A DNA stretch of 56,979 bases from a virus. How positions within the stretch are numbered: position 1 is the first letter of the stretch; each line of letters begins with the position of its first letter. The position numbers were made by a program, and so were the translations under genes. Below, piece after piece: positions 1 through 56,979 of this stretch. The notes beneath the pieces are model-generated. The model was not told the DNA's origin and ran no database searches. It saw nothing but the letters and a program-made list of their open reading frames with translations. The stretch lies in the IMG/VR virus record IMGVR_UViG_3300042260_000461, positions 1 through 56,979 of that record; one strand, 5' to 3'.

Positions 1-250
1 GTGGGTCAAGTTGCTGCCAGTCAATGCCGAACAGCGGACGTAAAAAAGCCCGCAGTGGTGCGGGCTTAGGGGTGTTTTGCGCCTTTCAGTGCCTGGCGCT
101 GCCAGACATTAAATCATTCCCATTCAATTCTCAATAGCACCGCCAAGTGCTTGAATTGATTGGTTTTGTTGCAGTGCAACACAAGGCGATACCATGAATG
201 ATGCCATGCTCAGAAGTCCTCTACAAGACAAGGGCGTGCATCATTCGGAC
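1..250. repeat. Left copy of 250-bp terminal direct repeat
   Basis: Positions 1-250 match 56730-56979 base for base except position 123 (T here, C at 56852). The repeat holds an intrinsic terminator, a 15-bp stretch that reads I-E-W-E-stop on the minus strand, and an ATACCATG box. It most likely reflects overlap of the two ends of a circular genome. Very long att sites or true terminal repeats are less likely alternatives. Confidence 0.9.
41..67 (-). terminator. Intrinsic terminator at the end of the late operon
   Basis: On the minus strand a 9-bp perfect stem (AAGCCCGCA / TGCGGGCTT, 4-nt loop) runs into a T-rich tail. It lies downstream of the giant gene that ends at 336, so it would stop late minus-strand transcription. 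On a circle it also insulates the integrase from late read-through. Confidence 0.8.
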
Positions 251-305
251 ACGATCTGCACGAGATAACTAGATTCTATCAACCGGGAAGATCAATTAGG
301 TAGAC

Positions 306-322
306 GGGCGCGCAGTGCGCCC
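306..322 (-). other. GC-rich hairpin after the giant gene
   Basis: GGGCGC / GCGCCC pair around a 5-nt loop, 14 nt beyond the stop of the polyvalent gene. There is no T-run, so it is not a classical terminator. It may protect the 3' end or help pausing. Nothing else is visible between 251 and 335. Confidence 0.4.
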
Positions 323-335
323 GCCCCCTACCCTA

Positions 336-3300
336 TCACTTCACCTTCTCGGCCAGGTCTCGCATGATCTTGGTCTTCTTCTGGACCTCGACCTGCACGG
401 CCTCCTGGAACTCATCTTGCGAGATCCGGTTGGTCTGACGCTGGCGCTTGAGTTGGGCGATGTTCTTCTCGACCTCAGCGATCTCGGCCTGAGCCTTGGC
501 GTTGAGGTTGCGGCGCAGAACGTCAGCCGGATAGCTGCCCAGCTTCACCCCGAAAGATGAGGCCACGGCCTGGGCCACTGACTGTTCGCGGCCAAAGGCA
601 TCGGTCTTGCCCTGCGCAGCCTCCGACACCCCCGTGGTGGCGTAGGTGCCCGGCAGGCCCAGCACGTTGGGCGCAAAAGCCTTGTACAGGTGATCGGCCA
701 CCTTCTCAGCCTTTTGCAGCGGCGTGTCGGTGTCCAGTGTGATCGGCTTGCCAGTGAATGCCGACTTATTGAACACCACCTCGCCAAACAGCACCAGCGG
801 ACCGCCAGGCATCATGCCGGGCAGGACCGGCACGGCAGCTTGGCCAGCACCCACGTCGAACACATCGCCCACGGGAATGAAGCGGCGGATGTCCAGATAA
901 ACCGGCGAGCCGTGCTGATCGTTCCAGGGCATGCGGATCAGCTTGGGCACCATGCCCCAGATCTTCCCGGCCTTTTCTTCGGGCAACAGCTTGCGCTCTT
1001 CATCGTCGCCATCGCCACCGGCCAGCATGCCGCCCAGGGCGTTGAGCGCACCGGCCAGCAGCATCAGCTTCATGAGCTTGTGCGGCTTCTTGCCCGCGAT
1101 CTCGGCCAGCATGGGCACAGCGCGGTAGGTGAAGCTGATGAACGGCCAGGCAGACTGGCGCATTGCCTGAATCCATGGCGCGTTGATGCTGTAGTCCAGG
1201 AATGAGCGGCGTGAGGCCTTGCCTGCATCGATGTCGGTTGCGCCCTCTTCCTTGGCCTTGAGCCAGGCAGCCAGGCGGAAAACATCGTCCTCGGCCTGGT
1301 ACAGGTCGATCAGGCTGTTGGCCTCGGTACCGATGGCCTTGCCGGGCTTGGAGCCCTTGAAGGCCTCCCAAGCGGTCGGGAAACGCAGCATCAAGGCGTT
1401 TTGCAGCGCCGACATCACGCCCACCTCGGCCTGGGCAGACTGCCCGCCCGTGGCGGCCAACTCCTGCTCCAGCTTGGCCAACAGGGGCTCCAGCTGGTCC
1501 TTGGCGATCTCGTTCGTCACCCAAGAGCCCACATCGCCGCCCGAGTCGGTGTAGCGGTTCAGGATCTCGCGGGCAGCCTCACGGTCGGCAATACCAGCCT
1601 TGGCCAACTTGTTGCCCAAACCGCCCAGCGCGCCCTGACCTTCGCGCTGGCTTGCTGCCAGGATCAGGCGCAGGGACTTGGCCACATGAGCCGCGCCCAC
1701 GTCATGCCAGTCGGCCATGACGAAGTTGGACATGACGTTGTTCATGTGCACGGCGGGCGACAGCGCGGTCTTGGCGGTTTTCCACATGCTCAGGATCTGG
1801 GCATAGGTGTCACCAAAAGGCTTGAACTGGCCATTGACCACCTGGCGCAGGTCATTCCAGACCGGGCCGGGCAGGTAGCGGCCAGCGAGCTTGCCGTACT
1901 TGGCCACGCTGGTGCCGCTGATCTTGGTGTCGGGCACACGCACCCACTCGCCAGGCTTGAAAGTGTCGCGGTAGCGCTCAGACGCTTCCACCACCTCGCC
2001 GGGGATGGTCTCGCCTTCTTTTAAGGCGTAGCCGTGCGCCATCCACTCCAGGTAGCGTCCCACCTCCACGTCATGGATCATGCCGTGCAGGGTCTTGGCA
2101 ATGGCAAAGCGGGCCTCATCGACTTCGCCCATGGTCTCGCGCTCGTCCTTGGTGAAGTCGCGCCAGAAAATGACGTTCTCGCCCTTCACATCCCGTACCT
2201 CGAACGTGCCCGCCTTGGACCATTCCGAGTATTGGCTCGGGATGGTTTCACCGGCTGGCCAGTAAGCCACCTCCAGCAACTTGCCCAAGGCCTTGCCTTC
2301 CATGCCTTCCAGCGGCTTGGTGCCCTCGCCCGATGCGGCGCGGCGCTCCAGGCGCACGAACTTCTCGCCCTTGAGTCCTGCATCGGCTTTGCCCTTGACC
2401 AGCTTGCGGCCCCACCACTCGGGTGCGGTGTTCTTGAGCTTGGCCATGGTGGCGGCCTCGGTCAGGCCACGGCCCTTGTACTGGTCGCCCAGGATGGAGA
2501 TCACCCGGGCGCGCTTGGCTTTTTCGCCTGCGGTCTGCTCCAGGATGTGCTTGGCGTAGCTGCGGCGCAGGTAGGCGTACTTGTTGGCCTCGTAAGCCTC
2601 GGGGCTCAGTTGGCCAAGTCGCACCGCCTCACGCGAGAGCTGATCGATCATCTTTTGCACGTCCTGCAATACCTTGACCGATTCCTCGGGCAGGCCTTGC
2701 ATCATGGACACGTAGGCCTTGGGGTCGGCACCGTCCATGTTCATCCACTCGTAGGCCACGCGAGACTCTTCGCGGGTCAGGGTGGAGAGCTTTTCGATCA
2801 ACTCACCGGCCTTGCGCAGTTGCACCCGCTGGCGACCTTGCAGCAGCACGCGCTGATCGATCACAGCCTGGGGCACGCCATAGTCGGCCACCACACCGGC
2901 CTTGATGGTCTCGGGGGTGTAGCGGTCCAGCAGGTAGCCCGCCCGGTCGTAGATTGCGCCGGTCAGGCGCTCGATGCCGGTGATGCGGGTCAAACCCTTG
3001 GCCAAGGCATCCAGCGGGGCGCGGCTGCCAGCCTTCTGGCTCAGGATCTCGTCTGCGCGCTCGCGGGCATCCTTGCGGCGCGAAAGCATCACGCCATCCT
3101 CTGCCGGGTTCTTCTCGCGCCACTTGGCGGCCAGGCGCTCAAACAGGGGGTAGTCCTTGGCCAGCATGTCCTCGACATCGGTAAAGCCTCGGGCGCGGGC
3201 CTCGGTTTGCAGCCACTTCTCCTGGCGCTCGATGTCATCCTTGAGCGTGGTGGACAGGCGGGTGTCGCCCATGTAACCCACCCGGCTCACCGGGCTCTTG

Positions 3301-6300
3301 CCAGCCACGTACTCGCGGGCACCGCGCACCAGTTCAGCGACGAACAGGTCGGCGCGCTGCTGCTGGGTCAAACTGCCCTCAAGCAGATCGCTCAGTTTGT
3401 TGGCCAAGTTCTTGTAGCCATGCGCCAGCAACCAATCGCGCACCATGACCGTGACCTTGCGCCAGCCCTTGAGCTTGGCCAGTTGGGCGGTCGGGATGTC
3501 CACGATGGCCTCTTCCACAGCCTCGGCGGTGGACATCTTGTTGCCGCGCTTTTGGATCTCGAAGGCCGCCCGGCGCACGTTAGCGTTGTTGGCAGACACC
3601 AGGGCCATGGCGGTCTTGAGGCTGTCACCCAGCAAGGCGCGCAGGCCAAAGTGGGCGGCCTCATGCTCAAGCAGCACGTGCTCGGCGCGGGCCATGTCAG
3701 ACAGGCCCGATGCGAACAGGTACAGCCCGCCCTCGTGAAATGCGCCTTCCACGTCATCCCAGGCATCCTGGCGAATGATGTACTCGCGCAAGCCCTTGGG
3801 AGCCTTACTGGGGTCAGACAGCACCGTCACCTTGGGCATGTTGGGCATCGTTGCCTTAACGCCGCGCACCATGGCGTCCAGGTCATCGACGCTCACACCG
3901 CCGGACGCAGCGCCAGCGCCGCGAGACAGTCGGGTGTCCTCTGCGGGCTTGACCTCTGACGCCTCAGTGGCCATCCAGTCCTCAGCAGCACCGCCATTGG
4001 TGGAAACTGCCTTGGTGATTGCCTCGTCGGCATTGGTGGCCTGAACATCAAAGCCCAGGCCAGAGGCCTTGTTTTCCACGCGCCAGGTCTTGGGCTTGGA
4101 ATCAGAGGCGATCATGTCCTCCAGGTCGTTGGCCTCTTTCACCTTGTCGGCCAGCATGCCAGCCATGGGGAAAGGCGACTCCAAGCGGCTGGTCAGTGCA
4201 TCGATCTGAGCTTTGGCCTCGGTGATGCGCTCGCGCATCTTGGCGGGCAGCCTGGCCACATCTGACACGGCGTTTTGCGCACGCATGGCCACGCCAATGG
4301 GGCTGGTACCGGCATCCGCGATCAGCAAGATCGGGTCGGGCGTGCCCAGCATCACCTTGGTCATGAACTGGCCTGCAACGGTCTCGCCGCCAAACACCAC
4401 TGGAAAACCGGAGATCTCGCCAATGGTCATGGGCTTGGTCTCGCCCCTGGCGGTCAGGTCCTTGTACTTGGCGATCAGGGCCTCGGCCCAGTCGGCGCGC
4501 TCGGCCAGGGTCTTGCCCATGACCTTGGCGCGGAACTTGTCGCCCGACAGGTCCTGCACCAGGGCGGCCATCTTCTCGGCCTCGGGCATGCGCTTTTGGT
4601 TGAACTCCACCGTTGTGCGCGCCATGTCGTACTGGGACTTGAAGCGGGCGCGCTGGTCCTCGTGGGCGCGGTAAAGGCGCTGGAGCTTTTCGATCTCGGC
4701 GCGAGCCCCTGCCAGTTGCAGGATGCGCGGATCTTCGGCCACCATGGCAGCGGCCAGGTCGTACTGGCTTTGGCTGTCCAGGTCCTCCAACTCGCGCAGG
4801 TTCGCGTCACCGCTCAAGGCCTGGTCGATGAAGAACTGTTTGGATGCGAGCATCTTCCACATGTTCTCGTCGTAGGTGCCCTTGGCGGCGTAGGCGTACA
4901 GCTGCACCAGCGGGTTCTTGTTGCCCTGGCGCACGATGCGGCCCTCACGCTGCTCCAGGTCAGCCGGGTACCAAGGCGAATCCAGGTGAAACAGGGCCTT
5001 GAGGCGCTGCTGTGCGTTCACGCCCGTGCCCATGTTCTTGCTGGAGCCCACCAGCAGGCGCACCCGGCCAGCGTTCACGTCCTTGAACAGCTTGAGCTTG
5101 TCCGCCGACTTCTTGTAGTCGGACATAAAAGCCACCTGATTCATGGGCATGCCAGCATCGCGCAGGCGTTTTTCAAACCAGGCGCGGGCATTGAAGCCGC
5201 GATTGGCGGCCACACCCTCACCAAAGCCAAGGTCAGAAAACACCATCGTGGCCGCGCCCTTGTTGGGCTCGACGTTGCCCGCCTTGTCGCGGTACTCCAT
5301 GTCCTTGGTCTCAGTCAGGACACGGATCACGTCATCGATCATGCGGTTGAGCTTGGAGTCCGGGTCGCTGGGCAGCGATGGATCGATGAAACGCATGTCG
5401 ATGGCAGCCAGGCGGCCATCGCCAATGATGCGGATCATCGGGTCCGGATTGTTCGGCTCGTCCTTGGTTGGCTTCCAGGCGCGGGACTTCTCCACACGGG
5501 CGGAGAGGTCGGACTGGTACCCGTCATAGGCCCCGGTCTTGGGCGTGACGATGATCTTGCGAGATCCGTTCTCCACTTTCGGGCGCTTGTCGCCCAGCAA
5601 AGCGGCCAGGGTGTCCGAAGTCAGCACGTCCGCGAACTCGCGGAACATCTGGGTCAACTCGGGCACGTTCACGAACTTGCTGAACCGGGTCACAGGCTCG
5701 TACTTGCCAGCGGCGTTGGGCTCCAAAACCGTGCGCTCGCGCCCGAACATCGAGGCCCATGAATCGAAGTCCTCGATGCCGCGATCTTCCAAGGCCTGGC
5801 GGTCCATGAACTTTTGCACCGTGTACAACTCGGCCAGGGTGTTGGTCACGGGCGTGCCCGATGCCAGCACCAGCGAGCGGCCTGGGTTCTTTTGCTCCAG
5901 GTAGCGGGACTTCATGTACAGGTCAAAGGCGCGGGCAGAGCCTTGCGGGCTGATGCCCTTGACCTGGCGCGAAGTCGTGAAATCGAGCTTGCGGAACTCG
6001 TGGGCCTCGTCCACGTAGAGCATGTCCACGCCAAGTTCATCGAATCGGACGTTGGTGTCCTTGCCGGTCGATGCCATGGCAGCTTCCAGCTTTTGCTCCA
6101 TGTTCTCGATCTGCTTTTCGATCTGCTTGATGCGCGGGGACTTCTTGCCGCCCTTGCCATCCTCGGCCTCGGCCTCTTCCAGGGCAGCGCGCATGTAGTC
6201 CAGCTGCTCCTCGATCATCTTGCTTTTGAACTCGGGGTCCAGATCCAGCAGCTTGAAAGCGCTGTGCGTGATGACCACGCCATCGAGGTCAGACAGCGCC

Positions 6301-9300
6301 ACACGCGAGACGAAGCGGCGGCGGTTGTCGGTGTGGAAGTTCTTTTCGTCGGCCACCATCAGGCGGGCAGCCGGGTAAAGCATCTGCCACTCGTGCGCAA
6401 ACTGCTTGAGCATGTGGTTGGGCACCACGATCATGGGCTTCTTGATGAGGCCCAGGCGCTTTTGCTCCATGGCCGAAATGACCATCTGGAAGGTCTTGCC
6501 CGAACCCACGGCATGCGCCAGGTAGGTGTTGCCGCGCTGGATGATGCGCCAGGCCCCGCGCTTGACGTGATCGAACACGCTGAACGCCTTGGACGTGCCC
6601 GGCAGCGTCAGGTGACGACCGTCAAAGGATCGCGGCACCGTGGTGTTGAAGGTGTCGTTGTAGATCCGCACCAGGCTATCGGTGCGCTCGGCATCCTTCC
6701 ACACCCAGTTGGCAAAGGCCTCGCGCAGTGCTTCGAGCTTCTGGTTGGCCGCTTCGGTACCGGCAGAGTCAAAGACCGTGGTCTTGTCTTTGCCGTAACC
6801 CTGGCTCTTGGTGATGCGGATGGGCCTGCCGGTCAAGGCATGCTCCATGATGTCCGTCACGTTGCGATCAGCCGTGCCCCAGTCGGCGGTGGCCTGCATG
6901 GTCTTGCCGCCGCTGACCTCCTGAACGGACCATTGCTTGGTGCGCTCATTCCAGGACACCTGGGCGCGCACACCGGCCAACTCGCGCAGGAATTGGCTGT
7001 ACACAGCGCCGGGCACCCAGTTCATGCCGATGCCCACATTGATCTGGCTTGGGGTCTTAGGCGCGGGCTGGGCAGCTTCGAGCGCCGCCACATTGCGCTC
7101 AAAGCGCTTGTCGGTCTTGGCAGCCGTGCGGGCTTCATCCAGTTTGCGCTTGACGTTGCCGCTCAAGTACTCGTCGGCAGTCACCCAACTGACAGCGGGG
7201 TCCTCATAGATGGCGGAGCCCAGGGCCTCGATGGTCTCGGCCTCGGTCAATCCCACGCGCTGGGCGATCAGAGGGATGTCCACATGCCCCACATCGTTGA
7301 GCGATGACAGCATTGCATCGACTGGGGTGTTGACGCTGGCAGCATCGGGCTTGCCCAGCACGCGCTCAGTTAGGAAAGCACTGGGCTTAATCTCGCCCGT
7401 GTCCTCGTTGATGGTCTCCAGAGCCGCGACCAGGGTGTAATCCGGGTCATCCTCCAGCTTGCGCAGCAGGGTGTAGACGCGCACCTGGGTTTCATCGGTG
7501 TAGGTCTCGCCCGTGTCCTCATCGACCACTTTGGACTTGACGGACTTGAGCGTGAATTGGTTGATCTGGCCGTGCTTTTTGGTGAAGTCGGCATAGGCCT
7601 TTTGCAGCGCCTTGATGCTGGTTTCCCAATCGCCCTCGTTCAACTGGTCGTAGTGCGCCTGCTTGAGGGCATCGCGCAGCGGCACAAAGTCCTTGATGAG
7701 TTGCACATCGGCTTGCGAGCGCAACTCCACGCGCTGGCCCACCCCACCCTCACGCACCATCAGCGCGCCGGAGTCGCTGACGTAGTAGTTGCCTTCTTTC
7801 TTGGCCTTGGGGTTGAAGTCGATCTCGCGGACCTTGGCCGCTTCGGCAGAAGATCCACGCTCGGCGGTGTAGATGCCCTCGGGCAGGCGGTTGATCGCCT
7901 TGTCGAACAGGGCCTCGATGTCGCCATCGAGCGGCGCGACCGTGTACTCGCGGTCCTTGTACATGGAGCCCGCATCGGAATGCGTGCCCAGCACCATGTC
8001 CGGGTTGGCCACAAAGTACTCGTTGATGTTGTAGTCGTTGCCGTTGACCTTGAGCGGCACCGACTTGCCCCAGGACTGAGCGCCCTCGAAGGTCTCACCT
8101 GGCACTTTTTTGCGCAGGAAGATCACATCTGTGACCACCTCGGTACCGGCGTTTTGCTTGAAGGCGGTTTGAGGCAGGCGAATTGCGCCCACCAGGTCCG
8201 CACGGTCAGCCAGGTACTGGCGCGCCTTGTCATCGAGCTTGTCCATGGTGTAGCGGCTGGTGACGTACACCACCAGACCGCCCGGCTTGGTGCGATCAAT
8301 CGACTTGGCAAAGAAGTAGTCATGCAGGCTGAATGCCCGCTTTGCGTACTCTGGATCGCTCAGGATCTTGGTGCCAGAGAACGGCGGATTGCCGACCGAC
8401 ACGTCATAGAAGTTCTTGGGCAGCTTGGAGTCCACGAAGGACTCGACCAGGATGCGCTCGTCGGGGAACAGCTGCTTGAGGATGCGGCCCGTGAAGGAGT
8501 CGAACTCGATGCCGGTGTAGATCGAGTTTGCGGCCATGGCGGCGGGCATGAGGCCTGGGAACACGCCGATGCCAGCGCCTGGCTCCAGAATGGCCCCGCC
8601 CTTGAAGCCCATGCGGTCCAGTGCGCGCCACATCGAGCGCACCACTTCCTTGCTGGTGTAGTGGGCGTACTGGGTCGAGCGCGAGGCCTCGGCCCATTCC
8701 TTCTCGGACATGGACGCCTTGAGGCGGTTGCGCAACTCCACCCACTTGCGCACGCTGGGCTCGGGCTTGGCCTTATCCAGCATCTCGCGGGTGATGTTGC
8801 CCGCCGTGTACCAGGTCAACTGCGGGTTGCGGTATTGCAGGACCCGGAAGGCAGGCGCGTACTCGCCGTAGCGGGCGTTGGTCAGGAACGGGCGATCACC
8901 CAGGGCGGCGATGGCCTCGTCGTAGTTGCTCAGCGCCTCGGCGGCCTTGTCCAGCTTGTCGCCAAACAGGTTGTTGGCGATCTCGGAAGCGCCCCAGCCA
9001 ATGAACTTGGCCAGCTTCGCCTGCTCTTCGCGGGTGGCCTGGCGGCCATCCTTCTCCAGCGACAGCAGCAGTTCAATGGCTTCGAGGTTCTGCTCGGCCT
9101 TCTTGAACCAACTGCCCTCATAGCTCAGGTCGGAGGCTGAGAAGGCGTAGTTTCGTCCGGACTTTGCGGGGATGTCGCGTCCTGCGGGAACTCCAGCATT
9201 TCGGCCAGCACGATCTCGCGGTTGAGGCTGCTTGCTGTTCGCATCCTGGCCGCGCACTCCATCGGCCCCAGCTTGTCCCACCCCTCCTTGATCCGCTGCG

Positions 9301-12300
9301 TTTGCGTCAGCGTCACCACCTGCGAAGAGATCTGATCCGCCAGGTCTTGGGCGTACTCGTTGAGTTGGCCGCTTGCCGCCAGGCTGCGATACAGCGCGGG
9401 TGCCTTCTCCTTGATCGCGTCCTTGACCAGCGTTATCGTTTGCATCTTGATCTCCAGTTTTCTCGCCAGTATATCCATTTCCGGATATTTGTGGTACAGT
9501 TGTGTCGAGAGGTGTTGAAATGAATGTTCCAGACAGATTCCCACCAGGCTGCGAGTTCGGCATGGACTTGACCGACGACGATGGCGTGGAGTTGGTGTAT
9601 GTCGAATTCCCCGATGGCAAGCGCTTTGTGCTCAACGAAAAGTCGCCTTGGGATGGCATGTCGCCAACCACCTGGTGGCCCTTGCGTTGGTCGAGATTGA
9701 CTGAGGCTGGTTTCTTGGAAGCAGCAGGCAAGCCAGCAGAAGTGGTCGCAGCAGCACGTGCAGCCGCTGCGGAGGCGGCCAGCGGATAAATTTCACGCTG
9801 CGCCGCAATGGCGTTAGCTTGCGTTTCAGAGCCTTCGGGCTCTGCTCTCTCGATCTCATAGAGCTTATGCCCCTCGGCGTTCTTGACCGCCAGCATTTCG
9901 GGCACATTGATTTGGATCTCGGCAGTCGTGCCATTGGCGGTGCGAACATTGACCAGCACCTGGCCATAGCCAGAGTCCAAGAACCCAGCCTTGCCACTGA
10001 CTTCTGTCGCCTTGATCCCGGCGTCTGACTGATCCTTGATGCGCTTGGGCAGGATCTCAAACTCTTTTCTGATTGCATCGACCACGGCCTGAGCATCGGC
10101 GTAGCTGCTCACCACAATGGTCGAGCGCAGCATGTCGTACATCTTGCCGGGGTCGAAGTTAACGCCCTCATCCGTCACCAGCTTTTCAACAGAGCGAGCA
10201 AGCCCCTTTACTGGTGCAAGCATCTGGCCAAGTGCGCCGGTGCTCTTGGCGATGTCGATGATCTTCTGGTCGTACTCGGCCTTGGCTTCATTGGCGCGCT
10301 CAATGAGCGGCTTGAGCAGCTTCTCGGCCTTCTCACGATCCTGCGCGCTGATCTCGACAGGTGCGGCTGATTTGAGCAGGCGGCCAATTTGGTCGCGTGC
10401 GTTCGCCAGGACATCAGCGGGGATGAAGGTGTCGGTTTCAGGCGGGGCGAAGTTGTCCAGCTTCATGTCGTACGGGCGGCCATCGATCATGGCGGCCTTG
10501 GGCTTGTCTGCCAGGTCGGCCAGCGCATCCCCGAACAGATCTTGCTGACCCATACGGGCCTCGGCAGCTGCGAACAAATCATCGACACGCTGGGCCGACT
10601 CGCGGGCCATGGCCTGCTCGGCAGCCTTGCGGTACAAGTCGGTGGCAATCTTGTTCCAGAAGGTCTTGAGCTTCGGATCGTTCTTGAGCGCCTGCTTCAC
10701 GTAGGCCACCAGATCCTTGAGGCTGTAACCCACTTCCTTGATACCGGCCTCCATCAGGCGGATCAACGTGGGCATGAGGTCCGGTGTCTTTTCCGGGACC
10801 ATCATCAAGCGCGTGTGCTTGGTGGCGATCATGGCCAGGTCAGCCATGGCGTCCTTGAAGTCTTGACGGGCTTGGGCACGCGCCTGGTCGGTTGCAGCGC
10901 CATCGGAGCGCTTGACGCTCGGAAACTGGAACGTGGCGGCCATCAAGTCACGGATGGGCGCGTCAAACTCGATCACCTTGACCGGCTCATTCATAGCCAG
11001 GGCAGCCACCCACTGGTGATGACCGTCCAGCACATAGCCATCGGCGGATGCCAGCACAGAGCGGTCTACGCCATCGCGCACTTGTTTCCAGCGCTCGGCC
11101 TTCTTGCTCGAAAACTCGGCCTGGGTCGGCTTGAGGTCAGCGGCTGGGCGCTCGACCGTCTTGTGCTCGATGCCCTTGCCTTGCAGGAATTGGATCAGCG
11201 CGCCGCGATGCTCGCTTTTGACCTGGGGCATTTCGGCACGGGGAATGCCGATGGTGCCGGTGTCGGGCGGGAACATCACCCATTCGCTTTGCTCTCCTGC
11301 TTGGGTTGCGGCAGTGGCGCGGGCAGCCCCATCGCCTTGATCGCCGCCGCGATTGCTCGGCGCATCTTGGGATTGCTGTCCACCTGGCGCATCAGCTTGC
11401 GCACCTTCTCCAGGGTCTCGCCGCTGGGTGTCTTGGGCAGTGTTGCCATTGTCATTTCCTCGTGCAGATTTCAGAAGGTCGGCGCGTGCCGGTGCGGTGT
11501 CGGTGTCGCCAAAGATCAAGCCTTGGCTGGGGTCTCCAGCAGCTTCCAGGGCCTCGTAGTAGCGCTGCACGAACTCGGCAATGCGGCGCGGGCTGCGGAT
11601 GTTGTCGGCCAACAGGGTCAAAAGCTGGGAAGCCTCGGGCGAGTACTTCGCGCCCGTGAGGTCGCCTTGGCCAAGTTCGTCGGCCACGCTCCAGCCCTTT
11701 TCCTTGAGGGCGGACAGGCCTTCAACGGCGGCCAGAAGATCCGGCGCAATGTCGGCCTCGTACAAGGTACCGGCCTGCATGCGCTCACGTGATGCTGCAA
11801 TGGTCGGGGCCACACGCACCAGTGCCTTGGTGACGTTGCGCAGGTTGTCATCCATGCTCTCGGTCATGCGGCGCAGCGTGGGCGAGTCACCGTAGGCCTT
11901 GGCCAGCACGGCGTTTTGGATGCGCCGGTAGCCGAACGTGGACAGGCGGCCATCGGACTCCACCATGTCCGACTGCTCAGTGATCGGCAGCATGGCCATG
12001 AACTGGCGGATGAAGTCGTAGGACGTGGTGAAGTCACCGGCATCGTCAGGGCTCAAGCCTTCCAGGGATGCCAGGCGCTTGGAGTCAGACACGGCCTGCT
12101 CGCTGGGGCTCATGCGCTGCACGGTCGAGGCGTTGGCCTGGCGTGCGAACTCGGCGCGGTTCACCGGGGTCTGGCGCAGGCGCACTAGCACCGGCTTGGC
12201 CAAGCCATCCACAGCCTCGGGCGTGAGGCCGAATTGACCGGCGTTCTCGCGCAGCCAGGCCTTGTAGTCCTCGGCCTTCTGACCATTGGCCTGATACACG

Positions 12301-13904
12301 CGCTTGAGGGCGATGGTGCGGGCGTTGCCCGACTCCACCAGGCCATCAGCGCCAACAATCGGCGCGCCCGTGGCGGCGTCAGCCGACAAGCCCAAGCGGG
12401 CCGGGTCGAGCTTTTGCACGATGCTGGAGACCTGCAACTCGCTGGCCGAACGGCTGCGGTCGCGGGGCTGCAATTCCTGGGGGTACAGGCTGTTGGGGCG
12501 CAGGCTCTCGTCGTGCGATGTCACCAGGTCGGCGGCATCCATCAGGGCGTACTGGCCATTGAGCCTGACGCCTGCCTCGGTCGAAAAGCTGGTGGATGCG
12601 CCCGGCTGGGCCTTTGGCCAAGACTGGGCGATGCTGGCGCGCTCGCTGGCCAACTCCTGGGCCTTGGTCGCCAGTTCGGCGCGCTCCTGGTCAAAGGCGG
12701 GGCCGTAGCCGTTCTCGGCGGTCAATTCCTGTGTGCGCTCGGCAATGCGTGAGATCTCGGTATCGATCTCGCCCACACGGTCCAGGGCAGTGAGCGATAC
12801 CGGCGTGCGCAGGGCTTTCTCGGCCTCGGTAGGCTGCGTCACAGCCATATTGGGCGCAGTGGCCGATTGCGGTGTGACAGGTGCTTGGCTCTGTGCTGGC
12901 GCTGGCTGGGGGGCGTTTCCGGATTCAGGTGTGATGGGCTTTTGTTCCCCAGCCTGGCCGATGGCGTTGCGGGCAGCCGAATACGTGTTCATGCCGCCGC
13001 CCATACCGGCACCGGCCACCATGCCCTGGGCGGCAGCCTCTGGCACGCCCTCGTCCCATGGCTTGCCCAATGCCAGGTTGGTGAAAACCTGCTCCTGGGC
13101 AGACTGCGGCAGTTCCTCCAGCACACCCTCTTTGAATGTGCCCTTGGCGATCTCTTTGCCAGCCTGCACAAGGCTCTGGCGCTGTGCGCCGCCCATGCCT
13201 GCAACGGCTGCGCCGACTTCAGCATCACGGAAGCCGGGAATCTTGGATGTGACCAGGCTGATGGCAGCCGTGCCCAAGCCGCCAGCAACGGCGGCAGGAG
13301 CGGTGTCGGTGTAGTCTCGGCCAGCTTGGCGGCCTGCCTCCTGAATACTGCCTGCGGTCATCGCGCCTTCGGTGGCTGCGCCGATGCCGGTCAACTTGGC
13401 AATGGTTGCAGGCTTGGCCAAGAAGGCGGCAGCCTCAGCGGTACCGGCCTTGATACCGGCAGAGGCCAGCATCTTCGAGGCGGCGGCGCGCACTGCGGCG
13501 GCACCGCCCAACATCATCGGCGTGGATTCAACGATGGAGCCAACGGCAGCGCTGGGGTTTTGCACCAGGGCCTTGGTCGTGTCCACGAAGCCTTTGGCCT
13601 GCGAAACCTCACGATTGGCCTGCTGGCGCGGGTCGCTGTAAAAGTCGCTCAGGATCTGCTTGGTTTGCTCAGGGTCGTAGCCCATAGCCCCCAAGCCCTT
13701 GCCCACCAGGTTGCCGGTGGCCAGATCTGCCAGGCCTACGGCAGACTCACCAAACCCAACAACGCCCTTGGCCAGGTCGATGCCTGAGTCGGCAATAGCC
13801 TCGCCCCAAGTGCGATCGCGCTGATCTGGTTTTTTCTTCGACTGCTCTTGGTCCGGAACAAACCGACCACTAGACTCAGAATTTTCGTCCGGTACAAATG
13901 CCAT
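336..13904 (-). CDS. Giant polyvalent DarB-like antirestriction and DNA-entry protein
   Basis: 4522 residues, nearly a quarter of the window. Order seen: duplicated FVPD peptide (residues 3-6, 15-18); Ala/Gly-rich hydrophobic region to about 330; DdrB-like ParB domain (about 445-660); second ParB-like domain with LDGHHQW (about 960); RelA/SpoT-like fold (RSTIVV near 1261, EIQINV near 1328); adenine N6-methyltransferase (LEPGAGIG near 1778, NPPF near 1838); SNF2-type helicase (AVGSGKT near 2466, DEAH near 2632, QREGRIVRQG near 2988); HEAAH zinc-peptidase motif (near 3415); C-terminal polyvalent-associated region with a hydrophobic stretch near 4285. P1 DarB joins a methylase and helicase and protects injected DNA in cis; Bcep22-like phages carry a similar virion protein of about 4600 residues. 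Ejection with the DNA is inferred. Two linkers overlap other genes. Confidence 0.9.
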   Translation of the reverse strand: MAFVPDENSESSGRFVPDQEQSKKKPDQRDRTWGEAIADSGIDLAKGVVGFGESAVGLADLATGNLVGKGLGAMGYDPEQTKQILSDFYSDPRQQANREVSQAKGFVDTTKALVQNPSAAVGSIVESTPMMLGGAAAVRAAASKMLASAGIKAGTAEAAAFLAKPATIAKLTGIGAATEGAMTAGSIQEAGRQAGRDYTDTAPAAVAGGLGTAAISLVTSKIPGFRDAEVGAAVAGMGGAQRQSLVQAGKEIAKGTFKEGVLEELPQSAQEQVFTNLALGKPWDEGVPEAAAQGMVAGAGMGGGMNTYSAARNAIGQAGEQKPITPESGNAPQPAPAQSQAPVTPQSATAPNMAVTQPTEAEKALRTPVSLTALDRVGEIDTEISRIAERTQELTAENGYGPAFDQERAELATKAQELASERASIAQSWPKAQPGASTSFSTEAGVRLNGQYALMDAADLVTSHDESLRPNSLYPQELQPRDRSRSASELQVSSIVQKLDPARLGLSADAATGAPIVGADGLVESGNARTIALKRVYQANGQKAEDYKAWLRENAGQFGLTPEAVDGLAKPVLVRLRQTPVNRAEFARQANASTVQRMSPSEQAVSDSKRLASLEGLSPDDAGDFTTSYDFIRQFMAMLPITEQSDMVESDGRLSTFGYRRIQNAVLAKAYGDSPTLRRMTESMDDNLRNVTKALVRVAPTIAASRERMQAGTLYEADIAPDLLAAVEGLSALKEKGWSVADELGQGDLTGAKYSPEASQLLTLLADNIRSPRRIAEFVQRYYEALEAAGDPSQGLIFGDTDTAPARADLLKSARGNDNGNTAQDTQRRDPGEGAQADAPGGQQSQDAPSNRGGDQGDGAARATAATQAGEQSEWVMFPPDTGTIGIPRAEMPQVKSEHRGALIQFLQGKGIEHKTVERPAADLKPTQAEFSSKKAERWKQVRDGVDRSVLASADGYVLDGHHQWVAALAMNEPVKVIEFDAPIRDLMAATFQFPSVKRSDGAATDQARAQARQDFKDAMADLAMIATKHTRLMMVPEKTPDLMPTLIRLMEAGIKEVGYSLKDLVAYVKQALKNDPKLKTFWNKIATDLYRKAAEQAMARESAQRVDDLFAAAEARMGQQDLFGDALADLADKPKAAMIDGRPYDMKLDNFAPPETDTFIPADVLANARDQIGRLLKSAAPVEISAQDREKAEKLLKPLIERANEAKAEYDQKIIDIAKSTGALGQMLAPVKGLARSVEKLVTDEGVNFDPGKMYDMLRSTIVVSSYADAQAVVDAIRKEFEILPKRIKDQSDAGIKATEVSGKAGFLDSGYGQVLVNVRTANGTTAEIQINVPEMLAVKNAEGHKLYEIERAEPEGSETQANAIAAQREIYPLAASAAAARAAATTSAGLPAASKKPASVNLDQRKGHQVVGDMPSQGDFSLSTKRLPSGNSTYTNSTPSSSVKSMPNSQPGGNLSGTFISTPLDTTVPQISGNGYTGEKTGDQDANDNAGQGRDQGEGTRAVSQPGGKRPTQRVRPRPGGSDLFAGGDADANAADQGGVGQAGADGVRGQDANSKQPQPRDRAGRNAGVPAGRDIPAKSGRNYAFSASDLSYEGSWFKKAEQNLEAIELLLSLEKDGRQATREEQAKLAKFIGWGASEIANNLFGDKLDKAAEALSNYDEAIAALGDRPFLTNARYGEYAPAFRVLQYRNPQLTWYTAGNITREMLDKAKPEPSVRKWVELRNRLKASMSEKEWAEASRSTQYAHYTSKEVVRSMWRALDRMGFKGGAILEPGAGIGVFPGLMPAAMAANSIYTGIEFDSFTGRILKQLFPDERILVESFVDSKLPKNFYDVSVGNPPFSGTKILSDPEYAKRAFSLHDYFFAKSIDRTKPGGLVVYVTSRYTMDKLDDKARQYLADRADLVGAIRLPQTAFKQNAGTEVVTDVIFLRKKVPGETFEGAQSWGKSVPLKVNGNDYNINEYFVANPDMVLGTHSDAGSMYKDREYTVAPLDGDIEALFDKAINRLPEGIYTAERGSSAEAAKVREIDFNPKAKKEGNYYVSDSGALMVREGGVGQRVELRSQADVQLIKDFVPLRDALKQAHYDQLNEGDWETSIKALQKAYADFTKKHGQINQFTLKSVKSKVVDEDTGETYTDETQVRVYTLLRKLEDDPDYTLVAALETINEDTGEIKPSAFLTERVLGKPDAASVNTPVDAMLSSLNDVGHVDIPLIAQRVGLTEAETIEALGSAIYEDPAVSWVTADEYLSGNVKRKLDEARTAAKTDKRFERNVAALEAAQPAPKTPSQINVGIGMNWVPGAVYSQFLRELAGVRAQVSWNERTKQWSVQEVSGGKTMQATADWGTADRNVTDIMEHALTGRPIRITKSQGYGKDKTTVFDSAGTEAANQKLEALREAFANWVWKDAERTDSLVRIYNDTFNTTVPRSFDGRHLTLPGTSKAFSVFDHVKRGAWRIIQRGNTYLAHAVGSGKTFQMVISAMEQKRLGLIKKPMIVVPNHMLKQFAHEWQMLYPAARLMVADEKNFHTDNRRRFVSRVALSDLDGVVITHSAFKLLDLDPEFKSKMIEEQLDYMRAALEEAEAEDGKGGKKSPRIKQIEKQIENMEQKLEAAMASTGKDTNVRFDELGVDMLYVDEAHEFRKLDFTTSRQVKGISPQGSARAFDLYMKSRYLEQKNPGRSLVLASGTPVTNTLAELYTVQKFMDRQALEDRGIEDFDSWASMFGRERTVLEPNAAGKYEPVTRFSKFVNVPELTQMFREFADVLTSDTLAALLGDKRPKVENGSRKIIVTPKTGAYDGYQSDLSARVEKSRAWKPTKDEPNNPDPMIRIIGDGRLAAIDMRFIDPSLPSDPDSKLNRMIDDVIRVLTETKDMEYRDKAGNVEPNKGAATMVFSDLGFGEGVAANRGFNARAWFEKRLRDAGMPMNQVAFMSDYKKSADKLKLFKDVNAGRVRLLVGSSKNMGTGVNAQQRLKALFHLDSPWYPADLEQREGRIVRQGNKNPLVQLYAYAAKGTYDENMWKMLASKQFFIDQALSGDANLRELEDLDSQSQYDLAAAMVAEDPRILQLAGARAEIEKLQRLYRAHEDQRARFKSQYDMARTTVEFNQKRMPEAEKMAALVQDLSGDKFRAKVMGKTLAERADWAEALIAKYKDLTARGETKPMTIGEISGFPVVFGGETVAGQFMTKVMLGTPDPILLIADAGTSPIGVAMRAQNAVSDVARLPAKMRERITEAKAQIDALTSRLESPFPMAGMLADKVKEANDLEDMIASDSKPKTWRVENKASGLGFDVQATNADEAITKAVSTNGGAAEDWMATEASEVKPAEDTRLSRGAGAASGGVSVDDLDAMVRGVKATMPNMPKVTVLSDPSKAPKGLREYIIRQDAWDDVEGAFHEGGLYLFASGLSDMARAEHVLLEHEAAHFGLRALLGDSLKTAMALVSANNANVRRAAFEIQKRGNKMSTAEAVEEAIVDIPTAQLAKLKGWRKVTVMVRDWLLAHGYKNLANKLSDLLEGSLTQQQRADLFVAELVRGAREYVAGKSPVSRVGYMGDTRLSTTLKDDIERQEKWLQTEARARGFTDVEDMLAKDYPLFERLAAKWREKNPAEDGVMLSRRKDARERADEILSQKAGSRAPLDALAKGLTRITGIERLTGAIYDRAGYLLDRYTPETIKAGVVADYGVPQAVIDQRVLLQGRQRVQLRKAGELIEKLSTLTREESRVAYEWMNMDGADPKAYVSMMQGLPEESVKVLQDVQKMIDQLSREAVRLGQLSPEAYEANKYAYLRRSYAKHILEQTAGEKAKRARVISILGDQYKGRGLTEAATMAKLKNTAPEWWGRKLVKGKADAGLKGEKFVRLERRAASGEGTKPLEGMEGKALGKLLEVAYWPAGETIPSQYSEWSKAGTFEVRDVKGENVIFWRDFTKDERETMGEVDEARFAIAKTLHGMIHDVEVGRYLEWMAHGYALKEGETIPGEVVEASERYRDTFKPGEWVRVPDTKISGTSVAKYGKLAGRYLPGPVWNDLRQVVNGQFKPFGDTYAQILSMWKTAKTALSPAVHMNNVMSNFVMADWHDVGAAHVAKSLRLILAASQREGQGALGGLGNKLAKAGIADREAAREILNRYTDSGGDVGSWVTNEIAKDQLEPLLAKLEQELAATGGQSAQAEVGVMSALQNALMLRFPTAWEAFKGSKPGKAIGTEANSLIDLYQAEDDVFRLAAWLKAKEEGATDIDAGKASRRSFLDYSINAPWIQAMRQSAWPFISFTYRAVPMLAEIAGKKPHKLMKLMLLAGALNALGGMLAGGDGDDEERKLLPEEKAGKIWGMVPKLIRMPWNDQHGSPVYLDIRRFIPVGDVFDVGAGQAAVPVLPGMMPGGPLVLFGEVVFNKSAFTGKPITLDTDTPLQKAEKVADHLYKAFAPNVLGLPGTYATTGVSEAAQGKTDAFGREQSVAQAVASSFGVKLGSYPADVLRRNLNAKAQAEIAEVEKNIAQLKRQRQTNRISQDEFQEAVQVEVQKKTKIMRDLAEKVK
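9125..9445 (-). CDS. Small protein embedded in a linker of the giant gene (+1 frame)
   Basis: 106 residues in a frame offset by one from the giant gene on the same strand. The chosen ATG (9445) has GGAG 7 nt upstream; an earlier in-frame start at 9544 has no such site. The product is helical and soluble (begins MQTITLVKDAIKEKAP) and resembles short hypothetical proteins I recall from betaproteobacterial mobile elements, which tend to end near an EMLEFPQD motif. Here the frame runs on about 15 residues into the methyltransferase domain. It diverges from the gene at 9520 across a perfect phage operator, and a TATACT box (9468-9473) overlaps that operator. Function unknown. Confidence 0.6.
   Translation of the reverse strand: MQTITLVKDAIKEKAPALYRSLAASGQLNEYAQDLADQISSQVVTLTQTQRIKEGWDKLGPMECAARMRTASSLNREIVLAEMLEFPQDATSPQSPDETTPSQPPT
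9471..9488. promoter_or_regulatory. Perfect phage operator inside the giant gene
   Basis: ATATCC-ATTTCC-GGATAT, the same 18-bp architecture as the operators of the early promoters and the CI/Cro-like intergenic region. It lies between two divergent small genes (9125-9445 minus, 9520-9789 plus). A minus-strand TATACT -10 box at 9468-9473 overlaps its edge, so bound repressor would block that promoter. Confidence 0.65.
9520..9789 (+). CDS. Small protein encoded antisense within the giant gene
   Basis: 89 residues from ATG 9520, preceded by GAGAGG at a good distance; a GTG at 9502 would add six residues. Codons are rich in GGC, GAC, GTG and CTC/TTG, like ordinary phage genes here, whereas the giant frame opposite has more A/T third bases. 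The protein is acidic with a Trp-rich middle (TTWWPLRW) and an Ala-rich C-terminal helix. No family recognised. The shared operator with the divergent gene at 9445 suggests repressor-controlled expression. It could be spurious, but start signals, codon use and operator agree. Confidence 0.55.
   Translation: MNVPDRFPPGCEFGMDLTDDDGVELVYVEFPDGKRFVLNEKSPWDGMSPTTWWPLRWSRLTEAGFLEAAGKPAEVVAAARAAAAEAASG
11276..11449 (-). CDS. 57-residue protein overprinted in another linker of the giant gene
   Basis: Reads MATLPKTPSGETLEKVRKLM onward, in another frame of the same strand as the giant gene. GAGGAA precedes the ATG; a second ATG lies two codons upstream. Third positions are strongly G/C, while the giant frame in the same DNA gives a Gln/Asp/Gly-rich linker. 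Its TGA overlaps an ATG that opens the next giant-gene segment (TGATG, shared base 11276), the coupling used throughout this phage. The product is basic and helical. Function unknown. Confidence 0.5.
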   Translation of the reverse strand: MATLPKTPSGETLEKVRKLMRQVDSNPKMRRAIAAAIKAMGLPAPLPQPKQESKANG

Positions 13905-13937
13905 TGCGCAACCTCATCAGAATGTCTCCGATGAGGG

Positions 13938-13952
13938 TGCCATGCTTGCCAC
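13938..13952 (-). promoter_or_regulatory. Late 15-bp element, copy 1
   Basis: Minus-strand GTGGCAAGCATGGCA, 34-48 nt upstream of the giant gene start. The match with the 17916 copy extends to 20 nt (adds CCCTC). Recurrence upstream of late genes suggests a promoter or activator site; no clear -35/-10 pair is seen. Confidence 0.55.
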
Positions 13953-13955
13953 CAA

Positions 13956-15596
13956 TTACTGCCAGGTGCCGGACTTGCCGCCGATGGTGATCCGGTCGCC
14001 CTTCTTGATCTTGCCCTCTTTGGCGGCCTTTTCTGCATCGGCCTCACTGGCAAATGTCGCCCCGGCAGGCTTGGCAGAAGCAGGCATGGCCCAGCGGCCA
14101 TTGGTCTTGGCGTAACCCATGGTCTCCATCACCTTGTCGGCGGACGCCACGGCATCCTCGGGCTTGGCCATGTTCTTGATGCCAGCGGCCACGAAGTCCT
14201 TGTGCAACTCGCCAGGGTCCTGGGTTTTCTTGGTCAGGGCCATTTCCAGGCCTGAGCGCATGTCAGGCGCAAGGCCAGCATTGACCATGGCCTGAGCCAG
14301 CTTGACCTCAGAAGGCGCGTTCTTGCTGTCCGGACTCACATCGATGACGCCACGGCGCACTGCCTCCAACTCGGCAGCGGTCGCATTCGGGTTGCGCTGC
14401 TTGAACAGTTCCACGGCAGCGGCAGCCTTGGCGGTCTTGTCGTTCTGTTCGGTCGTGGCGGATGTGGATGCGCGAGCATCGGCATTCTTGGACAGTTGCA
14501 GCTGCTCGTTGCCGCGCCGGTTGGTTTCGCTCTGGTAGAAACGGTTGAACACTTCACCGGCCTTACCCAGTGAGTCCAGTTCGGCCACGGTGTTGATCGT
14601 GCGGGTGTTGCCCTGGCTATCCTTAAACTGAATGACACGGGTCTCCACACCATCCTTGTTCTTGACCATCTTGTCAGAGATCACGTTGGCCGGGTCAAAC
14701 TGCACCTTGCCGTTGGCATTGAAGGCCTTGGCCACCTCCTGGAGCGAGCCGCCAGACTGGGCCAGGCGCAAAGTCTTTTCGTAGCCCTCGCTTTGCACCT
14801 TGTTGAGCAGGTCGGTGAATTCTCCAAAGGCCTTGGCATCGAGCTTGCCAAAGCGGGCATCGTGGTCGATCAGTGAGGCGCGGTCGGCCAGCGCATCGCC
14901 CACCGAGTACTCGGGACGGGCAGGTGCCACAGGGGCTAGGCCCAACTCGGGGCCTGCTTTGCCGGAGGCCTTGGCCCCTTCATAGTCAGCCAGGCGCTTT
15001 TGGTATTCGCCCATGGCCTGGTTGTAGGACTGCTGGTTTTGGCCAAAGCGTGAGGACGAAAACAGGCCCTTGCGCCCTTCCTCGTATTCCTTTTGTTTGG
15101 CCACTTCCTCGTCCTGGCGCTCCCAGTTCTTTTGCTCGCGGCCAAAGCGCTGTTGCTCCTGGGTAAAGCGTGCCTCGTCACGCTGGCCAGCAATGGCCTG
15201 CTGCTCCATCTGCATGCCGCGCACGGGGTCGAACTTCTTGAGGACACCGGCCATGGCCATGGTCTTGGCGTTGTTAGCCTGGCTGGGCGTCATGGTGCCC
15301 GCCGTGCGCTGCCCCATGAAATCAGTCACGCCCTGCTGGGCGATCACGGCAGTCTCGCCGCCAGCTTTGGGGGTGACTGTGTAGCCCTTCTTGCCCTCGT
15401 CATAGGCGATGTCGTACTGGCCAGACTCGGCAGCGGCGCGCAGTTGGTCGCCCTGCTCTGCTGTGAAGCCTTCGCTCGTGGTGGGCTGCTCGCTGGCAAT
15501 CTTGCGCATCTCGGAGTCCTGCAAGACCTTGCTCACAGTGCCGTAGCCCTGATTGAAGCCCTCGAAGAACTCTGCAACTCGGTTTCGACGTGCCAT
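13956..15596 (-). CDS. Internal virion protein, coiled-coil rich
   Basis: 546 residues. ATG 15596 overlaps the upstream stop (TGATG) and has AGAGG 7 nt before it. The N-terminus (MARRNRVAEFFEGFNQGYGT) is typical of podophage internal proteins. About residues 130-210 are Gln/Glu/Arg-rich and helical, followed by a Pro/Ala segment and further helical regions. There is no signal peptide or enzyme motif. Between the S74-chaperone protein and the giant polyvalent gene, it is best read as a core or ejection protein that leaves the capsid with the DNA. The role is inferred from position and composition. Confidence 0.7.
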   Translation of the reverse strand: MARRNRVAEFFEGFNQGYGTVSKVLQDSEMRKIASEQPTTSEGFTAEQGDQLRAAAESGQYDIAYDEGKKGYTVTPKAGGETAVIAQQGVTDFMGQRTAGTMTPSQANNAKTMAMAGVLKKFDPVRGMQMEQQAIAGQRDEARFTQEQQRFGREQKNWERQDEEVAKQKEYEEGRKGLFSSSRFGQNQQSYNQAMGEYQKRLADYEGAKASGKAGPELGLAPVAPARPEYSVGDALADRASLIDHDARFGKLDAKAFGEFTDLLNKVQSEGYEKTLRLAQSGGSLQEVAKAFNANGKVQFDPANVISDKMVKNKDGVETRVIQFKDSQGNTRTINTVAELDSLGKAGEVFNRFYQSETNRRGNEQLQLSKNADARASTSATTEQNDKTAKAAAAVELFKQRNPNATAAELEAVRRGVIDVSPDSKNAPSEVKLAQAMVNAGLAPDMRSGLEMALTKKTQDPGELHKDFVAAGIKNMAKPEDAVASADKVMETMGYAKTNGRWAMPASAKPAGATFASEADAEKAAKEGKIKKGDRITIGGKSGTWQ

Positions 15597-16717
15597 CACT
15601 TCACCTCTTCAAATTCGATGCCCAGCATCTGGTAGTTGACCGAGGCAAAGCCCATGTCGTCGTACACCACGGCATCCGGGAACCGTGGCTCAACCTCATC
15701 GGCCATGACGCCACGGAAGCGGGTCGGGTTGCCGGTGTAGTTGAACTCGTACAGGTTCAGGCCCGTGGCCTCATCTTTGCCAACCAGGACAATGTTTTCC
15801 TTGAGTCGGCGGTCTGAGAAGGCTGTGTACAGGCTGGCAGCGCCACCCAGCACAGAGCCCACGCCACCGAGGCCGCTGTCCATGTCAGCCACAGACTTGG
15901 CGTAGTTGCCTTGAGCGTTCATCACACCAGTCAGGCCCGTCATGGCGATCTGGCGGCCATTCATGGTGGTGTTTGCGCCCGTGGTCATGCCAGTCATCAA
16001 TGCCCCACCTGGGGCCATCTGGTTTGTCATGGCGCTGTTGCCACTGTTGGTACCGGCAGAGTAGAAGCTGGGCGCGCTCGAAGCCATGCCCGAGTAGGTG
16101 TTGAGCGTGTCGCCCATGCGCGCATAGGACTTGTCCACGGCCTGGGTGCGTCCGGTGTTGGCAGCGCCCGCCTTGGCTGTTGCCGCGCCCAGATCCATGA
16201 CGCCCTGCATGGCAGCAAATCGCCCGCTGTTGGGGTTGACGCTCATGCGCGTCATGGCTCGATTGGTCTGCTGGCGCTGGTTGTCCATCGCGGCAGACAC
16301 ATCGGCCACGTTCTCCGTGGCCGCCTTATCCATCTGGATCTGCAACTCGGGCGAGACCTTGCCCATGGCGATGTCGCGCATGGCCTGCTGGAGCGGTCGG
16401 CCTTCGGTCTTGAAATTCTCGAAGCTGTAATTGCCCTGCTCGTAGGCCTGGTCCATGTTGCGCTTTTGAGCGTCAACGATGGGGCGAGCGATCTCAATGT
16501 TCTGCTCGTACTGGCGGCGCGACTCGGCCATTTGCTCGCGGCCAAGCTGCGCAGAGATCTCGGCGGCCTCCTTCGAGGCTTGAGCCACAGGGGTGTAGTC
16601 CGGTGGAGGCGGCGCATCGCCGCCAAAGTCCAGGTGGCACACGTTGCGCCAGTTGTTGCCGTGGATCTCGCGCAGCGACTCCAGCCGCTGCTCAAACCGT
16701 TCGCGTTTGGTTTTCAT
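15596..16717 (-). CDS. Virion protein with C-terminal S74 chaperone domain
   Basis: 373 residues from ATG 16717, which overlaps the methyltransferase stop (ATGA) and has GGAG upstream. The N-terminal 130 residues are helical and Gln/Glu-rich after a PPPPDYTP stretch; the middle is Gly/Ala/Met-rich. The last 72 residues hold SDRRLKENI followed by a GVMADEV motif, as in the intramolecular chaperone (Peptidase S74) that trimerises spikes and then cleaves itself off at the Ser-Asp site. The domain usually sits on fibres, so the mature part is likely a trimeric virion component. Which structure it forms is not clear. Confidence 0.75.
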   Translation of the reverse strand: MKTKRERFEQRLESLREIHGNNWRNVCHLDFGGDAPPPPDYTPVAQASKEAAEISAQLGREQMAESRRQYEQNIEIARPIVDAQKRNMDQAYEQGNYSFENFKTEGRPLQQAMRDIAMGKVSPELQIQMDKAATENVADVSAAMDNQRQQTNRAMTRMSVNPNSGRFAAMQGVMDLGAATAKAGAANTGRTQAVDKSYARMGDTLNTYSGMASSAPSFYSAGTNSGNSAMTNQMAPGGALMTGMTTGANTTMNGRQIAMTGLTGVMNAQGNYAKSVADMDSGLGGVGSVLGGAASLYTAFSDRRLKENIVLVGKDEATGLNLYEFNYTGNPTRFRGVMADEVEPRFPDAVVYDDMGFASVNYQMLGIEFEEVK

Positions 16718-17904
16718 GGGGTGGCTCCTTCGCGGTGACGGGATGCAGCCACTTGGCCAATCACCGTATGAATATCGATGCTGTGCCGGGCTTCCATCTC
16801 GGCCATGTACTTGGCCAAGGTGTCGCCCTGCACCAGGTTGTAGATGGCGGGGGCCACGTCCAGGCCCCACTCGTACCCGCCCACCAGTTCGGCGCAAGTG
16901 ACGAACACGGCACCGACATGCACGCGCAGCATGTGCGCCTTGCGCCAGGCCTCACGGTCTGTCGTGGCCTCAAAGTGGTTGGCTGCATGCCAGGCCGAAA
17001 TGCCAGCGGCCAGCACCGGGGCCAGCACTGCGGCATGGCGCACGTAAAACGGATTGAGCGGCAGATCTACCAGGCAGGCGCGGAAAGCGGCATTTACGTC
17101 ATAGCCGCGCACTGCCTTGTCGCCATCGATGATGTCATCCCATGTGTGCAAGATGTTGTACAGCGCAGTGCACAGGCGAATGGCGTCCTGATCGCCCTGC
17201 ATGGCCTCGGCCAAGGTGGTGACGCCTTGGGTCTGCGTCTGGGCAGGCTTGCGCAGGATGTAGATGGCCGCCGTGATGTTGCCGCCATGGGGGGCGTGGT
17301 CGTGATCGCCAGCATGCGAGTAGCCCTCCATGAAGCGGTGCCAGCGGGAAAAGTCGGCCCGCACGTGGCGGGCTTGGCGCTCGACCGAAAACCCGGCAGC
17401 CTCGGCGTAAGTGGTCAAGGCGTCCGGGTGATGCACCGTGTAGCCCCAGCGGCTCTCGCTCACGCCACAGGTGCGGTTGTGCGAGACAAAGCCGAAATCT
17501 TTGATGCACAGCTTGCCGCCAGGCTTGAGCAGGCGCATGGCCTCATCGAGCAGCGGGCGGATGCGACCGTAGCCAAAGGACTCGTTGAACATCACCAGGT
17601 CCGCGCACCCATCGGGCAGGCCGGTGTTGGCCATGTCGGCAATGCGGATGGTCACGCCCGGCAGAACGTGGTCGGCCTGCACTGGCGAGTTGGTCACGCC
17701 AATGCACTCAAGGTCGGGGTTTTGGTGCCAAAAGTAGTGGCTGACGCCACCAATGCCGCAACCGAGATCCACCACAGTGCCAGTCGGCTGGTAGATCTCG
17801 TACAGAGCCCGGCAGTGCGCTTTCTCGTCAGGGGCGAACATCGCGCCCTGAAAGACGCGCATCCCGGCACTCAAAAACTCGCGGGTGGCATCCTCATAGT
17901 CCAT
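16714..17904 (-). CDS. SAM methyltransferase fused to a helical DDxxD-bearing domain
   Basis: 396 residues. The N-terminal half is a class I methyltransferase: motif I VVDLGCGIGG (44-53), an acidic motif II region and a KPGGKL post-motif. The C-terminal half (about 225-396) is all-helical with HTWDDIIDGD near 255-262. That resembles the Asp-rich motif of prenyl synthases, though no second Asp-rich motif is evident. There is no target-recognition region typical of DNA methylases, so the substrate could be a protein or small molecule. It lies among virion genes, just below a copy of the late element. No good Shine-Dalgarno precedes ATG 17904. Confidence 0.7.
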   Translation of the reverse strand: MDYEDATREFLSAGMRVFQGAMFAPDEKAHCRALYEIYQPTGTVVDLGCGIGGVSHYFWHQNPDLECIGVTNSPVQADHVLPGVTIRIADMANTGLPDGCADLVMFNESFGYGRIRPLLDEAMRLLKPGGKLCIKDFGFVSHNRTCGVSESRWGYTVHHPDALTTYAEAAGFSVERQARHVRADFSRWHRFMEGYSHAGDHDHAPHGGNITAAIYILRKPAQTQTQGVTTLAEAMQGDQDAIRLCTALYNILHTWDDIIDGDKAVRGYDVNAAFRACLVDLPLNPFYVRHAAVLAPVLAAGISAWHAANHFEATTDREAWRKAHMLRVHVGAVFVTCAELVGGYEWGLDVAPAIYNLVQGDTLAKYMAEMEARHSIDIHTVIGQVAASRHREGATP

Positions 17905-17915
17905 TCATGGGAGGG

Positions 17916-17930
17916 TGCCATGCTTGCCAC
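17916..17930 (-). promoter_or_regulatory. Late 15-bp element, copy 2
   Basis: Minus-strand GTGGCAAGCATGGCA, 12-26 nt before the methyltransferase ATG. This is closer to the start codon than in the other copies, so a transcript starting downstream of it would have almost no leader. Confidence 0.55.
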
Positions 17931-17957
17931 GGGGACAATCAGGGCGGTGAACTCCTG

Positions 17958-18317
17958 TCAGGCTGCTGGGGCCTCAGTGGCCCTGATGACCTTGAGCCGC
18001 TGGGCAGAAACATTGTGCAGAACCTCGTAAGGGTTCCTGCCTTGCGCATTGAACGCAGCGACTTCTCCATCAACGTCAACCTTCACGCTGTAAGTGTTGA
18101 TGCCATCATCGCCTTGGCCGATTTGCTGCACGTCCAGCACGCGCACACGATTGACATAGATTTCGTTCATGGCATTCATAATCGTTGCAGACTCAACGGC
18201 AACCATCTTTTTGACGCCTTCAAACTCAATTTCGACATTAAATGTTTTCATGGATTCAACTCCGTGCATTGACTGATAAATTGCGTGAGCCGTGTCAAGT
18301 TCGTACTGTTCCAGCAT
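17958..18317 (-). CDS. Hypothetical tail-region protein
   Basis: 119 residues from ATG 18317, which overlaps the stop of the preceding gene (TGATG) with GAGG upstream. A second start at 18251 (MKTFNVEIEFEG) also has a GGAG and would give 97 residues. The conserved-looking part is a compact beta-rich domain with the pattern of a small ligand- or protein-binding fold. No signal peptide or membrane segment. Function unknown; the position suggests a tail-fibre accessory or a non-structural protein co-expressed with fibres. Confidence 0.6.
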   Translation of the reverse strand: MLEQYELDTAHAIYQSMHGVESMKTFNVEIEFEGVKKMVAVESATIMNAMNEIYVNRVRVLDVQQIGQGDDGINTYSVKVDVDGEVAAFNAQGRNPYEVLHNVSAQRLKVIRATEAPAA

Positions 18318-19006
18318 CACGGCCTCGCAATTAAAAGGGGATAGTTGTTCACGTCCTGGTACGTTCCAGGGCCAAGGTCGGCATAGGAAATTTGGTTCGG
18401 CGGCGCAGAGCCTCCAGCAAGCCAGTTAATAACTGAAATGCCCCCTGGGTTTGGATTTCCTCTGTTGACTGAAATCTGTGAGGTATTTGGTCTAGTAATT
18501 GTCCAAAATCCTGCCCAAGCGCACCACATGCCCGAGATGCCCATAAATTGTCCGCTGATGTAGCTTGCATAGTCCGCAGCATCGTGCGAGATCGACTGTG
18601 ACGTGCTGGAGTACTTTGCGGTGAAATTGAACCCAGCCAGAACCTTTGCGTATTGCCTGTTGCTGGAAAAAACCACCCTCGATGACTCGTCCTTAACCCA
18701 GACACCAGCATCCGATCCCACAGCCCCGTCTGTTCTTGGCGAGCAAATCATGTATTCGGCAACCGATGACCCAGATAGAAGAAATCGGGCGCTTGTGTTT
18801 GAACACTTGCCTGGGACAAAAATGGCGCTGCTGTTCGGAATTTTGACGAACAGCATGGGCAATTCAACGTAAGGGTAGGTGATCTCAAAGTAGCCAGTTG
18901 AATAGGCTTGAGAGACTGCGCTTTGTTGAATTACCTCAAAGTTGCGAAACGCACTGTCAACAACGATTTCGTTGCTGCTATTTCTAATCGAAAATCCGTA
19001 TGTCAT
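18317..19006 (-). CDS. Tail-tip or fibre-associated protein, low GC
   Basis: 229 residues, beta-rich with many Ser, Tyr, Asn and Phe and few charged residues. It starts with MTYGFSIRNSSNEIVVDS, an opening seen in small proteins encoded after J-like tail-tip genes. Base composition is clearly more A/T-rich than the flanking head genes, as is usual for exchangeable host-recognition modules. It lies directly after a related 87-residue protein and the DUF1983-like tail protein. A role in the adsorption apparatus is inferred. Confidence 0.6.
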   Translation of the reverse strand: MTYGFSIRNSSNEIVVDSAFRNFEVIQQSAVSQAYSTGYFEITYPYVELPMLFVKIPNSSAIFVPGKCSNTSARFLLSGSSVAEYMICSPRTDGAVGSDAGVWVKDESSRVVFSSNRQYAKVLAGFNFTAKYSSTSQSISHDAADYASYISGQFMGISGMWCAWAGFWTITRPNTSQISVNRGNPNPGGISVINWLAGGSAPPNQISYADLGPGTYQDVNNYPLLIARP

Positions 19007-19008
19007 GG

Positions 19009-19272
19009 CTATTTAAACAAGAGGCAGTAAGCCAAGCCCGGATTCGGTGAGTTCCAGGTGAAGATTTTTGTTGCGTTGTCAAAAGAGCATGCGGCATTGC
19101 GCACAGATCCTGTTGACGCCACAAAACCAAACACGCCAAGCGATGTGTCAAATGCAGGCACGTAGGCGCTTCCGCTCTGCGCTGTGCTTGAGTAAATGAT
19201 GCGACTGAGCCGATCTGAGATCTCAAGCCTCGTAGCACCGCCAGCGTCAAAAACTCTTAGTCCGAACGGCAT
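19009..19272 (-). CDS. Small tail-tip accessory protein
   Basis: 87 residues from ATG 19272, coupled to the upstream stop by TGATG. It begins MPFGLRVFDAGGATRLEISD, similar in style to the start of the next gene (an N-terminal strand-rich segment followed by Ser/Ala/Phe-rich strands). Small proteins of this type commonly follow host-specificity genes in lambda-like tails. Low GC like its neighbour. Function inferred from position only. Confidence 0.55.
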   Translation of the reverse strand: MPFGLRVFDAGGATRLEISDRLSRIIYSSTAQSGSAYVPAFDTSLGVFGFVASTGSVRNAACSFDNATKIFTWNSPNPGLAYCLLFK

Positions 19273-20936
19273 CAAAGACTCCCAATCCTCACGCGCAAGA
19301 CGCCATTGGCGTCATACACGCTGATGCCGGTATTGGTCACAACCATGCGCTCGCCTATATCGCCGCTTTTCAGAGTGGCATTGCCATTGGCGTCCACGAT
19401 GAACTTGCCATTGATGTTCATGCTGACACCGGAAATCGATCCGGCAGTCACAGTGCCAAGATTGGCGCTGATAGCCGATAGGCTGGTCGCATTGATCTTG
19501 CTGGCATCCAGGCTGGCGATCTTGGCGCTTGTGATCGCCGCATCAGCAATGCGCGCCACGTTGATGTAGCCGTAGGTGATGGCCGCCGCATCGACGTTGA
19601 GCAGCTTGGCGTCCAGGCTGCCCGCTTGAATGCGGTCGGCGCTGATGAAGCCCGCATTGATCTTGCTGGCGTTCAGGTTGGCCACCTTGGCATCATCGAC
19701 CGCCAGGTTGGCGATCTTGGCGTTGGTGATGGTGCCGTTCTGGATGAAGGCGTCACTCATGTACACGCCCACTGGCACGCTCACGCCGTTGATCGTCACG
19801 GGTGTGGTGCGCACGATGAACGGCATGGACGGGGCCACACCTGGGCCTTCGGGGCTGGCGATGTAGAACGAATCGGACCGGATGGCAAAGGCGCTGGTTG
19901 GCGTTGCGCCGTTGGCCGTGGATGCCAGGCCAAAGCCCGACACATAGCCGTTCACATCGATCTTGACCGTGTACCTGGCGAAAAGCTGCCCGGTCTCGGA
20001 TGCCCGCGCAGTCTGCTCGGTCTGGATCGCCGCCGTGTTGGAGTTGACCGTGGCGGCCAGTGTCTGGCGCGCCTGAGCCTCGGCAGTGTCGGCGTTAGCC
20101 CGTGCAGTCGCCTCGGTCTGGATGGCAGCGGCCAGGTTCGCGTCCGCCGTGTTCACGGCAGCGGTCAAGGTCGTGATCTGCTGGGCCAGGCTGGTGTCGC
20201 CGCTTTGCCGCGCAGTCTGCTCGGCCAAGATCGCCGCGCCGCGAGCGTTGGCTTCAGCCAGAAGCCGGGCGTTGACGCTACCCGTACCATTCCCGTCCAC
20301 CAAGTTGATGCGCTCGGCCAATGACTGGTACAGCTGGCTCTCTGTGATCTCGCCGGTCAAGGCAGTCAGAAGCGTGCCCACGTCCTGGCCAGTCACCGCC
20401 TCAAGGCCGTTGGTGCCGCCAGCGGGTGCCGCGCTCAACACCCCGTCCACGGTCTCCCACTTGATCCACAGCCGCCAGGTCGTGGCCGGGTTGCTGGCCA
20501 GTGCCCAGATGGTCCCCGAGAACTGGCCAAGCTCCACCGTATCATTGAACGTGGGCAGAGGCTGGCCAGCCGTGTGCGTCACGCCATACAGGCGCGTGCG
20601 CAGGTGCCCGTGGCCCATCAGGTAGGCGGGCAGGTCATGCTCGATGAACACGTGGCTGATCGCCGCGCTCACGGCAAAGCCCGTGGGGGTCGGCGGCGGG
20701 GTCAGGTCGGGCTCTTCGCCCTGAGCCACAGCGTCACCGGGCTCCAGCAGCGGAATGTCGCCGCCAGGCCGCCAGCCCTTGGCCAACTTGATGATGCCGT
20801 TCTCGATCAGGTCGCGCAGCGTCAGGCCTCGGTCCAGGGGGTTGCCCTGCTTACCGAGGTAGGTCATCAGCGTTTCGCGCACGCGCTGGGGAAAATTCCC
20901 GGCTGATGGTGGCGGCAGATCGTTGCGGTTGGTCAT
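19272..20936 (-). CDS. Tail fibre/tip protein with J-like C-terminal region
   Basis: 554 residues; ATG 20936 overlaps the previous stop (ATGA). The first 210 residues are a beta-rich adaptor. Residues about 225-320 are heptad-like Ala/Thr/Glu repeats (TARQSG, TEATARA patterns) expected to form a trimeric coiled coil. The next block has the DUF1983 signature (YTVKIDVNGYVSGFGL, then FAIRSDSFYI) of lambda J-like proteins, followed by repeated I-xx-AKI-xx-LNA/DASKI units. Likely a receptor-facing trimer carrying the two small proteins encoded downstream. Finding a J-like part in a podophage tail is mosaic but not unprecedented. Confidence 0.75.
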   Translation of the reverse strand: MTNRNDLPPPSAGNFPQRVRETLMTYLGKQGNPLDRGLTLRDLIENGIIKLAKGWRPGGDIPLLEPGDAVAQGEEPDLTPPPTPTGFAVSAAISHVFIEHDLPAYLMGHGHLRTRLYGVTHTAGQPLPTFNDTVELGQFSGTIWALASNPATTWRLWIKWETVDGVLSAAPAGGTNGLEAVTGQDVGTLLTALTGEITESQLYQSLAERINLVDGNGTGSVNARLLAEANARGAAILAEQTARQSGDTSLAQQITTLTAAVNTADANLAAAIQTEATARANADTAEAQARQTLAATVNSNTAAIQTEQTARASETGQLFARYTVKIDVNGYVSGFGLASTANGATPTSAFAIRSDSFYIASPEGPGVAPSMPFIVRTTPVTINGVSVPVGVYMSDAFIQNGTITNAKIANLAVDDAKVANLNASKINAGFISADRIQAGSLDAKLLNVDAAAITYGYINVARIADAAITSAKIASLDASKINATSLSAISANLGTVTAGSISGVSMNINGKFIVDANGNATLKSGDIGERMVVTNTGISVYDANGVLRVRIGSL

Positions 20937-22612
20937 GACTCGGCCAGTTCCTTCATGCTGGTGGCCAAGCTCGCCTCCTGCACGGGGGTGGCGCTCTCGA
21001 TCTCGATTTGCCAGTCAGGCGCGGCAAAGCCATCGGGCAGCCGGAAACCGTTGCGGTCGGTCACGGTGGCCGTGTAGCGCAGGCTGGTGGCGGTCGGCGC
21101 AGTCAGCAGGTCATTGACCGCCAGCACCTGGGCCACCTGGTCGGCAGTCAGGCCCATGGCATCGACGCGCAGCGTCACGGGGTAGGTGTCGGCCACCACC
21201 TCGGCGCAGTTGAAGCTGATGGCGCTCGGGGCTTGGTAGACCTTGCTCTTGAAGCGCGCAGTCAGGAACGTGGCCCCGGCATCCCAGCGCTTGACGTTGG
21301 TCCCGTCCAGCACGTACAGCTGGTCCTGCAAGTCATCAAAGTGCATGCCCTCGTAGCCCGTGTCCAGGAAGAACATCCCGGTCGGGTTCATCGGGTCGAT
21401 CACAAAGCCCTTGCGGCCCGTACCATCGTCGTAGCTGCCAAAGTACAGGCCCTCGTACATCTGGCCGATCACAGTCGAAGGGCGCAGCGCCTGCCAGTCC
21501 TCGCGGGTCATCACGCTAGCCGTGAGGATCTTGGGACCGTTGGAGCCGTACCAGCACAGGCCATCGTCAGAGGACCAGGCCACGCCAGCGCCCATGCTCA
21601 CAACAGACTCGGCGCTCACGCAGGACTGGGGAAGCTCAAGCGGGGCCTGATCCATGGCGTCCGGGCTTGAGCCGCTGGCCAGCAGCGGGCGGCCCGTGGT
21701 CAAAACCAGGATCGACTGGCCAAAGTGACCAATGGCCACAGGCTTGGAGTCTGGCGGCACCAGGTCATAGCCCGATGGCCAGGCGTAAGGGGTGTAGGGC
21801 TCGCACAGGCGCACAGCGTTGCCGCTGATTCCCGCCAGCATCCCATTCCACAAGGGGGTGAGGTTGTGCAGGTCAGCGGGCGGCATCGCCCAGGTGGCCG
21901 TGGGCAGTACTTCGCCCAAGTCCCGGTTGTCGTCGCTCGTGCTGGCCGTGCCCAGTGCGATCTCGCGCAGGAAGAAGAACTCGGTACCGCCAGAGGTGCC
22001 GGTCTGGGTGCGATAAATCCGGATGCGGTTAATGCCGTAGTTGCCAGCAGGCACGGCTGCGAAACCGGACAGGCTCACAGTGGCATCGGTGGGGCGCACC
22101 ACCTCCACGCTCACGGGGCCTGGCGCGCTTTCCCAACCCCAGTCATTCACGTAGGTGTAGACGTAGTAGTAGGAGTTGTCCAAGCCCGTCCAAGACCCAG
22201 CGTTGACCGAAGCGATCAGCGCGGTAGCCGGTGCGGGTACGCCCAGGGGGCGCGATGCGGTGGGGTAAGGCGCAGCAGCCAGCGCCAGGATGTTGTCCGT
22301 CACCTTGGGCACGCCATCGCCAGTGAAGAACGTGCGCTCGGTCGTGTCCTCGGCATCAAAGCCGCGCACGGCGTGCACGCGAGTGGTCCAACTGAGCCAG
22401 TAACTGGCATCGCTGGCCACATCCCGGCCCATGCGGTAGATGGTCTTGCGCCCAGCGGGCACGCTGGCCACAGTCAATGGCGTGCGCCAGGGGCGCAGAT
22501 CTCCACGGCCAGGCTTTTGGTTGCGGCTGACCGTTCCCACGGTCTCTGGCAATGCCTTGGGGTGCAGTGCGCGGTTTTCACCGCCAAATCCAAGCTGACG
22601 AATGCGCGCCAT
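20933..22612 (-). CDS. Tail nozzle-like virion protein
   Basis: 559 residues with a strong GGAGG upstream of ATG 22612. Beta-rich throughout, with repeated Trp/Tyr/Gly strands and a Pro/Gly N-terminus that suits a propeller-type fold. Position (after the adaptor genes, before the fibre) and composition fit the nozzle proteins that close the podophage tail, such as T7 gp12 or P22 gp10. No direct motif proves this. It overlaps the next gene by 4 nt, so the two are translated together. Confidence 0.6.
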   Translation of the reverse strand: MARIRQLGFGGENRALHPKALPETVGTVSRNQKPGRGDLRPWRTPLTVASVPAGRKTIYRMGRDVASDASYWLSWTTRVHAVRGFDAEDTTERTFFTGDGVPKVTDNILALAAAPYPTASRPLGVPAPATALIASVNAGSWTGLDNSYYYVYTYVNDWGWESAPGPVSVEVVRPTDATVSLSGFAAVPAGNYGINRIRIYRTQTGTSGGTEFFFLREIALGTASTSDDNRDLGEVLPTATWAMPPADLHNLTPLWNGMLAGISGNAVRLCEPYTPYAWPSGYDLVPPDSKPVAIGHFGQSILVLTTGRPLLASGSSPDAMDQAPLELPQSCVSAESVVSMGAGVAWSSDDGLCWYGSNGPKILTASVMTREDWQALRPSTVIGQMYEGLYFGSYDDGTGRKGFVIDPMNPTGMFFLDTGYEGMHFDDLQDQLYVLDGTNVKRWDAGATFLTARFKSKVYQAPSAISFNCAEVVADTYPVTLRVDAMGLTADQVAQVLAVNDLLTAPTATSLRYTATVTDRNGFRLPDGFAAPDWQIEIESATPVQEASLATSMKELAES

Positions 22613-22632
22613 GTCCCCTGCCCTCCATCGAA

Positions 22633-22944
22633 TCAGGAAGCAGTGGCGGGCACGCGAACCGGGTCAAGCACCTGGGGCTTGTCCTCGGGGCTCTTGTTGG
22701 CCTCTGCGATCTGGGAGTTGACCTGGTTTTGGATGTCGAACACATCCTGCACCACGTCATCGAACTTGCAGCGGCCCAGGCAGCGCAGAACGCCCTGCAC
22801 GCCAGCAAACGGCAGTGTCACCTCGGCAGGCGCATCAAGGGCCTCGTCGCTCAACTGGCCAAGGATGTGCTTGAGCCGGTGCAGGTTCATCTTGAGCGTG
22901 GCCTGCTCGGGCATCTTCTGGGGTTGCTGGTTCATGTTGTTCAT
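22633..22944 (-). CDS. Hypothetical protein between virion genes
   Basis: 103 residues. The N-terminus is Asn/Gln/Met-rich and the centre helical, with a short Cys-containing segment (LRCLGRCKFDD) and a charged Pro-rich tail. It has no membrane segment or recognised domain. Two ATG codons three residues apart could serve as start. It lies in the minus-strand tail operon, so a small structural or assembly factor is plausible. Confidence 0.55.
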   Translation of the reverse strand: MNNMNQQPQKMPEQATLKMNLHRLKHILGQLSDEALDAPAEVTLPFAGVQGVLRCLGRCKFDDVVQDVFDIQNQVNSQIAEANKSPEDKPQVLDPVRVPATAS

Positions 22945-22979
22945 GCGTTGTCTCTCAATCGATCAGTGAGTAAATCTGC

Positions 22980-23360
22980 TCAGACTTGGGCAGCGGGTTC
23001 GGTGGCTTCCTCGGCCACGGGTGGCGGTGCCCAAGGCAGCGGCGTGGACACCAGCGAGGCCTTGGCGATCTCGCGGTCCAGCACCATCTGGATGTGCTGC
23101 TTGATCGACAGCAAGCGACCATCGGGCTCGTTGGTCTCGATCCACTCCACCACCTGCACAGGCGTGACGCTGGCCAAAGGTGTGAAAGCCTCGGGCGCTG
23201 GGTCGGCCAGGGTCGTGGTGCCGGGCAGCTCAAAGGTCTGGCCGGTGTCTTCACCGATCAAAGTCCAGTCCACCTCTTTGATGGCTTGAGGCAAACCGCC
23301 AATGGTGCGAGTGCGGATGTCGCGGACAACAAAGCTGAAAGTGGCGCGAAGGTCGTTCAT
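22980..23360 (-). CDS. Hypothetical phage tail-region protein
   Basis: 126 residues with an excellent ribosome site (AAGGAG, 8 nt from ATG 23360). The N-terminal half is beta-rich (ATFSFVVRDIRTRTIGG, then VDWTLIGED); the C-terminal half has a helix (VEWIETNEPDGRLLSIKQHI) and a Pro/Ala/Glu tail. The helix with VVEWI resembles a small family of phage proteins of unknown function next to fibre genes. No enzymatic motif is seen. Confidence 0.6.
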   Translation of the reverse strand: MNDLRATFSFVVRDIRTRTIGGLPQAIKEVDWTLIGEDTGQTFELPGTTTLADPAPEAFTPLASVTPVQVVEWIETNEPDGRLLSIKQHIQMVLDREIAKASLVSTPLPWAPPPVAEEATEPAAQV

Positions 23361-23388
23361 GGGTTACTCCTTTATGGTGTTTGTGGTT

Positions 23389-23559
23389 TCAGTTGGGCTG
23401 CTGTTCTGTGTGGGCCCAGCCGGACTCGGTGAGAACAAACCAATAACCAAACTGCTTGACGGCATCTCCAAGTACGGCAGCTGGAAATGGAAGTTTGTTT
23501 ACCAAGTCCAAAGCCTCTTGCATTGATATGGCGTTTTCGGTGTTTTCTAAAGCGTCCAT
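23389..23559 (-). CDS. 56-residue protein coupled to the tail fibre gene
   Basis: Starts MDALENTENAISMQEALDLV and ends with a Trp-rich segment (FGYWFVLTESGWAH). Its ATG overlaps the fibre stop codon (TAATG, shared base 23559), so translation depends on the fibre mRNA. The size and position directly after a receptor-binding fibre fit a fibre chaperone or capping protein. No family recognised. Confidence 0.6.
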   Translation of the reverse strand: MDALENTENAISMQEALDLVNKLPFPAAVLGDAVKQFGYWFVLTESGWAHTEQQPN

Positions 23560-25163
23560 TAGTAAACCCCGCTTGTGCTTGATGACGAGTAATACGAAGT
23601 TACTGAGACCGATCGATATTCATATGGATACGATTGGTAGTAGTCAATGCTGATGCCTGGGTAGTTGGTCCCAGTGTTAATGACCAAAACGATGAATCCA
23701 TCGGATGAAACGTAAGCGCCATGCGCAGCTGAACGCCCACCCAAATTTGTCAGTGACAAGTTGTATGCGGTGCCGGACCAGTTGTGAAACCCAATCATCG
23801 AATTGATGTTTTGCGCATCGTACGTGTAGCCTTTGATGTGAAACATGCTCATCGTCGGCATTGAATTGCCATTAGGAGAGCCGCCACCCCAGAGGTTTGT
23901 TTTGATGTGCAGATATGCCCCGGCAGGATTTCCGCCCCATTGAAACCAGTTGTATTCAACGCGCTTTGATTTCAAGTACCCGTTGGGGACATCAGTTCCT
24001 CTGACATCTACATTAAAAATCACGCCAGACGCCGGGTCATATCCGTAGCGGTTTACCTGGAAAACATTGGCGTTTAAATAATGAGTGCCGCCGCTTGCAT
24101 ATTGACGCGACGACCAGGCGGTGTAGCTACCGATAGCTCCAATCGAATCCATGTACAGGTAGCCAGACAAATGACTGTTACCAGCAACACCGAAATTCAA
24201 ATCTGTAGTGCCACCAACAGAAATTTTTGGAGCAGAAAAGCTGCCGGACAGCGATCCACCAGAAAGGGCAAGTGCATACCCTGCAAAATTGGCAGCATGT
24301 AGGATTTGATTTCCAGAAATGGTTTGTGATGAGTCGCCCACCCTAAAGCGCTCACTCTCACCAAACATGACCCGAAAGCCATAGACACTTCCAGCACCTA
24401 ATTCTGCAAGCAATCCATAATCTGCCGCTGACTTCGCAATTCGGATACCCCAGTCGTTGCTGTTAGCTGCGCTTACGTAAAGAGTTGCGTCAGTTGCTTG
24501 GTTTGATGTGCCAGCATCAATAACTACACCGCCCGTTATCGATCCTCCGCTCAAAGGCAATGCGTAGCTGGAGTAATTGCCTGCGTGCAGTGCCTGATAA
24601 CCAGCAATATTGAAAGTGCCAGAATCGTGATAAGTTGCAGCACCGCGAATGTAGTTAACGTAATTGCTGCCGTTGTTGTATCCAAAATGTGTTCTGTTGT
24701 CGCCTTGGTTAGCGCCGTATGCGTAGGTGCTGAAAATGGCTTCGCCAACGCTAGCGCGCGAAAACGGCACCGCGCTTAATGCTCCTCCAGCAAGGTTTAC
24801 TACATCATCATCGCCAATATTGAAAGTGCCAGGCCCCGTAGTAATGCGAAGCCATGTTTGGGCGCTACTGAAATCGAGATATGAACCAGTGATCGTGCCG
24901 CCACCCGTAGAAAGCGGCGTGTACCCCAGGGCACCCGTCACGTTGCCCGAGGTCAACTCGCCGCGAATCGTGGCGCTCGACTTGTTCTCCACATTGCCAA
25001 GGCCCAGGTTCGAGCGGGCCTGAGCCGGGTTTGGCAGATCCAGCAGGTTCAGGGACGCGACCAGCTTCTGGCCCAACTCCAGGTTGAGCGCAGAAAAGTT
25101 GGCATCGACCTCTGAATTGAATAGGGGTCGGCCAGCGGCAGAGCGAAGAGTGAGCGAAGCCAT
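23559..25163 (-). CDS. Tail fibre, receptor-binding protein
   Basis: 534 residues. The N-terminus (SLTLRSAAGRPLFNSEVDAN) is a virion-attachment type. The shaft contains repeats of the form LPLSGGSITG / LALSGGSLSG followed by LHAGNY / LHAANF, typical of podophage fibres. The last 200 residues are Tyr/Ser/Asn/Gly-rich and unlike the rest, as expected for a variable receptor-binding tip. A/T content rises towards this 3' half. Followed by a coupled 56-residue gene. No S74 chaperone domain here; a small downstream chaperone could replace it. Confidence 0.8.
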   Translation of the reverse strand: MASLTLRSAAGRPLFNSEVDANFSALNLELGQKLVASLNLLDLPNPAQARSNLGLGNVENKSSATIRGELTSGNVTGALGYTPLSTGGGTITGSYLDFSSAQTWLRITTGPGTFNIGDDDVVNLAGGALSAVPFSRASVGEAIFSTYAYGANQGDNRTHFGYNNGSNYVNYIRGAATYHDSGTFNIAGYQALHAGNYSSYALPLSGGSITGGVVIDAGTSNQATDATLYVSAANSNDWGIRIAKSAADYGLLAELGAGSVYGFRVMFGESERFRVGDSSQTISGNQILHAANFAGYALALSGGSLSGSFSAPKISVGGTTDLNFGVAGNSHLSGYLYMDSIGAIGSYTAWSSRQYASGGTHYLNANVFQVNRYGYDPASGVIFNVDVRGTDVPNGYLKSKRVEYNWFQWGGNPAGAYLHIKTNLWGGGSPNGNSMPTMSMFHIKGYTYDAQNINSMIGFHNWSGTAYNLSLTNLGGRSAAHGAYVSSDGFIVLVINTGTNYPGISIDYYQSYPYEYRSVSVTSYYSSSSTSGVY

Positions 25164-25186
25164 GGGCCCTTACCTCCAGCCCGAGA

Positions 25187-25642
25187 TCAAACGGCTTGGA
25201 CGGTGATGGTCCAGGTGATGGCCAGCGTGTCGTCGGCTTGCTTGTTAACGACCGGGAACACGGTGCGGCAGAGCATGTCGCCACCCACACCAGCGTTGAA
25301 GATCGCGGCCTCAGTCACAGCGCCAGTGGCGTCACCAGCTTCAAAGCTGGCCACGTACTGGGCCTTGTTAAATGCCGGTTTGGTGGAAGAGTCCAGGGGC
25401 TCGCGTGCACCCAGCATGCTCACCAGGTCAGTCTGGCCAGCGGCGGCAGCCGTGGTGCCAGCGCCCAGCGCCATGTGGCTCATCACAGCCTTGGACGTGT
25501 CCAGCATGCGCGTGATGATGAATTCGAGGCCGGTGTTGACCACCAGGTTCTTGATGTCGCGCTGATCTTTGACGTTGCCGTGCTTGTCCTTGAGGACGAT
25601 GCTCACTTCGCCAGTGATCTTGAGTTTGTCGTTTGCTTGCAT
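25187..25642 (-). CDS. Conserved phage virion protein
   Basis: 151 residues from ATG 25642. It carries the pattern VVNTGLEFIITRML - MALGAGTTAA - TEAAIFNAGVGGDMLCRTVF - DTLAITWTIT, which I recognise as a widespread phage tail or fibre-base protein of unassigned function. The beta-rich second half resembles small trimeric tail components. An in-frame GTG far upstream lies inside the preceding gene and has no ribosome site, so it was not used. It sits between a repetitive structural protein and the fibre. Confidence 0.6.
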   Translation of the reverse strand: MQANDKLKITGEVSIVLKDKHGNVKDQRDIKNLVVNTGLEFIITRMLDTSKAVMSHMALGAGTTAAAAGQTDLVSMLGAREPLDSSTKPAFNKAQYVASFEAGDATGAVTEAAIFNAGVGGDMLCRTVFPVVNKQADDTLAITWTITVQAV

Positions 25643-25655
25643 GGTTTGCACCCTT

Positions 25656-26714
25656 TCAGAAAGTTCGTGATTCGCCCACGTAGTCCTCAGCGAAGTAGGA
25701 AAACTCGCAGTAGCCCTGCATGCGCAGAGACCCCGAATCACCCACACCGGCAGCGTCTTGCGCGCCCTTACCCACTTGCACCTGTTTCACATCACTGAAC
25801 CCAGCGGCATCGTTTGCCTGCTTGGCCAGTGACAAGGCCTTGGAATCGGACACGCCAGCCGCATCAGCCACGCGCTTGTCCAAAAATGCCATGCTTGCAT
25901 CGAAAACCGATGCACTCTCGCTGATTGACTTGCCAATATCGAGCGCGGCTATGTCGGTCAGGCTCGCGGCGTCATCGAAGCGGCGCACATACGCCACCAC
26001 CCGCTCAAACAGGTCAGACACGCCAGAGACATCGCCCAGCACCTTGAAGAAGGTAATTTCCTGGTCATCCAGGATCGAGGCGGACCCGTCCAGGTCATCG
26101 GTGACAGTCACGGTGTCGTGCAAGTACTTCACCAGGTAAGCCGCGGCTTGATCGGTGACACCGGCAGCGTCCACGATGCCCTTGTTCATGCTGGCTGCGG
26201 CCAGGTCGCTCACGCCGATGGGGTCTTCCAAGCCCTTGCCGACCGCCTTGGTGTCAATCTGATCGCTAAGAGCTGCATAGTCGGTGGCGGCTTTCTTGAA
26301 CACCACCTTGGCCAAGTCCTCGATGGTGGCCAACTGGTCCTCCAGTGGCTTGTGCACGCCAATCGAGTGCTGCTCCAGCACCCCGGCCAGGTCGGTAATG
26401 ATCTTGCTGATGTCGGCGTGGATCTCGTCGCTCACGCCTGCGCTGTCTTGGCGGTCCTTGCCAAAGCTGGCCACGTACTCATCGACCACGGCAAAAGCAT
26501 CGCGGGACAACTTGGTCACATCGATGCTGGCGTGGTCAGTGAAGGATGCGCGGTCCTCCTTCTTCAACCAGATGAGGAATATCCCCACCTCGGAGACCAA
26601 ACGGATGTAGGCAGCCTTGGCCGCCAGGGAAATGGTCTCAGCCTGCGCGACCGACTTGATAAGGCTCCAAGCTGCCGACAGGCTGATCTTGGCGCTGTCA
26701 GCCTTGAGCTTCAT
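25656..26714 (-). CDS. Repetitive structural protein with 18-residue repeats
   Basis: 352 residues, most of them about 14 tandem units of 18 residues with the form K/R-x3-D-x-A-G-V-S/T-D-x7 (for example KGIVDAAGVTDQAAAYLV). Two units carry insertions of 2 and 10 residues. The fixed period and conserved hydrophobic and Asp positions suggest a solenoid or an elongated repetitive shaft. The C-terminus (GYCEFSYFAEDYVGES) is not repetitive and may anchor the protein. It is flanked by a BppU-like protein and a conserved tail protein, so a fibre-base or whisker role is likely. Confidence 0.65.
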   Translation of the reverse strand: MKLKADSAKISLSAAWSLIKSVAQAETISLAAKAAYIRLVSEVGIFLIWLKKEDRASFTDHASIDVTKLSRDAFAVVDEYVASFGKDRQDSAGVSDEIHADISKIITDLAGVLEQHSIGVHKPLEDQLATIEDLAKVVFKKAATDYAALSDQIDTKAVGKGLEDPIGVSDLAAASMNKGIVDAAGVTDQAAAYLVKYLHDTVTVTDDLDGSASILDDQEITFFKVLGDVSGVSDLFERVVAYVRRFDDAASLTDIAALDIGKSISESASVFDASMAFLDKRVADAAGVSDSKALSLAKQANDAAGFSDVKQVQVGKGAQDAAGVGDSGSLRMQGYCEFSYFAEDYVGESRTF

Positions 26715-27046
26715 GCAACGTCCTCGCGCAGCTTGAACTTGAGCAGGTCATAGACCGTCTGGCGCAGGCCTGCGCTGTACACCACCTCGACCTCGCCCTC
26801 GTAGTCGCCCTCGGTGCGGTCCAGATCGCCCTCGCTCCACTGCACGATGGCCACGCCCGTGGTGGCGGTCTGCGGGTTGACGTAGACCTGACGGGAAAAC
26901 AGCGCCGTGGGTGCGCCTGCCTCGCGGAAGTGCAGCGTCACGGTTGCGCCCGTGAGATCCAGCGGCAGGCCCGTGATGTCATCGGTCAGGGTCAGGCGGA
27001 TCTGTGGGCCGGTGTCGCCTCGGACCAGGCGGATCTTTTCGGTCAT
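26711..27046 (-). CDS. BppU N-terminal-like baseplate or fibre adaptor
   Basis: 111 residues with AAGGAG upstream. The order RGDTGPQIRLTLTDDITGLPLDLTGATVTLHFR is the signature of the BppU N-terminal immunoglobulin-like domain, which joins receptor-binding proteins to the baseplate or tail in several phages. Here the domain stands alone, so it probably acts as a bridge between the tail and the repetitive protein encoded next, with which it overlaps by 4 nt. Confidence 0.75.
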   Translation of the reverse strand: MTEKIRLVRGDTGPQIRLTLTDDITGLPLDLTGATVTLHFREAGAPTALFSRQVYVNPQTATTGVAIVQWSEGDLDRTEGDYEGEVEVVYSAGLRQTVYDLLKFKLREDVA

Positions 27047-27049
27047 GGG

Positions 27050-27709
27050 TTACTCCTTGGCCACAACAGCCTTGGCGGCGGGCTGCTGAATGCCCACCAA
27101 TGCGTTGAACTTGGTCAGGTAGCCACCAGACAGCGCGGCATTACCGGCGTCCGATGCGTCCTTGGCCAGGGCGCGGTGCAGGCAGTAGCACAGCAAGGCC
27201 TCGCGCCACTGGTCGGCCAAACCGATGTTTCCGCTCACCGTGGTGAAGGCGCGGCCATTGCCGGAAGGCGCAGGCACCTCAGCGGGGTACAGCGCAGCCA
27301 CCAGCTGCACCTTGGTACCGGCCTTGGCGGGCGGGTAGGACAGGATGGCTCGCGGGTCTTTCAGGTCGTAGCAGTAATGCTCGATCTCGCTGGCGCTGGC
27401 CATGCCGTACCAGCCAGGCGCGGATGCGTCCAGATCGTCCTGATCCACCTTGCGAACAGCCAGGCGGCGGCCTTCGGTGTTGCGCGGGATGTCGATGAAA
27501 GCGGCGAACTTGGACGGGAGCGTCTGGTCCGGACCCTCGACCAGCGTCAGAGTCTCGGTCGTGGCGGTTTGCTCAGGCCGGTTGATGACGATCACCACCT
27601 GGCCAGCGTTGAGGTAGCGCACCAGGTCAGATGCGGGGTAGCGGATGCCAGCAAGGTCCTGCAAGGCCTCTTGCGCATCCCGGACGATTGACTGAGCGGC
27701 TACGGTCAT
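27050..27709 (-). CDS. Head-tail adaptor (DUF6682-like)
   Basis: 219 residues. The N-terminal helix (VRDAQEALQDLAGIRYPASDLVRYLNAGQ), central beta region with AIDIPRN-like strands, and C-terminal helices (ALLCYCLHRALAKDAS) match the podophage adaptor family that docks onto the portal and receives the nozzle. It follows another adaptor-like gene, as in T7-like and N4-like head-tail modules. The family call is from memory of the pattern. Confidence 0.7.
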   Translation of the reverse strand: MTVAAQSIVRDAQEALQDLAGIRYPASDLVRYLNAGQVVIVINRPEQTATTETLTLVEGPDQTLPSKFAAFIDIPRNTEGRRLAVRKVDQDDLDASAPGWYGMASASEIEHYCYDLKDPRAILSYPPAKAGTKVQLVAALYPAEVPAPSGNGRAFTTVSGNIGLADQWREALLCYCLHRALAKDASDAGNAALSGGYLTKFNALVGIQQPAAKAVVAKE

Positions 27710-27719
27710 GGTTCAGGCC

Positions 27720-28343
27720 TCAGCACCACTTGGGGCGCGCACGTGGGACGTTCTTGGTGTGGCCCCGGTAGACCTGCGTGGAGGCCTCGTTCATGGCCTG
27801 CTCAAACTTCTCATTCGCCACGGCGGCCAACTCGGGGTTGTAAAACGGGGTTTCGGGCGTGAGCATCAATTCAGACTTCGCGCCCTCGGCCAGTGCTTCC
27901 AGGTAGCGGCTGGCCAGTTCATCGGGGATGCCGGTGGCGGTGGCCGATGGGATCAGTACCACCTGCACCTGCACGCGCTCAGATGCGGGCATGCCGCCCG
28001 TCAGCACAAAGGTCTGGAGGTCACGCGAGACCAGGCCCTTGTCCTGATCTGCGCCGAACTGGGCGGGGTCACTGGCGCGGTGGCGAAACGACTGCACCGG
28101 GTAGGGTCTGCCGCCCTGGGTGGCCTGCTCCAAGGCGTACAACTCGCTCTCGGTGGGCAGGTCAAAGTCATACTCGGAGCTTGCGCGGCCCGTGGTGCGC
28201 ACAGGGTCAAGCCACTGCACCCATGCGCGGGTGCGGCGGAAGAACTTGCGCGCAGCGGTGCGCAGCGCCTGAGCAATCAGCGGATTGGGTGCGCCTGGCA
28301 CATGGACCAGGACTTGGGGGTACCAGTAATCCCACTTGGCCAC
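27720..28343 (-). CDS. Head-tail connector protein
   Basis: 207 residues, GTG start at 28343. Trp-rich N-terminus (MAKWDYWYPQVLVHVPGAPN) with a helix bearing RTAARKFFRRT, a beta-rich middle, and C-terminal helices with SRYLEALAEGAKSEL and FEQAMNEAS. This layout is common to head-completion proteins that bind the portal. It lies directly before the DUF6682-like adaptor. No catalytic residues. Confidence 0.6.
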   Translation of the reverse strand: MAKWDYWYPQVLVHVPGAPNPLIAQALRTAARKFFRRTRAWVQWLDPVRTTGRASSEYDFDLPTESELYALEQATQGGRPYPVQSFRHRASDPAQFGADQDKGLVSRDLQTFVLTGGMPASERVQVQVVLIPSATATGIPDELASRYLEALAEGAKSELMLTPETPFYNPELAAVANEKFEQAMNEASTQVYRGHTKNVPRARPKWC

Positions 28344-28355
28344 GGCGCGGACCCC

Positions 28356-28772
28356 TTACTTCTTGGACTTGGGCTTGCCGCCAGCCTTGACGTCAGGCAG
28401 GGGCTTGAGCGGGCTGTTGGCCTCGACCGGCAATGCGGCACCAACTGCGGCCTCGTCTGCGGCTTCGTCGTCTTGCTCGTCGTCGGCATCGTCAGCGGCT
28501 TGGTTGGCATCGTGGCCCTCGCCCTCGCCTTCGCCTTCGCCGGTGTCGTCGCCATCACCCTCGGCGGCCAGGCGCAGTGCAGCGTCAAAGTCCTCGGGGT
28601 TCTCGGGATAGAAATTGCCGGTACCCAGCAAATGGGCCACGGTCGCTTCATCTTCCACTTCGCCAGTCAACACGCCATCGGCGTCAGTGGCGAACTTGTA
28701 GGCCTTGCCATCGAGGCCTTGAACGGTCAGGGTGCCATCACGGCGCGCTGGGATCGAGGTTTGCAGTTTCAT
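28356..28772 (-). CDS. Acidic head-region protein
   Basis: 138 residues from ATG 28772 (GGAG upstream; a TTG four codons earlier is not needed). The first 65 residues form a small folded domain; the next 45 are a run of Asp, Glu and Gly, and the end is basic (GGKPKSKK). The acidic linker and basic tail suggest a flexible binding or head-completion protein. It is the first gene after a strong terminator, yet no late element is visible before it. Confidence 0.55.
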   Translation of the reverse strand: MKLQTSIPARRDGTLTVQGLDGKAYKFATDADGVLTGEVEDEATVAHLLGTGNFYPENPEDFDAALRLAAEGDGDDTGEGEGEGEGHDANQAADDADDEQDDEAADEAAVGAALPVEANSPLKPLPDVKAGGKPKSKK

Positions 28773-28786
28773 TGTGGTCTCCAAAC

Positions 28787-28818
28787 AAAAAAGAGGGGGC
28801 GCAAAGTCGGCCCCCTCT
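28787..28818 (-). terminator. Strong intrinsic terminator after the capsid pair
   Basis: Minus-strand stem AGAGGGGGC / GCCCCCTCT with a 9-nt loop, followed by six T. It would separate the highly expressed capsid and decoration genes from the adaptor genes, or partly attenuate read-through to them. Confidence 0.85.
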
Positions 28819-28872
28819 TACCTTTGGCGCTTGCGCGCCGAAACGTCACCGGCCACTGGTGCCGGATCTGGC

Positions 28873-29319
28873 TCAGGCGGCGCGGTAGAACAGCGTCAAG
28901 CCCACTTCACCAGCGGCCTTGGTGGCAGCGCCAGCGGTGAACTTGATGCCGACCTTGCGGTCGCCAGCGGCGGCGGCAGTGCGCGCCAGTTCCTTGCTCA
29001 TCACAGCCACTTGGCCACCGGCCTGGCAGACGGTCAGGCCGGAGCCCCAAACCACATCCAGATCGGTACCGGCTGCGTTGAGCAAGCCCACCGAGGCAAC
29101 CAGGGTTGCATTGGCGTTGGTGTCCAGGTCGTCGCTGTCCACGTACAGAGCCACGGGCACGGTGCCAGCGGGCAAGATGCCCACAGCGCCGATGTCGTTG
29201 GCGTCCAGGTCAGCGGCCACCAGTTCCAGCGGGTAGCGGGCTGCAACGACTTCGGAGCAGTCGCAGGTGATGGTCGGCTTGCGGCCATCCAGGTAGTCGT
29301 TCGATTTGGTGAAAGACAT
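28873..29319 (-). CDS. Head decoration or capsid-associated protein
   Basis: 148 residues with GGAG before ATG 29319. Beta-rich and compact, with long Ala/Gly/Asp strands and two Cys near the N-terminus (ITCDCSE). It directly follows the major capsid gene and is followed by the strong terminator, the usual place for an abundant head-decoration or minor capsid protein. Domain not identified. Confidence 0.6.
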   Translation of the reverse strand: MSFTKSNDYLDGRKPTITCDCSEVVAARYPLELVAADLDANDIGAVGILPAGTVPVALYVDSDDLDTNANATLVASVGLLNAAGTDLDVVWGSGLTVCQAGGQVAVMSKELARTAAAAGDRKVGIKFTAGAATKAAGEVGLTLFYRAA

Positions 29320-29354
29320 TTGTGTTTCTCCTGTTCAGTTTGCGAATCGCCCGA

Positions 29355-30470
29355 TCAGCGGGCGGCTGCGGCGGTGTCCAGAGAGAACACACCGAAATCT
29401 TGGCTACCGGCCTCGGTATCGAAGCGGACCTTCTTGATACCGAAGATGGCGGAGGTCGTGATGACCACCTTGTCGCCGTTGTCACGGGTTTCCTCGTGCC
29501 AGTCGTAGCGCAGGTTGGTGCCAGGCGAGCCAAAGGCGACCACGGCAGCCTGGGAGCCCAGGAACAGACCGCGAGCGGATTCCACGTTGCCACCTGCGCC
29601 AGCGTTGGCGAAGCGGATGACGTTGCGGTGGCTGTGCAGGATGACGCCGCGATACATGCCCAACGAACCCTTGAACAGGGGCGAGTTGCGGCCTTCGGCG
29701 GCAGCGGCGGCCTTCTGGATGTCCATCCACTGGCCAGTCTGCGTGTTGGCACGCAGATCGTCCTCTTGGAAGGTGTGCATCACGCACACGAAGGTCTCGT
29801 TGCCATCGATCTTGCAGGGCTGCAAAACGGGGATGTTGGTTGCGCCGCCGCCTTGGCTGTCAGCCTTGGTCTTGGCACGGTCAACCAGACGCAGGTCGAA
29901 CTTGTCGGCAGCGTCCAGGTTGTTGAAAGCGGTAGCGTCACCGCCGAACAGGTTGTGGTTGCTGTCCGGGTTGGTCAAACCGTTACCTGCGCGGCCTGCG
30001 TAGTTCAGGGGCAGCAAGAAGTTGGGGTTCACGCCGCGAGCGCCCGACAGGTAGATGAACATCAATTCATCCATCAGGCGAGCCCACCAGCTGGACTGCT
30101 GGCGCTTGGCCTTTTCGCGCAGATCGTGCAGCGTGCGCTTGCGGGTCATGCGACCGCCAGTGTTCACACCGCAACGAGCCTGATCGACGTAGATCTGGTC
30201 GGTGTAGAACTTCTGGCCTTCTTCTTTGCCTTCCAGGATGTCCTCGCCTTCGACGGGGGCCATCTTGAGTTCGGCAAGCAGGTCGTAGCTGATCTGTTCG
30301 CCAGCGTCCGATTCCAGATCGGTCAAGATCTGAACGGGCACTTCGGCCTCAGAGCCACGCGCCATGAAGCGCTGGTTGAAATACGACTTCTGGGAAGTGT
30401 CGTGGGCAAGCAGACCAGCCCAGCGCTTGACTGCCTTGGCGTCATTGACGCCGATGATGGTACGAGCCAT
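29355..30470 (-). CDS. Major capsid protein, N4 gp56-like family
   Basis: 371 residues, strong AAGGAG before ATG 30470. The order is characteristic of N4 gp56-like capsids: LTDLESDAGEQISYDLLAEL, then GGRMTRKRTLHDLREKAKR, WWARLMDELMFIYLSGARG, and near the end VILHSHRNVIRF and GSQAAVVAFG. These are HK97-fold proteins that build the icosahedral head. Scaffold upstream and decoration protein downstream complete the head cassette. A degenerate copy of the late element lies about 85-100 nt before the start. Confidence 0.9.
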   Translation of the reverse strand: MARTIIGVNDAKAVKRWAGLLAHDTSQKSYFNQRFMARGSEAEVPVQILTDLESDAGEQISYDLLAELKMAPVEGEDILEGKEEGQKFYTDQIYVDQARCGVNTGGRMTRKRTLHDLREKAKRQQSSWWARLMDELMFIYLSGARGVNPNFLLPLNYAGRAGNGLTNPDSNHNLFGGDATAFNNLDAADKFDLRLVDRAKTKADSQGGGATNIPVLQPCKIDGNETFVCVMHTFQEDDLRANTQTGQWMDIQKAAAAAEGRNSPLFKGSLGMYRGVILHSHRNVIRFANAGAGGNVESARGLFLGSQAAVVAFGSPGTNLRYDWHEETRDNGDKVVITTSAIFGIKKVRFDTEAGSQDFGVFSLDTAAAAR

Positions 30471-30547
30471 GGAAATACTCCTTCAAGGTTGAACTCAAAG
30501 GGAGCACTTCCTGCGCACCCGAATCACATGGCCGATAGGCCACGTTC

Positions 30548-30745
30548 TTACTCTGTCATGCTTGGCACGCCATCGGCGTCCCTGCACGGCTGCTTTTCGA
30601 TCTTCACATCGCGCGGAGCAGTGACGCGCAGACGCGCCAACTGCCCGCTCTTTTGCACAAGCTCGACCGTGACCACATCCGACAACGCCAGACGTTCGCC
30701 TGGGCGCACGTCGATGATGAGACTCGACAGTCTGGTGTTTGCCAT
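30548..30745 (-). CDS. CsrA-like RNA-binding protein
   Basis: 65 residues from ATG 30745, coupled to the scaffold stop by TGATG with GAGG upstream. It aligns by eye with CsrA/RsmA along nearly its whole core: PGERLALSDVVTVELVQKSGQ and RLRVTAPRDVKIEK, compared with the GExLxIxDxVTV and VxAPxDVxIxR pattern. CsrA dimers bind GGA-containing leaders. Here the basic residue equal to CsrA Arg44 is Lys51, and the first strand lacks the usual Thr-Arg-Arg, so RNA specificity may differ. Its place between scaffold and capsid suggests translational tuning of late genes or of host targets. A structural role of the same fold is an alternative. Confidence 0.65.
   Translation of the reverse strand: MANTRLSSLIIDVRPGERLALSDVVTVELVQKSGQLARLRVTAPRDVKIEKQPCRDADGVPSMTE
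30554..30568 (-). promoter_or_regulatory. Degenerate late element upstream of the capsid gene
   Basis: Minus-strand GTGCCAAGCATGACA matches the late element at 13 of 15 bases. Unlike the other copies it lies in coding sequence, near the 3' end of the CsrA-like gene, so chance resemblance cannot be excluded. Confidence 0.35.
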
Positions 30746-31719
30746 CAGCGGCCTCTTGCCCACTTCTCCCGCTGTGCGGGCGTCATCTTGGCAATGGCCG
30801 ATTCGAGGGCATCACCTTCGAGCGCATCGATGTCGGCAAACTCGCCAGCCACATCGCCAGGGCCATCGCCGCCAGGCACTTGGGCCAGCGTAGCGGGCAT
30901 GGCAGCCACTGGGGGCTTGCGGCCTTCATTGGCAGCCTTGGCAGCGGCAGCGGGGTCGGCCTTGGGTGCAGGGGCCACATCAGCCACGCCGTGCAGCGCC
31001 TTCACGCGCTTGTGTGCCTCGGTCAAGAACCAGTCCATGGGCTTGTCCGAGTTTTCATCACGCGAAGCCAGCACGCGCACAAACTGATCGAGGTCGGCTT
31101 GCTTGGACAGGTCCTTGCGATAGTCGATCCCGCCCTCTTCCTTGGCAGCCGACATCACAAAGCGGTCAACCGTGGATTTCCACTGGTTTTGCGCGGTCTG
31201 CTGGGTCATCTCCTGGGAGATCTCAGCCTTGATGCGGGCTTGGTTCAACTCATCGCGGCGCGTGAGCAGTTCGCCGCGCTGCAACTCGAATTCGTCAAAG
31301 TCGATCTCGCCGGACTTGAACTTGGCCTTGAGGTCGGCTTCCTGGGTGGCCAGGGTCTTGACCTGATCGTCGTAGTCGCTGGGCAGCTTGGCGTCATAAG
31401 TGGCCGTGACCGCACTGGGCGGCATGGCGGGCTCTTCGACTGCTGCTGATGCGGCGGGCTTGGCCGGTGCCGGATCGGTGTTGGTCGTTGCTGCGGCAGC
31501 TGGTGCTGCGGGTTTGTTCTCGGCGGCGGGCGGTGCGTCCTTGCCTTCTACGGGCGGGGCGCTGGGGTCGTCGTCGTCGCCATCATCGTCACCGTCATCG
31601 TCTGCGATGCGGCGCATCGCTTCCAGTTCGGCCTCGCTGTGCTCGGGGTCGTTGATGGCCGCGAGTTCTTCGGGGGTCATGGTGTCCAGGATGTCCTGGT
31701 CAAGAGTTGCAGCACTCAT
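30745..31719 (-). CDS. Scaffold-like head assembly protein
   Basis: 324 residues, very acidic N-terminus (a run of Asp/Glu/Gly near residues 38-55), Ala/Pro-rich linker to about 105, then long charged helices (AKFKSGEIDFDEFELQRGELLTRRDELNQ) and a basic C-terminal helix. This composition and position immediately before the capsid gene fit a scaffolding protein that is ejected or degraded after procapsid assembly. No protease motif is seen. Confidence 0.7.
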   Translation of the reverse strand: MSAATLDQDILDTMTPEELAAINDPEHSEAELEAMRRIADDDGDDDGDDDDPSAPPVEGKDAPPAAENKPAAPAAAATTNTDPAPAKPAASAAVEEPAMPPSAVTATYDAKLPSDYDDQVKTLATQEADLKAKFKSGEIDFDEFELQRGELLTRRDELNQARIKAEISQEMTQQTAQNQWKSTVDRFVMSAAKEEGGIDYRKDLSKQADLDQFVRVLASRDENSDKPMDWFLTEAHKRVKALHGVADVAPAPKADPAAAAKAANEGRKPPVAAMPATLAQVPGGDGPGDVAGEFADIDALEGDALESAIAKMTPAQREKWARGR

Positions 31720-31747
31720 GCGCGCTTCCTTTCGGGGGGTTGAAAAA

Positions 31748-31936
31748 TCAGTCCTGGGTGCCGCCAGCCACCTTGGCGGTTTCCATCATTCGCTTCTTGG
31801 CCATGGCCTGCACCTTGGCGTAGCGCTTGGCGTCCTGCTTGATCGCCTCGGCTTCAATCATGGTGCGCAGGTCAGACTCGACGCGCCACTCTTCATCGGC
31901 CTTGATGAGGACTTCAGCGGTTTTGTTCTTGGCCAT
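31748..31936 (-). CDS. Small charged head-module protein
   Basis: 62 residues from ATG 31936, preceded by AAGGA. Almost entirely helical with alternating Lys and Glu (RVESDLRTMIEAEAIKQDAKRYAKVQAMAKK). First gene after a terminator and a late element, so it opens the scaffold-capsid operon. Possibly a head assembly cofactor; no homologue recognised. Confidence 0.55.
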   Translation of the reverse strand: MAKNKTAEVLIKADEEWRVESDLRTMIEAEAIKQDAKRYAKVQAMAKKRMMETAKVAGGTQD

Positions 31937-31976
31937 GGTGGTTCCTTGTTGGGGGTGTGAATTGATCGGGCAAATC

Positions 31977-31991
31977 TGCCATGCTTGCCAC
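31977..31991 (-). promoter_or_regulatory. Late 15-bp element, copy 3
   Basis: Minus-strand GTGGCAAGCATGGCA placed 5 nt after the terminator at 31996-32029 and 41-55 nt before the next start codon. This terminator-element-gene order is the best evidence that the element marks a promoter. Confidence 0.6.
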
Positions 31992-31995
31992 GCCG

Positions 31996-32029
31996 AAAAA
32001 GAGCCCCGGCGCTTGGGGCAACCGGGGCT
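31996..32029 (-). terminator. Intrinsic terminator after the lysis genes
   Basis: Minus-strand stem AGCCCCGG / CCGGGGCT with a 12-nt loop, followed by CTTTTT. It ends the portal-lysis transcript just before the next late element. Confidence 0.8.
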
Positions 32030-32061
32030 AAGGGCGGCTCGCGCCACCTTGGAGACAACTG

Positions 32062-32556
32062 CTATTGATCGCCATTCAGGGCGCGCTCGGCGGCTTTGTA
32101 TTGGGCTTGGCACTGGGCAAGCTCGGCTCGAATGAGATCGGCTCGGGCAGCTTCCCCGACAAGAAAAGCAGCATCCGGTCGGTAAAGCTGGCCTCCAGTA
32201 CAGCCTTGGGCACTGGGTCCAGGCTGGGCAGGCGCGGCGGCTTGACTAGGGGCATCGGCTGGGCGGTCGGGGCGCTGGCGCAGGCTGTCAAGAGCAGCAT
32301 CACGCTGGCGAGTAAGGCGAGCAATCTCACGGTGTTTCTCCTGTCGGTCTTCGTCTGCCTGGCGCTGGAGGGTTTGTTCACGGGCGCGGGCGCGGGCTTG
32401 TTCGTCGGCATGGGCCATGGCGGTCTTGGCGCGCTCTTGGTCCCACATCTGAGCCACCTCGGCGCGCCCATCACTGCGGCCCACCACGTAGCACTTCCAG
32501 CCACCGGCCAGCATTGCCACGATGGCCAGGATCACGGCAACGATGCGCACGCTCAT
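32062..32556 (-). CDS. Rz: Inner-membrane spanin, Rz-like
   Basis: 164 residues from ATG 32556, overlapping the endolysin stop. One N-terminal membrane segment (about residues 5-22, VAVILAIVAMLAGG) is followed by a long charged coiled coil (ARAREQTLQRQADEDRQEKHREIARLTRQ) and a periplasmic C-terminus. This is the i-spanin layout. With the nested lipoprotein it would bridge inner and outer membranes and fuse them in the last step of lysis. Confidence 0.85.
   Translation of the reverse strand: MSVRIVAVILAIVAMLAGGWKCYVVGRSDGRAEVAQMWDQERAKTAMAHADEQARARAREQTLQRQADEDRQEKHREIARLTRQRDAALDSLRQRPDRPADAPSQAAAPAQPGPSAQGCTGGQLYRPDAAFLVGEAARADLIRAELAQCQAQYKAAERALNGDQ
32076..32330 (-). CDS. Rz1: Outer-membrane spanin lipoprotein, Rz1-like, nested in Rz
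   Basis: 84 residues in another frame within Rz, from GTG 32330 with GGAG upstream. Signal sequence of about 16 residues ends in the lipobox LLTAC (Cys17), followed by a Pro-rich mature part (PMPLVKPPRLPSLDPVPK), as expected of an o-spanin. Almost fully embedded in Rz, ending 14 nt before it, like lambda Rz1. An upstream in-frame ATG would hide the signal peptide and was rejected. Confidence 0.85.
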   Translation of the reverse strand: MRLLALLASVMLLLTACASAPTAQPMPLVKPPRLPSLDPVPKAVLEASFTDRMLLFLSGKLPEPISFEPSLPSAKPNTKPPSAP

Positions 32557-33023
32557 GGCCTGGCACCCTCGCCCATGCACTGGGAAAACTCGGACTGGCG
32601 GCGGATGGTCAGGCCGCGCACGGGCTGGCCCTTGAATCGGTCCCAGCGCAGGATCTGGCGGCAGGCGTCCTCGTACTGTTCCTGGTTGAGCAGTCGCACC
32701 AGCGTGGAGGTGCAAAAGAGCGAAGAGCCGATGTTGTAGGCCAGGCTCACATAGGCGTCATATTCGTGCTGGTGCAGGGGCACGCGCACGCACTGGCGTA
32801 TCGCGCCCTCGAACTTCTGCACATCGGACAGCTTGCGTGCCAGGGCCTGGGGCGGCGTGGTCCGGTCGCCCATCTTCACGCCATCGGTTGTGCCAAAGCC
32901 AAGCGTGGGCACATCGCCCGGTACCGGAATGATGGCCTGATCGGTGTAGCCTTCCTTGAGCGCAATGCCCACCAGGGCGGCAGCACTCAGGGCCAGGCTG
33001 GCAATGACCGTGCGCTTGGACAT
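32553..33023 (-). CDS. GH24 endolysin with signal-anchor N-terminus
   Basis: 156 residues from ATG 33023 (TGATG coupling to the holin). The N-terminal stretch VIASLALSAAALVGIAL is a weakly hydrophobic, Ala/Gly-rich anchor typical of SAR endolysins, which are secreted by the host and released from the membrane at lysis. The catalytic part has Glu24 (KEGYTD) and GDVPTLGFGTTDGV as in T4-type muramidases. Two later Cys (QCVRVP, FCTSTL) could be involved in disulfide control. It cleaves peptidoglycan glycan strands. Confidence 0.85.
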   Translation of the reverse strand: MSKRTVIASLALSAAALVGIALKEGYTDQAIIPVPGDVPTLGFGTTDGVKMGDRTTPPQALARKLSDVQKFEGAIRQCVRVPLHQHEYDAYVSLAYNIGSSLFCTSTLVRLLNQEQYEDACRQILRWDRFKGQPVRGLTIRRQSEFSQCMGEGARP

Positions 33024-33274
33024 CACTCGTACAGCCCCATGCGCCGGTCATGCTCGGCCTGCTGGCGCTTGTCCTCTTTGTGCCGGTAGTACCAGTTCAC
33101 AAAGAAACCGCCGACAGCCACAAGCAGGCCGATCAGGATGGTGAATTCACTCGATAGCACCCAGCCCATGACGCTGGTGCCCGCGCCCGTGTACGTCGCC
33201 TTGCTGGCTGCGGCGCTGATCGTGGCTTCAAGTGTTGGTTCCTGCATTGGTCTTTCCTGCTTGATTGAGTTCAT
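33023..33274 (-). CDS. Holin or pinholin candidate with two possible starts
   Basis: 83 residues (from ATG 33274) or 74 (from ATG 33247). One clear membrane segment (FTILIGLLVAVGGFFVNWYY) plus a weaker upstream Ala/Gly segment, then a charged C-terminal tail (RHKEDKRQQAEHDRR). Both starts have a ribosome site (GAGG and AGGA). The nine extra residues add Lys and Arg, as in lambda S107/S105 and P21 S71/S68, where the longer form delays lysis. It precedes the SAR endolysin, which pairs naturally with a pinholin. Overlaps the portal 3' end. Confidence 0.75.
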   Translation of the reverse strand: MNSIKQERPMQEPTLEATISAAASKATYTGAGTSVMGWVLSSEFTILIGLLVAVGGFFVNWYYRHKEDKRQQAEHDRRMGLYE

Positions 33275-35609
33275 TGCGTGCCTCGATGGAGCGCATCACG
33301 GTGTCGAGTCGGTCTTGGAGGGCTTGGATCTTCTTGTCGCTGGTCGCCTGGATCTCGGCCACGCGCAGACGGGTATCCGCATCGATGCGGGCCACTTCCA
33401 GCTTGGTGTCGGCTTCCTTGTTCATGCGGATGGTCTGATTGGCCAGATCCGCCTGAGCCTTGCGCAGTGCCTCGGTCATGCGATCGATCTCGTCATTGGC
33501 CTGCTGGCGCACCTGCATGAGCGCGCCCTGCACGTCCTCGCCAGGCTGGCCACCACCGGCAGCGGCTTGGGCTTCGGTTTCGAGCTTGGCGGCGCGGGCG
33601 TTGAGTTCGCGGATCTTGGCCGCCTGCTCTTCCAGTGCCTGCATGGCCTGCTGGCGCTGCATCTGCAAGGCCTCGGACTGCTGGGCGGCTTGGTCCTGGG
33701 CGGCCTGCTCTTCCTCGGGCGTCATGGGCTTGTTCGGATCGCGCTCGCCCGTGAGCTTGCGGATCTGGTCGGCCACCTCGTCCTTGTTGGGCAGGTCCGA
33801 GAACTCCATGGCGATGGTCATCAGGCGCAGCGCCACCTCGGGCGGCAGGCGCGTGGCCATCTGGTTCAAGGCCTCAAACATCACCTGGCGCAAGGTGCCC
33901 GAGTAGTCCTGCTCAGACACCACGAAATCGGCAGCGCTGGCCGTAATGTCGTTGATGAAGCGCACGGAGCCATCGGCCTGCACCTCGGGCACGTTGATCT
34001 TGACCCACTCCAGCGCGCCCTTGGAGCCAGTCAGGCGCACCACCTTTTCTTGGGTGTAGAACTGCTCAGTCAGGGACAACTGCTTTTCGCCCTGCACCTG
34101 GGTGGCAAAGCGCAGGTTGTCAAAGGGCTCGGTCGTGACCACTGAGCCCTGCAACTGGCGGGCTTTGATGGCCTCGCCCGAGACCGCATTGGTCTGGCGG
34201 CCTAAGTTCTCCTGGCTCACACCGGCTGACTTCTGGATGCTCTGGGCATCCATGGCCATCATCTGGATCTGGCCGGTGGCGGCATCGGTGTCGCGGCGGA
34301 TCTCGATGGACTTGCCTGGCTTTTTGACGATCAGGCCATCGGGGCGGTCGGCCTCATCGCGCAGCACGTCCATGTCATCGACTGCGCCCTCGTCGGCAAT
34401 GACCTGGTTGGTGTTGAGCATCCAGAGCGCTTTGGATGCGCGCTTGTTCAGATCCTGCTGAATGTCGCGCACGCGCCGGATGATCCCGTAGGGCAGGCGG
34501 TCCCGCCCACGGCGGTAGCACCAGACGGGGGTGAGGCTGAAACGGTTGTGCCGGAACATCGATGGCCCCATGCCCAGCATGTGGCTCTCGGTGAAAACGG
34601 CGATGTGCACGCGCATCATCACCTTGTCCACGATGTAGCTGCCCGACCTGGCCACGGCATCGACCATGGCCTGATCGCCTTGGTTCAGGATCAAACCCTT
34701 GAGCGGGCCATCGGATACCACCTTGACGGTGGCGGGCTTGCGGTACTGGCACTCGATCAGCTTGACCCTGCGGCGCTTGGCGTCCGCCAGTTGGCCAACA
34801 CCGCTGGCGTACAGGGTGCCGGTCTTGACGTTGTTCATGTCGGCGGGCGAGTACCAGGTGTCCTCTTCCCATCCGTCCGTGGTGTAGTGGGCGGCCTCTT
34901 CCACGGCTGAGGCAATGACGTGCCTGCGCCCTGGGAACATCATCAGGGCCACGTCCTCGTCCACCCAGCGCCAGCGGAACAGGTAGCGCGAGTCGGACAG
35001 GTCCAACTCGTAGCCCGATGAATCCCAAATGACGTTGCGCCAGTCCTCGTACTTGCAGTACAGGATGTCTTGGGTCGGGTCATCACGCACCCCGTCATCG
35101 ATCCAGCCCACACCGGACTTCACGGCATCGGCAAAGGCGCGGGAGCGCACAAATGGCACACGGTTGATGTCGCTGACGTACTTCAAGACCTTGGTCTTGG
35201 TGTCGGCCATCTCCACATCGTCCTCGGTGCGCGGCAGCACGCGCCAATCCACACGGGTGCGGCGCTCGGTACCGATCACCCAGTCCACCATGGGCGCGAC
35301 CTCGTTGTAGACCAGCGGCATCTGGCCGCGATCACGCAGCACCTGGGCATCGTCCGGGTCCCACTGGAGGTTGTCGTAGAAGTCGGCATCCATCGCCATT
35401 TCCAGGCGGTTGAGCGACTGCTTTTCCTTCTCGTGATAGAACCACTCCAGCAGCTTGCGAAGCTCGGAGCGGGACTCGTCGCTGTCCAGCGGGTCGGCCT
35501 TGGGGTCCATGACCTCGCGGCCTTCGCTGGCCATGGTCTGCGCCTGGCGGTTGAAGTAGTCCTCACCTGGTGCGGTGTTGCGCTTGACGCGCACATCGAG
35601 ATCAGCCAT
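33228..35609 (-). CDS. Portal protein, P22-like
   Basis: 793 residues with GAGGG before ATG 35609. Shows portal features: N-terminal helices with MPLVYNEVAPMVDWVIGTERRTRVDWRV, central YGIIRRVRDIQQDLNKRASKALWMLNT, and AQSIQKSAGVSQENLGRQTNAVSGEAI, followed by a long C-terminal coiled coil (about 640-785, Ala/Gln/Glu-rich), a P22-type barrel extension. Forms the dodecameric DNA gate and packaging-motor dock. Length and terminal coiled coil match the larger P22-type portals. Confidence 0.9.
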   Translation of the reverse strand: MADLDVRVKRNTAPGEDYFNRQAQTMASEGREVMDPKADPLDSDESRSELRKLLEWFYHEKEKQSLNRLEMAMDADFYDNLQWDPDDAQVLRDRGQMPLVYNEVAPMVDWVIGTERRTRVDWRVLPRTEDDVEMADTKTKVLKYVSDINRVPFVRSRAFADAVKSGVGWIDDGVRDDPTQDILYCKYEDWRNVIWDSSGYELDLSDSRYLFRWRWVDEDVALMMFPGRRHVIASAVEEAAHYTTDGWEEDTWYSPADMNNVKTGTLYASGVGQLADAKRRRVKLIECQYRKPATVKVVSDGPLKGLILNQGDQAMVDAVARSGSYIVDKVMMRVHIAVFTESHMLGMGPSMFRHNRFSLTPVWCYRRGRDRLPYGIIRRVRDIQQDLNKRASKALWMLNTNQVIADEGAVDDMDVLRDEADRPDGLIVKKPGKSIEIRRDTDAATGQIQMMAMDAQSIQKSAGVSQENLGRQTNAVSGEAIKARQLQGSVVTTEPFDNLRFATQVQGEKQLSLTEQFYTQEKVVRLTGSKGALEWVKINVPEVQADGSVRFINDITASAADFVVSEQDYSGTLRQVMFEALNQMATRLPPEVALRLMTIAMEFSDLPNKDEVADQIRKLTGERDPNKPMTPEEEQAAQDQAAQQSEALQMQRQQAMQALEEQAAKIRELNARAAKLETEAQAAAGGGQPGEDVQGALMQVRQQANDEIDRMTEALRKAQADLANQTIRMNKEADTKLEVARIDADTRLRVAEIQATSDKKIQALQDRLDTVMRSIEARNELNQAGKTNAGTNT

Positions 35610-36033
35610 AGGTCACGCCCTCTTTTTCCACTCGGATGTCCTCGCCAGCCAGGGCCTGGCCATCTGCGCGCAACTCCATGTGGCCAAAGCTCGCCCGGTG
35701 GTACTCCTTGGGCGGCGATGAAGGCATGCGGATCAGGTCGGGCAGTGCGTCAATGACGATGCCCGCGATGCGGCGGCAGTTGGTGGGGGTTGGCTCAATG
35801 CCCAGGACTTCGCAGGCCTTCATGGACTTGCGCACGACCTCGGGCACGTTGCGGGAGTTCTCGTCATCCCAGGTGAATGCAGCCGACTCCATGACGATGA
35901 ACCAAGGTGCACCGGCCCGGAAGGTCGGCACCATCACCATGGCCCGCTCGTCGTTGACCCAGGTGAAGATGGTTGTGATGTCGCCGTGCTGGCGCGTCAG
36001 GTGCGCTTTGCGCGTGTCAATGGTTGCTGGCAT
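35602..36033 (-). CDS. Hypothetical protein encoded before the portal
   Basis: 143 residues, overlapping the portal start by 8 nt. Mixed alpha-beta, with a Trp-rich N-terminal part (TTIFTWVNDERAMVMVPTFRAGAPWFIVMESAAF) and a helix with CRRIAGIVIDALPDLIRM. It has no motif I can name. The conserved coupling to the portal suggests a head-assembly or packaging role. The late element lies 33-47 nt upstream of its ATG. Confidence 0.6.
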   Translation of the reverse strand: MPATIDTRKAHLTRQHGDITTIFTWVNDERAMVMVPTFRAGAPWFIVMESAAFTWDDENSRNVPEVVRKSMKACEVLGIEPTPTNCRRIAGIVIDALPDLIRMPSSPPKEYHRASFGHMELRADGQALAGEDIRVEKEGVTYG

Positions 36034-36065
36034 GTCGGCCCCAGAATGAACTGGGGTCCAAAAAT

Positions 36066-36080
36066 GCCATGCTTGCCACG
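36066..36080 (-). promoter_or_regulatory. Late 15-bp element, copy 4
   Basis: Minus-strand GTGGCAAGCATGGCA, 33-47 nt before ATG 36033, in the short region shared with the divergent lipoprotein gene. It would drive the portal-lysis transcript. Confidence 0.55.
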
Positions 36081-36147
36081 GCTCAGAGGAATGTCAGGCC
36101 TCAGTCAGGCGATATCTGCATAAGTCAATGTCAAAAAAGGAGTAAGC

Positions 36148-36381
36148 ATGAAGTCACTGAAAAGCCTGTCCGTATTCCTCTTGGTTGCATTGCTGGCAGC
36201 CTGTGCCACGCCACAAGAACGGGCAGCCAGAGCAATTGAACGTCATGGCCCTTATTGCGAAGGTCTTGGTTACTCTCGCGGCACGGAATCGTTCATCAAC
36301 TGCGTGCGGCAGGAGCAGGCGCGGGTCGAGTACTTGGTGAACTCGTACCAACAACCTACTCAAATCAAGGTGAAGAAGTAA
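36148..36381 (+). CDS. Phage-encoded lipoprotein, moron candidate
   Basis: 77 residues, AAGGAG before ATG 36148. Signal peptide KSLSVFLLVALLAAC gives a lipobox with Cys19; the next residue is Ala, which favours outer-membrane sorting. The mature part is short and charged with two further Cys (YCEGLGY, INCVRQ) that could form a disulfide. It is the only plus-strand gene inside the minus-strand late block and stands alone between portal and terminase units, the usual mark of a moron. Superinfection exclusion or surface change in lysogens is possible but not shown. Confidence 0.75.
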   Translation: MKSLKSLSVFLLVALLAACATPQERAARAIERHGPYCEGLGYSRGTESFINCVRQEQARVEYLVNSYQQPTQIKVKK

Positions 36382-37956
36382 TCAAACCGCCATGGCCGAA
36401 CCTCGACGCTTGAACGCACCTGCACCAGGTGGACGCGGCGCAGCGATGGCGGTCATGAAGGCGGTACCGGCATCGGCAGCCTGGCCAAACTGGCGGAAGG
36501 CGTCAGAGCCGTGGCTGTTGTCGTCGTGTTCGTGCTGGTCAGACCAGCAACCACGTGTCTTGTCCCACTTCTTGCGGTAGTTGCCCAGGCGCTTGAGGCC
36601 CTGGGAGCACTTGCCCTCATCAAACCAGCAGGACGAGAACACATTGCGCGTGGCCTGAATGCCTGCGGTCAGGTTTGTGATCCTAGGCACCACCTCAAAG
36701 CGCTGGCCAGGCATCAGGTTTTCCAGCATTTCCTTGAGCGAGCGGTTGGTGTCCGGCGTCTCGCCCATGCGCTTGTGATCGGCCTCATGCGGCAGGTAGT
36801 GGCGGCCAAACGGCAGGCCCAGCCCCTGGAGGTAAGTCGTGTAGTGAATGAAGTCCTCGCCGCTGGCCTCGTAGTAGCCAATGAAGCGGTTTTCAGGGCC
36901 AATGCGCTGATGCAGCCAAATACAGGTCATGTCCCCGCGCCCGATGTCCCAGAAAGTGTTGACCGGCACAGCCTCGATTGGCAGGTACGGCACGATGCGC
37001 CCTTGCTTGCGGGCGTTGGCCAACTGTGTGGCGTAGTAGCAGCCCTCGGTCGATACCTGGAAGGCCTCATCCGGGTAGCTGGGGTATTCCTGCCACATCA
37101 ACGGGGCCTCGTCCGCGAAGTCGGCGCGCATGGTGGTGACGTACCAGGCACGCTGGCCCTCGGTCAGCACTCGCTTGATCTTGCCCTCGACTTCCAGGAA
37201 GTACTTGAGGTTGGCGTCCGTGAACACCACGCCCTCGGGGTCAAGGGTGTAGTTCGGCTCTTCCCACCAAGGGAAGAAGTGAAAACGGTAGTCCTTGGCC
37301 GTGAGGCTTGAGCCCTGATCGTGCAGCGCCTTGGCGCGCATGGTCATGTCGTAGAAAGGCCCGTCCTGCCCTTCGGCGGTTGACTCGATCACGGCAATGC
37401 CGGTCTTGGGCACGGCGGGCAGCGAGCCCGTCACCACCTCGCGGGCCTTGTCCGGAAACTTGGCGGCGATCTTGCCGAACTCGGACACGTGCAGCCGGTG
37501 GATGGTGCCGCCGCGCACAGATGTGGCCACACGGATGCTCGATCCGTTGTGCGCCCACAGCAACTCGCTCTTGTTCTCGCTCTTGAGCGGCATGGCCTCG
37601 CGCAGCGTTGACTCAAGGTTGTCGTAGGCGAACTTCACCTTGTCGCGGAAAATGGCCTCTGCGGTCTCCCTGTCCTGGGCGATGATGCCGCACCGGATTG
37701 GGTCCTTTGAGAAGAGCGCGGTGTCCAGCCACAAGATGGCGATCAGGGTTGTGAAACCCAACTGCCTGGCCTTGAGGATGATGTTGCGCGTGTGCATCCT
37801 GGCCATAAGGCGGCGCTGGGCGCGGTTGGGCTTGAACTGCACCACCAGCCCAATGTCGGCATCGTCGTCGCCCTTGATGATGATCTTGTAGAGGTTGCAG
37901 ATCCTCCACATCGGATCGTTCAGGTGCTTGGCCAAGGTGGCAGCGTCCAGCCCCAT
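36382..37956 (-). CDS. Terminase large subunit
   Basis: 524 residues from ATG 37956 (TGATG coupling). ATPase part: Walker A variant KARQLGFTT (62-70) and a Walker B-like LHVSEFGKI. Nuclease part: FWDIGRGDMTCIW and near the C-terminus DDNSHGSDAFRQF, which supply the metal-binding Asp residues of the RNase H-like domain. It powers DNA packaging and cuts at headful. An upstream in-frame start lies inside the previous gene and was not used. Its stop directly abuts the convergent lipoprotein stop. Confidence 0.92.
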   Translation of the reverse strand: MGLDAATLAKHLNDPMWRICNLYKIIIKGDDDADIGLVVQFKPNRAQRRLMARMHTRNIILKARQLGFTTLIAILWLDTALFSKDPIRCGIIAQDRETAEAIFRDKVKFAYDNLESTLREAMPLKSENKSELLWAHNGSSIRVATSVRGGTIHRLHVSEFGKIAAKFPDKAREVVTGSLPAVPKTGIAVIESTAEGQDGPFYDMTMRAKALHDQGSSLTAKDYRFHFFPWWEEPNYTLDPEGVVFTDANLKYFLEVEGKIKRVLTEGQRAWYVTTMRADFADEAPLMWQEYPSYPDEAFQVSTEGCYYATQLANARKQGRIVPYLPIEAVPVNTFWDIGRGDMTCIWLHQRIGPENRFIGYYEASGEDFIHYTTYLQGLGLPFGRHYLPHEADHKRMGETPDTNRSLKEMLENLMPGQRFEVVPRITNLTAGIQATRNVFSSCWFDEGKCSQGLKRLGNYRKKWDKTRGCWSDQHEHDDNSHGSDAFRQFGQAADAGTAFMTAIAAPRPPGAGAFKRRGSAMAV

Positions 37957-38333
37957 CAGTGCCCCCCGACTCCACGGGAAAGCACATCGAGCAGCATGCC
38001 CGCTAGTTTTTTGGTTTCGCTCTCGTACTGGTTGATCTTGGCTCTCTGGCCAGGCAGCCATGCTGGGCGCAGCTTCAAGGCAAGCACGTCATCATCCACG
38101 GTCACTATCCAGCTTTCGCGGTCTCGTGACAGCAGCAGGCGGTGAAACTCCAGGGTGACGATGTGAAAGCGCAAGGAATCAACGCGCTGGCCGGGTATGA
38201 GTTGGTTCATGTCAACCGGATCAGCGGCTTCAATGCGAACGCGCCCCATGCGCTGCGCAAACTCCAGCGCCCACAACGGCAGGTCAATGACCGTGATGGG
38301 CTCCATGTCTCGGGTGTACAGCACCACATTCAT
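37956..38333 (-). CDS. Hypothetical protein between terminase genes
   Basis: 125 residues with GAGGG upstream. Opens with a beta-hairpin (MNVVLYTRDMEPITVIDLPLW), then a helix and strand-rich middle and a charged helical end. Proteins of this kind (short, beginning with a methionine-rich strand and a statement of local geometry) occur next to phage terminases, but I cannot name a family. Coupled to both neighbours, so co-expressed with packaging genes. Confidence 0.55.
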   Translation of the reverse strand: MNVVLYTRDMEPITVIDLPLWALEFAQRMGRVRIEAADPVDMNQLIPGQRVDSLRFHIVTLEFHRLLLSRDRESWIVTVDDDVLALKLRPAWLPGQRAKINQYESETKKLAGMLLDVLSRGVGGH

Positions 38334-38335
38334 GC

Positions 38336-38788
38336 TCAGAACCCTCCAGGTGCCACCTGAAAGCAGGCCACGCCCCTAGCGCGCCACATGTCCACCACCT
38401 TCTGGCGGTCATCAAACACAGCCACCAGTCGGCGGCGGTCGTGCGCTTTCATGGCATCGAGCCATGCCGCTTTCAGTTGTTCGTCCGGGGTGTAGTCGCC
38501 CTCCACGCGCATGCACAGCGGCACGCCATGGGCGCAATCGCCCAGATGCTCGGCCAGCCAGTCCTGGGTGGGTTGCATGACCTCAGAACTGCGGCCAGAC
38601 CAAACCCAAACATCGCAGCCGGTGTCCAGCAGCCGCAAGAGGGTGTCGATCACAGGCGTGTTGGGCTCATCGTCCACGCACGCAGCAAAGAAGGCGCGCC
38701 AGTCTTTGGTCTCGCCCTCAACCAGGTGGCGGCGGTGTTCGATCAGGGCCAGGGTCCCGTCCAGGTCAAAGATGTAAAGCGGTTTCAT
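38336..38788 (-). CDS. HAD-family phosphatase, PNKP 3'-phosphatase-like
   Basis: 150 residues. Motif I is DLDGTLAL (nucleophile Asp8, acid/base Asp10), followed by WSGRSSEVMQPTQDWL (motif II/III region), MRVEGDYTPDEQLKAAWL and VFDDRQKVVDMWRARGVACFQV. The last motif is diagnostic of the phosphatase domain of T4-type polynucleotide kinase. There is no kinase P-loop, so this is a phosphatase alone. Likely removes 3'-phosphates from nicked DNA or RNA ends to permit repair by host ligase. Its placement between the terminase genes is notable. Confidence 0.85.
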   Translation of the reverse strand: MKPLYIFDLDGTLALIEHRRHLVEGETKDWRAFFAACVDDEPNTPVIDTLLRLLDTGCDVWVWSGRSSEVMQPTQDWLAEHLGDCAHGVPLCMRVEGDYTPDEQLKAAWLDAMKAHDRRRLVAVFDDRQKVVDMWRARGVACFQVAPGGF

Positions 38789-39343
38789 TCATTCGTCCTC
38801 GTCGTCAATGGGTGGCAGTCCTTGCGCAGGCCCCAGCACGTTGCCGCTGAGGCTGGCCAGCAGATCCACCAACGGATCGGACTTTTGCTTGTTGTCCAGT
38901 TCGTAGAGGCCCAAGATCTTCCCGGCCTTGTCCAAGGCTGAGTTCTTGTCCCAGAACTTGTATTCAATGCGCCCGTACTCATCGATCTTGAAGCTGGCCA
39001 CAGCGGCGCGAGTGGCCGGGTCCAGTTCGTGGGGCAGTTTTACGCGACCATCGTCGTGCATGATCCCGGCGATGTCGGACAGGGCCACGCGCTTGATCTC
39101 GCGCAGTACTTGGGTGGCCTCCAACTCGGCGCGGTCGGCGGCGGCGGCCTGAAGTTGGCGAACCCTATGGGTAATCTGTGGGTTGGCCATCAGCTTCGAG
39201 GCCGAATCGTTGACGGTCTCGGGCTTCATCTTTGCGGCCTTGTAGGCGGCGCGGTAGGCCTCGCTCAGACTCTTGCCCTTGGCCACTTCCTGGGCAAAGA
39301 CCTCTTGTTGTGGCGTCAAGCCATGCTCATTCTTGGCGCTCAT
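38789..39343 (-). CDS. Terminase small subunit
   Basis: 184 residues. The N-terminal part (LTPQQEVFAQEVAKGKSLSEAYRAAY - ETVNDSASKLMANPQITHRVRQL) is the Terminase_2 helix-turn-helix signature that recognises the packaging site. The central part has LREIKRVALSDIAGI and the C-terminus is acidic (DDEDE). Forms a ring that brings the large subunit to pac. Coupled to the upstream DUF1064 gene (ATGA). Confidence 0.9.
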   Translation of the reverse strand: MSAKNEHGLTPQQEVFAQEVAKGKSLSEAYRAAYKAAKMKPETVNDSASKLMANPQITHRVRQLQAAAADRAELEATQVLREIKRVALSDIAGIMHDDGRVKLPHELDPATRAAVASFKIDEYGRIEYKFWDKNSALDKAGKILGLYELDNKQKSDPLVDLLASLSGNVLGPAQGLPPIDDEDE

Positions 39344-39789
39344 GATCGAACTTCCTTCACTTCAATCCCGTGCCGCCACAGCATCAGCTTTCGCTTGAGC
39401 CTGAATTCAGGCGTCACGGCTCCCTTCACATCCTCTACAACTTGGCACCCTTTCGCATCGATGTAGACGAAATCGGCCAGGTAAACCGTGGGCCGCTCCT
39501 TCTTGCCGCTGGGGCTGATCTGGGACGGGATCAACTCGAAGGGCACTTGCAGGCGCAGGTCACGGATCTCCCCTGCCCGCTCCAGCATGGCCAAGTACTG
39601 CCAGCGCTTGTGCTCGGCCTTGCTGTCAAAGCTCAGGCCCTTGTCCGTCACCTTCTCGTTGCCGTACTTCTGGGCGCGGCGCTGCTTCTCAGCGGGGTTG
39701 TCGCGCATGGCAGTGACCGAAGGCCTGCCAGCGATTCGGGCCTTGATGTCCACCAGTTGTTGGGGCGTCAGGCGCATGGCTTTGCTCAC
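39340..39789 (-). CDS. DUF1064-like PD-(D/E)XK nuclease
   Basis: 149 residues, GTG start at 39789 (GTGA coupling). The core FDSKAEHKRWQYLAML - LRLQVPFELIP - YLADFVYID - VVEDVKG - PEFRLKRKLML contains the Asp and E-x-K type residues of restriction-like nucleases of this phage family. It could process replication or packaging intermediates, for example branched DNA. Cellular role unproven. Confidence 0.8.
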   Translation of the reverse strand: MSKAMRLTPQQLVDIKARIAGRPSVTAMRDNPAEKQRRAQKYGNEKVTDKGLSFDSKAEHKRWQYLAMLERAGEIRDLRLQVPFELIPSQISPSGKKERPTVYLADFVYIDAKGCQVVEDVKGAVTPEFRLKRKLMLWRHGIEVKEVRS

Positions 39790-39995
39790 AGCAGTGCGTC
39801 CTCAACGTCAACGGGTGCGTTGCCCCCGTAGTACTTCATCGGTGCCAGGCGGCAGACTCGGCGCAGGAATGGCTCTGGCGGGGTCGGAAATGGCCAGAAC
39901 GGCACCAGGATCGACAGGTACAGGTACTTGTCGTCGCGCCGGACCTCGATGCCTTCGCGCCCATCGGGCGTGATCCACTTGTCGCCTTGGCTCAC
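39786..39995 (-). CDS. Hypothetical small protein
   Basis: 69 residues, GTG start at 39995 with GGGAGG well placed. The N-terminus (DKWITPDGREGIEVRRDDKYLYLSI) is beta-rich, with Pro/Trp-rich middle (PFWPFPTPPEPFLRRV). No family recognised. Coupled by GTGA to the nuclease gene. Confidence 0.55.
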   Translation of the reverse strand: MSQGDKWITPDGREGIEVRRDDKYLYLSILVPFWPFPTPPEPFLRRVCRLAPMKYYGGNAPVDVEDALL

Positions 39996-40008
39996 AGCAG
40001 GCCCTCCC

Positions 40009-40251
40009 TCACGGCGTGGTGGACTTCGGCCCAGCTGAGCGGCGTTTCTCCAGGCATTGGCGCACGGACTCCAGCACCTGCTCCCGGCCAGGGCTCAACG
40101 GGAAACGCTCGATGGCTGCCAGCATGGCTGACGCTTGGGCCTTGTTCGGGTAGGCGGACAACACCAGGCGGGTGCAGCACTCCAGGCACTGGAAGCGGTA
40201 CGCCCCACAGGTGAGCCGTTGCTTGGATGATTCGCAGGCTTGGCATGTCAC
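40009..40251 (-). CDS. Cys-rich small protein, zinc-ribbon-like
   Basis: 80 residues from GTG 40251, overlapping the helicase-loader stop (GTGA). The first 30 residues hold seven Cys in the pattern CxxC-x9-C-x5-CxxCC (C3, C6, C16, C22, C25, C26), likely a zinc ribbon. The rest is helical (AMLAAIERFPLSPGREQVLESVRQCLEKRR). Follows replication genes, so a DNA- or protein-binding role is likely. Longer in-frame starts run through the loader gene and were rejected. Confidence 0.65.
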   Translation of the reverse strand: MTCQACESSKQRLTCGAYRFQCLECCTRLVLSAYPNKAQASAMLAAIERFPLSPGREQVLESVRQCLEKRRSAGPKSTTP

Positions 40252-40874
40252 CGTCCCCTCTCCGCCATGACTGGCATGACCTTGAAGCGGGCTTTGCATT
40301 CCTCGATGATCTTGCGCACCTTCTCGGGGTCGGCGCTGCCTTGACCGGGTGCGGGCAGTGCATCGCGGCGCGGTGGCACCTCGGGCAAATCCTGCTTGGC
40401 CAGCTTTTCCGCAAGCAGGCGCGTCCAGCGGCCTTTGGCGGTTTGCCATGAGGCGTTGCGCAAATCCCAGGTGCCGAACTCCACGGCTGCCCAGTAAACG
40501 GCGCGGTGGCTCCACTGGTCGCGGCCATCCTCACGCAGGCGCATCTGCTCACAGGCTTCGCTGAATGCGGCCTCGGCGTCCAGCTGCGGCGCGCAGGCCT
40601 TGAGGAATTCCGTGATCGATGGCGGCCAGTCGTACTGGCGGGCGCATGCCCGGATGCCATCGGCCACCTGCTGGGGCGTGATCCCGGCATCGATGAGCGC
40701 ATCAGCCCAGGCTTCGCGCCAGTTGCGGATGGAGTCTTCGCCGGGGAATGCGGCGCGCCAGCGCTGCGGGTACATCCCGTCCAAGCGGTTGAAAAGGTGA
40801 TCCATCAGGGACAAACGGCGGTCCCCGATCTGCCTGGGCTCAAGCCAGGCGCTGCGCTGCAACGTCAATGACAT
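40248..40874 (-). CDS. Replication protein P-like helicase loader
   Basis: 208 residues, AAGGAG before ATG 40874. The block LFNRLDGMYPQRWRAAFPGEDSIRNWREAWADALIDAGITPQQVADGIRACARQ is the lambda P family signature, and YDWPPSITEFLKAC follows. Loads host DnaB onto the origin opened by the O-like protein. The phage has no helicase or polymerase gene, so it relies on host DnaB and polymerase. Confidence 0.85.
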   Translation of the reverse strand: MSLTLQRSAWLEPRQIGDRRLSLMDHLFNRLDGMYPQRWRAAFPGEDSIRNWREAWADALIDAGITPQQVADGIRACARQYDWPPSITEFLKACAPQLDAEAAFSEACEQMRLREDGRDQWSHRAVYWAAVEFGTWDLRNASWQTAKGRWTRLLAEKLAKQDLPEVPPRRDALPAPGQGSADPEKVRKIIEECKARFKVMPVMAERGR

Positions 40875-41757
40875 CGCCCTGCTCCTTGTGGCCTTGGTTG
40901 ACGAATGCCACCGGGTCGAACTTGGTCGGTCGGTAGCTGCCTGCGGGGTTGTGCTGGCCCTTGGCCAGGTTCTGGGCGTCCTGCAACTGCCCCTTCACGA
41001 TGCCGATGGCGTAGGCGAAGTTCTTTCCCTTCTCCATGGCCTGGCGTGCGGCCTGCTCGAACATGCCGATCTCGGCTCCCCGCTCGATCAGTGCGGCCAG
41101 GTCCGGGTGCGAAGGGTTGACGGTGGGCAGGCCTGCGGCGCGCATGGCAAAGCAGATGGCCGTGGATTTGGACACGGGCCTGGGCTGCTCTGGCGGGTCG
41201 CTCGGGCTGCCCCCAACAATGGTTGAACTGTGTGTGTCTTTATTTACTGGTGTCTGGTGACTGGTGTCTGGTGTCTGGTTAGCCGTGTTGTCACGCGTGA
41301 CAGGTGGCGTGACAGGTCCAGACGAAAGCCGTGACACCATAGCTTGTAGCTGCTCGGTCGATGCGTCCCAAGGCGCGGTGTAGCCGTGCTGGCGCAGGGT
41401 GTCGAAGAGGGCTTTGCGCCTCTCGCGTGAGCGGCGCTGGCGGTCTCGGTCGTTGTCTCGCTTGGCCTGGGCACCGGGTTGCTTTTCTTGGTACCGGGCG
41501 ATCTCGGCATCGCAGCGCTTGTGCCTCCAGCCATCGGTGGACTGGACAAAGAACTCTTCCAGCACGACTTTGACCGCATCGCGCTCGGGTTTCGTGATGG
41601 CTCTGGCCAGGCGGCAAACCTCCTTGAGGTCGCCGGGCAGTGGCCTCTCGCGGGTGTAGTAGGCGTCGATCAGGCGGCGGTAGGCCCCGTCCTCAACCAT
41701 GGACAGGTGCGCCGTGTCCCGAACGTAGTCGCCCAGGTGATGCTCGTAATAATTCAT
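40840..41757 (-). CDS. DUF1376-type replication initiator, O-like
   Basis: 305 residues from ATG 41757 (ATGA coupling). The N-terminus NYYEHHLGDYVRDTAHLSMVEDGAYRRLIDAYYTRERPLP is the DUF1376 (YdaU-type) winged-helix signature found at the position of initiators. Then comes a basic region (KRDNDRDRQRRSRERRK), a Thr/Pro-rich linker (about 165-205) and a conserved C-terminal domain. The A/C/T-rich linker DNA (about 41210-41320) has many short repeats, like the origin iterons inside lambda O, and is a candidate ori. Confidence 0.8.
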   Translation of the reverse strand: MNYYEHHLGDYVRDTAHLSMVEDGAYRRLIDAYYTRERPLPGDLKEVCRLARAITKPERDAVKVVLEEFFVQSTDGWRHKRCDAEIARYQEKQPGAQAKRDNDRDRQRRSRERRKALFDTLRQHGYTAPWDASTEQLQAMVSRLSSGPVTPPVTRDNTANQTPDTSHQTPVNKDTHSSTIVGGSPSDPPEQPRPVSKSTAICFAMRAAGLPTVNPSHPDLAALIERGAEIGMFEQAARQAMEKGKNFAYAIGIVKGQLQDAQNLAKGQHNPAGSYRPTKFDPVAFVNQGHKEQGDVIDVAAQRLA

Positions 41758-42086
41758 ACCTGGACCTTCTGAGATGCGGCCCGGTACCGCAGATAACGGG
41801 AGTTGCGTGCGGTATCTGGCACACACTCAACCAGGCTCTGTGATCTCAAGAACAAAAGCGCCCAATCGACGCTCTTGGCACTTCGGCCAGTACCTTTGAC
41901 AATCTGCGCATGGGTAAAAAACATGCCGCGCTTGGACTGCAAGAACATCAAGACGACAGCCGTTGCGCTGCCCTCTCGAATGACGCCTGGCGGGCGCGGG
42001 TTGTAGCGGGGGACTTGAAGGCCGAGGCCTTGCTGGCGCTTCTCAGCAATCAAAGTCAACTGCGCGGCCATCCACATCGAACTCAT
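41754..42086 (-). CDS. Putative winged-helix regulator
   Basis: 110 residues, ATGA coupling to the preceding gene. The second half (AVVLMFLQSKRGMFFTHAQIVKGTGRSAKSVDWALLFLRSQSLVECV - SRYLRYRA) reads as a winged helix: helix, strand turn, recognition helix (GRSAKSVDWALLFL), wing. It precedes the replication initiator and could regulate replication genes or assist initiation. The first 40 residues are probably disordered. Confidence 0.6.
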   Translation of the reverse strand: MSSMWMAAQLTLIAEKRQQGLGLQVPRYNPRPPGVIREGSATAVVLMFLQSKRGMFFTHAQIVKGTGRSAKSVDWALLFLRSQSLVECVPDTARNSRYLRYRAASQKVQV

Positions 42087-42331
42087 CCGAGGTTTTCCCG
42101 AGATTCGTCGGATGGACCCATGGTGAGTGGACGTGTCATCCTTCGGACCATGGACAACTCGCCAAACACGGCTCGCTCGATCAGCATGCGCACGTACTCA
42201 GCCTTGGGTACGCCCATGCTCACGGCCATGGCGATCACCGCCTCGTTGAGTTCCTCGCTGACGGGGATGTCCAGGCGCGCAACCAGCTTGCCATCGGGGT
42301 TTGATCTGCCTGAGCGGCTTAACATCGTCAT
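42083..42331 (-). CDS. Ribbon-helix-helix DNA-binding protein
   Basis: 82 residues, GGAG upstream. KLVARLDIPVSEELNEAVIAMAVSMGVPKAEYVRMLIERAV is a ribbon-helix-helix core (a strand that binds the major groove, then two helices), as in Arc, Mnt and CopG. In the early minus-strand operon it may act as an auxiliary repressor like P22 Arc. The last 30 residues are basic. Confidence 0.75.
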   Translation of the reverse strand: MTMLSRSGRSNPDGKLVARLDIPVSEELNEAVIAMAVSMGVPKAEYVRMLIERAVFGELSMVRRMTRPLTMGPSDESRENLG

Positions 42332-42348
42332 AGCTGGGGGCTCCTACA

Positions 42349-42584
42349 TGTCTGAAATCTTTTGGTGGCAGGCAGCCGCGCTCTTTTGGGCGGCTGTCTG
42401 CTTCTTTCGGGTGGGCGCGATGACCAAGGGCATTGCGATGAACCGCCGCACGTGGCTTGAGATCGGGCAGGCGGCGCTCATCGTTGTGGCCCTCTTCGCG
42501 TTACTCACTGAGGGCGGCGGTTGCCGCTCCACGGGCACGTCGAGCCTTGAGCCCGCTGCGTGTGTTGGGGATGCGCAGTGCTGA
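42349..42584 (+). CDS. Possible small membrane protein, antisense to the Cro-like gene
   Basis: 78 residues if the ATG at 42349 is used. It has two candidate membrane segments (IFWWQAAALFWAAVCFF and AALIVVALFALL). Third positions are G/C-rich. The 3' part runs antisense to the Cro-like gene. No promoter is visible, and a short minus-strand frame of 45 codons competes for the same DNA (42344-42500). It may be real, for instance a lysogen membrane protein, but evidence is thin. Confidence 0.35.
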
Positions 42585-42776
42585 CGCCCGCTTGTCGTGC
42601 TTCTCGAACCAGTCGAGCAGCGGTTGAACGGTGTCCAGGCGTGGCGAACACAGTCCGGCATGGATGCGGCTCACGGTCGCTTGGGGGACCCCGCTCTCCT
42701 TAGCGATACGGTTGTGCTGGCCAGCGAGTTCGGACAGTCGCCTGCGCAGGTAGGTGTAGATCGGTTCTTTCTTCAT
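42501..42776 (-). CDS. Cro-like HTH regulator
   Basis: 91 residues. NRIAKESGVPQATVSRIHAG (about residues 22-41) is a classical Cro/CI helix-turn-helix. It has no dimerisation or peptidase domain, so it is of Cro size. First gene of the minus-strand early operon, divergent from the CI-like gene across operators at 42789-42842. The basic C-terminal half (SGLKARRARG) may add DNA contacts. Predicted to favour lytic growth by shutting off the repressor promoter. Confidence 0.75.
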   Translation of the reverse strand: MKKEPIYTYLRRRLSELAGQHNRIAKESGVPQATVSRIHAGLCSPRLDTVQPLLDWFEKHDKRASALRIPNTRSGLKARRARGAATAALSE

Positions 42777-42788
42777 GGCCTGCCTAGT

Positions 42789-42842
42789 GTATCCGTATCC
42801 GGATATTTAATCAACCACATCCGGATATCCATTTATGGAATC
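42789..42842. promoter_or_regulatory. Immunity operators between Cro-like and CI-like genes
   Basis: GTATCC-GTATCC-GGATAT (42789-42806) matches the phage operator at 11 of 12 arm bases. ATATCC-ATTTAT-GGAATC (42825-42842) is a weaker copy, with an extra ATCCGGAT palindrome at 42819-42826. This is the control switch of the two early operons. Confidence 0.75.
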
Positions 42843-42851
42843 ATTGACACC

Positions 42852-43331
42852 ATGGAATCTTTACGCCACCGACTCGCCCGCCTGATGCGGGAATACATGG
42901 ACACAACCATGGTGGACACCCAAACCAAGGTGTCGGCCAAGGCGGGTGTGTCGCAATCCACAGTTCAGCGTCTGCTGTCGCAAGACCAGTCCGCGACCGT
43001 GGACGTTCTGGAGTCCCTGGCCAAGGCGTTTGGCGTTAAAAGTGCGCATTACTTGCTGCTTGAGCGTGATGAGGCAAAACTTCTTTCACTTTGGGGAACT
43101 CTGAGCAACGAGGACCGGCAGACCGTTTTGGGCTTTATTCAAATGAAAGCCCAAACAAAAACCGTGCAAGATCTGGCAGCGCAACTCACCTTCGATTCCG
43201 GCAAGCCGGTGTCGCCTGAGTTGCGCGCTGCATCGAAACGGGCATCGGTACGTAAGCCGGGGTCTGACGCTCTGAGCAACCCAACAGATGACAAGGCACG
43301 ATCAACATCACGCGCAAGGCGCAAGGCTTGA
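42852..43331 (+). CDS. CI-like repressor
   Basis: 159 residues from ATG 42852. The N-terminal HTH is TKVSAKAGVSQSTVQRLLSQ (about residues 27-46), followed by a helical LESLAKAFGV unit as in Xre-type repressors. The rest is charged and ends in a basic tail (RSTSRARRKA). No Ser-Lys autocleavage peptidase, so RecA-triggered self-cleavage is not expected; induction may need an antirepressor or a host factor. Binds, by inference, ATATCC-N6-GGATAT. The start has no strong ribosome site, as with leaderless repressor mRNAs. Confidence 0.75.
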   Translation: MESLRHRLARLMREYMDTTMVDTQTKVSAKAGVSQSTVQRLLSQDQSATVDVLESLAKAFGVKSAHYLLLERDEAKLLSLWGTLSNEDRQTVLGFIQMKAQTKTVQDLAAQLTFDSGKPVSPELRAASKRASVRKPGSDALSNPTDDKARSTSRARRKA

Positions 43332-43614
43332 GACAGTCCACCAATTTCGACCAGACCCGGAGCGCATCAGGCGCATCCGCGACTGGCACCAGGCGCAAGT
43401 AACGTCTGAACAGATCTCGGTTGCCTGCCTGTCTATGAGCATCACCGACTGCGGGCATATCAACACCACCGGCCTGGCCATTGAGCCAGAGCATGCGTTG
43501 ATCTTCCTGGCAGAGTTGGAGTCGGTCTCCAACCAGCTGCGCGCATTCGTTGAAGCACGGCGACCGCTGACTGCCCCTGCGGCAGACATCCTGCCCTTCG
43601 AGCGCCGGGCCTGA
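43288..43614 (+). CDS. Hypothetical protein after the repressor
   Basis: 108 residues if ATG 43288 is used (it overlaps the repressor end by 44 nt); ATG 43435 gives a 60-residue form. No good ribosome site is near either. Contains PERIRRIRDWHQAQVTSEQISVACLSMSITDCGHINTTGLAIEPEHALIFLAELESVSNQL: mixed strands and a helix, no known motif. As partner of the repressor in one transcript it may modulate lysogeny. Confidence 0.5.
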   Translation: MTRHDQHHAQGARLETVHQFRPDPERIRRIRDWHQAQVTSEQISVACLSMSITDCGHINTTGLAIEPEHALIFLAELESVSNQLRAFVEARRPLTAPAADILPFERRA

Positions 43615-43666
43615 TCGCCCTCCCCCCCCATGATTGGGCGTTGCCGTGTCACCACGGCAGCGAAAA

Positions 43667-43703
43667 ATATCCGTTGACGAATATCCGGATATGGATATAT
43701 GAT
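43667..43703 (+). promoter_or_regulatory. Early plus-strand promoter with tandem operators
   Basis: -35 TTGACG (43674-43679), 18-bp spacer, -10 TATGAT (43698-43703). Two operators overlap it: ATATCC-GTTGAC-GAATAT (43667-43684) and ATATCC-GGATAT-GGATAT (43681-43698). Bound repressor would cover both boxes. A hairpin (43642-43659) upstream may end transcripts from the repressor. Confidence 0.8.
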
Positions 43704-43735
43704 CGGGGCGTCAGGAAATTTTTAAGGAGTCAGGA

Positions 43736-43999
43736 ATGAGAAACAGAGTCGCCATTGAAGCCCGCATGCTCCAGATCGACAACGCGATCAGGGGCTATCA
43801 GAACAACATCGCCGCTTGGAATCTTCGGATGAATGAATTTGGCGAGCAGTGGCAAAACATGATCGCCTGGGCGCAGCAGCAAGTGAACAGAGCGCAGGCC
43901 GAGCGTGGAATGCTGGAATGTGACCTTGATGAGGTTGCCTTTGCTGAAAGCCTCACCCAACAAGGCGGGACAGCGCTGTTCATCAGCAATCGCATTTGA
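43736..43999 (+). CDS. Early hypothetical protein, first gene of the operon
   Basis: 87 residues with AAGGAG before the ATG. Helical and Gln/Asn/Arg-rich (LQIDNAIRGYQNNIAAWNLRMNEFGEQWQNMIAWAQQQVNRAQAERGMLE), probably a short coiled coil. First product after the repressible promoter, hence likely made at once after infection; such proteins often target host enzymes. No homologue recognised. Confidence 0.6.
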   Translation: MRNRVAIEARMLQIDNAIRGYQNNIAAWNLRMNEFGEQWQNMIAWAQQQVNRAQAERGMLECDLDEVAFAESLTQQGGTALFISNRI

Positions 44000-44015
44000 C
44001 TTGCCCATAAATAAC

Positions 44016-44028
44016 CGCATCCGGATAT
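44016..44028 (+). promoter_or_regulatory. CGCATCCGGATAT box before a small membrane gene
   Basis: Lies 6 nt before ATG 44034. The same CGCATCCGGAT core recurs at 48931 and 55112, always just ahead of a start. It contains the ATCCGGAT palindrome and one GGATAT half-site of the operator but not the full 18-bp form. Confidence 0.5.
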
Positions 44029-44033
44029 TTACC

Positions 44034-44162
44034 ATGAACTTTGAAGAACAAATGAACCAAGGCGGCCCGCTCTTCTGGGCTGTGACCGTGGCCAGCGCCA
44101 GCGTGGCGTACCTGGCCTTGTGGGCTGTGATGGCCCTGCCTGATGTCCTGGGGGTCGCATGA
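44034..44162 (+). CDS. 42-residue membrane peptide
   Basis: MNFEEQMNQGGPLFWAVTVA onward, with one long hydrophobic segment (LFWAVTVASASVAYLALWAVMALP). No ribosome site besides the CGCATCCGGAT box, and the next ATG overlaps its stop (ATGA). Probably an inner-membrane peptide of unknown function. Confidence 0.5.
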   Translation: MNFEEQMNQGGPLFWAVTVASASVAYLALWAVMALPDVLGVA

Positions 44163-44356
44163 GCCAAGTCACTCACCTGAGAAAGCCCGACTGGACGGGC
44201 ACCTACTGCAACACAAAGGCAAAAGGCCAAATCCGCACCACGGGCACGCCAACAGCCGCCGAATGCACACGGTGCCGCAAAGCAGCAGGGCTGGGGAAAT
44301 ACAACGCACTAGAAGCCCTGGCCGGGATCGTGAAGGTGCAAGGAGCAGTGGCATGA
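44159..44356 (+). CDS. Small basic protein with Cys pair
   Basis: 65 residues, ATGA coupling on both sides. Basic N-terminal half with Cys17, and ECTRCRKAAG (CxxC) in the middle, a half zinc-ribbon pattern, so metal binding would need a dimer or a partner. It is one of a run of tiny early genes. Confidence 0.55.
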   Translation: MSQVTHLRKPDWTGTYCNTKAKGQIRTTGTPTAAECTRCRKAAGLGKYNALEALAGIVKVQGAVA

Positions 44357-44769
44357 AAACGATGACCGTCGAACAATTCCATGCCGCCTGCAAGGCTCAG
44401 GGCGTAAGCCACCACCTCGATACGGCCCTTGTGTGCCCAATGTGCAAGACGGTGCAATCTGCCCGCGACTTCATTGCTGCCGGTGCCGGTGCCGATTTTG
44501 AGTCCGTCGAGAAGTACCTTGGCTTTTCATGTGTTGGCCGCTTCACGGGTGCGGGCTCGCCGCGCCACAAAAAACCCGATGGCCAGCCGTGCAACTGGAC
44601 ACTCGGCGGCCTGTTCAGGCTTCACACGCTTGAAGTCGTTACGCCGGATGGCAAACACCACCCGAGCTTTGAACTGGCAACGCCAGAGCAAGCGCAAGAG
44701 CACGCCAAAGCAAAGACGCTCGTTGTTCAACGCCTTCCATCTGACGACACGGAAGGGGGTGGACTGTGA
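44353..44769 (+). CDS. Conserved phage protein with zinc-binding Cys residues
   Basis: 138 residues. The order VCPMCKTVQSARDFIAAGAG - VEKYLGFSCVGRFTGAGSPR - GQPCNWTLGGLFRLHTLEVV suggests a compact domain built around four Cys. It resembles a phage hypothetical family of unassigned role often seen near SSB and recombination genes. Coupled to both neighbours. Confidence 0.6.
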   Translation: MKTMTVEQFHAACKAQGVSHHLDTALVCPMCKTVQSARDFIAAGAGADFESVEKYLGFSCVGRFTGAGSPRHKKPDGQPCNWTLGGLFRLHTLEVVTPDGKHHPSFELATPEQAQEHAKAKTLVVQRLPSDDTEGGGL

Positions 44770-45197
44770 GCAATCTACCTTTACCCGGTCGGATCTATTT
44801 CCGAGCAAACGGCGAGGCCAACAGCTACTCGTTGATCGACCATAACCTCATCAAGTGGGTTATGGCGCTACTGGTCAACGGTGAACACACAACTGCTAGG
44901 CAGGGTGAAATCATGGAGCGCATGGCGGCGTGCTGGAACGCCTGTGCGGGAATCCCAACCGAGGAACTGGAGATCATCGCTGACGCTGACGAGACATTCA
45001 CAACCGTGCACAACCGCTGCATAGACCAGCGCGACGAACTGCTGGCGGCGCTGCTTGCCGCACTGAAGTACGCAAAGCCGGTGATGGAGCGAGAGAAAAA
45101 AAGCCCATCAAACGCTCAGTGGATGGTCGAAGCGGTCATGCAGGAAGAAACGTTCATCAACGCCGCCATCGCCAAAGTGAAAGGCGGTGCAGCATGA
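44766..45197 (+). CDS. Hypothetical early protein
   Basis: 143 residues, GTG start in GTGA coupling. The second half is helical, with MERMAACWNACAGIPTEELE in the middle, a pattern common in phage early proteins that carry RMxACWNAC, and it ends in charged helices. Function unknown. Confidence 0.55.
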   Translation: MSNLPLPGRIYFRANGEANSYSLIDHNLIKWVMALLVNGEHTTARQGEIMERMAACWNACAGIPTEELEIIADADETFTTVHNRCIDQRDELLAALLAALKYAKPVMEREKKSPSNAQWMVEAVMQEETFINAAIAKVKGGAA

Positions 45198-45430
45198 GCA
45201 CACAACGCATCACCCCCTACGACACCGGCAAAGTAAAGATCGGTTGCCACTACCAGCCAAAGCGCCGCATCGACATGAGCGGCGACATGGAGCGACTGCA
45301 ATCGGCCTTGCTTGGCCAACGTGGTCCCCGCCTCGACATCGACATACGCCAGATCCTGGAGCGCACCAGCTGGGCCGCCTCCGCCTTCATCGCTTTCATC
45401 ACCATTCTCATCATCATCAAACCGCAGTAA
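45194..45430 (+). CDS. Small C-tail membrane protein
   Basis: 78 residues, ATGA coupling. Soluble basic N-terminal half and a single C-terminal membrane segment (AASAFIAFITILIIIKPQ), that is, a tail-anchored inner-membrane protein. It has no signal peptide. Role unknown; could be a superinfection or host-shut-off factor. Confidence 0.55.
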   Translation: MSTQRITPYDTGKVKIGCHYQPKRRIDMSGDMERLQSALLGQRGPRLDIDIRQILERTSWAASAFIAFITILIIIKPQ

Positions 45431-45432
45431 CC

Positions 45433-45762
45433 ATGAAAACCAAGCTCGCCAAAGGGACGCCATGGCCCCACAAGAAAGCCAGTACCAAACAAAACGTGAA
45501 CCTGGACGCCGTGCAAAAGTGCGCCGACCCGTACAAGCCTGAGCGGGTCATCCTGCAACACAAGTACGACGAACTGTTTGCCAACGTCAAGGAGGGCGAC
45601 TGCTTCCGGTGCCCTGATGACAAGACCATGGCCGCCATTGCCCGCGCCTTGCGCATGCACCTCAAGCGCAGGGGCTGGGGCTGTGTCGTGCGCCAGCAAG
45701 CCAAGACCGAAGACGGTGTGCATCGCGTGTGGGCGCTCAAGATCTTCAAGGGGGCCGCATGA
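45433..45762 (+). CDS. Hypothetical early protein, basic
   Basis: 109 residues. Strongly basic N-terminal third (KTKLAKGTPWPHKKASTKQN) and a compact C-terminal domain with GDCFRCPDDKTMAAIARALRMHLKRRGWGCVVRQQ - GVHRVWALKIF. The layout (basic tail, helix, two strands) resembles small nucleic-acid-binding domains. No family assigned. Confidence 0.55.
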   Translation: MKTKLAKGTPWPHKKASTKQNVNLDAVQKCADPYKPERVILQHKYDELFANVKEGDCFRCPDDKTMAAIARALRMHLKRRGWGCVVRQQAKTEDGVHRVWALKIFKGAA

Positions 45763-45911
45763 AGCGTTTGCTGTCCACCCCATACCTGGAAGTGCGATGG
45801 GAGCCGCGCTGGCCTGCCCTGGCCATCGGCTTCTATGGCGGCAAGAACGTCCGGCGAGTTTTCGTTGTGCTGGTCAGCCCGCTCGTGATCTTGGTCGGGA
45901 GGCAAGCATGA
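45759..45911 (+). CDS. 50-residue membrane-associated peptide
   Basis: ATGA coupling to both neighbours. Basic N-terminus and one hydrophobic stretch (RVFVVLVSPLVILVG) at the C-terminus. Too short for family assignment. Confidence 0.5.
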   Translation: MKRLLSTPYLEVRWEPRWPALAIGFYGGKNVRRVFVVLVSPLVILVGRQA

Positions 45912-46207
45912 ATTGCTGCGACGAATACGGCGACTGCCGCCAGGGGCGCAACTGCCCTGCAAGAGCGCAAGCATGCAAACACTGCCATGGCATCGGATAT
46001 GACGCCAGTGGTCTCGCTTGTACCTGCACAGGGCCTGCAAAGGTGGCCAGAGTAAAAAACCGCCACCATGCTAAGGCCCCATTGCCTAACAACATGTGGC
46101 GCGCCTACATGCGGCACCTGGCCAAGTGGATGCTGATCGTTTGGGCGCTATTGATCTCTGTGCCCATGATCGTGTCGCTGACCTCGATGGCAAAGGGGGT
46201 TGCATGA
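45908..46207 (+). CDS. Cys-rich tail-anchored membrane protein
   Basis: 99 residues. The first 45 have nine Cys (CC-x6-C-x5-C-x6-CxxC-x12-CxC-like spacing), a zinc-finger-like knot. The C-terminal part has a membrane segment (MLIVWALLISVPMIVSLTSM). A cytoplasmic zinc domain held at the membrane is predicted; function unknown. Confidence 0.55.
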   Translation: MNCCDEYGDCRQGRNCPARAQACKHCHGIGYDASGLACTCTGPAKVARVKNRHHAKAPLPNNMWRAYMRHLAKWMLIVWALLISVPMIVSLTSMAKGVA

Positions 46208-46395
46208 CCGCCCTACCCTATGACGTGACCCGGTGCAGGCCTCAAGCGACCAGCATCCAGTGCGCCAACTGCAAGCGCTGGGCAGATCATCCCGAACAAG
46301 TCTTCGGAAACGTCACGCCCCTTGTCAACGCATCCAGTCCGCGAGATCCGGCATGCGTGTACGTGCCCATCAGCCTGATCCCGGAGGCTGCATGA
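46204..46395 (+). CDS. Small Cys-containing protein
   Basis: 63 residues, ATGA coupling. Contains QCANCKRW (CxxC), an upstream Cys (TRCRP) and a downstream PACVYV. The four Cys could bind one zinc. No homologue recognised. Confidence 0.55.
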   Translation: MTALPYDVTRCRPQATSIQCANCKRWADHPEQVFGNVTPLVNASSPRDPACVYVPISLIPEAA

Positions 46396-46571
46396 GCTTC
46401 GTCAACAAGAGACTTGGCCTGCAAAAAGCATCGCCCAACGGACACCCGTTCAAGCTGTGCGCCAAGTGCGAGGAAAAGAAACCGCCAGAAGGTGGGGCAG
46501 ACATGGGCCGAGGCCGGTGGATCTGCGCCGCATGCTGGACGCTGCGAGCCATACGGAGGCCCAACAAATGA
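46392..46571 (+). CDS. Small zinc-ribbon protein
   Basis: 59 residues with KLCAKCEEKKPPEGGADMGRGRWICAACWTLR: a CxxC and a CxxC separated by 20 residues, the minimal form of a zinc ribbon. Coupled to neighbours. Could bind nucleic acid or host RNA polymerase. Confidence 0.6.
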   Translation: MSFVNKRLGLQKASPNGHPFKLCAKCEEKKPPEGGADMGRGRWICAACWTLRAIRRPNK

Positions 46572-47074
46572 ACATCGATGCAGACATCCGAAACTTGGCC
46601 AAGTGGCTCAACGAGGAACAAACCGCGCCCATAGACCGCCAAGCCTTGGCCAGGTTATTGGCCTGGGCTCAGATGGCCGACAAACCAGCAGCATGGGTGT
46701 TACCCGAGTTCTTCGAGGGCATCACCAAGGCCGGGTGCTGGACTGCCTACGCTGGCGATGGATCAGCCGCCGCTGACGGGGTAAAGCGCATTCCCCTCTA
46801 CCGTGGCGCGCTGACTGGTGGCGACGAGCGCAGACACATCATCTGCCTTTGCCCAGACTGCGCGAAGCCAGCACAGCCAAGCAAGCCGCTGACATTCCCG
46901 GAAGAGGCCAAGGCCTTCAAAGCCTGGTTCGATGCCTGGTACATCGGTGATGGCGAGCAAGGCGAAGCCATCCCAGGGCAGTCAGACCCGCATTTTCTGA
47001 CCTACATCGATCAGTACACCCTGGGTTTCGGTGCTTGGATGGCCGCCAAGCATGCGGCTAAGGCGGGCGTGTGA
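46568..47074 (+). CDS. Hypothetical early protein with central Cys pair
   Basis: 168 residues. Helical N-terminus (IRNLAKWLNEEQTAPIDRQALARLLAWAQ), a middle Trp/Tyr-rich part with CLCPDCAKP and a helical C-terminus (FGAWMAAKHAAKAG). The pattern is common in phage early proteins of unknown role. ATGA coupling on the left. Confidence 0.55.
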   Translation: MNIDADIRNLAKWLNEEQTAPIDRQALARLLAWAQMADKPAAWVLPEFFEGITKAGCWTAYAGDGSAAADGVKRIPLYRGALTGGDERRHIICLCPDCAKPAQPSKPLTFPEEAKAFKAWFDAWYIGDGEQGEAIPGQSDPHFLTYIDQYTLGFGAWMAAKHAAKAGV

Positions 47075-47385
47075 ACGCCAGCGAACCAGGCAGCAAGGAC
47101 TGGTGGCGCGTGGTGCAAACCATGCCGCCCGAAGAGGCCTTGATCTGCCTAAATGACTACCGCGCAGCGCTGGTCATCTACAACATCGGCCACCCCCAGT
47201 ACATCACCGCAGCCGCGATGCTGGTCAAGGTCAACGCCGAGATCAAACGATTCAACCGAGTCATCGACAACGGACGCTGGTACCGGGCATGCAAGAACGT
47301 GCTACCGCCCGAGCAGTTTGATGCCGTGCTGATGGAAAAACGCCGCCTGGAGGACCAGGCAATAGGACCTGTAAAGACCTTATGA
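47071..47385 (+). CDS. Hypothetical early protein
   Basis: 104 residues, GTG start (GTGA coupling). Helical with KDWWRVVQTMPPEEALICLNDYRAALVIYN and a second helix with KVNAEIKRFNRVIDNGRWYRAC. No metal or enzyme motif. Unknown. Confidence 0.5.
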   Translation: MNASEPGSKDWWRVVQTMPPEEALICLNDYRAALVIYNIGHPQYITAAAMLVKVNAEIKRFNRVIDNGRWYRACKNVLPPEQFDAVLMEKRRLEDQAIGPVKTL

Positions 47386-47507
47386 AATCCCTTCTCGCAT
47401 TCCTGGCCATCGTTGCCGCCATCTTCGGTGGCATCTACATCAAGTCTTGGCAGTGCCAAGAACTTTTCCCGCACGCCAACCAGGTGGCGTGCCTCTTCTG
47501 GAAGTGA
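47382..47507 (+). CDS. 41-residue membrane peptide
   Basis: MKSLLAFLAIVAAIFGGIYI followed by a short tail with two Cys. Coupled to the preceding stop (ATGA). One signal-anchor-like segment; the tail would lie in the periplasm. No family recognised. Confidence 0.5.
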   Translation: MKSLLAFLAIVAAIFGGIYIKSWQCQELFPHANQVACLFWK

Positions 47508-47510
47508 CCC

Positions 47511-47750
47511 ATGCAAATCATCGTTTACACCAAAGACCACTGCCCTAACTGCACAACGGCAAAGCAGCTGCTGGCCGCCAAAGGCCTGCCGTTTGAAGAG
47601 CGCGACATCGATGTGCCGCTCTGGTTTGAGACCTTGAACATGCTGTACCCCGAGGCCCGCCAGATGCCGCAGATCTTCATCGATGGCCAGCGTGTCGGGG
47701 GCTTGGCTGGGCTCCAAGCAGCGCTCAAGCAACTGGAGGCGCAGTCGTGA
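47511..47750 (+). CDS. Glutaredoxin/NrdH-like redox protein
   Basis: 79 residues. Thioredoxin-fold glutaredoxin: strand IIVYTKDHCPNC with redox Cys11 and Cys14, FEERDID, then MPQIFIDGQRVGGLAGLQAAL with the cis-Pro and the GG motif. Reduces protein disulfides or serves ribonucleotide reductase; phages use such proteins to sustain dNTP supply. No reductase gene lies in the window, so it would serve the host enzyme. Confidence 0.88.
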   Translation: MQIIVYTKDHCPNCTTAKQLLAAKGLPFEERDIDVPLWFETLNMLYPEARQMPQIFIDGQRVGGLAGLQAALKQLEAQS

Positions 47751-47836
47751 TCGCTTTCATCGCTGGCTTGTTCATCGGGGCCATGCTGGGCATGTTGACC
47801 GCTGCCCTGTGCGTGATCTCCAAGACCGACGACTGA
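47747..47836 (+). CDS. 29-residue membrane peptide, DUF3789-like
   Basis: MIAFIAGLFIGAMLGMLTAA onward; GTG start overlapping the glutaredoxin stop. The glycine-zipper membrane segment followed by a short Cys-containing tail (LCVISKTDD) matches the DUF3789 type of tiny phage membrane protein. Function unknown. Confidence 0.6.
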   Translation: MIAFIAGLFIGAMLGMLTAALCVISKTDD

Positions 47837-47902
47837 CGCCCATGGACTGGTGCCAAGCTGCGCAGAATCACGCTCATCCCAGCGTGACGCACCGACCCAC
47901 AG

Positions 47903-48307
47903 ATGTACCGCAGACCGCCCAAGAAAAGCCCCTACGGCAACCCCGTTGCCAAGGCCATCATCAAGCAGGAACTGACCAGCCAGATCCTGGACCACAAGAT
48001 CCGCCTGTACATCATGCAGGCCGGAGAGCCGTGCGATGCCCTGATGGAAGCCACGGGGGTTTCCATGGCCATGGTGGGCTACGCCGCAGAACTGGAAGCC
48101 GCCAAGCCTGGCAGCAAGTTCAGCCGCGAGGACCCCAAACTACGCATCCTTCGCGGTGGGCTGTCCGCCTGCCAGCAAATGCTGCTGGCCAACCGCTGGG
48201 ACCCGTTGCAGGCCACATCCATTGCCATGGGCATCGATGCCACCGTCGAGCTTGTCCCCCTTGTGAGCCCCGAAAGCCTGGCCGAAGCCATGCGCGCCCT
48301 CTCCTAA
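47903..48307 (+). CDS. Hypothetical early protein
   Basis: 134 residues, ATG 47903. Basic N-terminus (YRRPPKKSPYGNPVAKAIIK) then helical regions with cysteines (GEPCDALMEATGVS, LSACQQMLLANRWDP). A helix-turn-helix-like core (VSMAMVGYAAELEAA) is possible but weak. Ends just before a hairpin and the second early promoter, so it closes the first early unit. Confidence 0.55.
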   Translation: MYRRPPKKSPYGNPVAKAIIKQELTSQILDHKIRLYIMQAGEPCDALMEATGVSMAMVGYAAELEAAKPGSKFSREDPKLRILRGGLSACQQMLLANRWDPLQATSIAMGIDATVELVPLVSPESLAEAMRALS

Positions 48308-48326
48308 CTGTCACCTGTGTTGCAAA

Positions 48327-48346
48327 GACCGCAATTTTTTGCGGTC
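48327..48346 (+). terminator. Palindromic hairpin closing the first early unit
   Basis: GACCGCAA / TTGCGGTC with a TTTT loop; the stem is perfect. No T-run follows, so termination is probably partial. It lies between the stop at 48307 and the second early promoter. Confidence 0.5.
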
Positions 48347-48362
48347 GATTATCCATATATGG

Positions 48363-48391
48363 TTGCATTGATATCCGTATGCGGATATGAT
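48363..48391 (+). promoter_or_regulatory. Second early promoter with embedded operator
   Basis: -35 TTGCAT (48363-48368), 17-bp spacer, -10 TATGAT (48386-48391). The operator ATATCC-GTATGC-GGATAT (48371-48388) fills the spacer and overlaps the -10; its arms extend to a perfect ATATCCG/CGGATAT palindrome. The leader is nearly the same as at 43704-43735. Confidence 0.8.
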
Positions 48392-48429
48392 TGAGCCGTA
48401 GTCAGGAACTTTTATAGGAGTCAGGAACC

Positions 48430-48699
48430 ATGAACCAAGCCCAAATCGAAGCACTGGCCAACGCCAATGCCTTCCTCAACAACGCAGGCCTGCCGCTCAT
48501 TCAAGAGCGGATCGTGCAAGTCCAAGTCAGGAACGTGTACGGCAAAGCCACCGTTTACCCCGCCAACGAAACCGCCGAGTTCTTCGCGGCCATCGCCGGA
48601 ACCAAAACCCTCGCGCCAGTTGTCCTGGCCTACGCCAGACGGTTGGGCTTCGACATCAAGCAAGTCGAGGCCTACCAACTGGATGAGGTGGCCGCATGA
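48430..48699 (+). CDS. Hypothetical recombination-operon protein
   Basis: 89 residues with AGGAG upstream in a leader shared with 43736. Has IQERIVQVQVRNVYGKATVYPANETAEFFAAIAGTKTLAPVVLAYARRLGF, a beta-hairpin then helix; short phage proteins of this type occur ahead of recT-like genes. Unknown function. Confidence 0.6.
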   Translation: MNQAQIEALANANAFLNNAGLPLIQERIVQVQVRNVYGKATVYPANETAEFFAAIAGTKTLAPVVLAYARRLGFDIKQVEAYQLDEVAA

Positions 48700-48929
48700 C
48701 CCTCATTCAACGTCAAACCCGCATCGTGCGCGCACTGGAGAACGTGTACCGCCGCAAGTGGCAAAACCCTGGGCAGCGGTCCAGGGCCGTGCGCCTGCTG
48801 GCCGAGTTCAACGCCAAGCGCATGGCCTTCGCGGGCTACACCGCTGACGATGCCCGCGCCAGCTTCAAGCAGTGCATGGACATGGCCATGCTCAACATCA
48901 ACTCAGGGCCTTTGTTCGCCCAGCAATAA
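48696..48929 (+). CDS. Hypothetical recombination-operon protein
   Basis: 77 residues, ATGA coupling. Basic and helical (TRIVRALENVYRRKWQNPGQRSRAVRLLAEFNAKRMAFAGYTADDARASFKQC). Could bind nucleic acid. It ends 31 nt before the RecT start, with a CGCATCCGGAT box between. Confidence 0.55.
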   Translation: MTLIQRQTRIVRALENVYRRKWQNPGQRSRAVRLLAEFNAKRMAFAGYTADDARASFKQCMDMAMLNINSGPLFAQQ

Positions 48930-48930
48930 C

Positions 48931-48941
48931 CGCATCCGGAT
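48931..48941 (+). promoter_or_regulatory. CGCATCCGGAT box before the RecT-like gene
   Basis: Follows the stop at 48929 directly and is 20 nt upstream of the GTG start. Same core as at 44016 and 55112. Possibly a transcription-factor or mRNA site; no separate -35/-10 is seen. Confidence 0.45.
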
Positions 48942-48960
48942 TTTTTGAAAGGAAACCAAC

Positions 48961-49806
48961 GTGAGTAACGAAAACACTTCCCTCTCTGTCAGGCCCGCGA
49001 GCCAAGTGGACCTCAGCCCTCAAACCTTTGAGCAGGCCCTGACGTTCTCCAACTACCTGGCCGATTCAGACCTGGTGCCCAAGGACTTCAAGGGCAAGCC
49101 CGGCAACTGCCTGATCGCCATGCAGTGGGGCGCAGAACTTGGCCTCAAGCCCTTGCAGGCCCTCTCCAACATCGCGGTCATCAACGGTCGCGCCGCTTTG
49201 TGGGGTGATGCAGTCATCGCCTTGGTGCGTAGCAGCCCCTTGTGCGAGTACGTGCAGGAATCCGATGACGGTCACACAGCAACCTGCCGAGTCAAGCGCA
49301 GGGGCGAGGCCGAGCAGGTCGTGACGTTCAGCGTGGACGATGCCAAGGCCGCAGGTCTGCACGGCAAGCAAGGCCCATGGACGCAGTACCCCAAGCGCAT
49401 GCGCCAGATGCGCGCCCGCGCCTTTGCCCTGCGTGACGTTTTCCCCGATGTGTTGCGCGGTATGCCGGTGGCCGAGGAAGTCTTCGACACGCCGACCAAT
49501 GTCATTGACCCATCGACCGGCGAAATCAGCCCGGCACCGGCGCCAGCACGCCCCACCCTGGCCGCTTATCCCGAGGCCGACTTCAACGCCAACTTGCCCA
49601 GCTGGCGCAAGGCCGTTGAGGCTGGGCGCAAAACGCCCGACGAACTGATCTCCATGGTCAGCACCAAGGGCGTGCTGTCCGAAGCGCAGAAGAAGGCCAT
49701 CCAGAACCTGGCCCCCATCGATGCGCAATCCGCTGTCACCGATCCCGGCACCGCCGCAGCTGGTGGCGCGCCCGCCATTGATCCCTTTGTCCAAGCCATG
49801 GAGTAA
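48961..49806 (+). CDS. RecT-family single-strand annealing protein
   Basis: 281 residues, GTG start with AAAGGAA. The core PQTFEQALTFSNYLADSDLVPKDFKGKPGNCLIAMQWGAELGLKPLQALSNIAVINGRAALWGDAVIALV is the RecT signature, with KRMRQMRARAFALRDVFPDVL later. Anneals complementary single strands exposed by the exonuclease encoded next; it supports recombination-driven replication and repair. Confidence 0.9.
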   Translation: MSNENTSLSVRPASQVDLSPQTFEQALTFSNYLADSDLVPKDFKGKPGNCLIAMQWGAELGLKPLQALSNIAVINGRAALWGDAVIALVRSSPLCEYVQESDDGHTATCRVKRRGEAEQVVTFSVDDAKAAGLHGKQGPWTQYPKRMRQMRARAFALRDVFPDVLRGMPVAEEVFDTPTNVIDPSTGEISPAPAPARPTLAAYPEADFNANLPSWRKAVEAGRKTPDELISMVSTKGVLSEAQKKAIQNLAPIDAQSAVTDPGTAAAGGAPAIDPFVQAME

Positions 49807-49811
49807 CCCAC

Positions 49812-51515
49812 ATGAAGACCATCAATCTGATCCAGGGCACGCCCGAATGGCACGCCCACCGCGCCACGCACTTCAACGCCAGCGATGCCCCGGCCATGAT
49901 GGGGTGCGGCCTGAAATCTCGCACCGAACTGCTGGCCGAGTTGCACACGGCCATCAAGCCAGATGTCAGCCAGTACGTGCAAGAGCGCGTGTTCGATCCC
50001 GGCCACCGATTTGAGGCCCTGGCCCGCCCCTTGGCCGAAAAGATCATCGGCGAAGACCTCTACCCCGTGACTGGCGTCAATGGCGAATACAGCGCCAGCT
50101 TTGACGGGCTCACCCTCATGGAAGACGTGGCCTTTGAGCACAAAACGCTCAACGATGCTTTGCGCGCTGCTTTTGATGACATGGAGACCATGGCTCCCGA
50201 GTACCGGGAAACCGCTTCCGCTGGCCGATGCCTGCCTCTCATGTACCGGGTGCAGATGGAGCACCAGGCCTTGGTCTCGAATTGCGAGCGGGTCCTGTTC
50301 ATGGCCAGCGAGTGGGACGCTGACGACAAGCTGATCGCAGAGCGCCACTGCTGGTACAAGCCCGATCCCGAACTGCGCGCCAAGATCGTCGCAGGCTGGG
50401 CGCAACTGGCCGAAGACCTCAAGACCTACACGCCCGCCCCCGTGGCCGAGCCTGCGCCCACCGGCAAGGCCCCCGAGACCCTGCCCGCCCTTCGCATCGA
50501 AGTGACCGGCGCTGTCACAGCATCCAACCTGGCCGCATTCAAGGAAACAGCGCTTGCCGCCATCCGTTCTGTCAACCGCGACCTCAAAACCGATCAGGAC
50601 TTCGCAGACGCAGACGCCAGCGTCAAGTGGTGCAGCGATGTCGAAAGCCGCCTGGCCGCAGCCAAAGAGCATGCCCTGAGCCAAACAGCCAGCATCGACG
50701 CCCTGTTCAAAGCCATCGATGACATCAGCGCCGAGGCCCGCAAAGTCCGCCTCGACCTTGAAAAACTGGTCAAGGCCCGCAAAGACCAGATCCGCATGGA
50801 GATCGTGTCGGAGGCTGTCACCAAGGGCAACGAACACATGCGCATCCTCAATGAGCGCATCGGCAAGCCGCTCATGCCCGCCGTGCCCGCCGACTATGCC
50901 GGTGTCATCAAGGGCAAACGGTCCATCACCAGCTTGCGCGATGCCGTGGATACCGAATTGGCGCGAGTGAAGATCGCGGCCAACGAAATCGCGGACCGCA
51001 TCACGCTCAACCTGCGCGCCATTCAGGCCGCAGAACACGACCACCTGTTCCCAGACCTTGGGAGCCTGACGCTCAAGAACCCCGATGACCTGGCCGCTGT
51101 GATCGCCCAGCGCGTGGCCAAGTACACGGAACTGGAAGCAGAGCGCAAAGCGCGTGAAGACGAAGTGGCTGCCAAAGCCGCCGCCGTGGTGCAGCAAGCC
51201 GCAACGCAAGCGCCAATCGCCCAAGCCGTGGCCGATGCAATTGTGGGCGGCACAGGCATCGCACGGGTTGCCGCTGGCCATGTCACCCGCATCGACCCGG
51301 CACAGATCCACGACACGGGCGAGCGCATCAAGCTGGGCGACATCAATGCCCGCTTGTCACCCATCGCCCTCACCGCTGACGGGCTCGCCCAACTGGGCTT
51401 TGTGCACGTAGCGACCGACAAGTCGGCCAAGTTGTACCGCGAGTCCGATTTCCCCGCCATTTGCGCCGCACTGGTCAAACACATCACCGATGTGTCATCG
51501 CCAGTGATGGCCTAA
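49812..51515 (+). CDS. YqaJ-type exonuclease with long helical C-terminal extension
   Basis: 567 residues. Residues 1-210 form a YqaJ exonuclease: GTPEWHAHRATHFNASDAPAMMG near the start, FDGLTLMED with Asp98 and FEHK with Glu109 and Lys111 (PD-(D/E)XK). Residues 230-420 are a helical region (DAIDDISAEARKVRLDLEKLVKARKDQIR) that resembles a phage domain of unknown function, DUF1351-like. The final 100 residues are Ala-rich then compact. Works with RecT. The added C-terminal half is unusual for the nuclease. Confidence 0.85.
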   Translation: MKTINLIQGTPEWHAHRATHFNASDAPAMMGCGLKSRTELLAELHTAIKPDVSQYVQERVFDPGHRFEALARPLAEKIIGEDLYPVTGVNGEYSASFDGLTLMEDVAFEHKTLNDALRAAFDDMETMAPEYRETASAGRCLPLMYRVQMEHQALVSNCERVLFMASEWDADDKLIAERHCWYKPDPELRAKIVAGWAQLAEDLKTYTPAPVAEPAPTGKAPETLPALRIEVTGAVTASNLAAFKETALAAIRSVNRDLKTDQDFADADASVKWCSDVESRLAAAKEHALSQTASIDALFKAIDDISAEARKVRLDLEKLVKARKDQIRMEIVSEAVTKGNEHMRILNERIGKPLMPAVPADYAGVIKGKRSITSLRDAVDTELARVKIAANEIADRITLNLRAIQAAEHDHLFPDLGSLTLKNPDDLAAVIAQRVAKYTELEAERKAREDEVAAKAAAVVQQAATQAPIAQAVADAIVGGTGIARVAAGHVTRIDPAQIHDTGERIKLGDINARLSPIALTADGLAQLGFVHVATDKSAKLYRESDFPAICAALVKHITDVSSPVMA

Positions 51516-51547
51516 CCAATCTCTCCACCACCCTAAAGGAAGTCTCC

Positions 51548-51868
51548 ATGAACCAAGAAAACACCCAGTCGCCCGAGTCCGCAGAACCAGCGGAAAAGAA
51601 GCGCCCAAACATCGCACTCACCCCGGTTGAATCCAACCAGGTCAAGGCCATTGGATACGACGAGGCCACCAAGACGCTGGCCGTGACGTTCACCCGTGGC
51701 GCTGGCGCGATCTATCACTACCCCGATGTGAGCAAAGAAACATTCGAGGCCTTCATCGGTGCCGAATCCATCGGCAAGTTCTTTGGCCAACACATCAAGC
51801 CCCTGGCGTTTGAGAAGTTCGCGCCCGAGCCCGTCATCGAAGCCGAACAGACCGAAGAAGCGGCGTAA
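51548..51868 (+). CDS. KTSC domain protein
   Basis: 106 residues. SNQVKAIGYDEATKTLAVTFTRGAGAIYHYPDVSKETFEAFIGAESIGKFFGQHIK is the KTSC domain (named for lysine tRNA synthetase C-terminal-like proteins). In phages it occurs in recombination operons, role unknown. Disordered N- and C-terminal acidic tails. Followed at once by the first RNA-like element. Confidence 0.8.
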   Translation: MNQENTQSPESAEPAEKKRPNIALTPVESNQVKAIGYDEATKTLAVTFTRGAGAIYHYPDVSKETFEAFIGAESIGKFFGQHIKPLAFEKFAPEPVIEAEQTEEAA

Positions 51869-51873
51869 CGAAT

Positions 51874-51936
51874 TGGCCGAAAGCGGATGCTTTTGGAGCG
51901 AATAGCGATCTACCAATGGACGCAGCGAGTAGGCCA
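51874..51936 (+). ncRNA. Structured RNA candidate, short copy
   Basis: Begins 6 nt after the KTSC stop. TGGCC (51874-51878) pairs with GGCCA (51932-51936). Next to this stem the strands read GAAA and GCAGCGAGTA, the same as in the long copy, and can form a loop-E (AGUA/GAA) motif. AAAGC/GCTTT and TTGG/CCAA give small hairpins, and CAATGGA is shared. It lies in the leader of the 121-residue gene. It may be a shortened relative of 52337-52474. Confidence 0.5.
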
Positions 51937-51962
51937 CCCATCACCAACCACCAGGAGCAACC

Positions 51963-52328
51963 ATGCACGAAACCACCAACCGCCCCACCACAGCGCCAAC
52001 CGATGTCCCGGAGTTCATCACCGACTTGGACGGTGGGCAGTTTGAATTGCTGATGTCTCAGGCCTTGAGCGAATCCGCAGCCGCCGCCGTGGACTTTGGT
52101 CGAGTGGCCGAAGTCACCGTGAAATTCAAGATCGAGCAAATCATGGGCACCCACCAGGTGCGCATCCAGCACGACACCAAATTCACACGCCCAACATCGA
52201 TGGGCAAGAAGAGCGAAGAGACCAGCGGTGCGACCGTCCTGCACGTGGGCAAATATGGCCGCTTGACGCTGGCCCAGCCCAGCCTCTTGGACAAAGAGAA
52301 CCGCCAACAGTCGTTCCCCACCGCCTAA
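51963..52328 (+). CDS. Hypothetical protein between two RNA-like leaders
   Basis: 121 residues with AGGAG upstream. Contains LDGGQFELLMSQALSESAAAAVDFGRVAEVTVKFKIEQIMGTHQVRIQHDTKFTRPTSMGKKSEE, a beta-rich core after a helix, and a basic end. It resembles phage proteins of unknown function found with DUF2303; a nucleic-acid-binding role is plausible. Both its leader and the sequence after its stop are the RNA-like elements. Confidence 0.6.
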   Translation: MHETTNRPTTAPTDVPEFITDLDGGQFELLMSQALSESAAAAVDFGRVAEVTVKFKIEQIMGTHQVRIQHDTKFTRPTSMGKKSEETSGATVLHVGKYGRLTLAQPSLLDKENRQQSFPTA

Positions 52329-52336
52329 GCAATTAC

Positions 52337-52474
52337 GGGCCGAAAACTGTCCGGAAGTGAGAAGTCACACCAGGGCAGGCGAAAGCCGATGAAGTTCCGT
52401 CCATTGTCACAGTCAGCCCGAATGGGTCGAAGTCCCGAGAAGCGCAGCAATGGAGACAGGCAGCGAGTAGGCCC
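52337..52474 (+). ncRNA. Structured RNA candidate, long copy with three-way junction
   Basis: Paired by eye: closing stem GGGCC (52337-52341) / GGCCC (52470-52474); internal loop GAAAA against GCAGCGAGTA with loop-E arrangement; stem CTGTC (52347-52351) / GACAG (52455-52459); CGGAA (52352-52356) / TTCCG (52395-52399) enclosing hairpins GTGA-GAAG-TCAC and GGC-GAAA-GCC; TCCATTG (52400-52406) / CAATGGA (52448-52454) enclosing a GC-rich hairpin. The three central stems meet with no unpaired base. GNRA loop and loop-E exist only on this strand. Not a family I recognise. Confidence 0.6.
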
Positions 52475-52509
52475 ACCAACACACACACAACAAATTTAGG
52501 AATCACAAC

Positions 52510-53358
52510 ATGTTCGACAAAGAAGCAATTGAAGTCCTCCAGGATGGCGCATCCATCCTGCAAGCCAGTAACGCGATTTCGCATGCGTTTGAGGAAAGGG
52601 CTGTCGTAGCCCTGCCCGAGAAGTTCGACACCCGCGACCTGGAGCAGTACTTGCCCAACCGCCGCCGCGCTCGCGGCACCATGGCTACCAGCGCCGCCGA
52701 GGACTTTGCGGAATACGTCAAGGCCCACAAGGAAGAAGGCGCATGCGTGTTCGTCAGCCAGGACGCCATGAAGTCGGTGGCCGTGCTGAACCTGGGCACC
52801 CCGGACAAGCCTGGCCATGCCGACAACAAGGCCGCGCTGGTCCTGGAGAAGACATCGGCCTACACCAGCCTGCTCACGCACGCCAGCGGTCGCGCCATGA
52901 CCCAATCAGGCGTGGCCGAGTTCATCGAGGACTGGACGGCTCAGATCCAGTGCTTCAACGACGATGGCCCCATCGTGATCGCCCATGCCGTGGCCGCTGT
53001 GCGCAAGATGAGCATCGAGGCGATGCGCAAGGTCGAAAGCGCCGAGCAGAGCCTGAGCGCCAGCAAAAGCAGCTTTGAGCAAGTGTCGGCCACCAGCAAG
53101 GACCCGCTGCCCACGTTCATCCACTTCACCTGCGAGCCCTATCACGGTCTGGAGTCGCGCACGTTCGTCATGCGTCTGAGCGTCATCACCTCCAACGACA
53201 AGCCCTCGATCTCGCTGCGCATCATCAAGCTCGAAGAGCACCAGGAAGCCATGGCCAAAGAACTGGCCGAACTGACCCGCAAGGCGCTGCGCGAAAACCA
53301 GTACAGCGCAGCAAGCCTGATCGTCCCGGTCCTTCTGGGCGAGTACTCCAAGAACTGA
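52510..53358 (+). CDS. DUF2303 (YfdQ-like) protein
   Basis: 282 residues, AGGA before ATG 52510. The order ALPEKFDTRDLEQYLPNRRRARGTMATSAAEDFAEYVKAHKEEGACVFV - TSAYTSLLTHASGRAMTQSGVAEFIEDW - PLPTFIHFTCEPYHGLESRTFVMRLSVIT is the DUF2303 signature. Members sit in phage recombination operons; biochemical role unknown. Its leader carries the large RNA-like element, which may regulate it. Confidence 0.85.
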   Translation: MFDKEAIEVLQDGASILQASNAISHAFEERAVVALPEKFDTRDLEQYLPNRRRARGTMATSAAEDFAEYVKAHKEEGACVFVSQDAMKSVAVLNLGTPDKPGHADNKAALVLEKTSAYTSLLTHASGRAMTQSGVAEFIEDWTAQIQCFNDDGPIVIAHAVAAVRKMSIEAMRKVESAEQSLSASKSSFEQVSATSKDPLPTFIHFTCEPYHGLESRTFVMRLSVITSNDKPSISLRIIKLEEHQEAMAKELAELTRKALRENQYSAASLIVPVLLGEYSKN

Positions 53359-53374
53359 CGAAAGGCCTGCAACC

Positions 53375-53683
53375 ATGAACAACGAACAACAATTCGAGCA
53401 GGCCCTGATCGATAAGGGGCTCAATGCCCCGCGCCTGCGCCCCGATGACATCGATGCGGTCATCGTCCACGCCCAATACCACGTGTTTCCCGGCACCGTG
53501 CACACCGTCTGCTGCCTGACCCTCGTCAACGGCTTTACCGTCACGGGTGAAAACGCATGCGTAAGCCGTGAAAACTGGGACCAGGCCACTGGGCAACAAG
53601 AGGCCTACGCCAATGCCCGCGAAAAAGTCTGGCAACTGGAGGGCTATCTGCTCAAGCAGCGCCTGGCAGGGGGTGAGGCATGA
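53375..53683 (+). CDS. Gp49-like phage protein
   Basis: 102 residues. FEQALIDKGLNAPRLRPDDIDAVIVHAQYHVFPGTVHTVCCLTLVNGFTVTGENACVSRENWDQATGQQEAYANAREKVWQLEGYLL is the Gp49 family (phage gp49/66) pattern. Family function is unknown; it commonly follows DUF2303 in phage early operons. Confidence 0.85.
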   Translation: MNNEQQFEQALIDKGLNAPRLRPDDIDAVIVHAQYHVFPGTVHTVCCLTLVNGFTVTGENACVSRENWDQATGQQEAYANAREKVWQLEGYLLKQRLAGGEA

Positions 53684-54081
53684 GCGACTTCACACTTAAC
53701 CCGGATCTGATTGTCCAGGCCGCCGAGGTATTGCAGCGCCAATGTCATGGTGCTGCCAATGCCGCTGGCTGGTGGCATGACCTTCAGACAGGCGCAAGCA
53801 TCACAACAAACCCGTACTGTTTCAGTAACAAGCTGTGCTTGATTCACAGTGAGGTCAGCGAATCCATGGAGGGCGACCGTAAGGGCCTGATGGATGACAA
53901 GCTGCCGCACCGCCCCATGCGTGAAGTCGAGCTAGCAGATGCGGTCATCCGCATCTTTGACCTGGCGGGCGCTTACCGCATGGACCTGGCTGGTGCAATT
54001 GCCGAAAAGATGGCCTTCAACGCCAGCAGAGCAGACCACAAGATCGAAAACCGCGCCGCAGAAGGCGGCAAGAAATTCTGA
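53680..54081 (+). CDS. MazG-like nucleotide pyrophosphohydrolase
   Basis: 133 residues, ATGA coupling. The all-alpha NTP-PPase pattern is visible: LCLIHSEVSESMEGDRKG (E-x-x-E metal ligands) and EVELADAVIRIFDLAG (E-x-x-D). Such phage proteins hydrolyse unusual NTPs, dUTP or (p)ppGpp, and thus support replication. The exact substrate is not evident. Confidence 0.75.
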   Translation: MSDFTLNPDLIVQAAEVLQRQCHGAANAAGWWHDLQTGASITTNPYCFSNKLCLIHSEVSESMEGDRKGLMDDKLPHRPMREVELADAVIRIFDLAGAYRMDLAGAIAEKMAFNASRADHKIENRAAEGGKKF

Positions 54082-54090
54082 AAGAACACC

Positions 54091-54312
54091 ATGAGCGCAA
54101 CACGCCCCTACATCGTCACCGACAAAGCCGGTGCACCCCGCCTGGTGCAAGCCAGCAACCAGGCCCAAGCCCTGCGACATGCAGCCATCAACCAGTTCAC
54201 GGTGCGCGCCGCCACCGCCAATGAGGTCATTGAACTCATGACCAGTGGCGTGCAGCCCGAAATGGCCAGCCAAGAAGCGGCGAGCCAGGACAAGGAGCAG
54301 CCCGAATGCTGA
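54091..54312 (+). CDS. Small hypothetical protein before SSB
   Basis: 73 residues. RPYIVTDKAGAPRLVQASNQAQALRHAAINQFTVRAATANEVIELMTSGV is a compact alpha-beta unit often found next to phage MazG or SSB genes. The C-terminus is Gln/Glu-rich and overlaps the SSB start by 7 nt. Confidence 0.6.
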   Translation: MSATRPYIVTDKAGAPRLVQASNQAQALRHAAINQFTVRAATANEVIELMTSGVQPEMASQEAASQDKEQPEC

Positions 54313-54785
54313 ACAAGGCCCAGATCATTGGAAGACTGGGCCGTGACCCAGAGGTCCGCTACATGCCCAGCGGCGAGGCAGTCTGCAACTTCTCAGTGGC
54401 CACCGCCGAGAAGTGGAAAGACAAAGCCAGCGGCGAGGTCAAGGAAGAGACCACCTGGCACCGCATCACCGCCTTCGGCAGACAAGCCGAAATCGTGGGC
54501 GAGTACTTGCGCAAGGGCTCGCTGGTGTTCATCGAAGGCAAGATGACCCAGCGCGCCTACGCCGACAAAGACGGGGCCGAAAAGGTCTCCCACGAGATCC
54601 GCATGCAGGACATGAAGATGCTCAGCAGCCGCGAAGCCGGTCAGGGTGGCCAAAGTGGCGGCGGCAATGCTGGCCAACCTGCCCAACGTCCCTCCGCCGC
54701 TCCCCAGGCATCCGGCCAGGCGCGCCCTACCCGACCGCCAGCGCTCAACAACTTTGACGACATGGATGACGACATCCCCTTTTAG
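54306..54785 (+). CDS. ssb: Single-stranded DNA-binding protein
   Basis: 159 residues. OB-fold core (LNKAQIIGRLGRDPEVRYMPSGEAVCNFSVATAEKWKD - TTWHRITAFGRQAEIVGEYLRKGSLVFIEGKM), a Gly/Gln/Pro-rich linker (110-145) and the acidic tip DDDIPF that docks host SSB-interacting proteins. Binds single strands in replication and in RecT-mediated annealing. Confidence 0.95.
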   Translation: MLNKAQIIGRLGRDPEVRYMPSGEAVCNFSVATAEKWKDKASGEVKEETTWHRITAFGRQAEIVGEYLRKGSLVFIEGKMTQRAYADKDGAEKVSHEIRMQDMKMLSSREAGQGGQSGGGNAGQPAQRPSAAPQASGQARPTRPPALNNFDDMDDDIPF

Positions 54786-54808
54786 ACCCCAACTACCGAG
54801 ATCCACCC

Positions 54809-55087
54809 ATGAGCGAACAAGACCAACAACTCACCTTCACCGGCAGCCCAACAACAATTGGCACCGACATCTTCATCCAGTGCGTGATGCCCATCATCAA
54901 GCAGGTGCAGCAGCAACCCACGGCCAATGCCCAAAGCGTTGCGCAGTTCTACGCTGGGTTCATGGCGGCCCTCAGTGGCTGCATTGCCGCCGACTTTGAC
55001 AAGGAGATCGCCGTGGAAATACTGCGCGGCACCGCCGACCGGCTGGGGCGCACCGAGCTACCTGGAGAGGAAGCCGCGCCCCACTAA
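54809..55087 (+). CDS. Hypothetical protein after SSB
   Basis: 92 residues. Helical C-terminal half (ANAQSVAQFYAGFMAALSGCIAADFDKEIAVEILRGTADRLGR). A small helical domain of unknown role in the recombination operon. 23 nt from SSB stop. Confidence 0.6.
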   Translation: MSEQDQQLTFTGSPTTIGTDIFIQCVMPIIKQVQQQPTANAQSVAQFYAGFMAALSGCIAADFDKEIAVEILRGTADRLGRTELPGEEAAPH

Positions 55088-55111
55088 GGCATCGGCTTGT
55101 CATCAAATACC

Positions 55112-55123
55112 CGCATCCGGATA
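55112..55123 (+). promoter_or_regulatory. CGCATCCGGATA box before the AlpA-like gene
   Basis: 4 nt before ATG 55128. It shares its core with 44016 and 48931. If bound by the repressor or by AlpA it would link excisionase expression to the immunity state. Confidence 0.45.
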
Positions 55124-55127
55124 AACA

Positions 55128-55352
55128 ATGACCAGACTCATCAACCGCAAAACTCTGCTCGGAATGATTCCGCTGTCCGAGCGGGCGATCTACGACATGG
55201 AGCAGCGCGGCGACTTCCCGCGCCGCATTGCTCTGACCAGTCGCAACGTGGCGTGGCAGTTGGACGAAGTGGAGGCCTGGATTCAGCAGCGCAAGCTGTC
55301 TGGCGTCCAGGCCATGCGCCCAGGCATCACGCCGCAGGCTGTGGCCGCTTGA
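55128..55352 (+). CDS. AlpA-type excisionase/regulator
   Basis: 74 residues. LINRKTLLGMIPLSERAIYDMEQRGDFPRRIALTSRNVAWQLDEVEAWIQQRK is the AlpA winged-helix pattern (recognition helix LSERAIYDMEQRG, wing, then an ExxxWI helix). AlpA proteins activate or act as excisionase for P4-type integrases, and here the partner integrase is convergent and overlaps by 26 nt. No ribosome site is obvious. Confidence 0.85.
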   Translation: MTRLINRKTLLGMIPLSERAIYDMEQRGDFPRRIALTSRNVAWQLDEVEAWIQQRKLSGVQAMRPGITPQAVAA

Positions 55353-56535
55353 GCGTCCACCCGTCGATCATGTCTGCCCAGTCCTGCAACATGGCCGTGC
55401 GCTGCTCGCGGTACTCGGCCTTGTTGTACACCGCCCTCACGCCCTTTTGTTCGTGGGCCAGGGCCTTCTCGATCCAATCCGTGTTGTACCCGGCCTCGTG
55501 CAGCAATGTACTGGCCGTGCGCCGCAGGTCATGCGGCCCGAACTTGGCCAAGGCCTTCCCGTCTTTTTGGGCATTGGTGTAGACCACCTCCAGCACCCGG
55601 TTAAGCGTGGCCGAACTCATCGGCTTGTCGATGTCGTAGCGCGATGGCAGCACATAGTCTGAGCCGCCCGCGAAAGTCTTGAGCGCGATGAAGAAGTCCA
55701 GCGCCTGCCTGGACAGATAGACGTTGTGCGGATTGCGCCGCTTCATCCGCTCCTTGGGGATCGTCCACACCCCCTCAGTGAAGTTGATCTCGGACCACTT
55801 GGCATCGGACAGTTCCGACTTGCGCACCAGGGTCAGCAGCAGCAGCTTGGCCGCCGCCCTGAACTGGGGGCCGGTGCCCACCGTGTCCAGGTACTGGTAC
55901 ATGATCCCGATTTCCTCGGGCGACAGCGCCCGCTCCCTGGGCTTGAACTTGGCAATGGCCGAAGGGCGCACCAGGTCGGCGGGGTTGTCCACCTTCTTGC
56001 CGCGCTCAGAGGCCCAGCGGTAGACCTGCATCACGATCTCGCGCACGTGCACAGCGGTGGCCGGTGCGCCACGCTCCACGATGGTGTCGGTCAGCAGCCG
56101 CAGATCCTCGTGCGTGATCTCTTCGAGCAGCTTGGCCGCAAACTTGGGCTTCAACTCGCGCTCATAGACCGAGCGGCGCATGTCGCGGGTGGAGTCGGCC
56201 ATCTCGTAGCCGCGCAGCCACTTCTCGGCCCACGCGCCAAACGACTTGGCATCCTTGACCCGCGCCTTGTCGCGGGCCTTCTCTCGCGCCGGAGATCTGC
56301 CCTCGGCGATCATCCGCTTGGCCTCGTGCAGGCGCTCGCGGGCCTCAGCCAGCGTGAGCCCGCCAATGCCGTAGCGGCCAATTGTCAATGTTTCCTGGCG
56401 GCCATTGATCGAGTAGTTGTAGCGAAAGGACACCGCACCGGCAGGCGTCACCGCCACATACATGCCATCGCGGTCGGGCACCTTGTACAGCGACTCCTTG
56501 GGCTTGAGGTTGCGCAGCTTGGTATCGGTCAGCAT
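55327..56535 (-). CDS. int: Tyrosine integrase, P4 type
   Basis: 402 residues, GAGG before ATG 56535. N-terminal DUF4102 arm-binding domain (about 1-80), core-binding domain (about 95-195), catalytic domain with Arg238 (LTLVRKSEL), a Lys in IPKERMKRR, HDLRR (His335, Arg338), His361 (LAHEQ) and nucleophile Tyr370 (VRAVYNK). All catalytic residues are present. Reads away from the attP-like region; an operator at 56662-56679 lies in its leader, so the immunity repressor may control integration. Confidence 0.95.
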   Translation of the reverse strand: MLTDTKLRNLKPKESLYKVPDRDGMYVAVTPAGAVSFRYNYSINGRQETLTIGRYGIGGLTLAEARERLHEAKRMIAEGRSPAREKARDKARVKDAKSFGAWAEKWLRGYEMADSTRDMRRSVYERELKPKFAAKLLEEITHEDLRLLTDTIVERGAPATAVHVREIVMQVYRWASERGKKVDNPADLVRPSAIAKFKPRERALSPEEIGIMYQYLDTVGTGPQFRAAAKLLLLTLVRKSELSDAKWSEINFTEGVWTIPKERMKRRNPHNVYLSRQALDFFIALKTFAGGSDYVLPSRYDIDKPMSSATLNRVLEVVYTNAQKDGKALAKFGPHDLRRTASTLLHEAGYNTDWIEKALAHEQKGVRAVYNKAEYREQRTAMLQDWADMIDGWTLKRPQPAA

Positions 56536-56661
56536 GGCGCACCCCTCAAATCGACGCCCGATACCATGATTTTTATGGTCACTCCAGGAACTCCTTTCCT
56601 GTTCAAAATCAACGACTTACGCCGTTTCAATACCATGCGCCTGTGGATAAGTGCCGCATGG

Positions 56662-56679
56662 TATTCCGTAAATGGATAT
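56662..56679 (-). promoter_or_regulatory. Operator upstream of the integrase
   Basis: TATTCC-GTAAAT-GGATAT, 10 of 12 arm bases of the phage operator, overlapping two ATACCATG-type boxes. Likely represses int in the lysogen or competes with integrase binding. Confidence 0.55.
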
Positions 56680-56729
56680 GGTATCAGGTAAGCGGTACCA
56701 CGGGCCATGCCATCGGCAGGGGTTGCTTG

Positions 56730-56979
56730 GTGGGTCAAGTTGCTGCCAGTCAATGCCGAACAGCGGACGTAAAAAAGCCCGCAGTGGTGCGGGCTTAGGG
56801 GTGTTTTGCGCCTTTCAGTGCCTGGCGCTGCCAGACATTAAATCATTCCCACTCAATTCTCAATAGCACCGCCAAGTGCTTGAATTGATTGGTTTTGTTG
56901 CAGTGCAACACAAGGCGATACCATGAATGATGCCATGCTCAGAAGTCCTCTACAAGACAAGGGCGTGCATCATTCGGAC
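56730..56979. repeat. Right copy of the 250-bp terminal direct repeat
   Basis: Same as 1-250 except C at 56852 (T at 123). The single difference lies in the putative att core. Apart from the terminator, core and arm box it holds no gene. Confidence 0.9.
56770..56796 (-). terminator. Right copy of the minus-strand intrinsic terminator
   Basis: Same stem and T-run as 41-67. On a circle the two are one terminator lying between the late operon and the integrase. Confidence 0.8.

Follow-up and report, generated by a model that had tools for sequence, protein, structure and literature searches.

In the window (the whole 56,979-nucleotide stretch of viral DNA that was analysed), the genes for a KTSC-domain protein, a phrog_204 protein and a DUF2303 protein are separated by two gaps, each holding an element that folds back on itself shortly past a stop codon (Table 1). 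The initial annotation singled out the element in the second gap, here called copy B, as an undescribed structured RNA. A repeat search found GCAGCGAGTAGGCC, from the 3′ part of copy B, again at 51922-51935, and the arrangement GGCC GAAA ... GCAGCGAGTA GGCC is repeated in the gap before copy B, where its position relative to the stop codon is the same. This upstream element, copy A, lies 463 bases upstream of copy B and had been overlooked, and it is the canonical member of the two. We conclude, with a probability of about 0.97, that the folded RNA family to which it belongs is real. The family is strongly conserved and previously undescribed.

Table 1. Positions of genes and RNA features around copies A and B (numbering of the window).
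Feature	Position	Strand	Evidence
KTSC-domain gene, upstream of copy A	51551-51868	+	PF13619
Copy A, canonical member, P1 to P1′	51874-51936	+	Covariance model R1: 58.9 bits, E 1e-13
Copy A P1 5′ strand UGGCC, partner 51932-51936 GGCCA	51874-51878	+	Inner four pairs formed in 97-99% of 111 listed copies
Copy A 5′ box GAAA-GCG-GAUG	51879-51889	+	Near-invariant; GCG pairs with 51921-51923 CGC
Copy A P2 domain CUUUUGG...CCAAUGG, one U-U mismatch	51890-51919	+	P2 covaries in the family
Copy A 3′ box A-C-GCAGCGAGUA, putative loop-E side AGUA	51920-51931	+	Near-invariant
Copy A P1 3′ strand GGCCA, then conserved flank CC	51932-51936	+	P1 pairing and flank conservation
phrog_204 gene, between copies A and B	51963-52328	+	phrog_204
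Copy B, large putative divergent member without GCGGAUG segment	52337-52474	+	R1: 22.2 bits, E 8e-4; grammar scan
Copy B P1 5′ strand GGGCC, partner GGCCC 52470-52474	52337-52341	+	Pair probability 0.999
Copy B GAAAA internal-loop strand	52342-52346	+	Present
Copy B P2 5′ strand CUGUC, partner GACAG 52455-52459	52347-52351	+	Fits family P2 start CUG..CAG
Copy B arm 1, CGGAA 52352-52356 / UUCCG 52395-52399, two hairpins	52352-52399	+	Stems present
Copy B hairpins of arm 1	52357-52368 (GAAG), 52378-52387 (GAAA)	+	Present
Copy B arm 2, UCCAUUG 52400-52406 / CAAUGGA 52448-52454	52400-52454	+	Stems present
Copy B 3′ box GCAGCGAGUA	52460-52469	+	Identical to family box
DUF2303 / phrog_210 gene, downstream of copy B	52510-53358	+	phrog_210

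A family of folded RNAs

The pattern GGCCGAAAN{14,40}GCAGCGAGTAGGCC retrieved 33 stretches from IMG/VR, which have a longer core in common, GAAAGCGGATG ... GCAGCGAGTA, and at least 120 IMG/VR stretches match a two-box pattern in which the outer stem (P1) is left free. The layout of the family is P1 / GAAA-GCR-GAUG / P2 / (A)YGC-AGCGAGUA / P1′, or, written without divisions, P1 - GAAAGCRGAUG - P2 - (A)YGCAGCGAGUA - P1′. Rfam 15 has no match to the window at the gathering score, and none over the elements of the window region and of eight loci even with E values allowed up to 10, in agreement with the initial view that the RNA is undescribed; a search of the open literature found no description of the family.

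The outer stems among the matches listed include GGGG/CCCC, GGCC/GGCC, GGGC/GCCC, AGCC/GGCT, TTGG/CCAA, TGAC/GTCA and others. In the covariation set, which comprises 111 distinct copies among the matches listed (some of them from the first pattern, which fixed GGCC), the inner four pairs of P1 are formed in 110, 110, 110 and 108 copies (97-99%), with pairing kept by way of GC, CG, AU, UA and GU. All five P1 pairs are altered on both sides in alignment A1, and over the whole structure this alignment contains 184 cells with two-sided changes compared with 76 in shuffles, none of 500 shuffles reaching 184; shifting the pairing partners abolishes the signal, and alignment A4 reproduces it. The proposal of a structured RNA is thus borne out by strong covariation at the level of the family. 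P2 (from CUG..CAG onward) covaries once the copies are grouped by linker type, and its first two pairs are present in 59 of 59 copies of the AC linker class. Within the core GCR pairs with YGC: a pair between positions 21 and 63 had been predicted beforehand, and all 24 distinct copies with A21 have U63 and none has C63, whereas U63 and C63 occur in 60 and 59 copies with G21, respectively (Fisher p 1e-6 against the A21 copies).

Both boxes are near-invariant in these copies, which were selected by pattern. The G of the putative loop-E is substituted in seven IMG/VR stretches (five distinct copies with at least three P1 pairs, all G to U), and G22 is replaced by A in eight distinct IMG/VR copies. 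With AGUA opposite GAA beside a helix and the G conserved, the internal loop has the sequence expected of a loop-E (bulged-G) motif; the resemblance was first pointed out next to the closing stem of copy B (GAA at 52342-52344 opposite AGTA at 52466-52469), where it is real, and it recurs throughout the family. Because G-U wobbles exceed A-C mismatches by 22 to 4 in P1, we take the sense strand to be the strand that folds. At the level of sequence the constant part comprises P1 and the putative loop-E (bulged-G) internal loop, followed by a helix of 3 bp and another internal loop, and the end domain P2 varies and is common to unrelated places. A coding role, or a readthrough or frameshift signal, was considered and rejected: the upstream frame is open in 63 of 122 cases and another frame also in 63, and the core lengths are spread 43/43/46 over the three values modulo 3.

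The P2 domains fall into 31 clusters of near-identical sequence, and in 55 of 73 pairs from the same cluster the flanks have no DNA similarity and P1 is often different. At many loci near-identical P2 domains are enclosed by P1 stems that differ and by flanking genes that are unrelated, and P2 seems to be an end module that is exchanged between elements. No antisense (immunity-type) target of P2 was found in its own genome beyond the level of shuffles. The P2 of one element (contig L154, 4083-4228, minus strand) contains GTGAGTTCGAATCTCAC, which resembles a tRNA T-arm; ARAGORN calls no tRNA in large P2 domains such as this one.

Copy B, a probable divergent relative

The five nested stems that were originally described for copy B are all present, those of CTGTC/GACAG, CGGAA/TTCCG and TCCATTG/CAATGGA do meet without an unpaired base, and the two hairpins with GAAG and GAAA loops are there as well (Table 1). 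Of 300 dinucleotide shuffles, one contains a seamless three-way junction as good as this. In the fold of lowest energy P1 is kept and the inside is different (-43.0 kcal/mol, versus -38.7 kcal/mol with the described stems enforced); the homologues decide in favour of P1 and the predicted GAA/AGUA internal loop. A pattern specific to copy B matched no IMG/VR contig, and the inner three-way junction found no homologue there.

Model R1 places the P1 of copy B on the inner GAAAGCCGATG, with a three-base insertion. We think that this register is wrong, since the outer P1 has perfect pairing, an 8-nt spacer from the stop codon and the conserved CC flank. A scan of about 1.5 Mb for the grammar of stop, P1, GAA...AGTA, P1′ and CC gave 80 places, as compared with 0-1 for permuted motifs, and five of the 80 are non-canonical: copy B, second elements in contigs L060 and L036, a deviant canonical copy in L151 and a likely chance match in L019. 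The second elements, at 3716-3839 (minus strand) in L060 and 1064-1137 in L036, are divergent, lie in tandem just upstream of the canonical copies and have P1-GAA...AGUA-P1′-ACC in common; R1 scores them at 19.1 and 18.3 bits, respectively. Because of the grammar scan and these scores we regard copy B, which lacks the full core, as a putative divergent second copy or relative of the family, and divergent companions of this kind as occurring in tandem with canonical members.

Copy B could instead be unrelated and fold by chance, its end being a duplicate of 23 bases of copy A, given that GCAGCGAGTAGGCC and its flank are common to both copies, that thermodynamic folding of the interval 52337-52474 gives no signal over shuffles (z -0.78) and that its inner part has no homologues in the IMG/VR pattern search. 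We consider this unlikely: a perfect P1, GAA/AGUA, the 8-nt stop-codon spacer and the CC flank occur together, permuted grammars yield next to nothing in the same 1.5 Mb, and similar second elements adjoin canonical copies in L060 and L036. Copy B is missing from the same gap, the DUF2303 leader, in five related loci (L026, L174, L177, L178 and L195), and for this reason the suggestion that it is a conserved cis-regulator of DUF2303 has to be given up. Nor is the family as a whole tied to that gene.

Intergenic hairpins with TTTCGGGG or TTTTACGGGG after the stop codon and a CCCCACC end, and with no boxes, were seen upstream of position 3532 (plus strand) in L044 and at reverse-strand position 3430 in L097. 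They may belong to another class of RNA that is built within an identical outer frame.

Distribution and genomic position

The carriers are mostly uncultured freshwater phages. Exact-pattern matches in 85,000 bacterial and archaeal genomes number 16, of which four have a paired P1 and an R1 score (in Limnohabitans, an uncultured beta proteobacterium, Pelomonas and Comamonas; L165, L163, L170 and L172); the other 12, mostly inside genes, look like chance. Within the Limnohabitans family 4 of 401 genomes have a match, and the hosts found are Burkholderiales. Among 50,697 phage records BLAST, which is weak for so short a query, found only two uncultured Manatee Spring genomes, both confirmed by R1, and plasmids gave no match. 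The RNA class is common in uncultured phage contigs and nearly missing from cultured phages and from bacterial genomes, and this scarcity explains why it was overlooked.

Whole-record searches of 40 virus records found one canonical copy in each (40 of 40), a figure that describes copy number and not prevalence since the records were picked as carriers; the only extra matches were copy B and two that are weak and partial (E values of 0.05 and 0.5). P1 starts 4-9 nt past the stop codon in 104 of 130 cases, with an AU-rich spacer between them, and 3′ of P1′ a conserved ACC is followed by U/A-rich bases. The tight spacing may reflect compact genomes together with a conserved 5′ flank. In several contigs (L039, L062, L088, L037 and similar) the next start codon is 7-11 nt past P1′ with no evident Shine-Dalgarno sequence, and there the element, or reinitiation, may drive translation of the next gene.

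Genes for ssDNA-binding proteins of three unrelated families precede the element far more often than they turn up among control genes. The upstream gene is of the DUF669 (10), SSB (8) or Enc34-type ssDNA-binding (6) family in 24 of 118 cases, with RecT accounting for 4 more; in a control set of 123 genes from the same contigs that do not adjoin the element, there is one Enc34 gene, and the families listed do not include DUF669 or SSB (at most one each), for a total of at most 3. For about three quarters of the upstream genes no role in binding ssDNA is recognised, and the KTSC gene before copy A is one of these. DNA polymerases, MazG pyrophosphatases, exonucleases and primases are among the genes downstream; the annotation of MW202710 runs from exonuclease through single strand binding protein, element and one NTP-PPase gene to convergent genes. 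In a few contigs Acb2/Tad1-type and Tad2-like anti-defence genes adjoin the element. A single-sequence BLAST comparison of 12 carrier records, partly incomplete, found no protein family common to all of them, a search that a diverged partner could escape.

Possible functions

The sequences show an element that folds on the sense strand, is noncoding and occurs once in each phage record; it lies between cistrons of replication/recombination operons, with little room to spare from the stop codon on one side to the next gene on the other. Our tentative proposal, which we hold at less than even odds, is that it works as an intercistronic element of the mRNA, by way of a conserved host factor that would recognise it. 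It would most likely set the 3′ end or the stability of the mRNA of the upstream cistron; an abundant early product such as ssDNA-binding protein would then be made in excess over the genes behind the element. That parts of one operon mRNA can decay at different rates is well established (PMC5927463). The bias in upstream genes relative to the controls is consistent with such an mRNA element, as are the single canonical copy in each of the 40 records, the short distance of P1 from the stop codon, the conserved ACC flank, the noncoding character with no readthrough, the gene order of MW202710 and the lack of a protein family common to the 12 carriers. Less easily accommodated are the roughly 20 conserved loop bases, which a plain stabilising hairpin does not need, the large share of upstream genes without a recognised ssDNA-binding role, and the placing of P1 inside the footprint of a terminating ribosome. 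Since no protein family is common to all 12 carrier records, a host partner is the simpler reading; the fixed place behind early genes and the absence of a detected common phage protein suggest that very different phages address one host machine alike.

It is possible, if doubtful, that the RNA instead acts in trans. It would then be excised from the early mRNA and bind or decoy an RNA-binding factor of the host, and P2 would be an exchangeable module that confers specificity. The presence of a single canonical copy in each record regardless of the neighbouring genes, the missing universal protein partner, the AU-rich flanks on both sides and the recurrence of P2 domains amid unrelated flanks would all fit, but the bias to one upstream gene type suggests a role in cis, and P2 has no antisense match elsewhere in its own genome. 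With similar reserve one can picture an RNA scaffold of phage origin, its core invariant and its ends exchangeable, that is present once per genome in freshwater phages unrelated to one another and serves to hijack or decoy a conserved factor of Burkholderiales with no phage protein partner. That the element is a self-cleaving ribozyme or an RNase substrate, at which the operon mRNA would be cut between its cistrons, is decidedly unlikely. Small ribozymes are built in this way, with about 20 conserved bases on the two sides of an internal loop and freely variable stems around it, and the element does sit between cistrons, but no Rfam ribozyme family matched. Equally improbable is a put-like antiterminator RNA acting on the host RNA polymerase of the early operon. 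The RNA-only nature, host-directed action, early operon and similar size would agree with it; the element is nonetheless one P1-P2 stem with internal loops between cistrons, unlike put, and in MW202710 just one gene follows before the convergent genes. We rank as least likely, and as very improbable, a signal at the DNA level, such as a single-strand origin or a primase hairpin in the replication module. A single-copy hairpin near replication genes invites that reading, yet the P1 wobbles are those of a folded sense strand, and the element does not coincide with an extreme of GC skew (mean distance 0.12; 0.125 expected by chance).

Comparison with known RNAs

In loop-E or sarcin-ricin (bulged-G) RNAs such as the glnA glutamine riboswitch, AGUA faces GAA by a helix; the present family has no Rfam match to any of them, and the rest of its core is unlike theirs. 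The int-alpA RNA (RF02996) is also a phage-associated structured RNA, of a separate Rfam family and at a separate position. One contig with a family member (L072) also carries an int-alpA RNA, at 205-274 on the minus strand (45 bits). The intercistronic stability elements of programmed operon decay likewise lie between cistrons of one operon, (PMC5927463), but they are not known to form a conserved sequence family with an invariant internal loop, unlike the new family.

Two structured RNA candidates of PMC2864571 invite closer comparison. The STAXI motif also occurs near ssDNA-binding-protein genes, but it consists of tandem pseudoknots repeated two to three times, whereas our family is without an Rfam match. 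The Burkholderiales-1 motif, which is not in the Rfam 10.1 list, comes from the same host order as that found here and could be identical; a difference is that carriers of the new family are nearly absent from bacterial genomes. We call the RNA class new. The put RNA of HK022 is about 70 nt long and has two adjacent stem-loops behind early promoters (PMC9378689); antiterminators of the put type bind RNA polymerase and suppress termination. The likeness is that both are phage-encoded RNAs of about 70 nt in an early operon, put acting on host machinery; put has two stem-loops and two copies per genome, whereas the family has one stem with two conserved internal loops, is intercistronic and occurs in one copy. 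The claim of novelty concerns the RNA class and does not extend to the principle of action.
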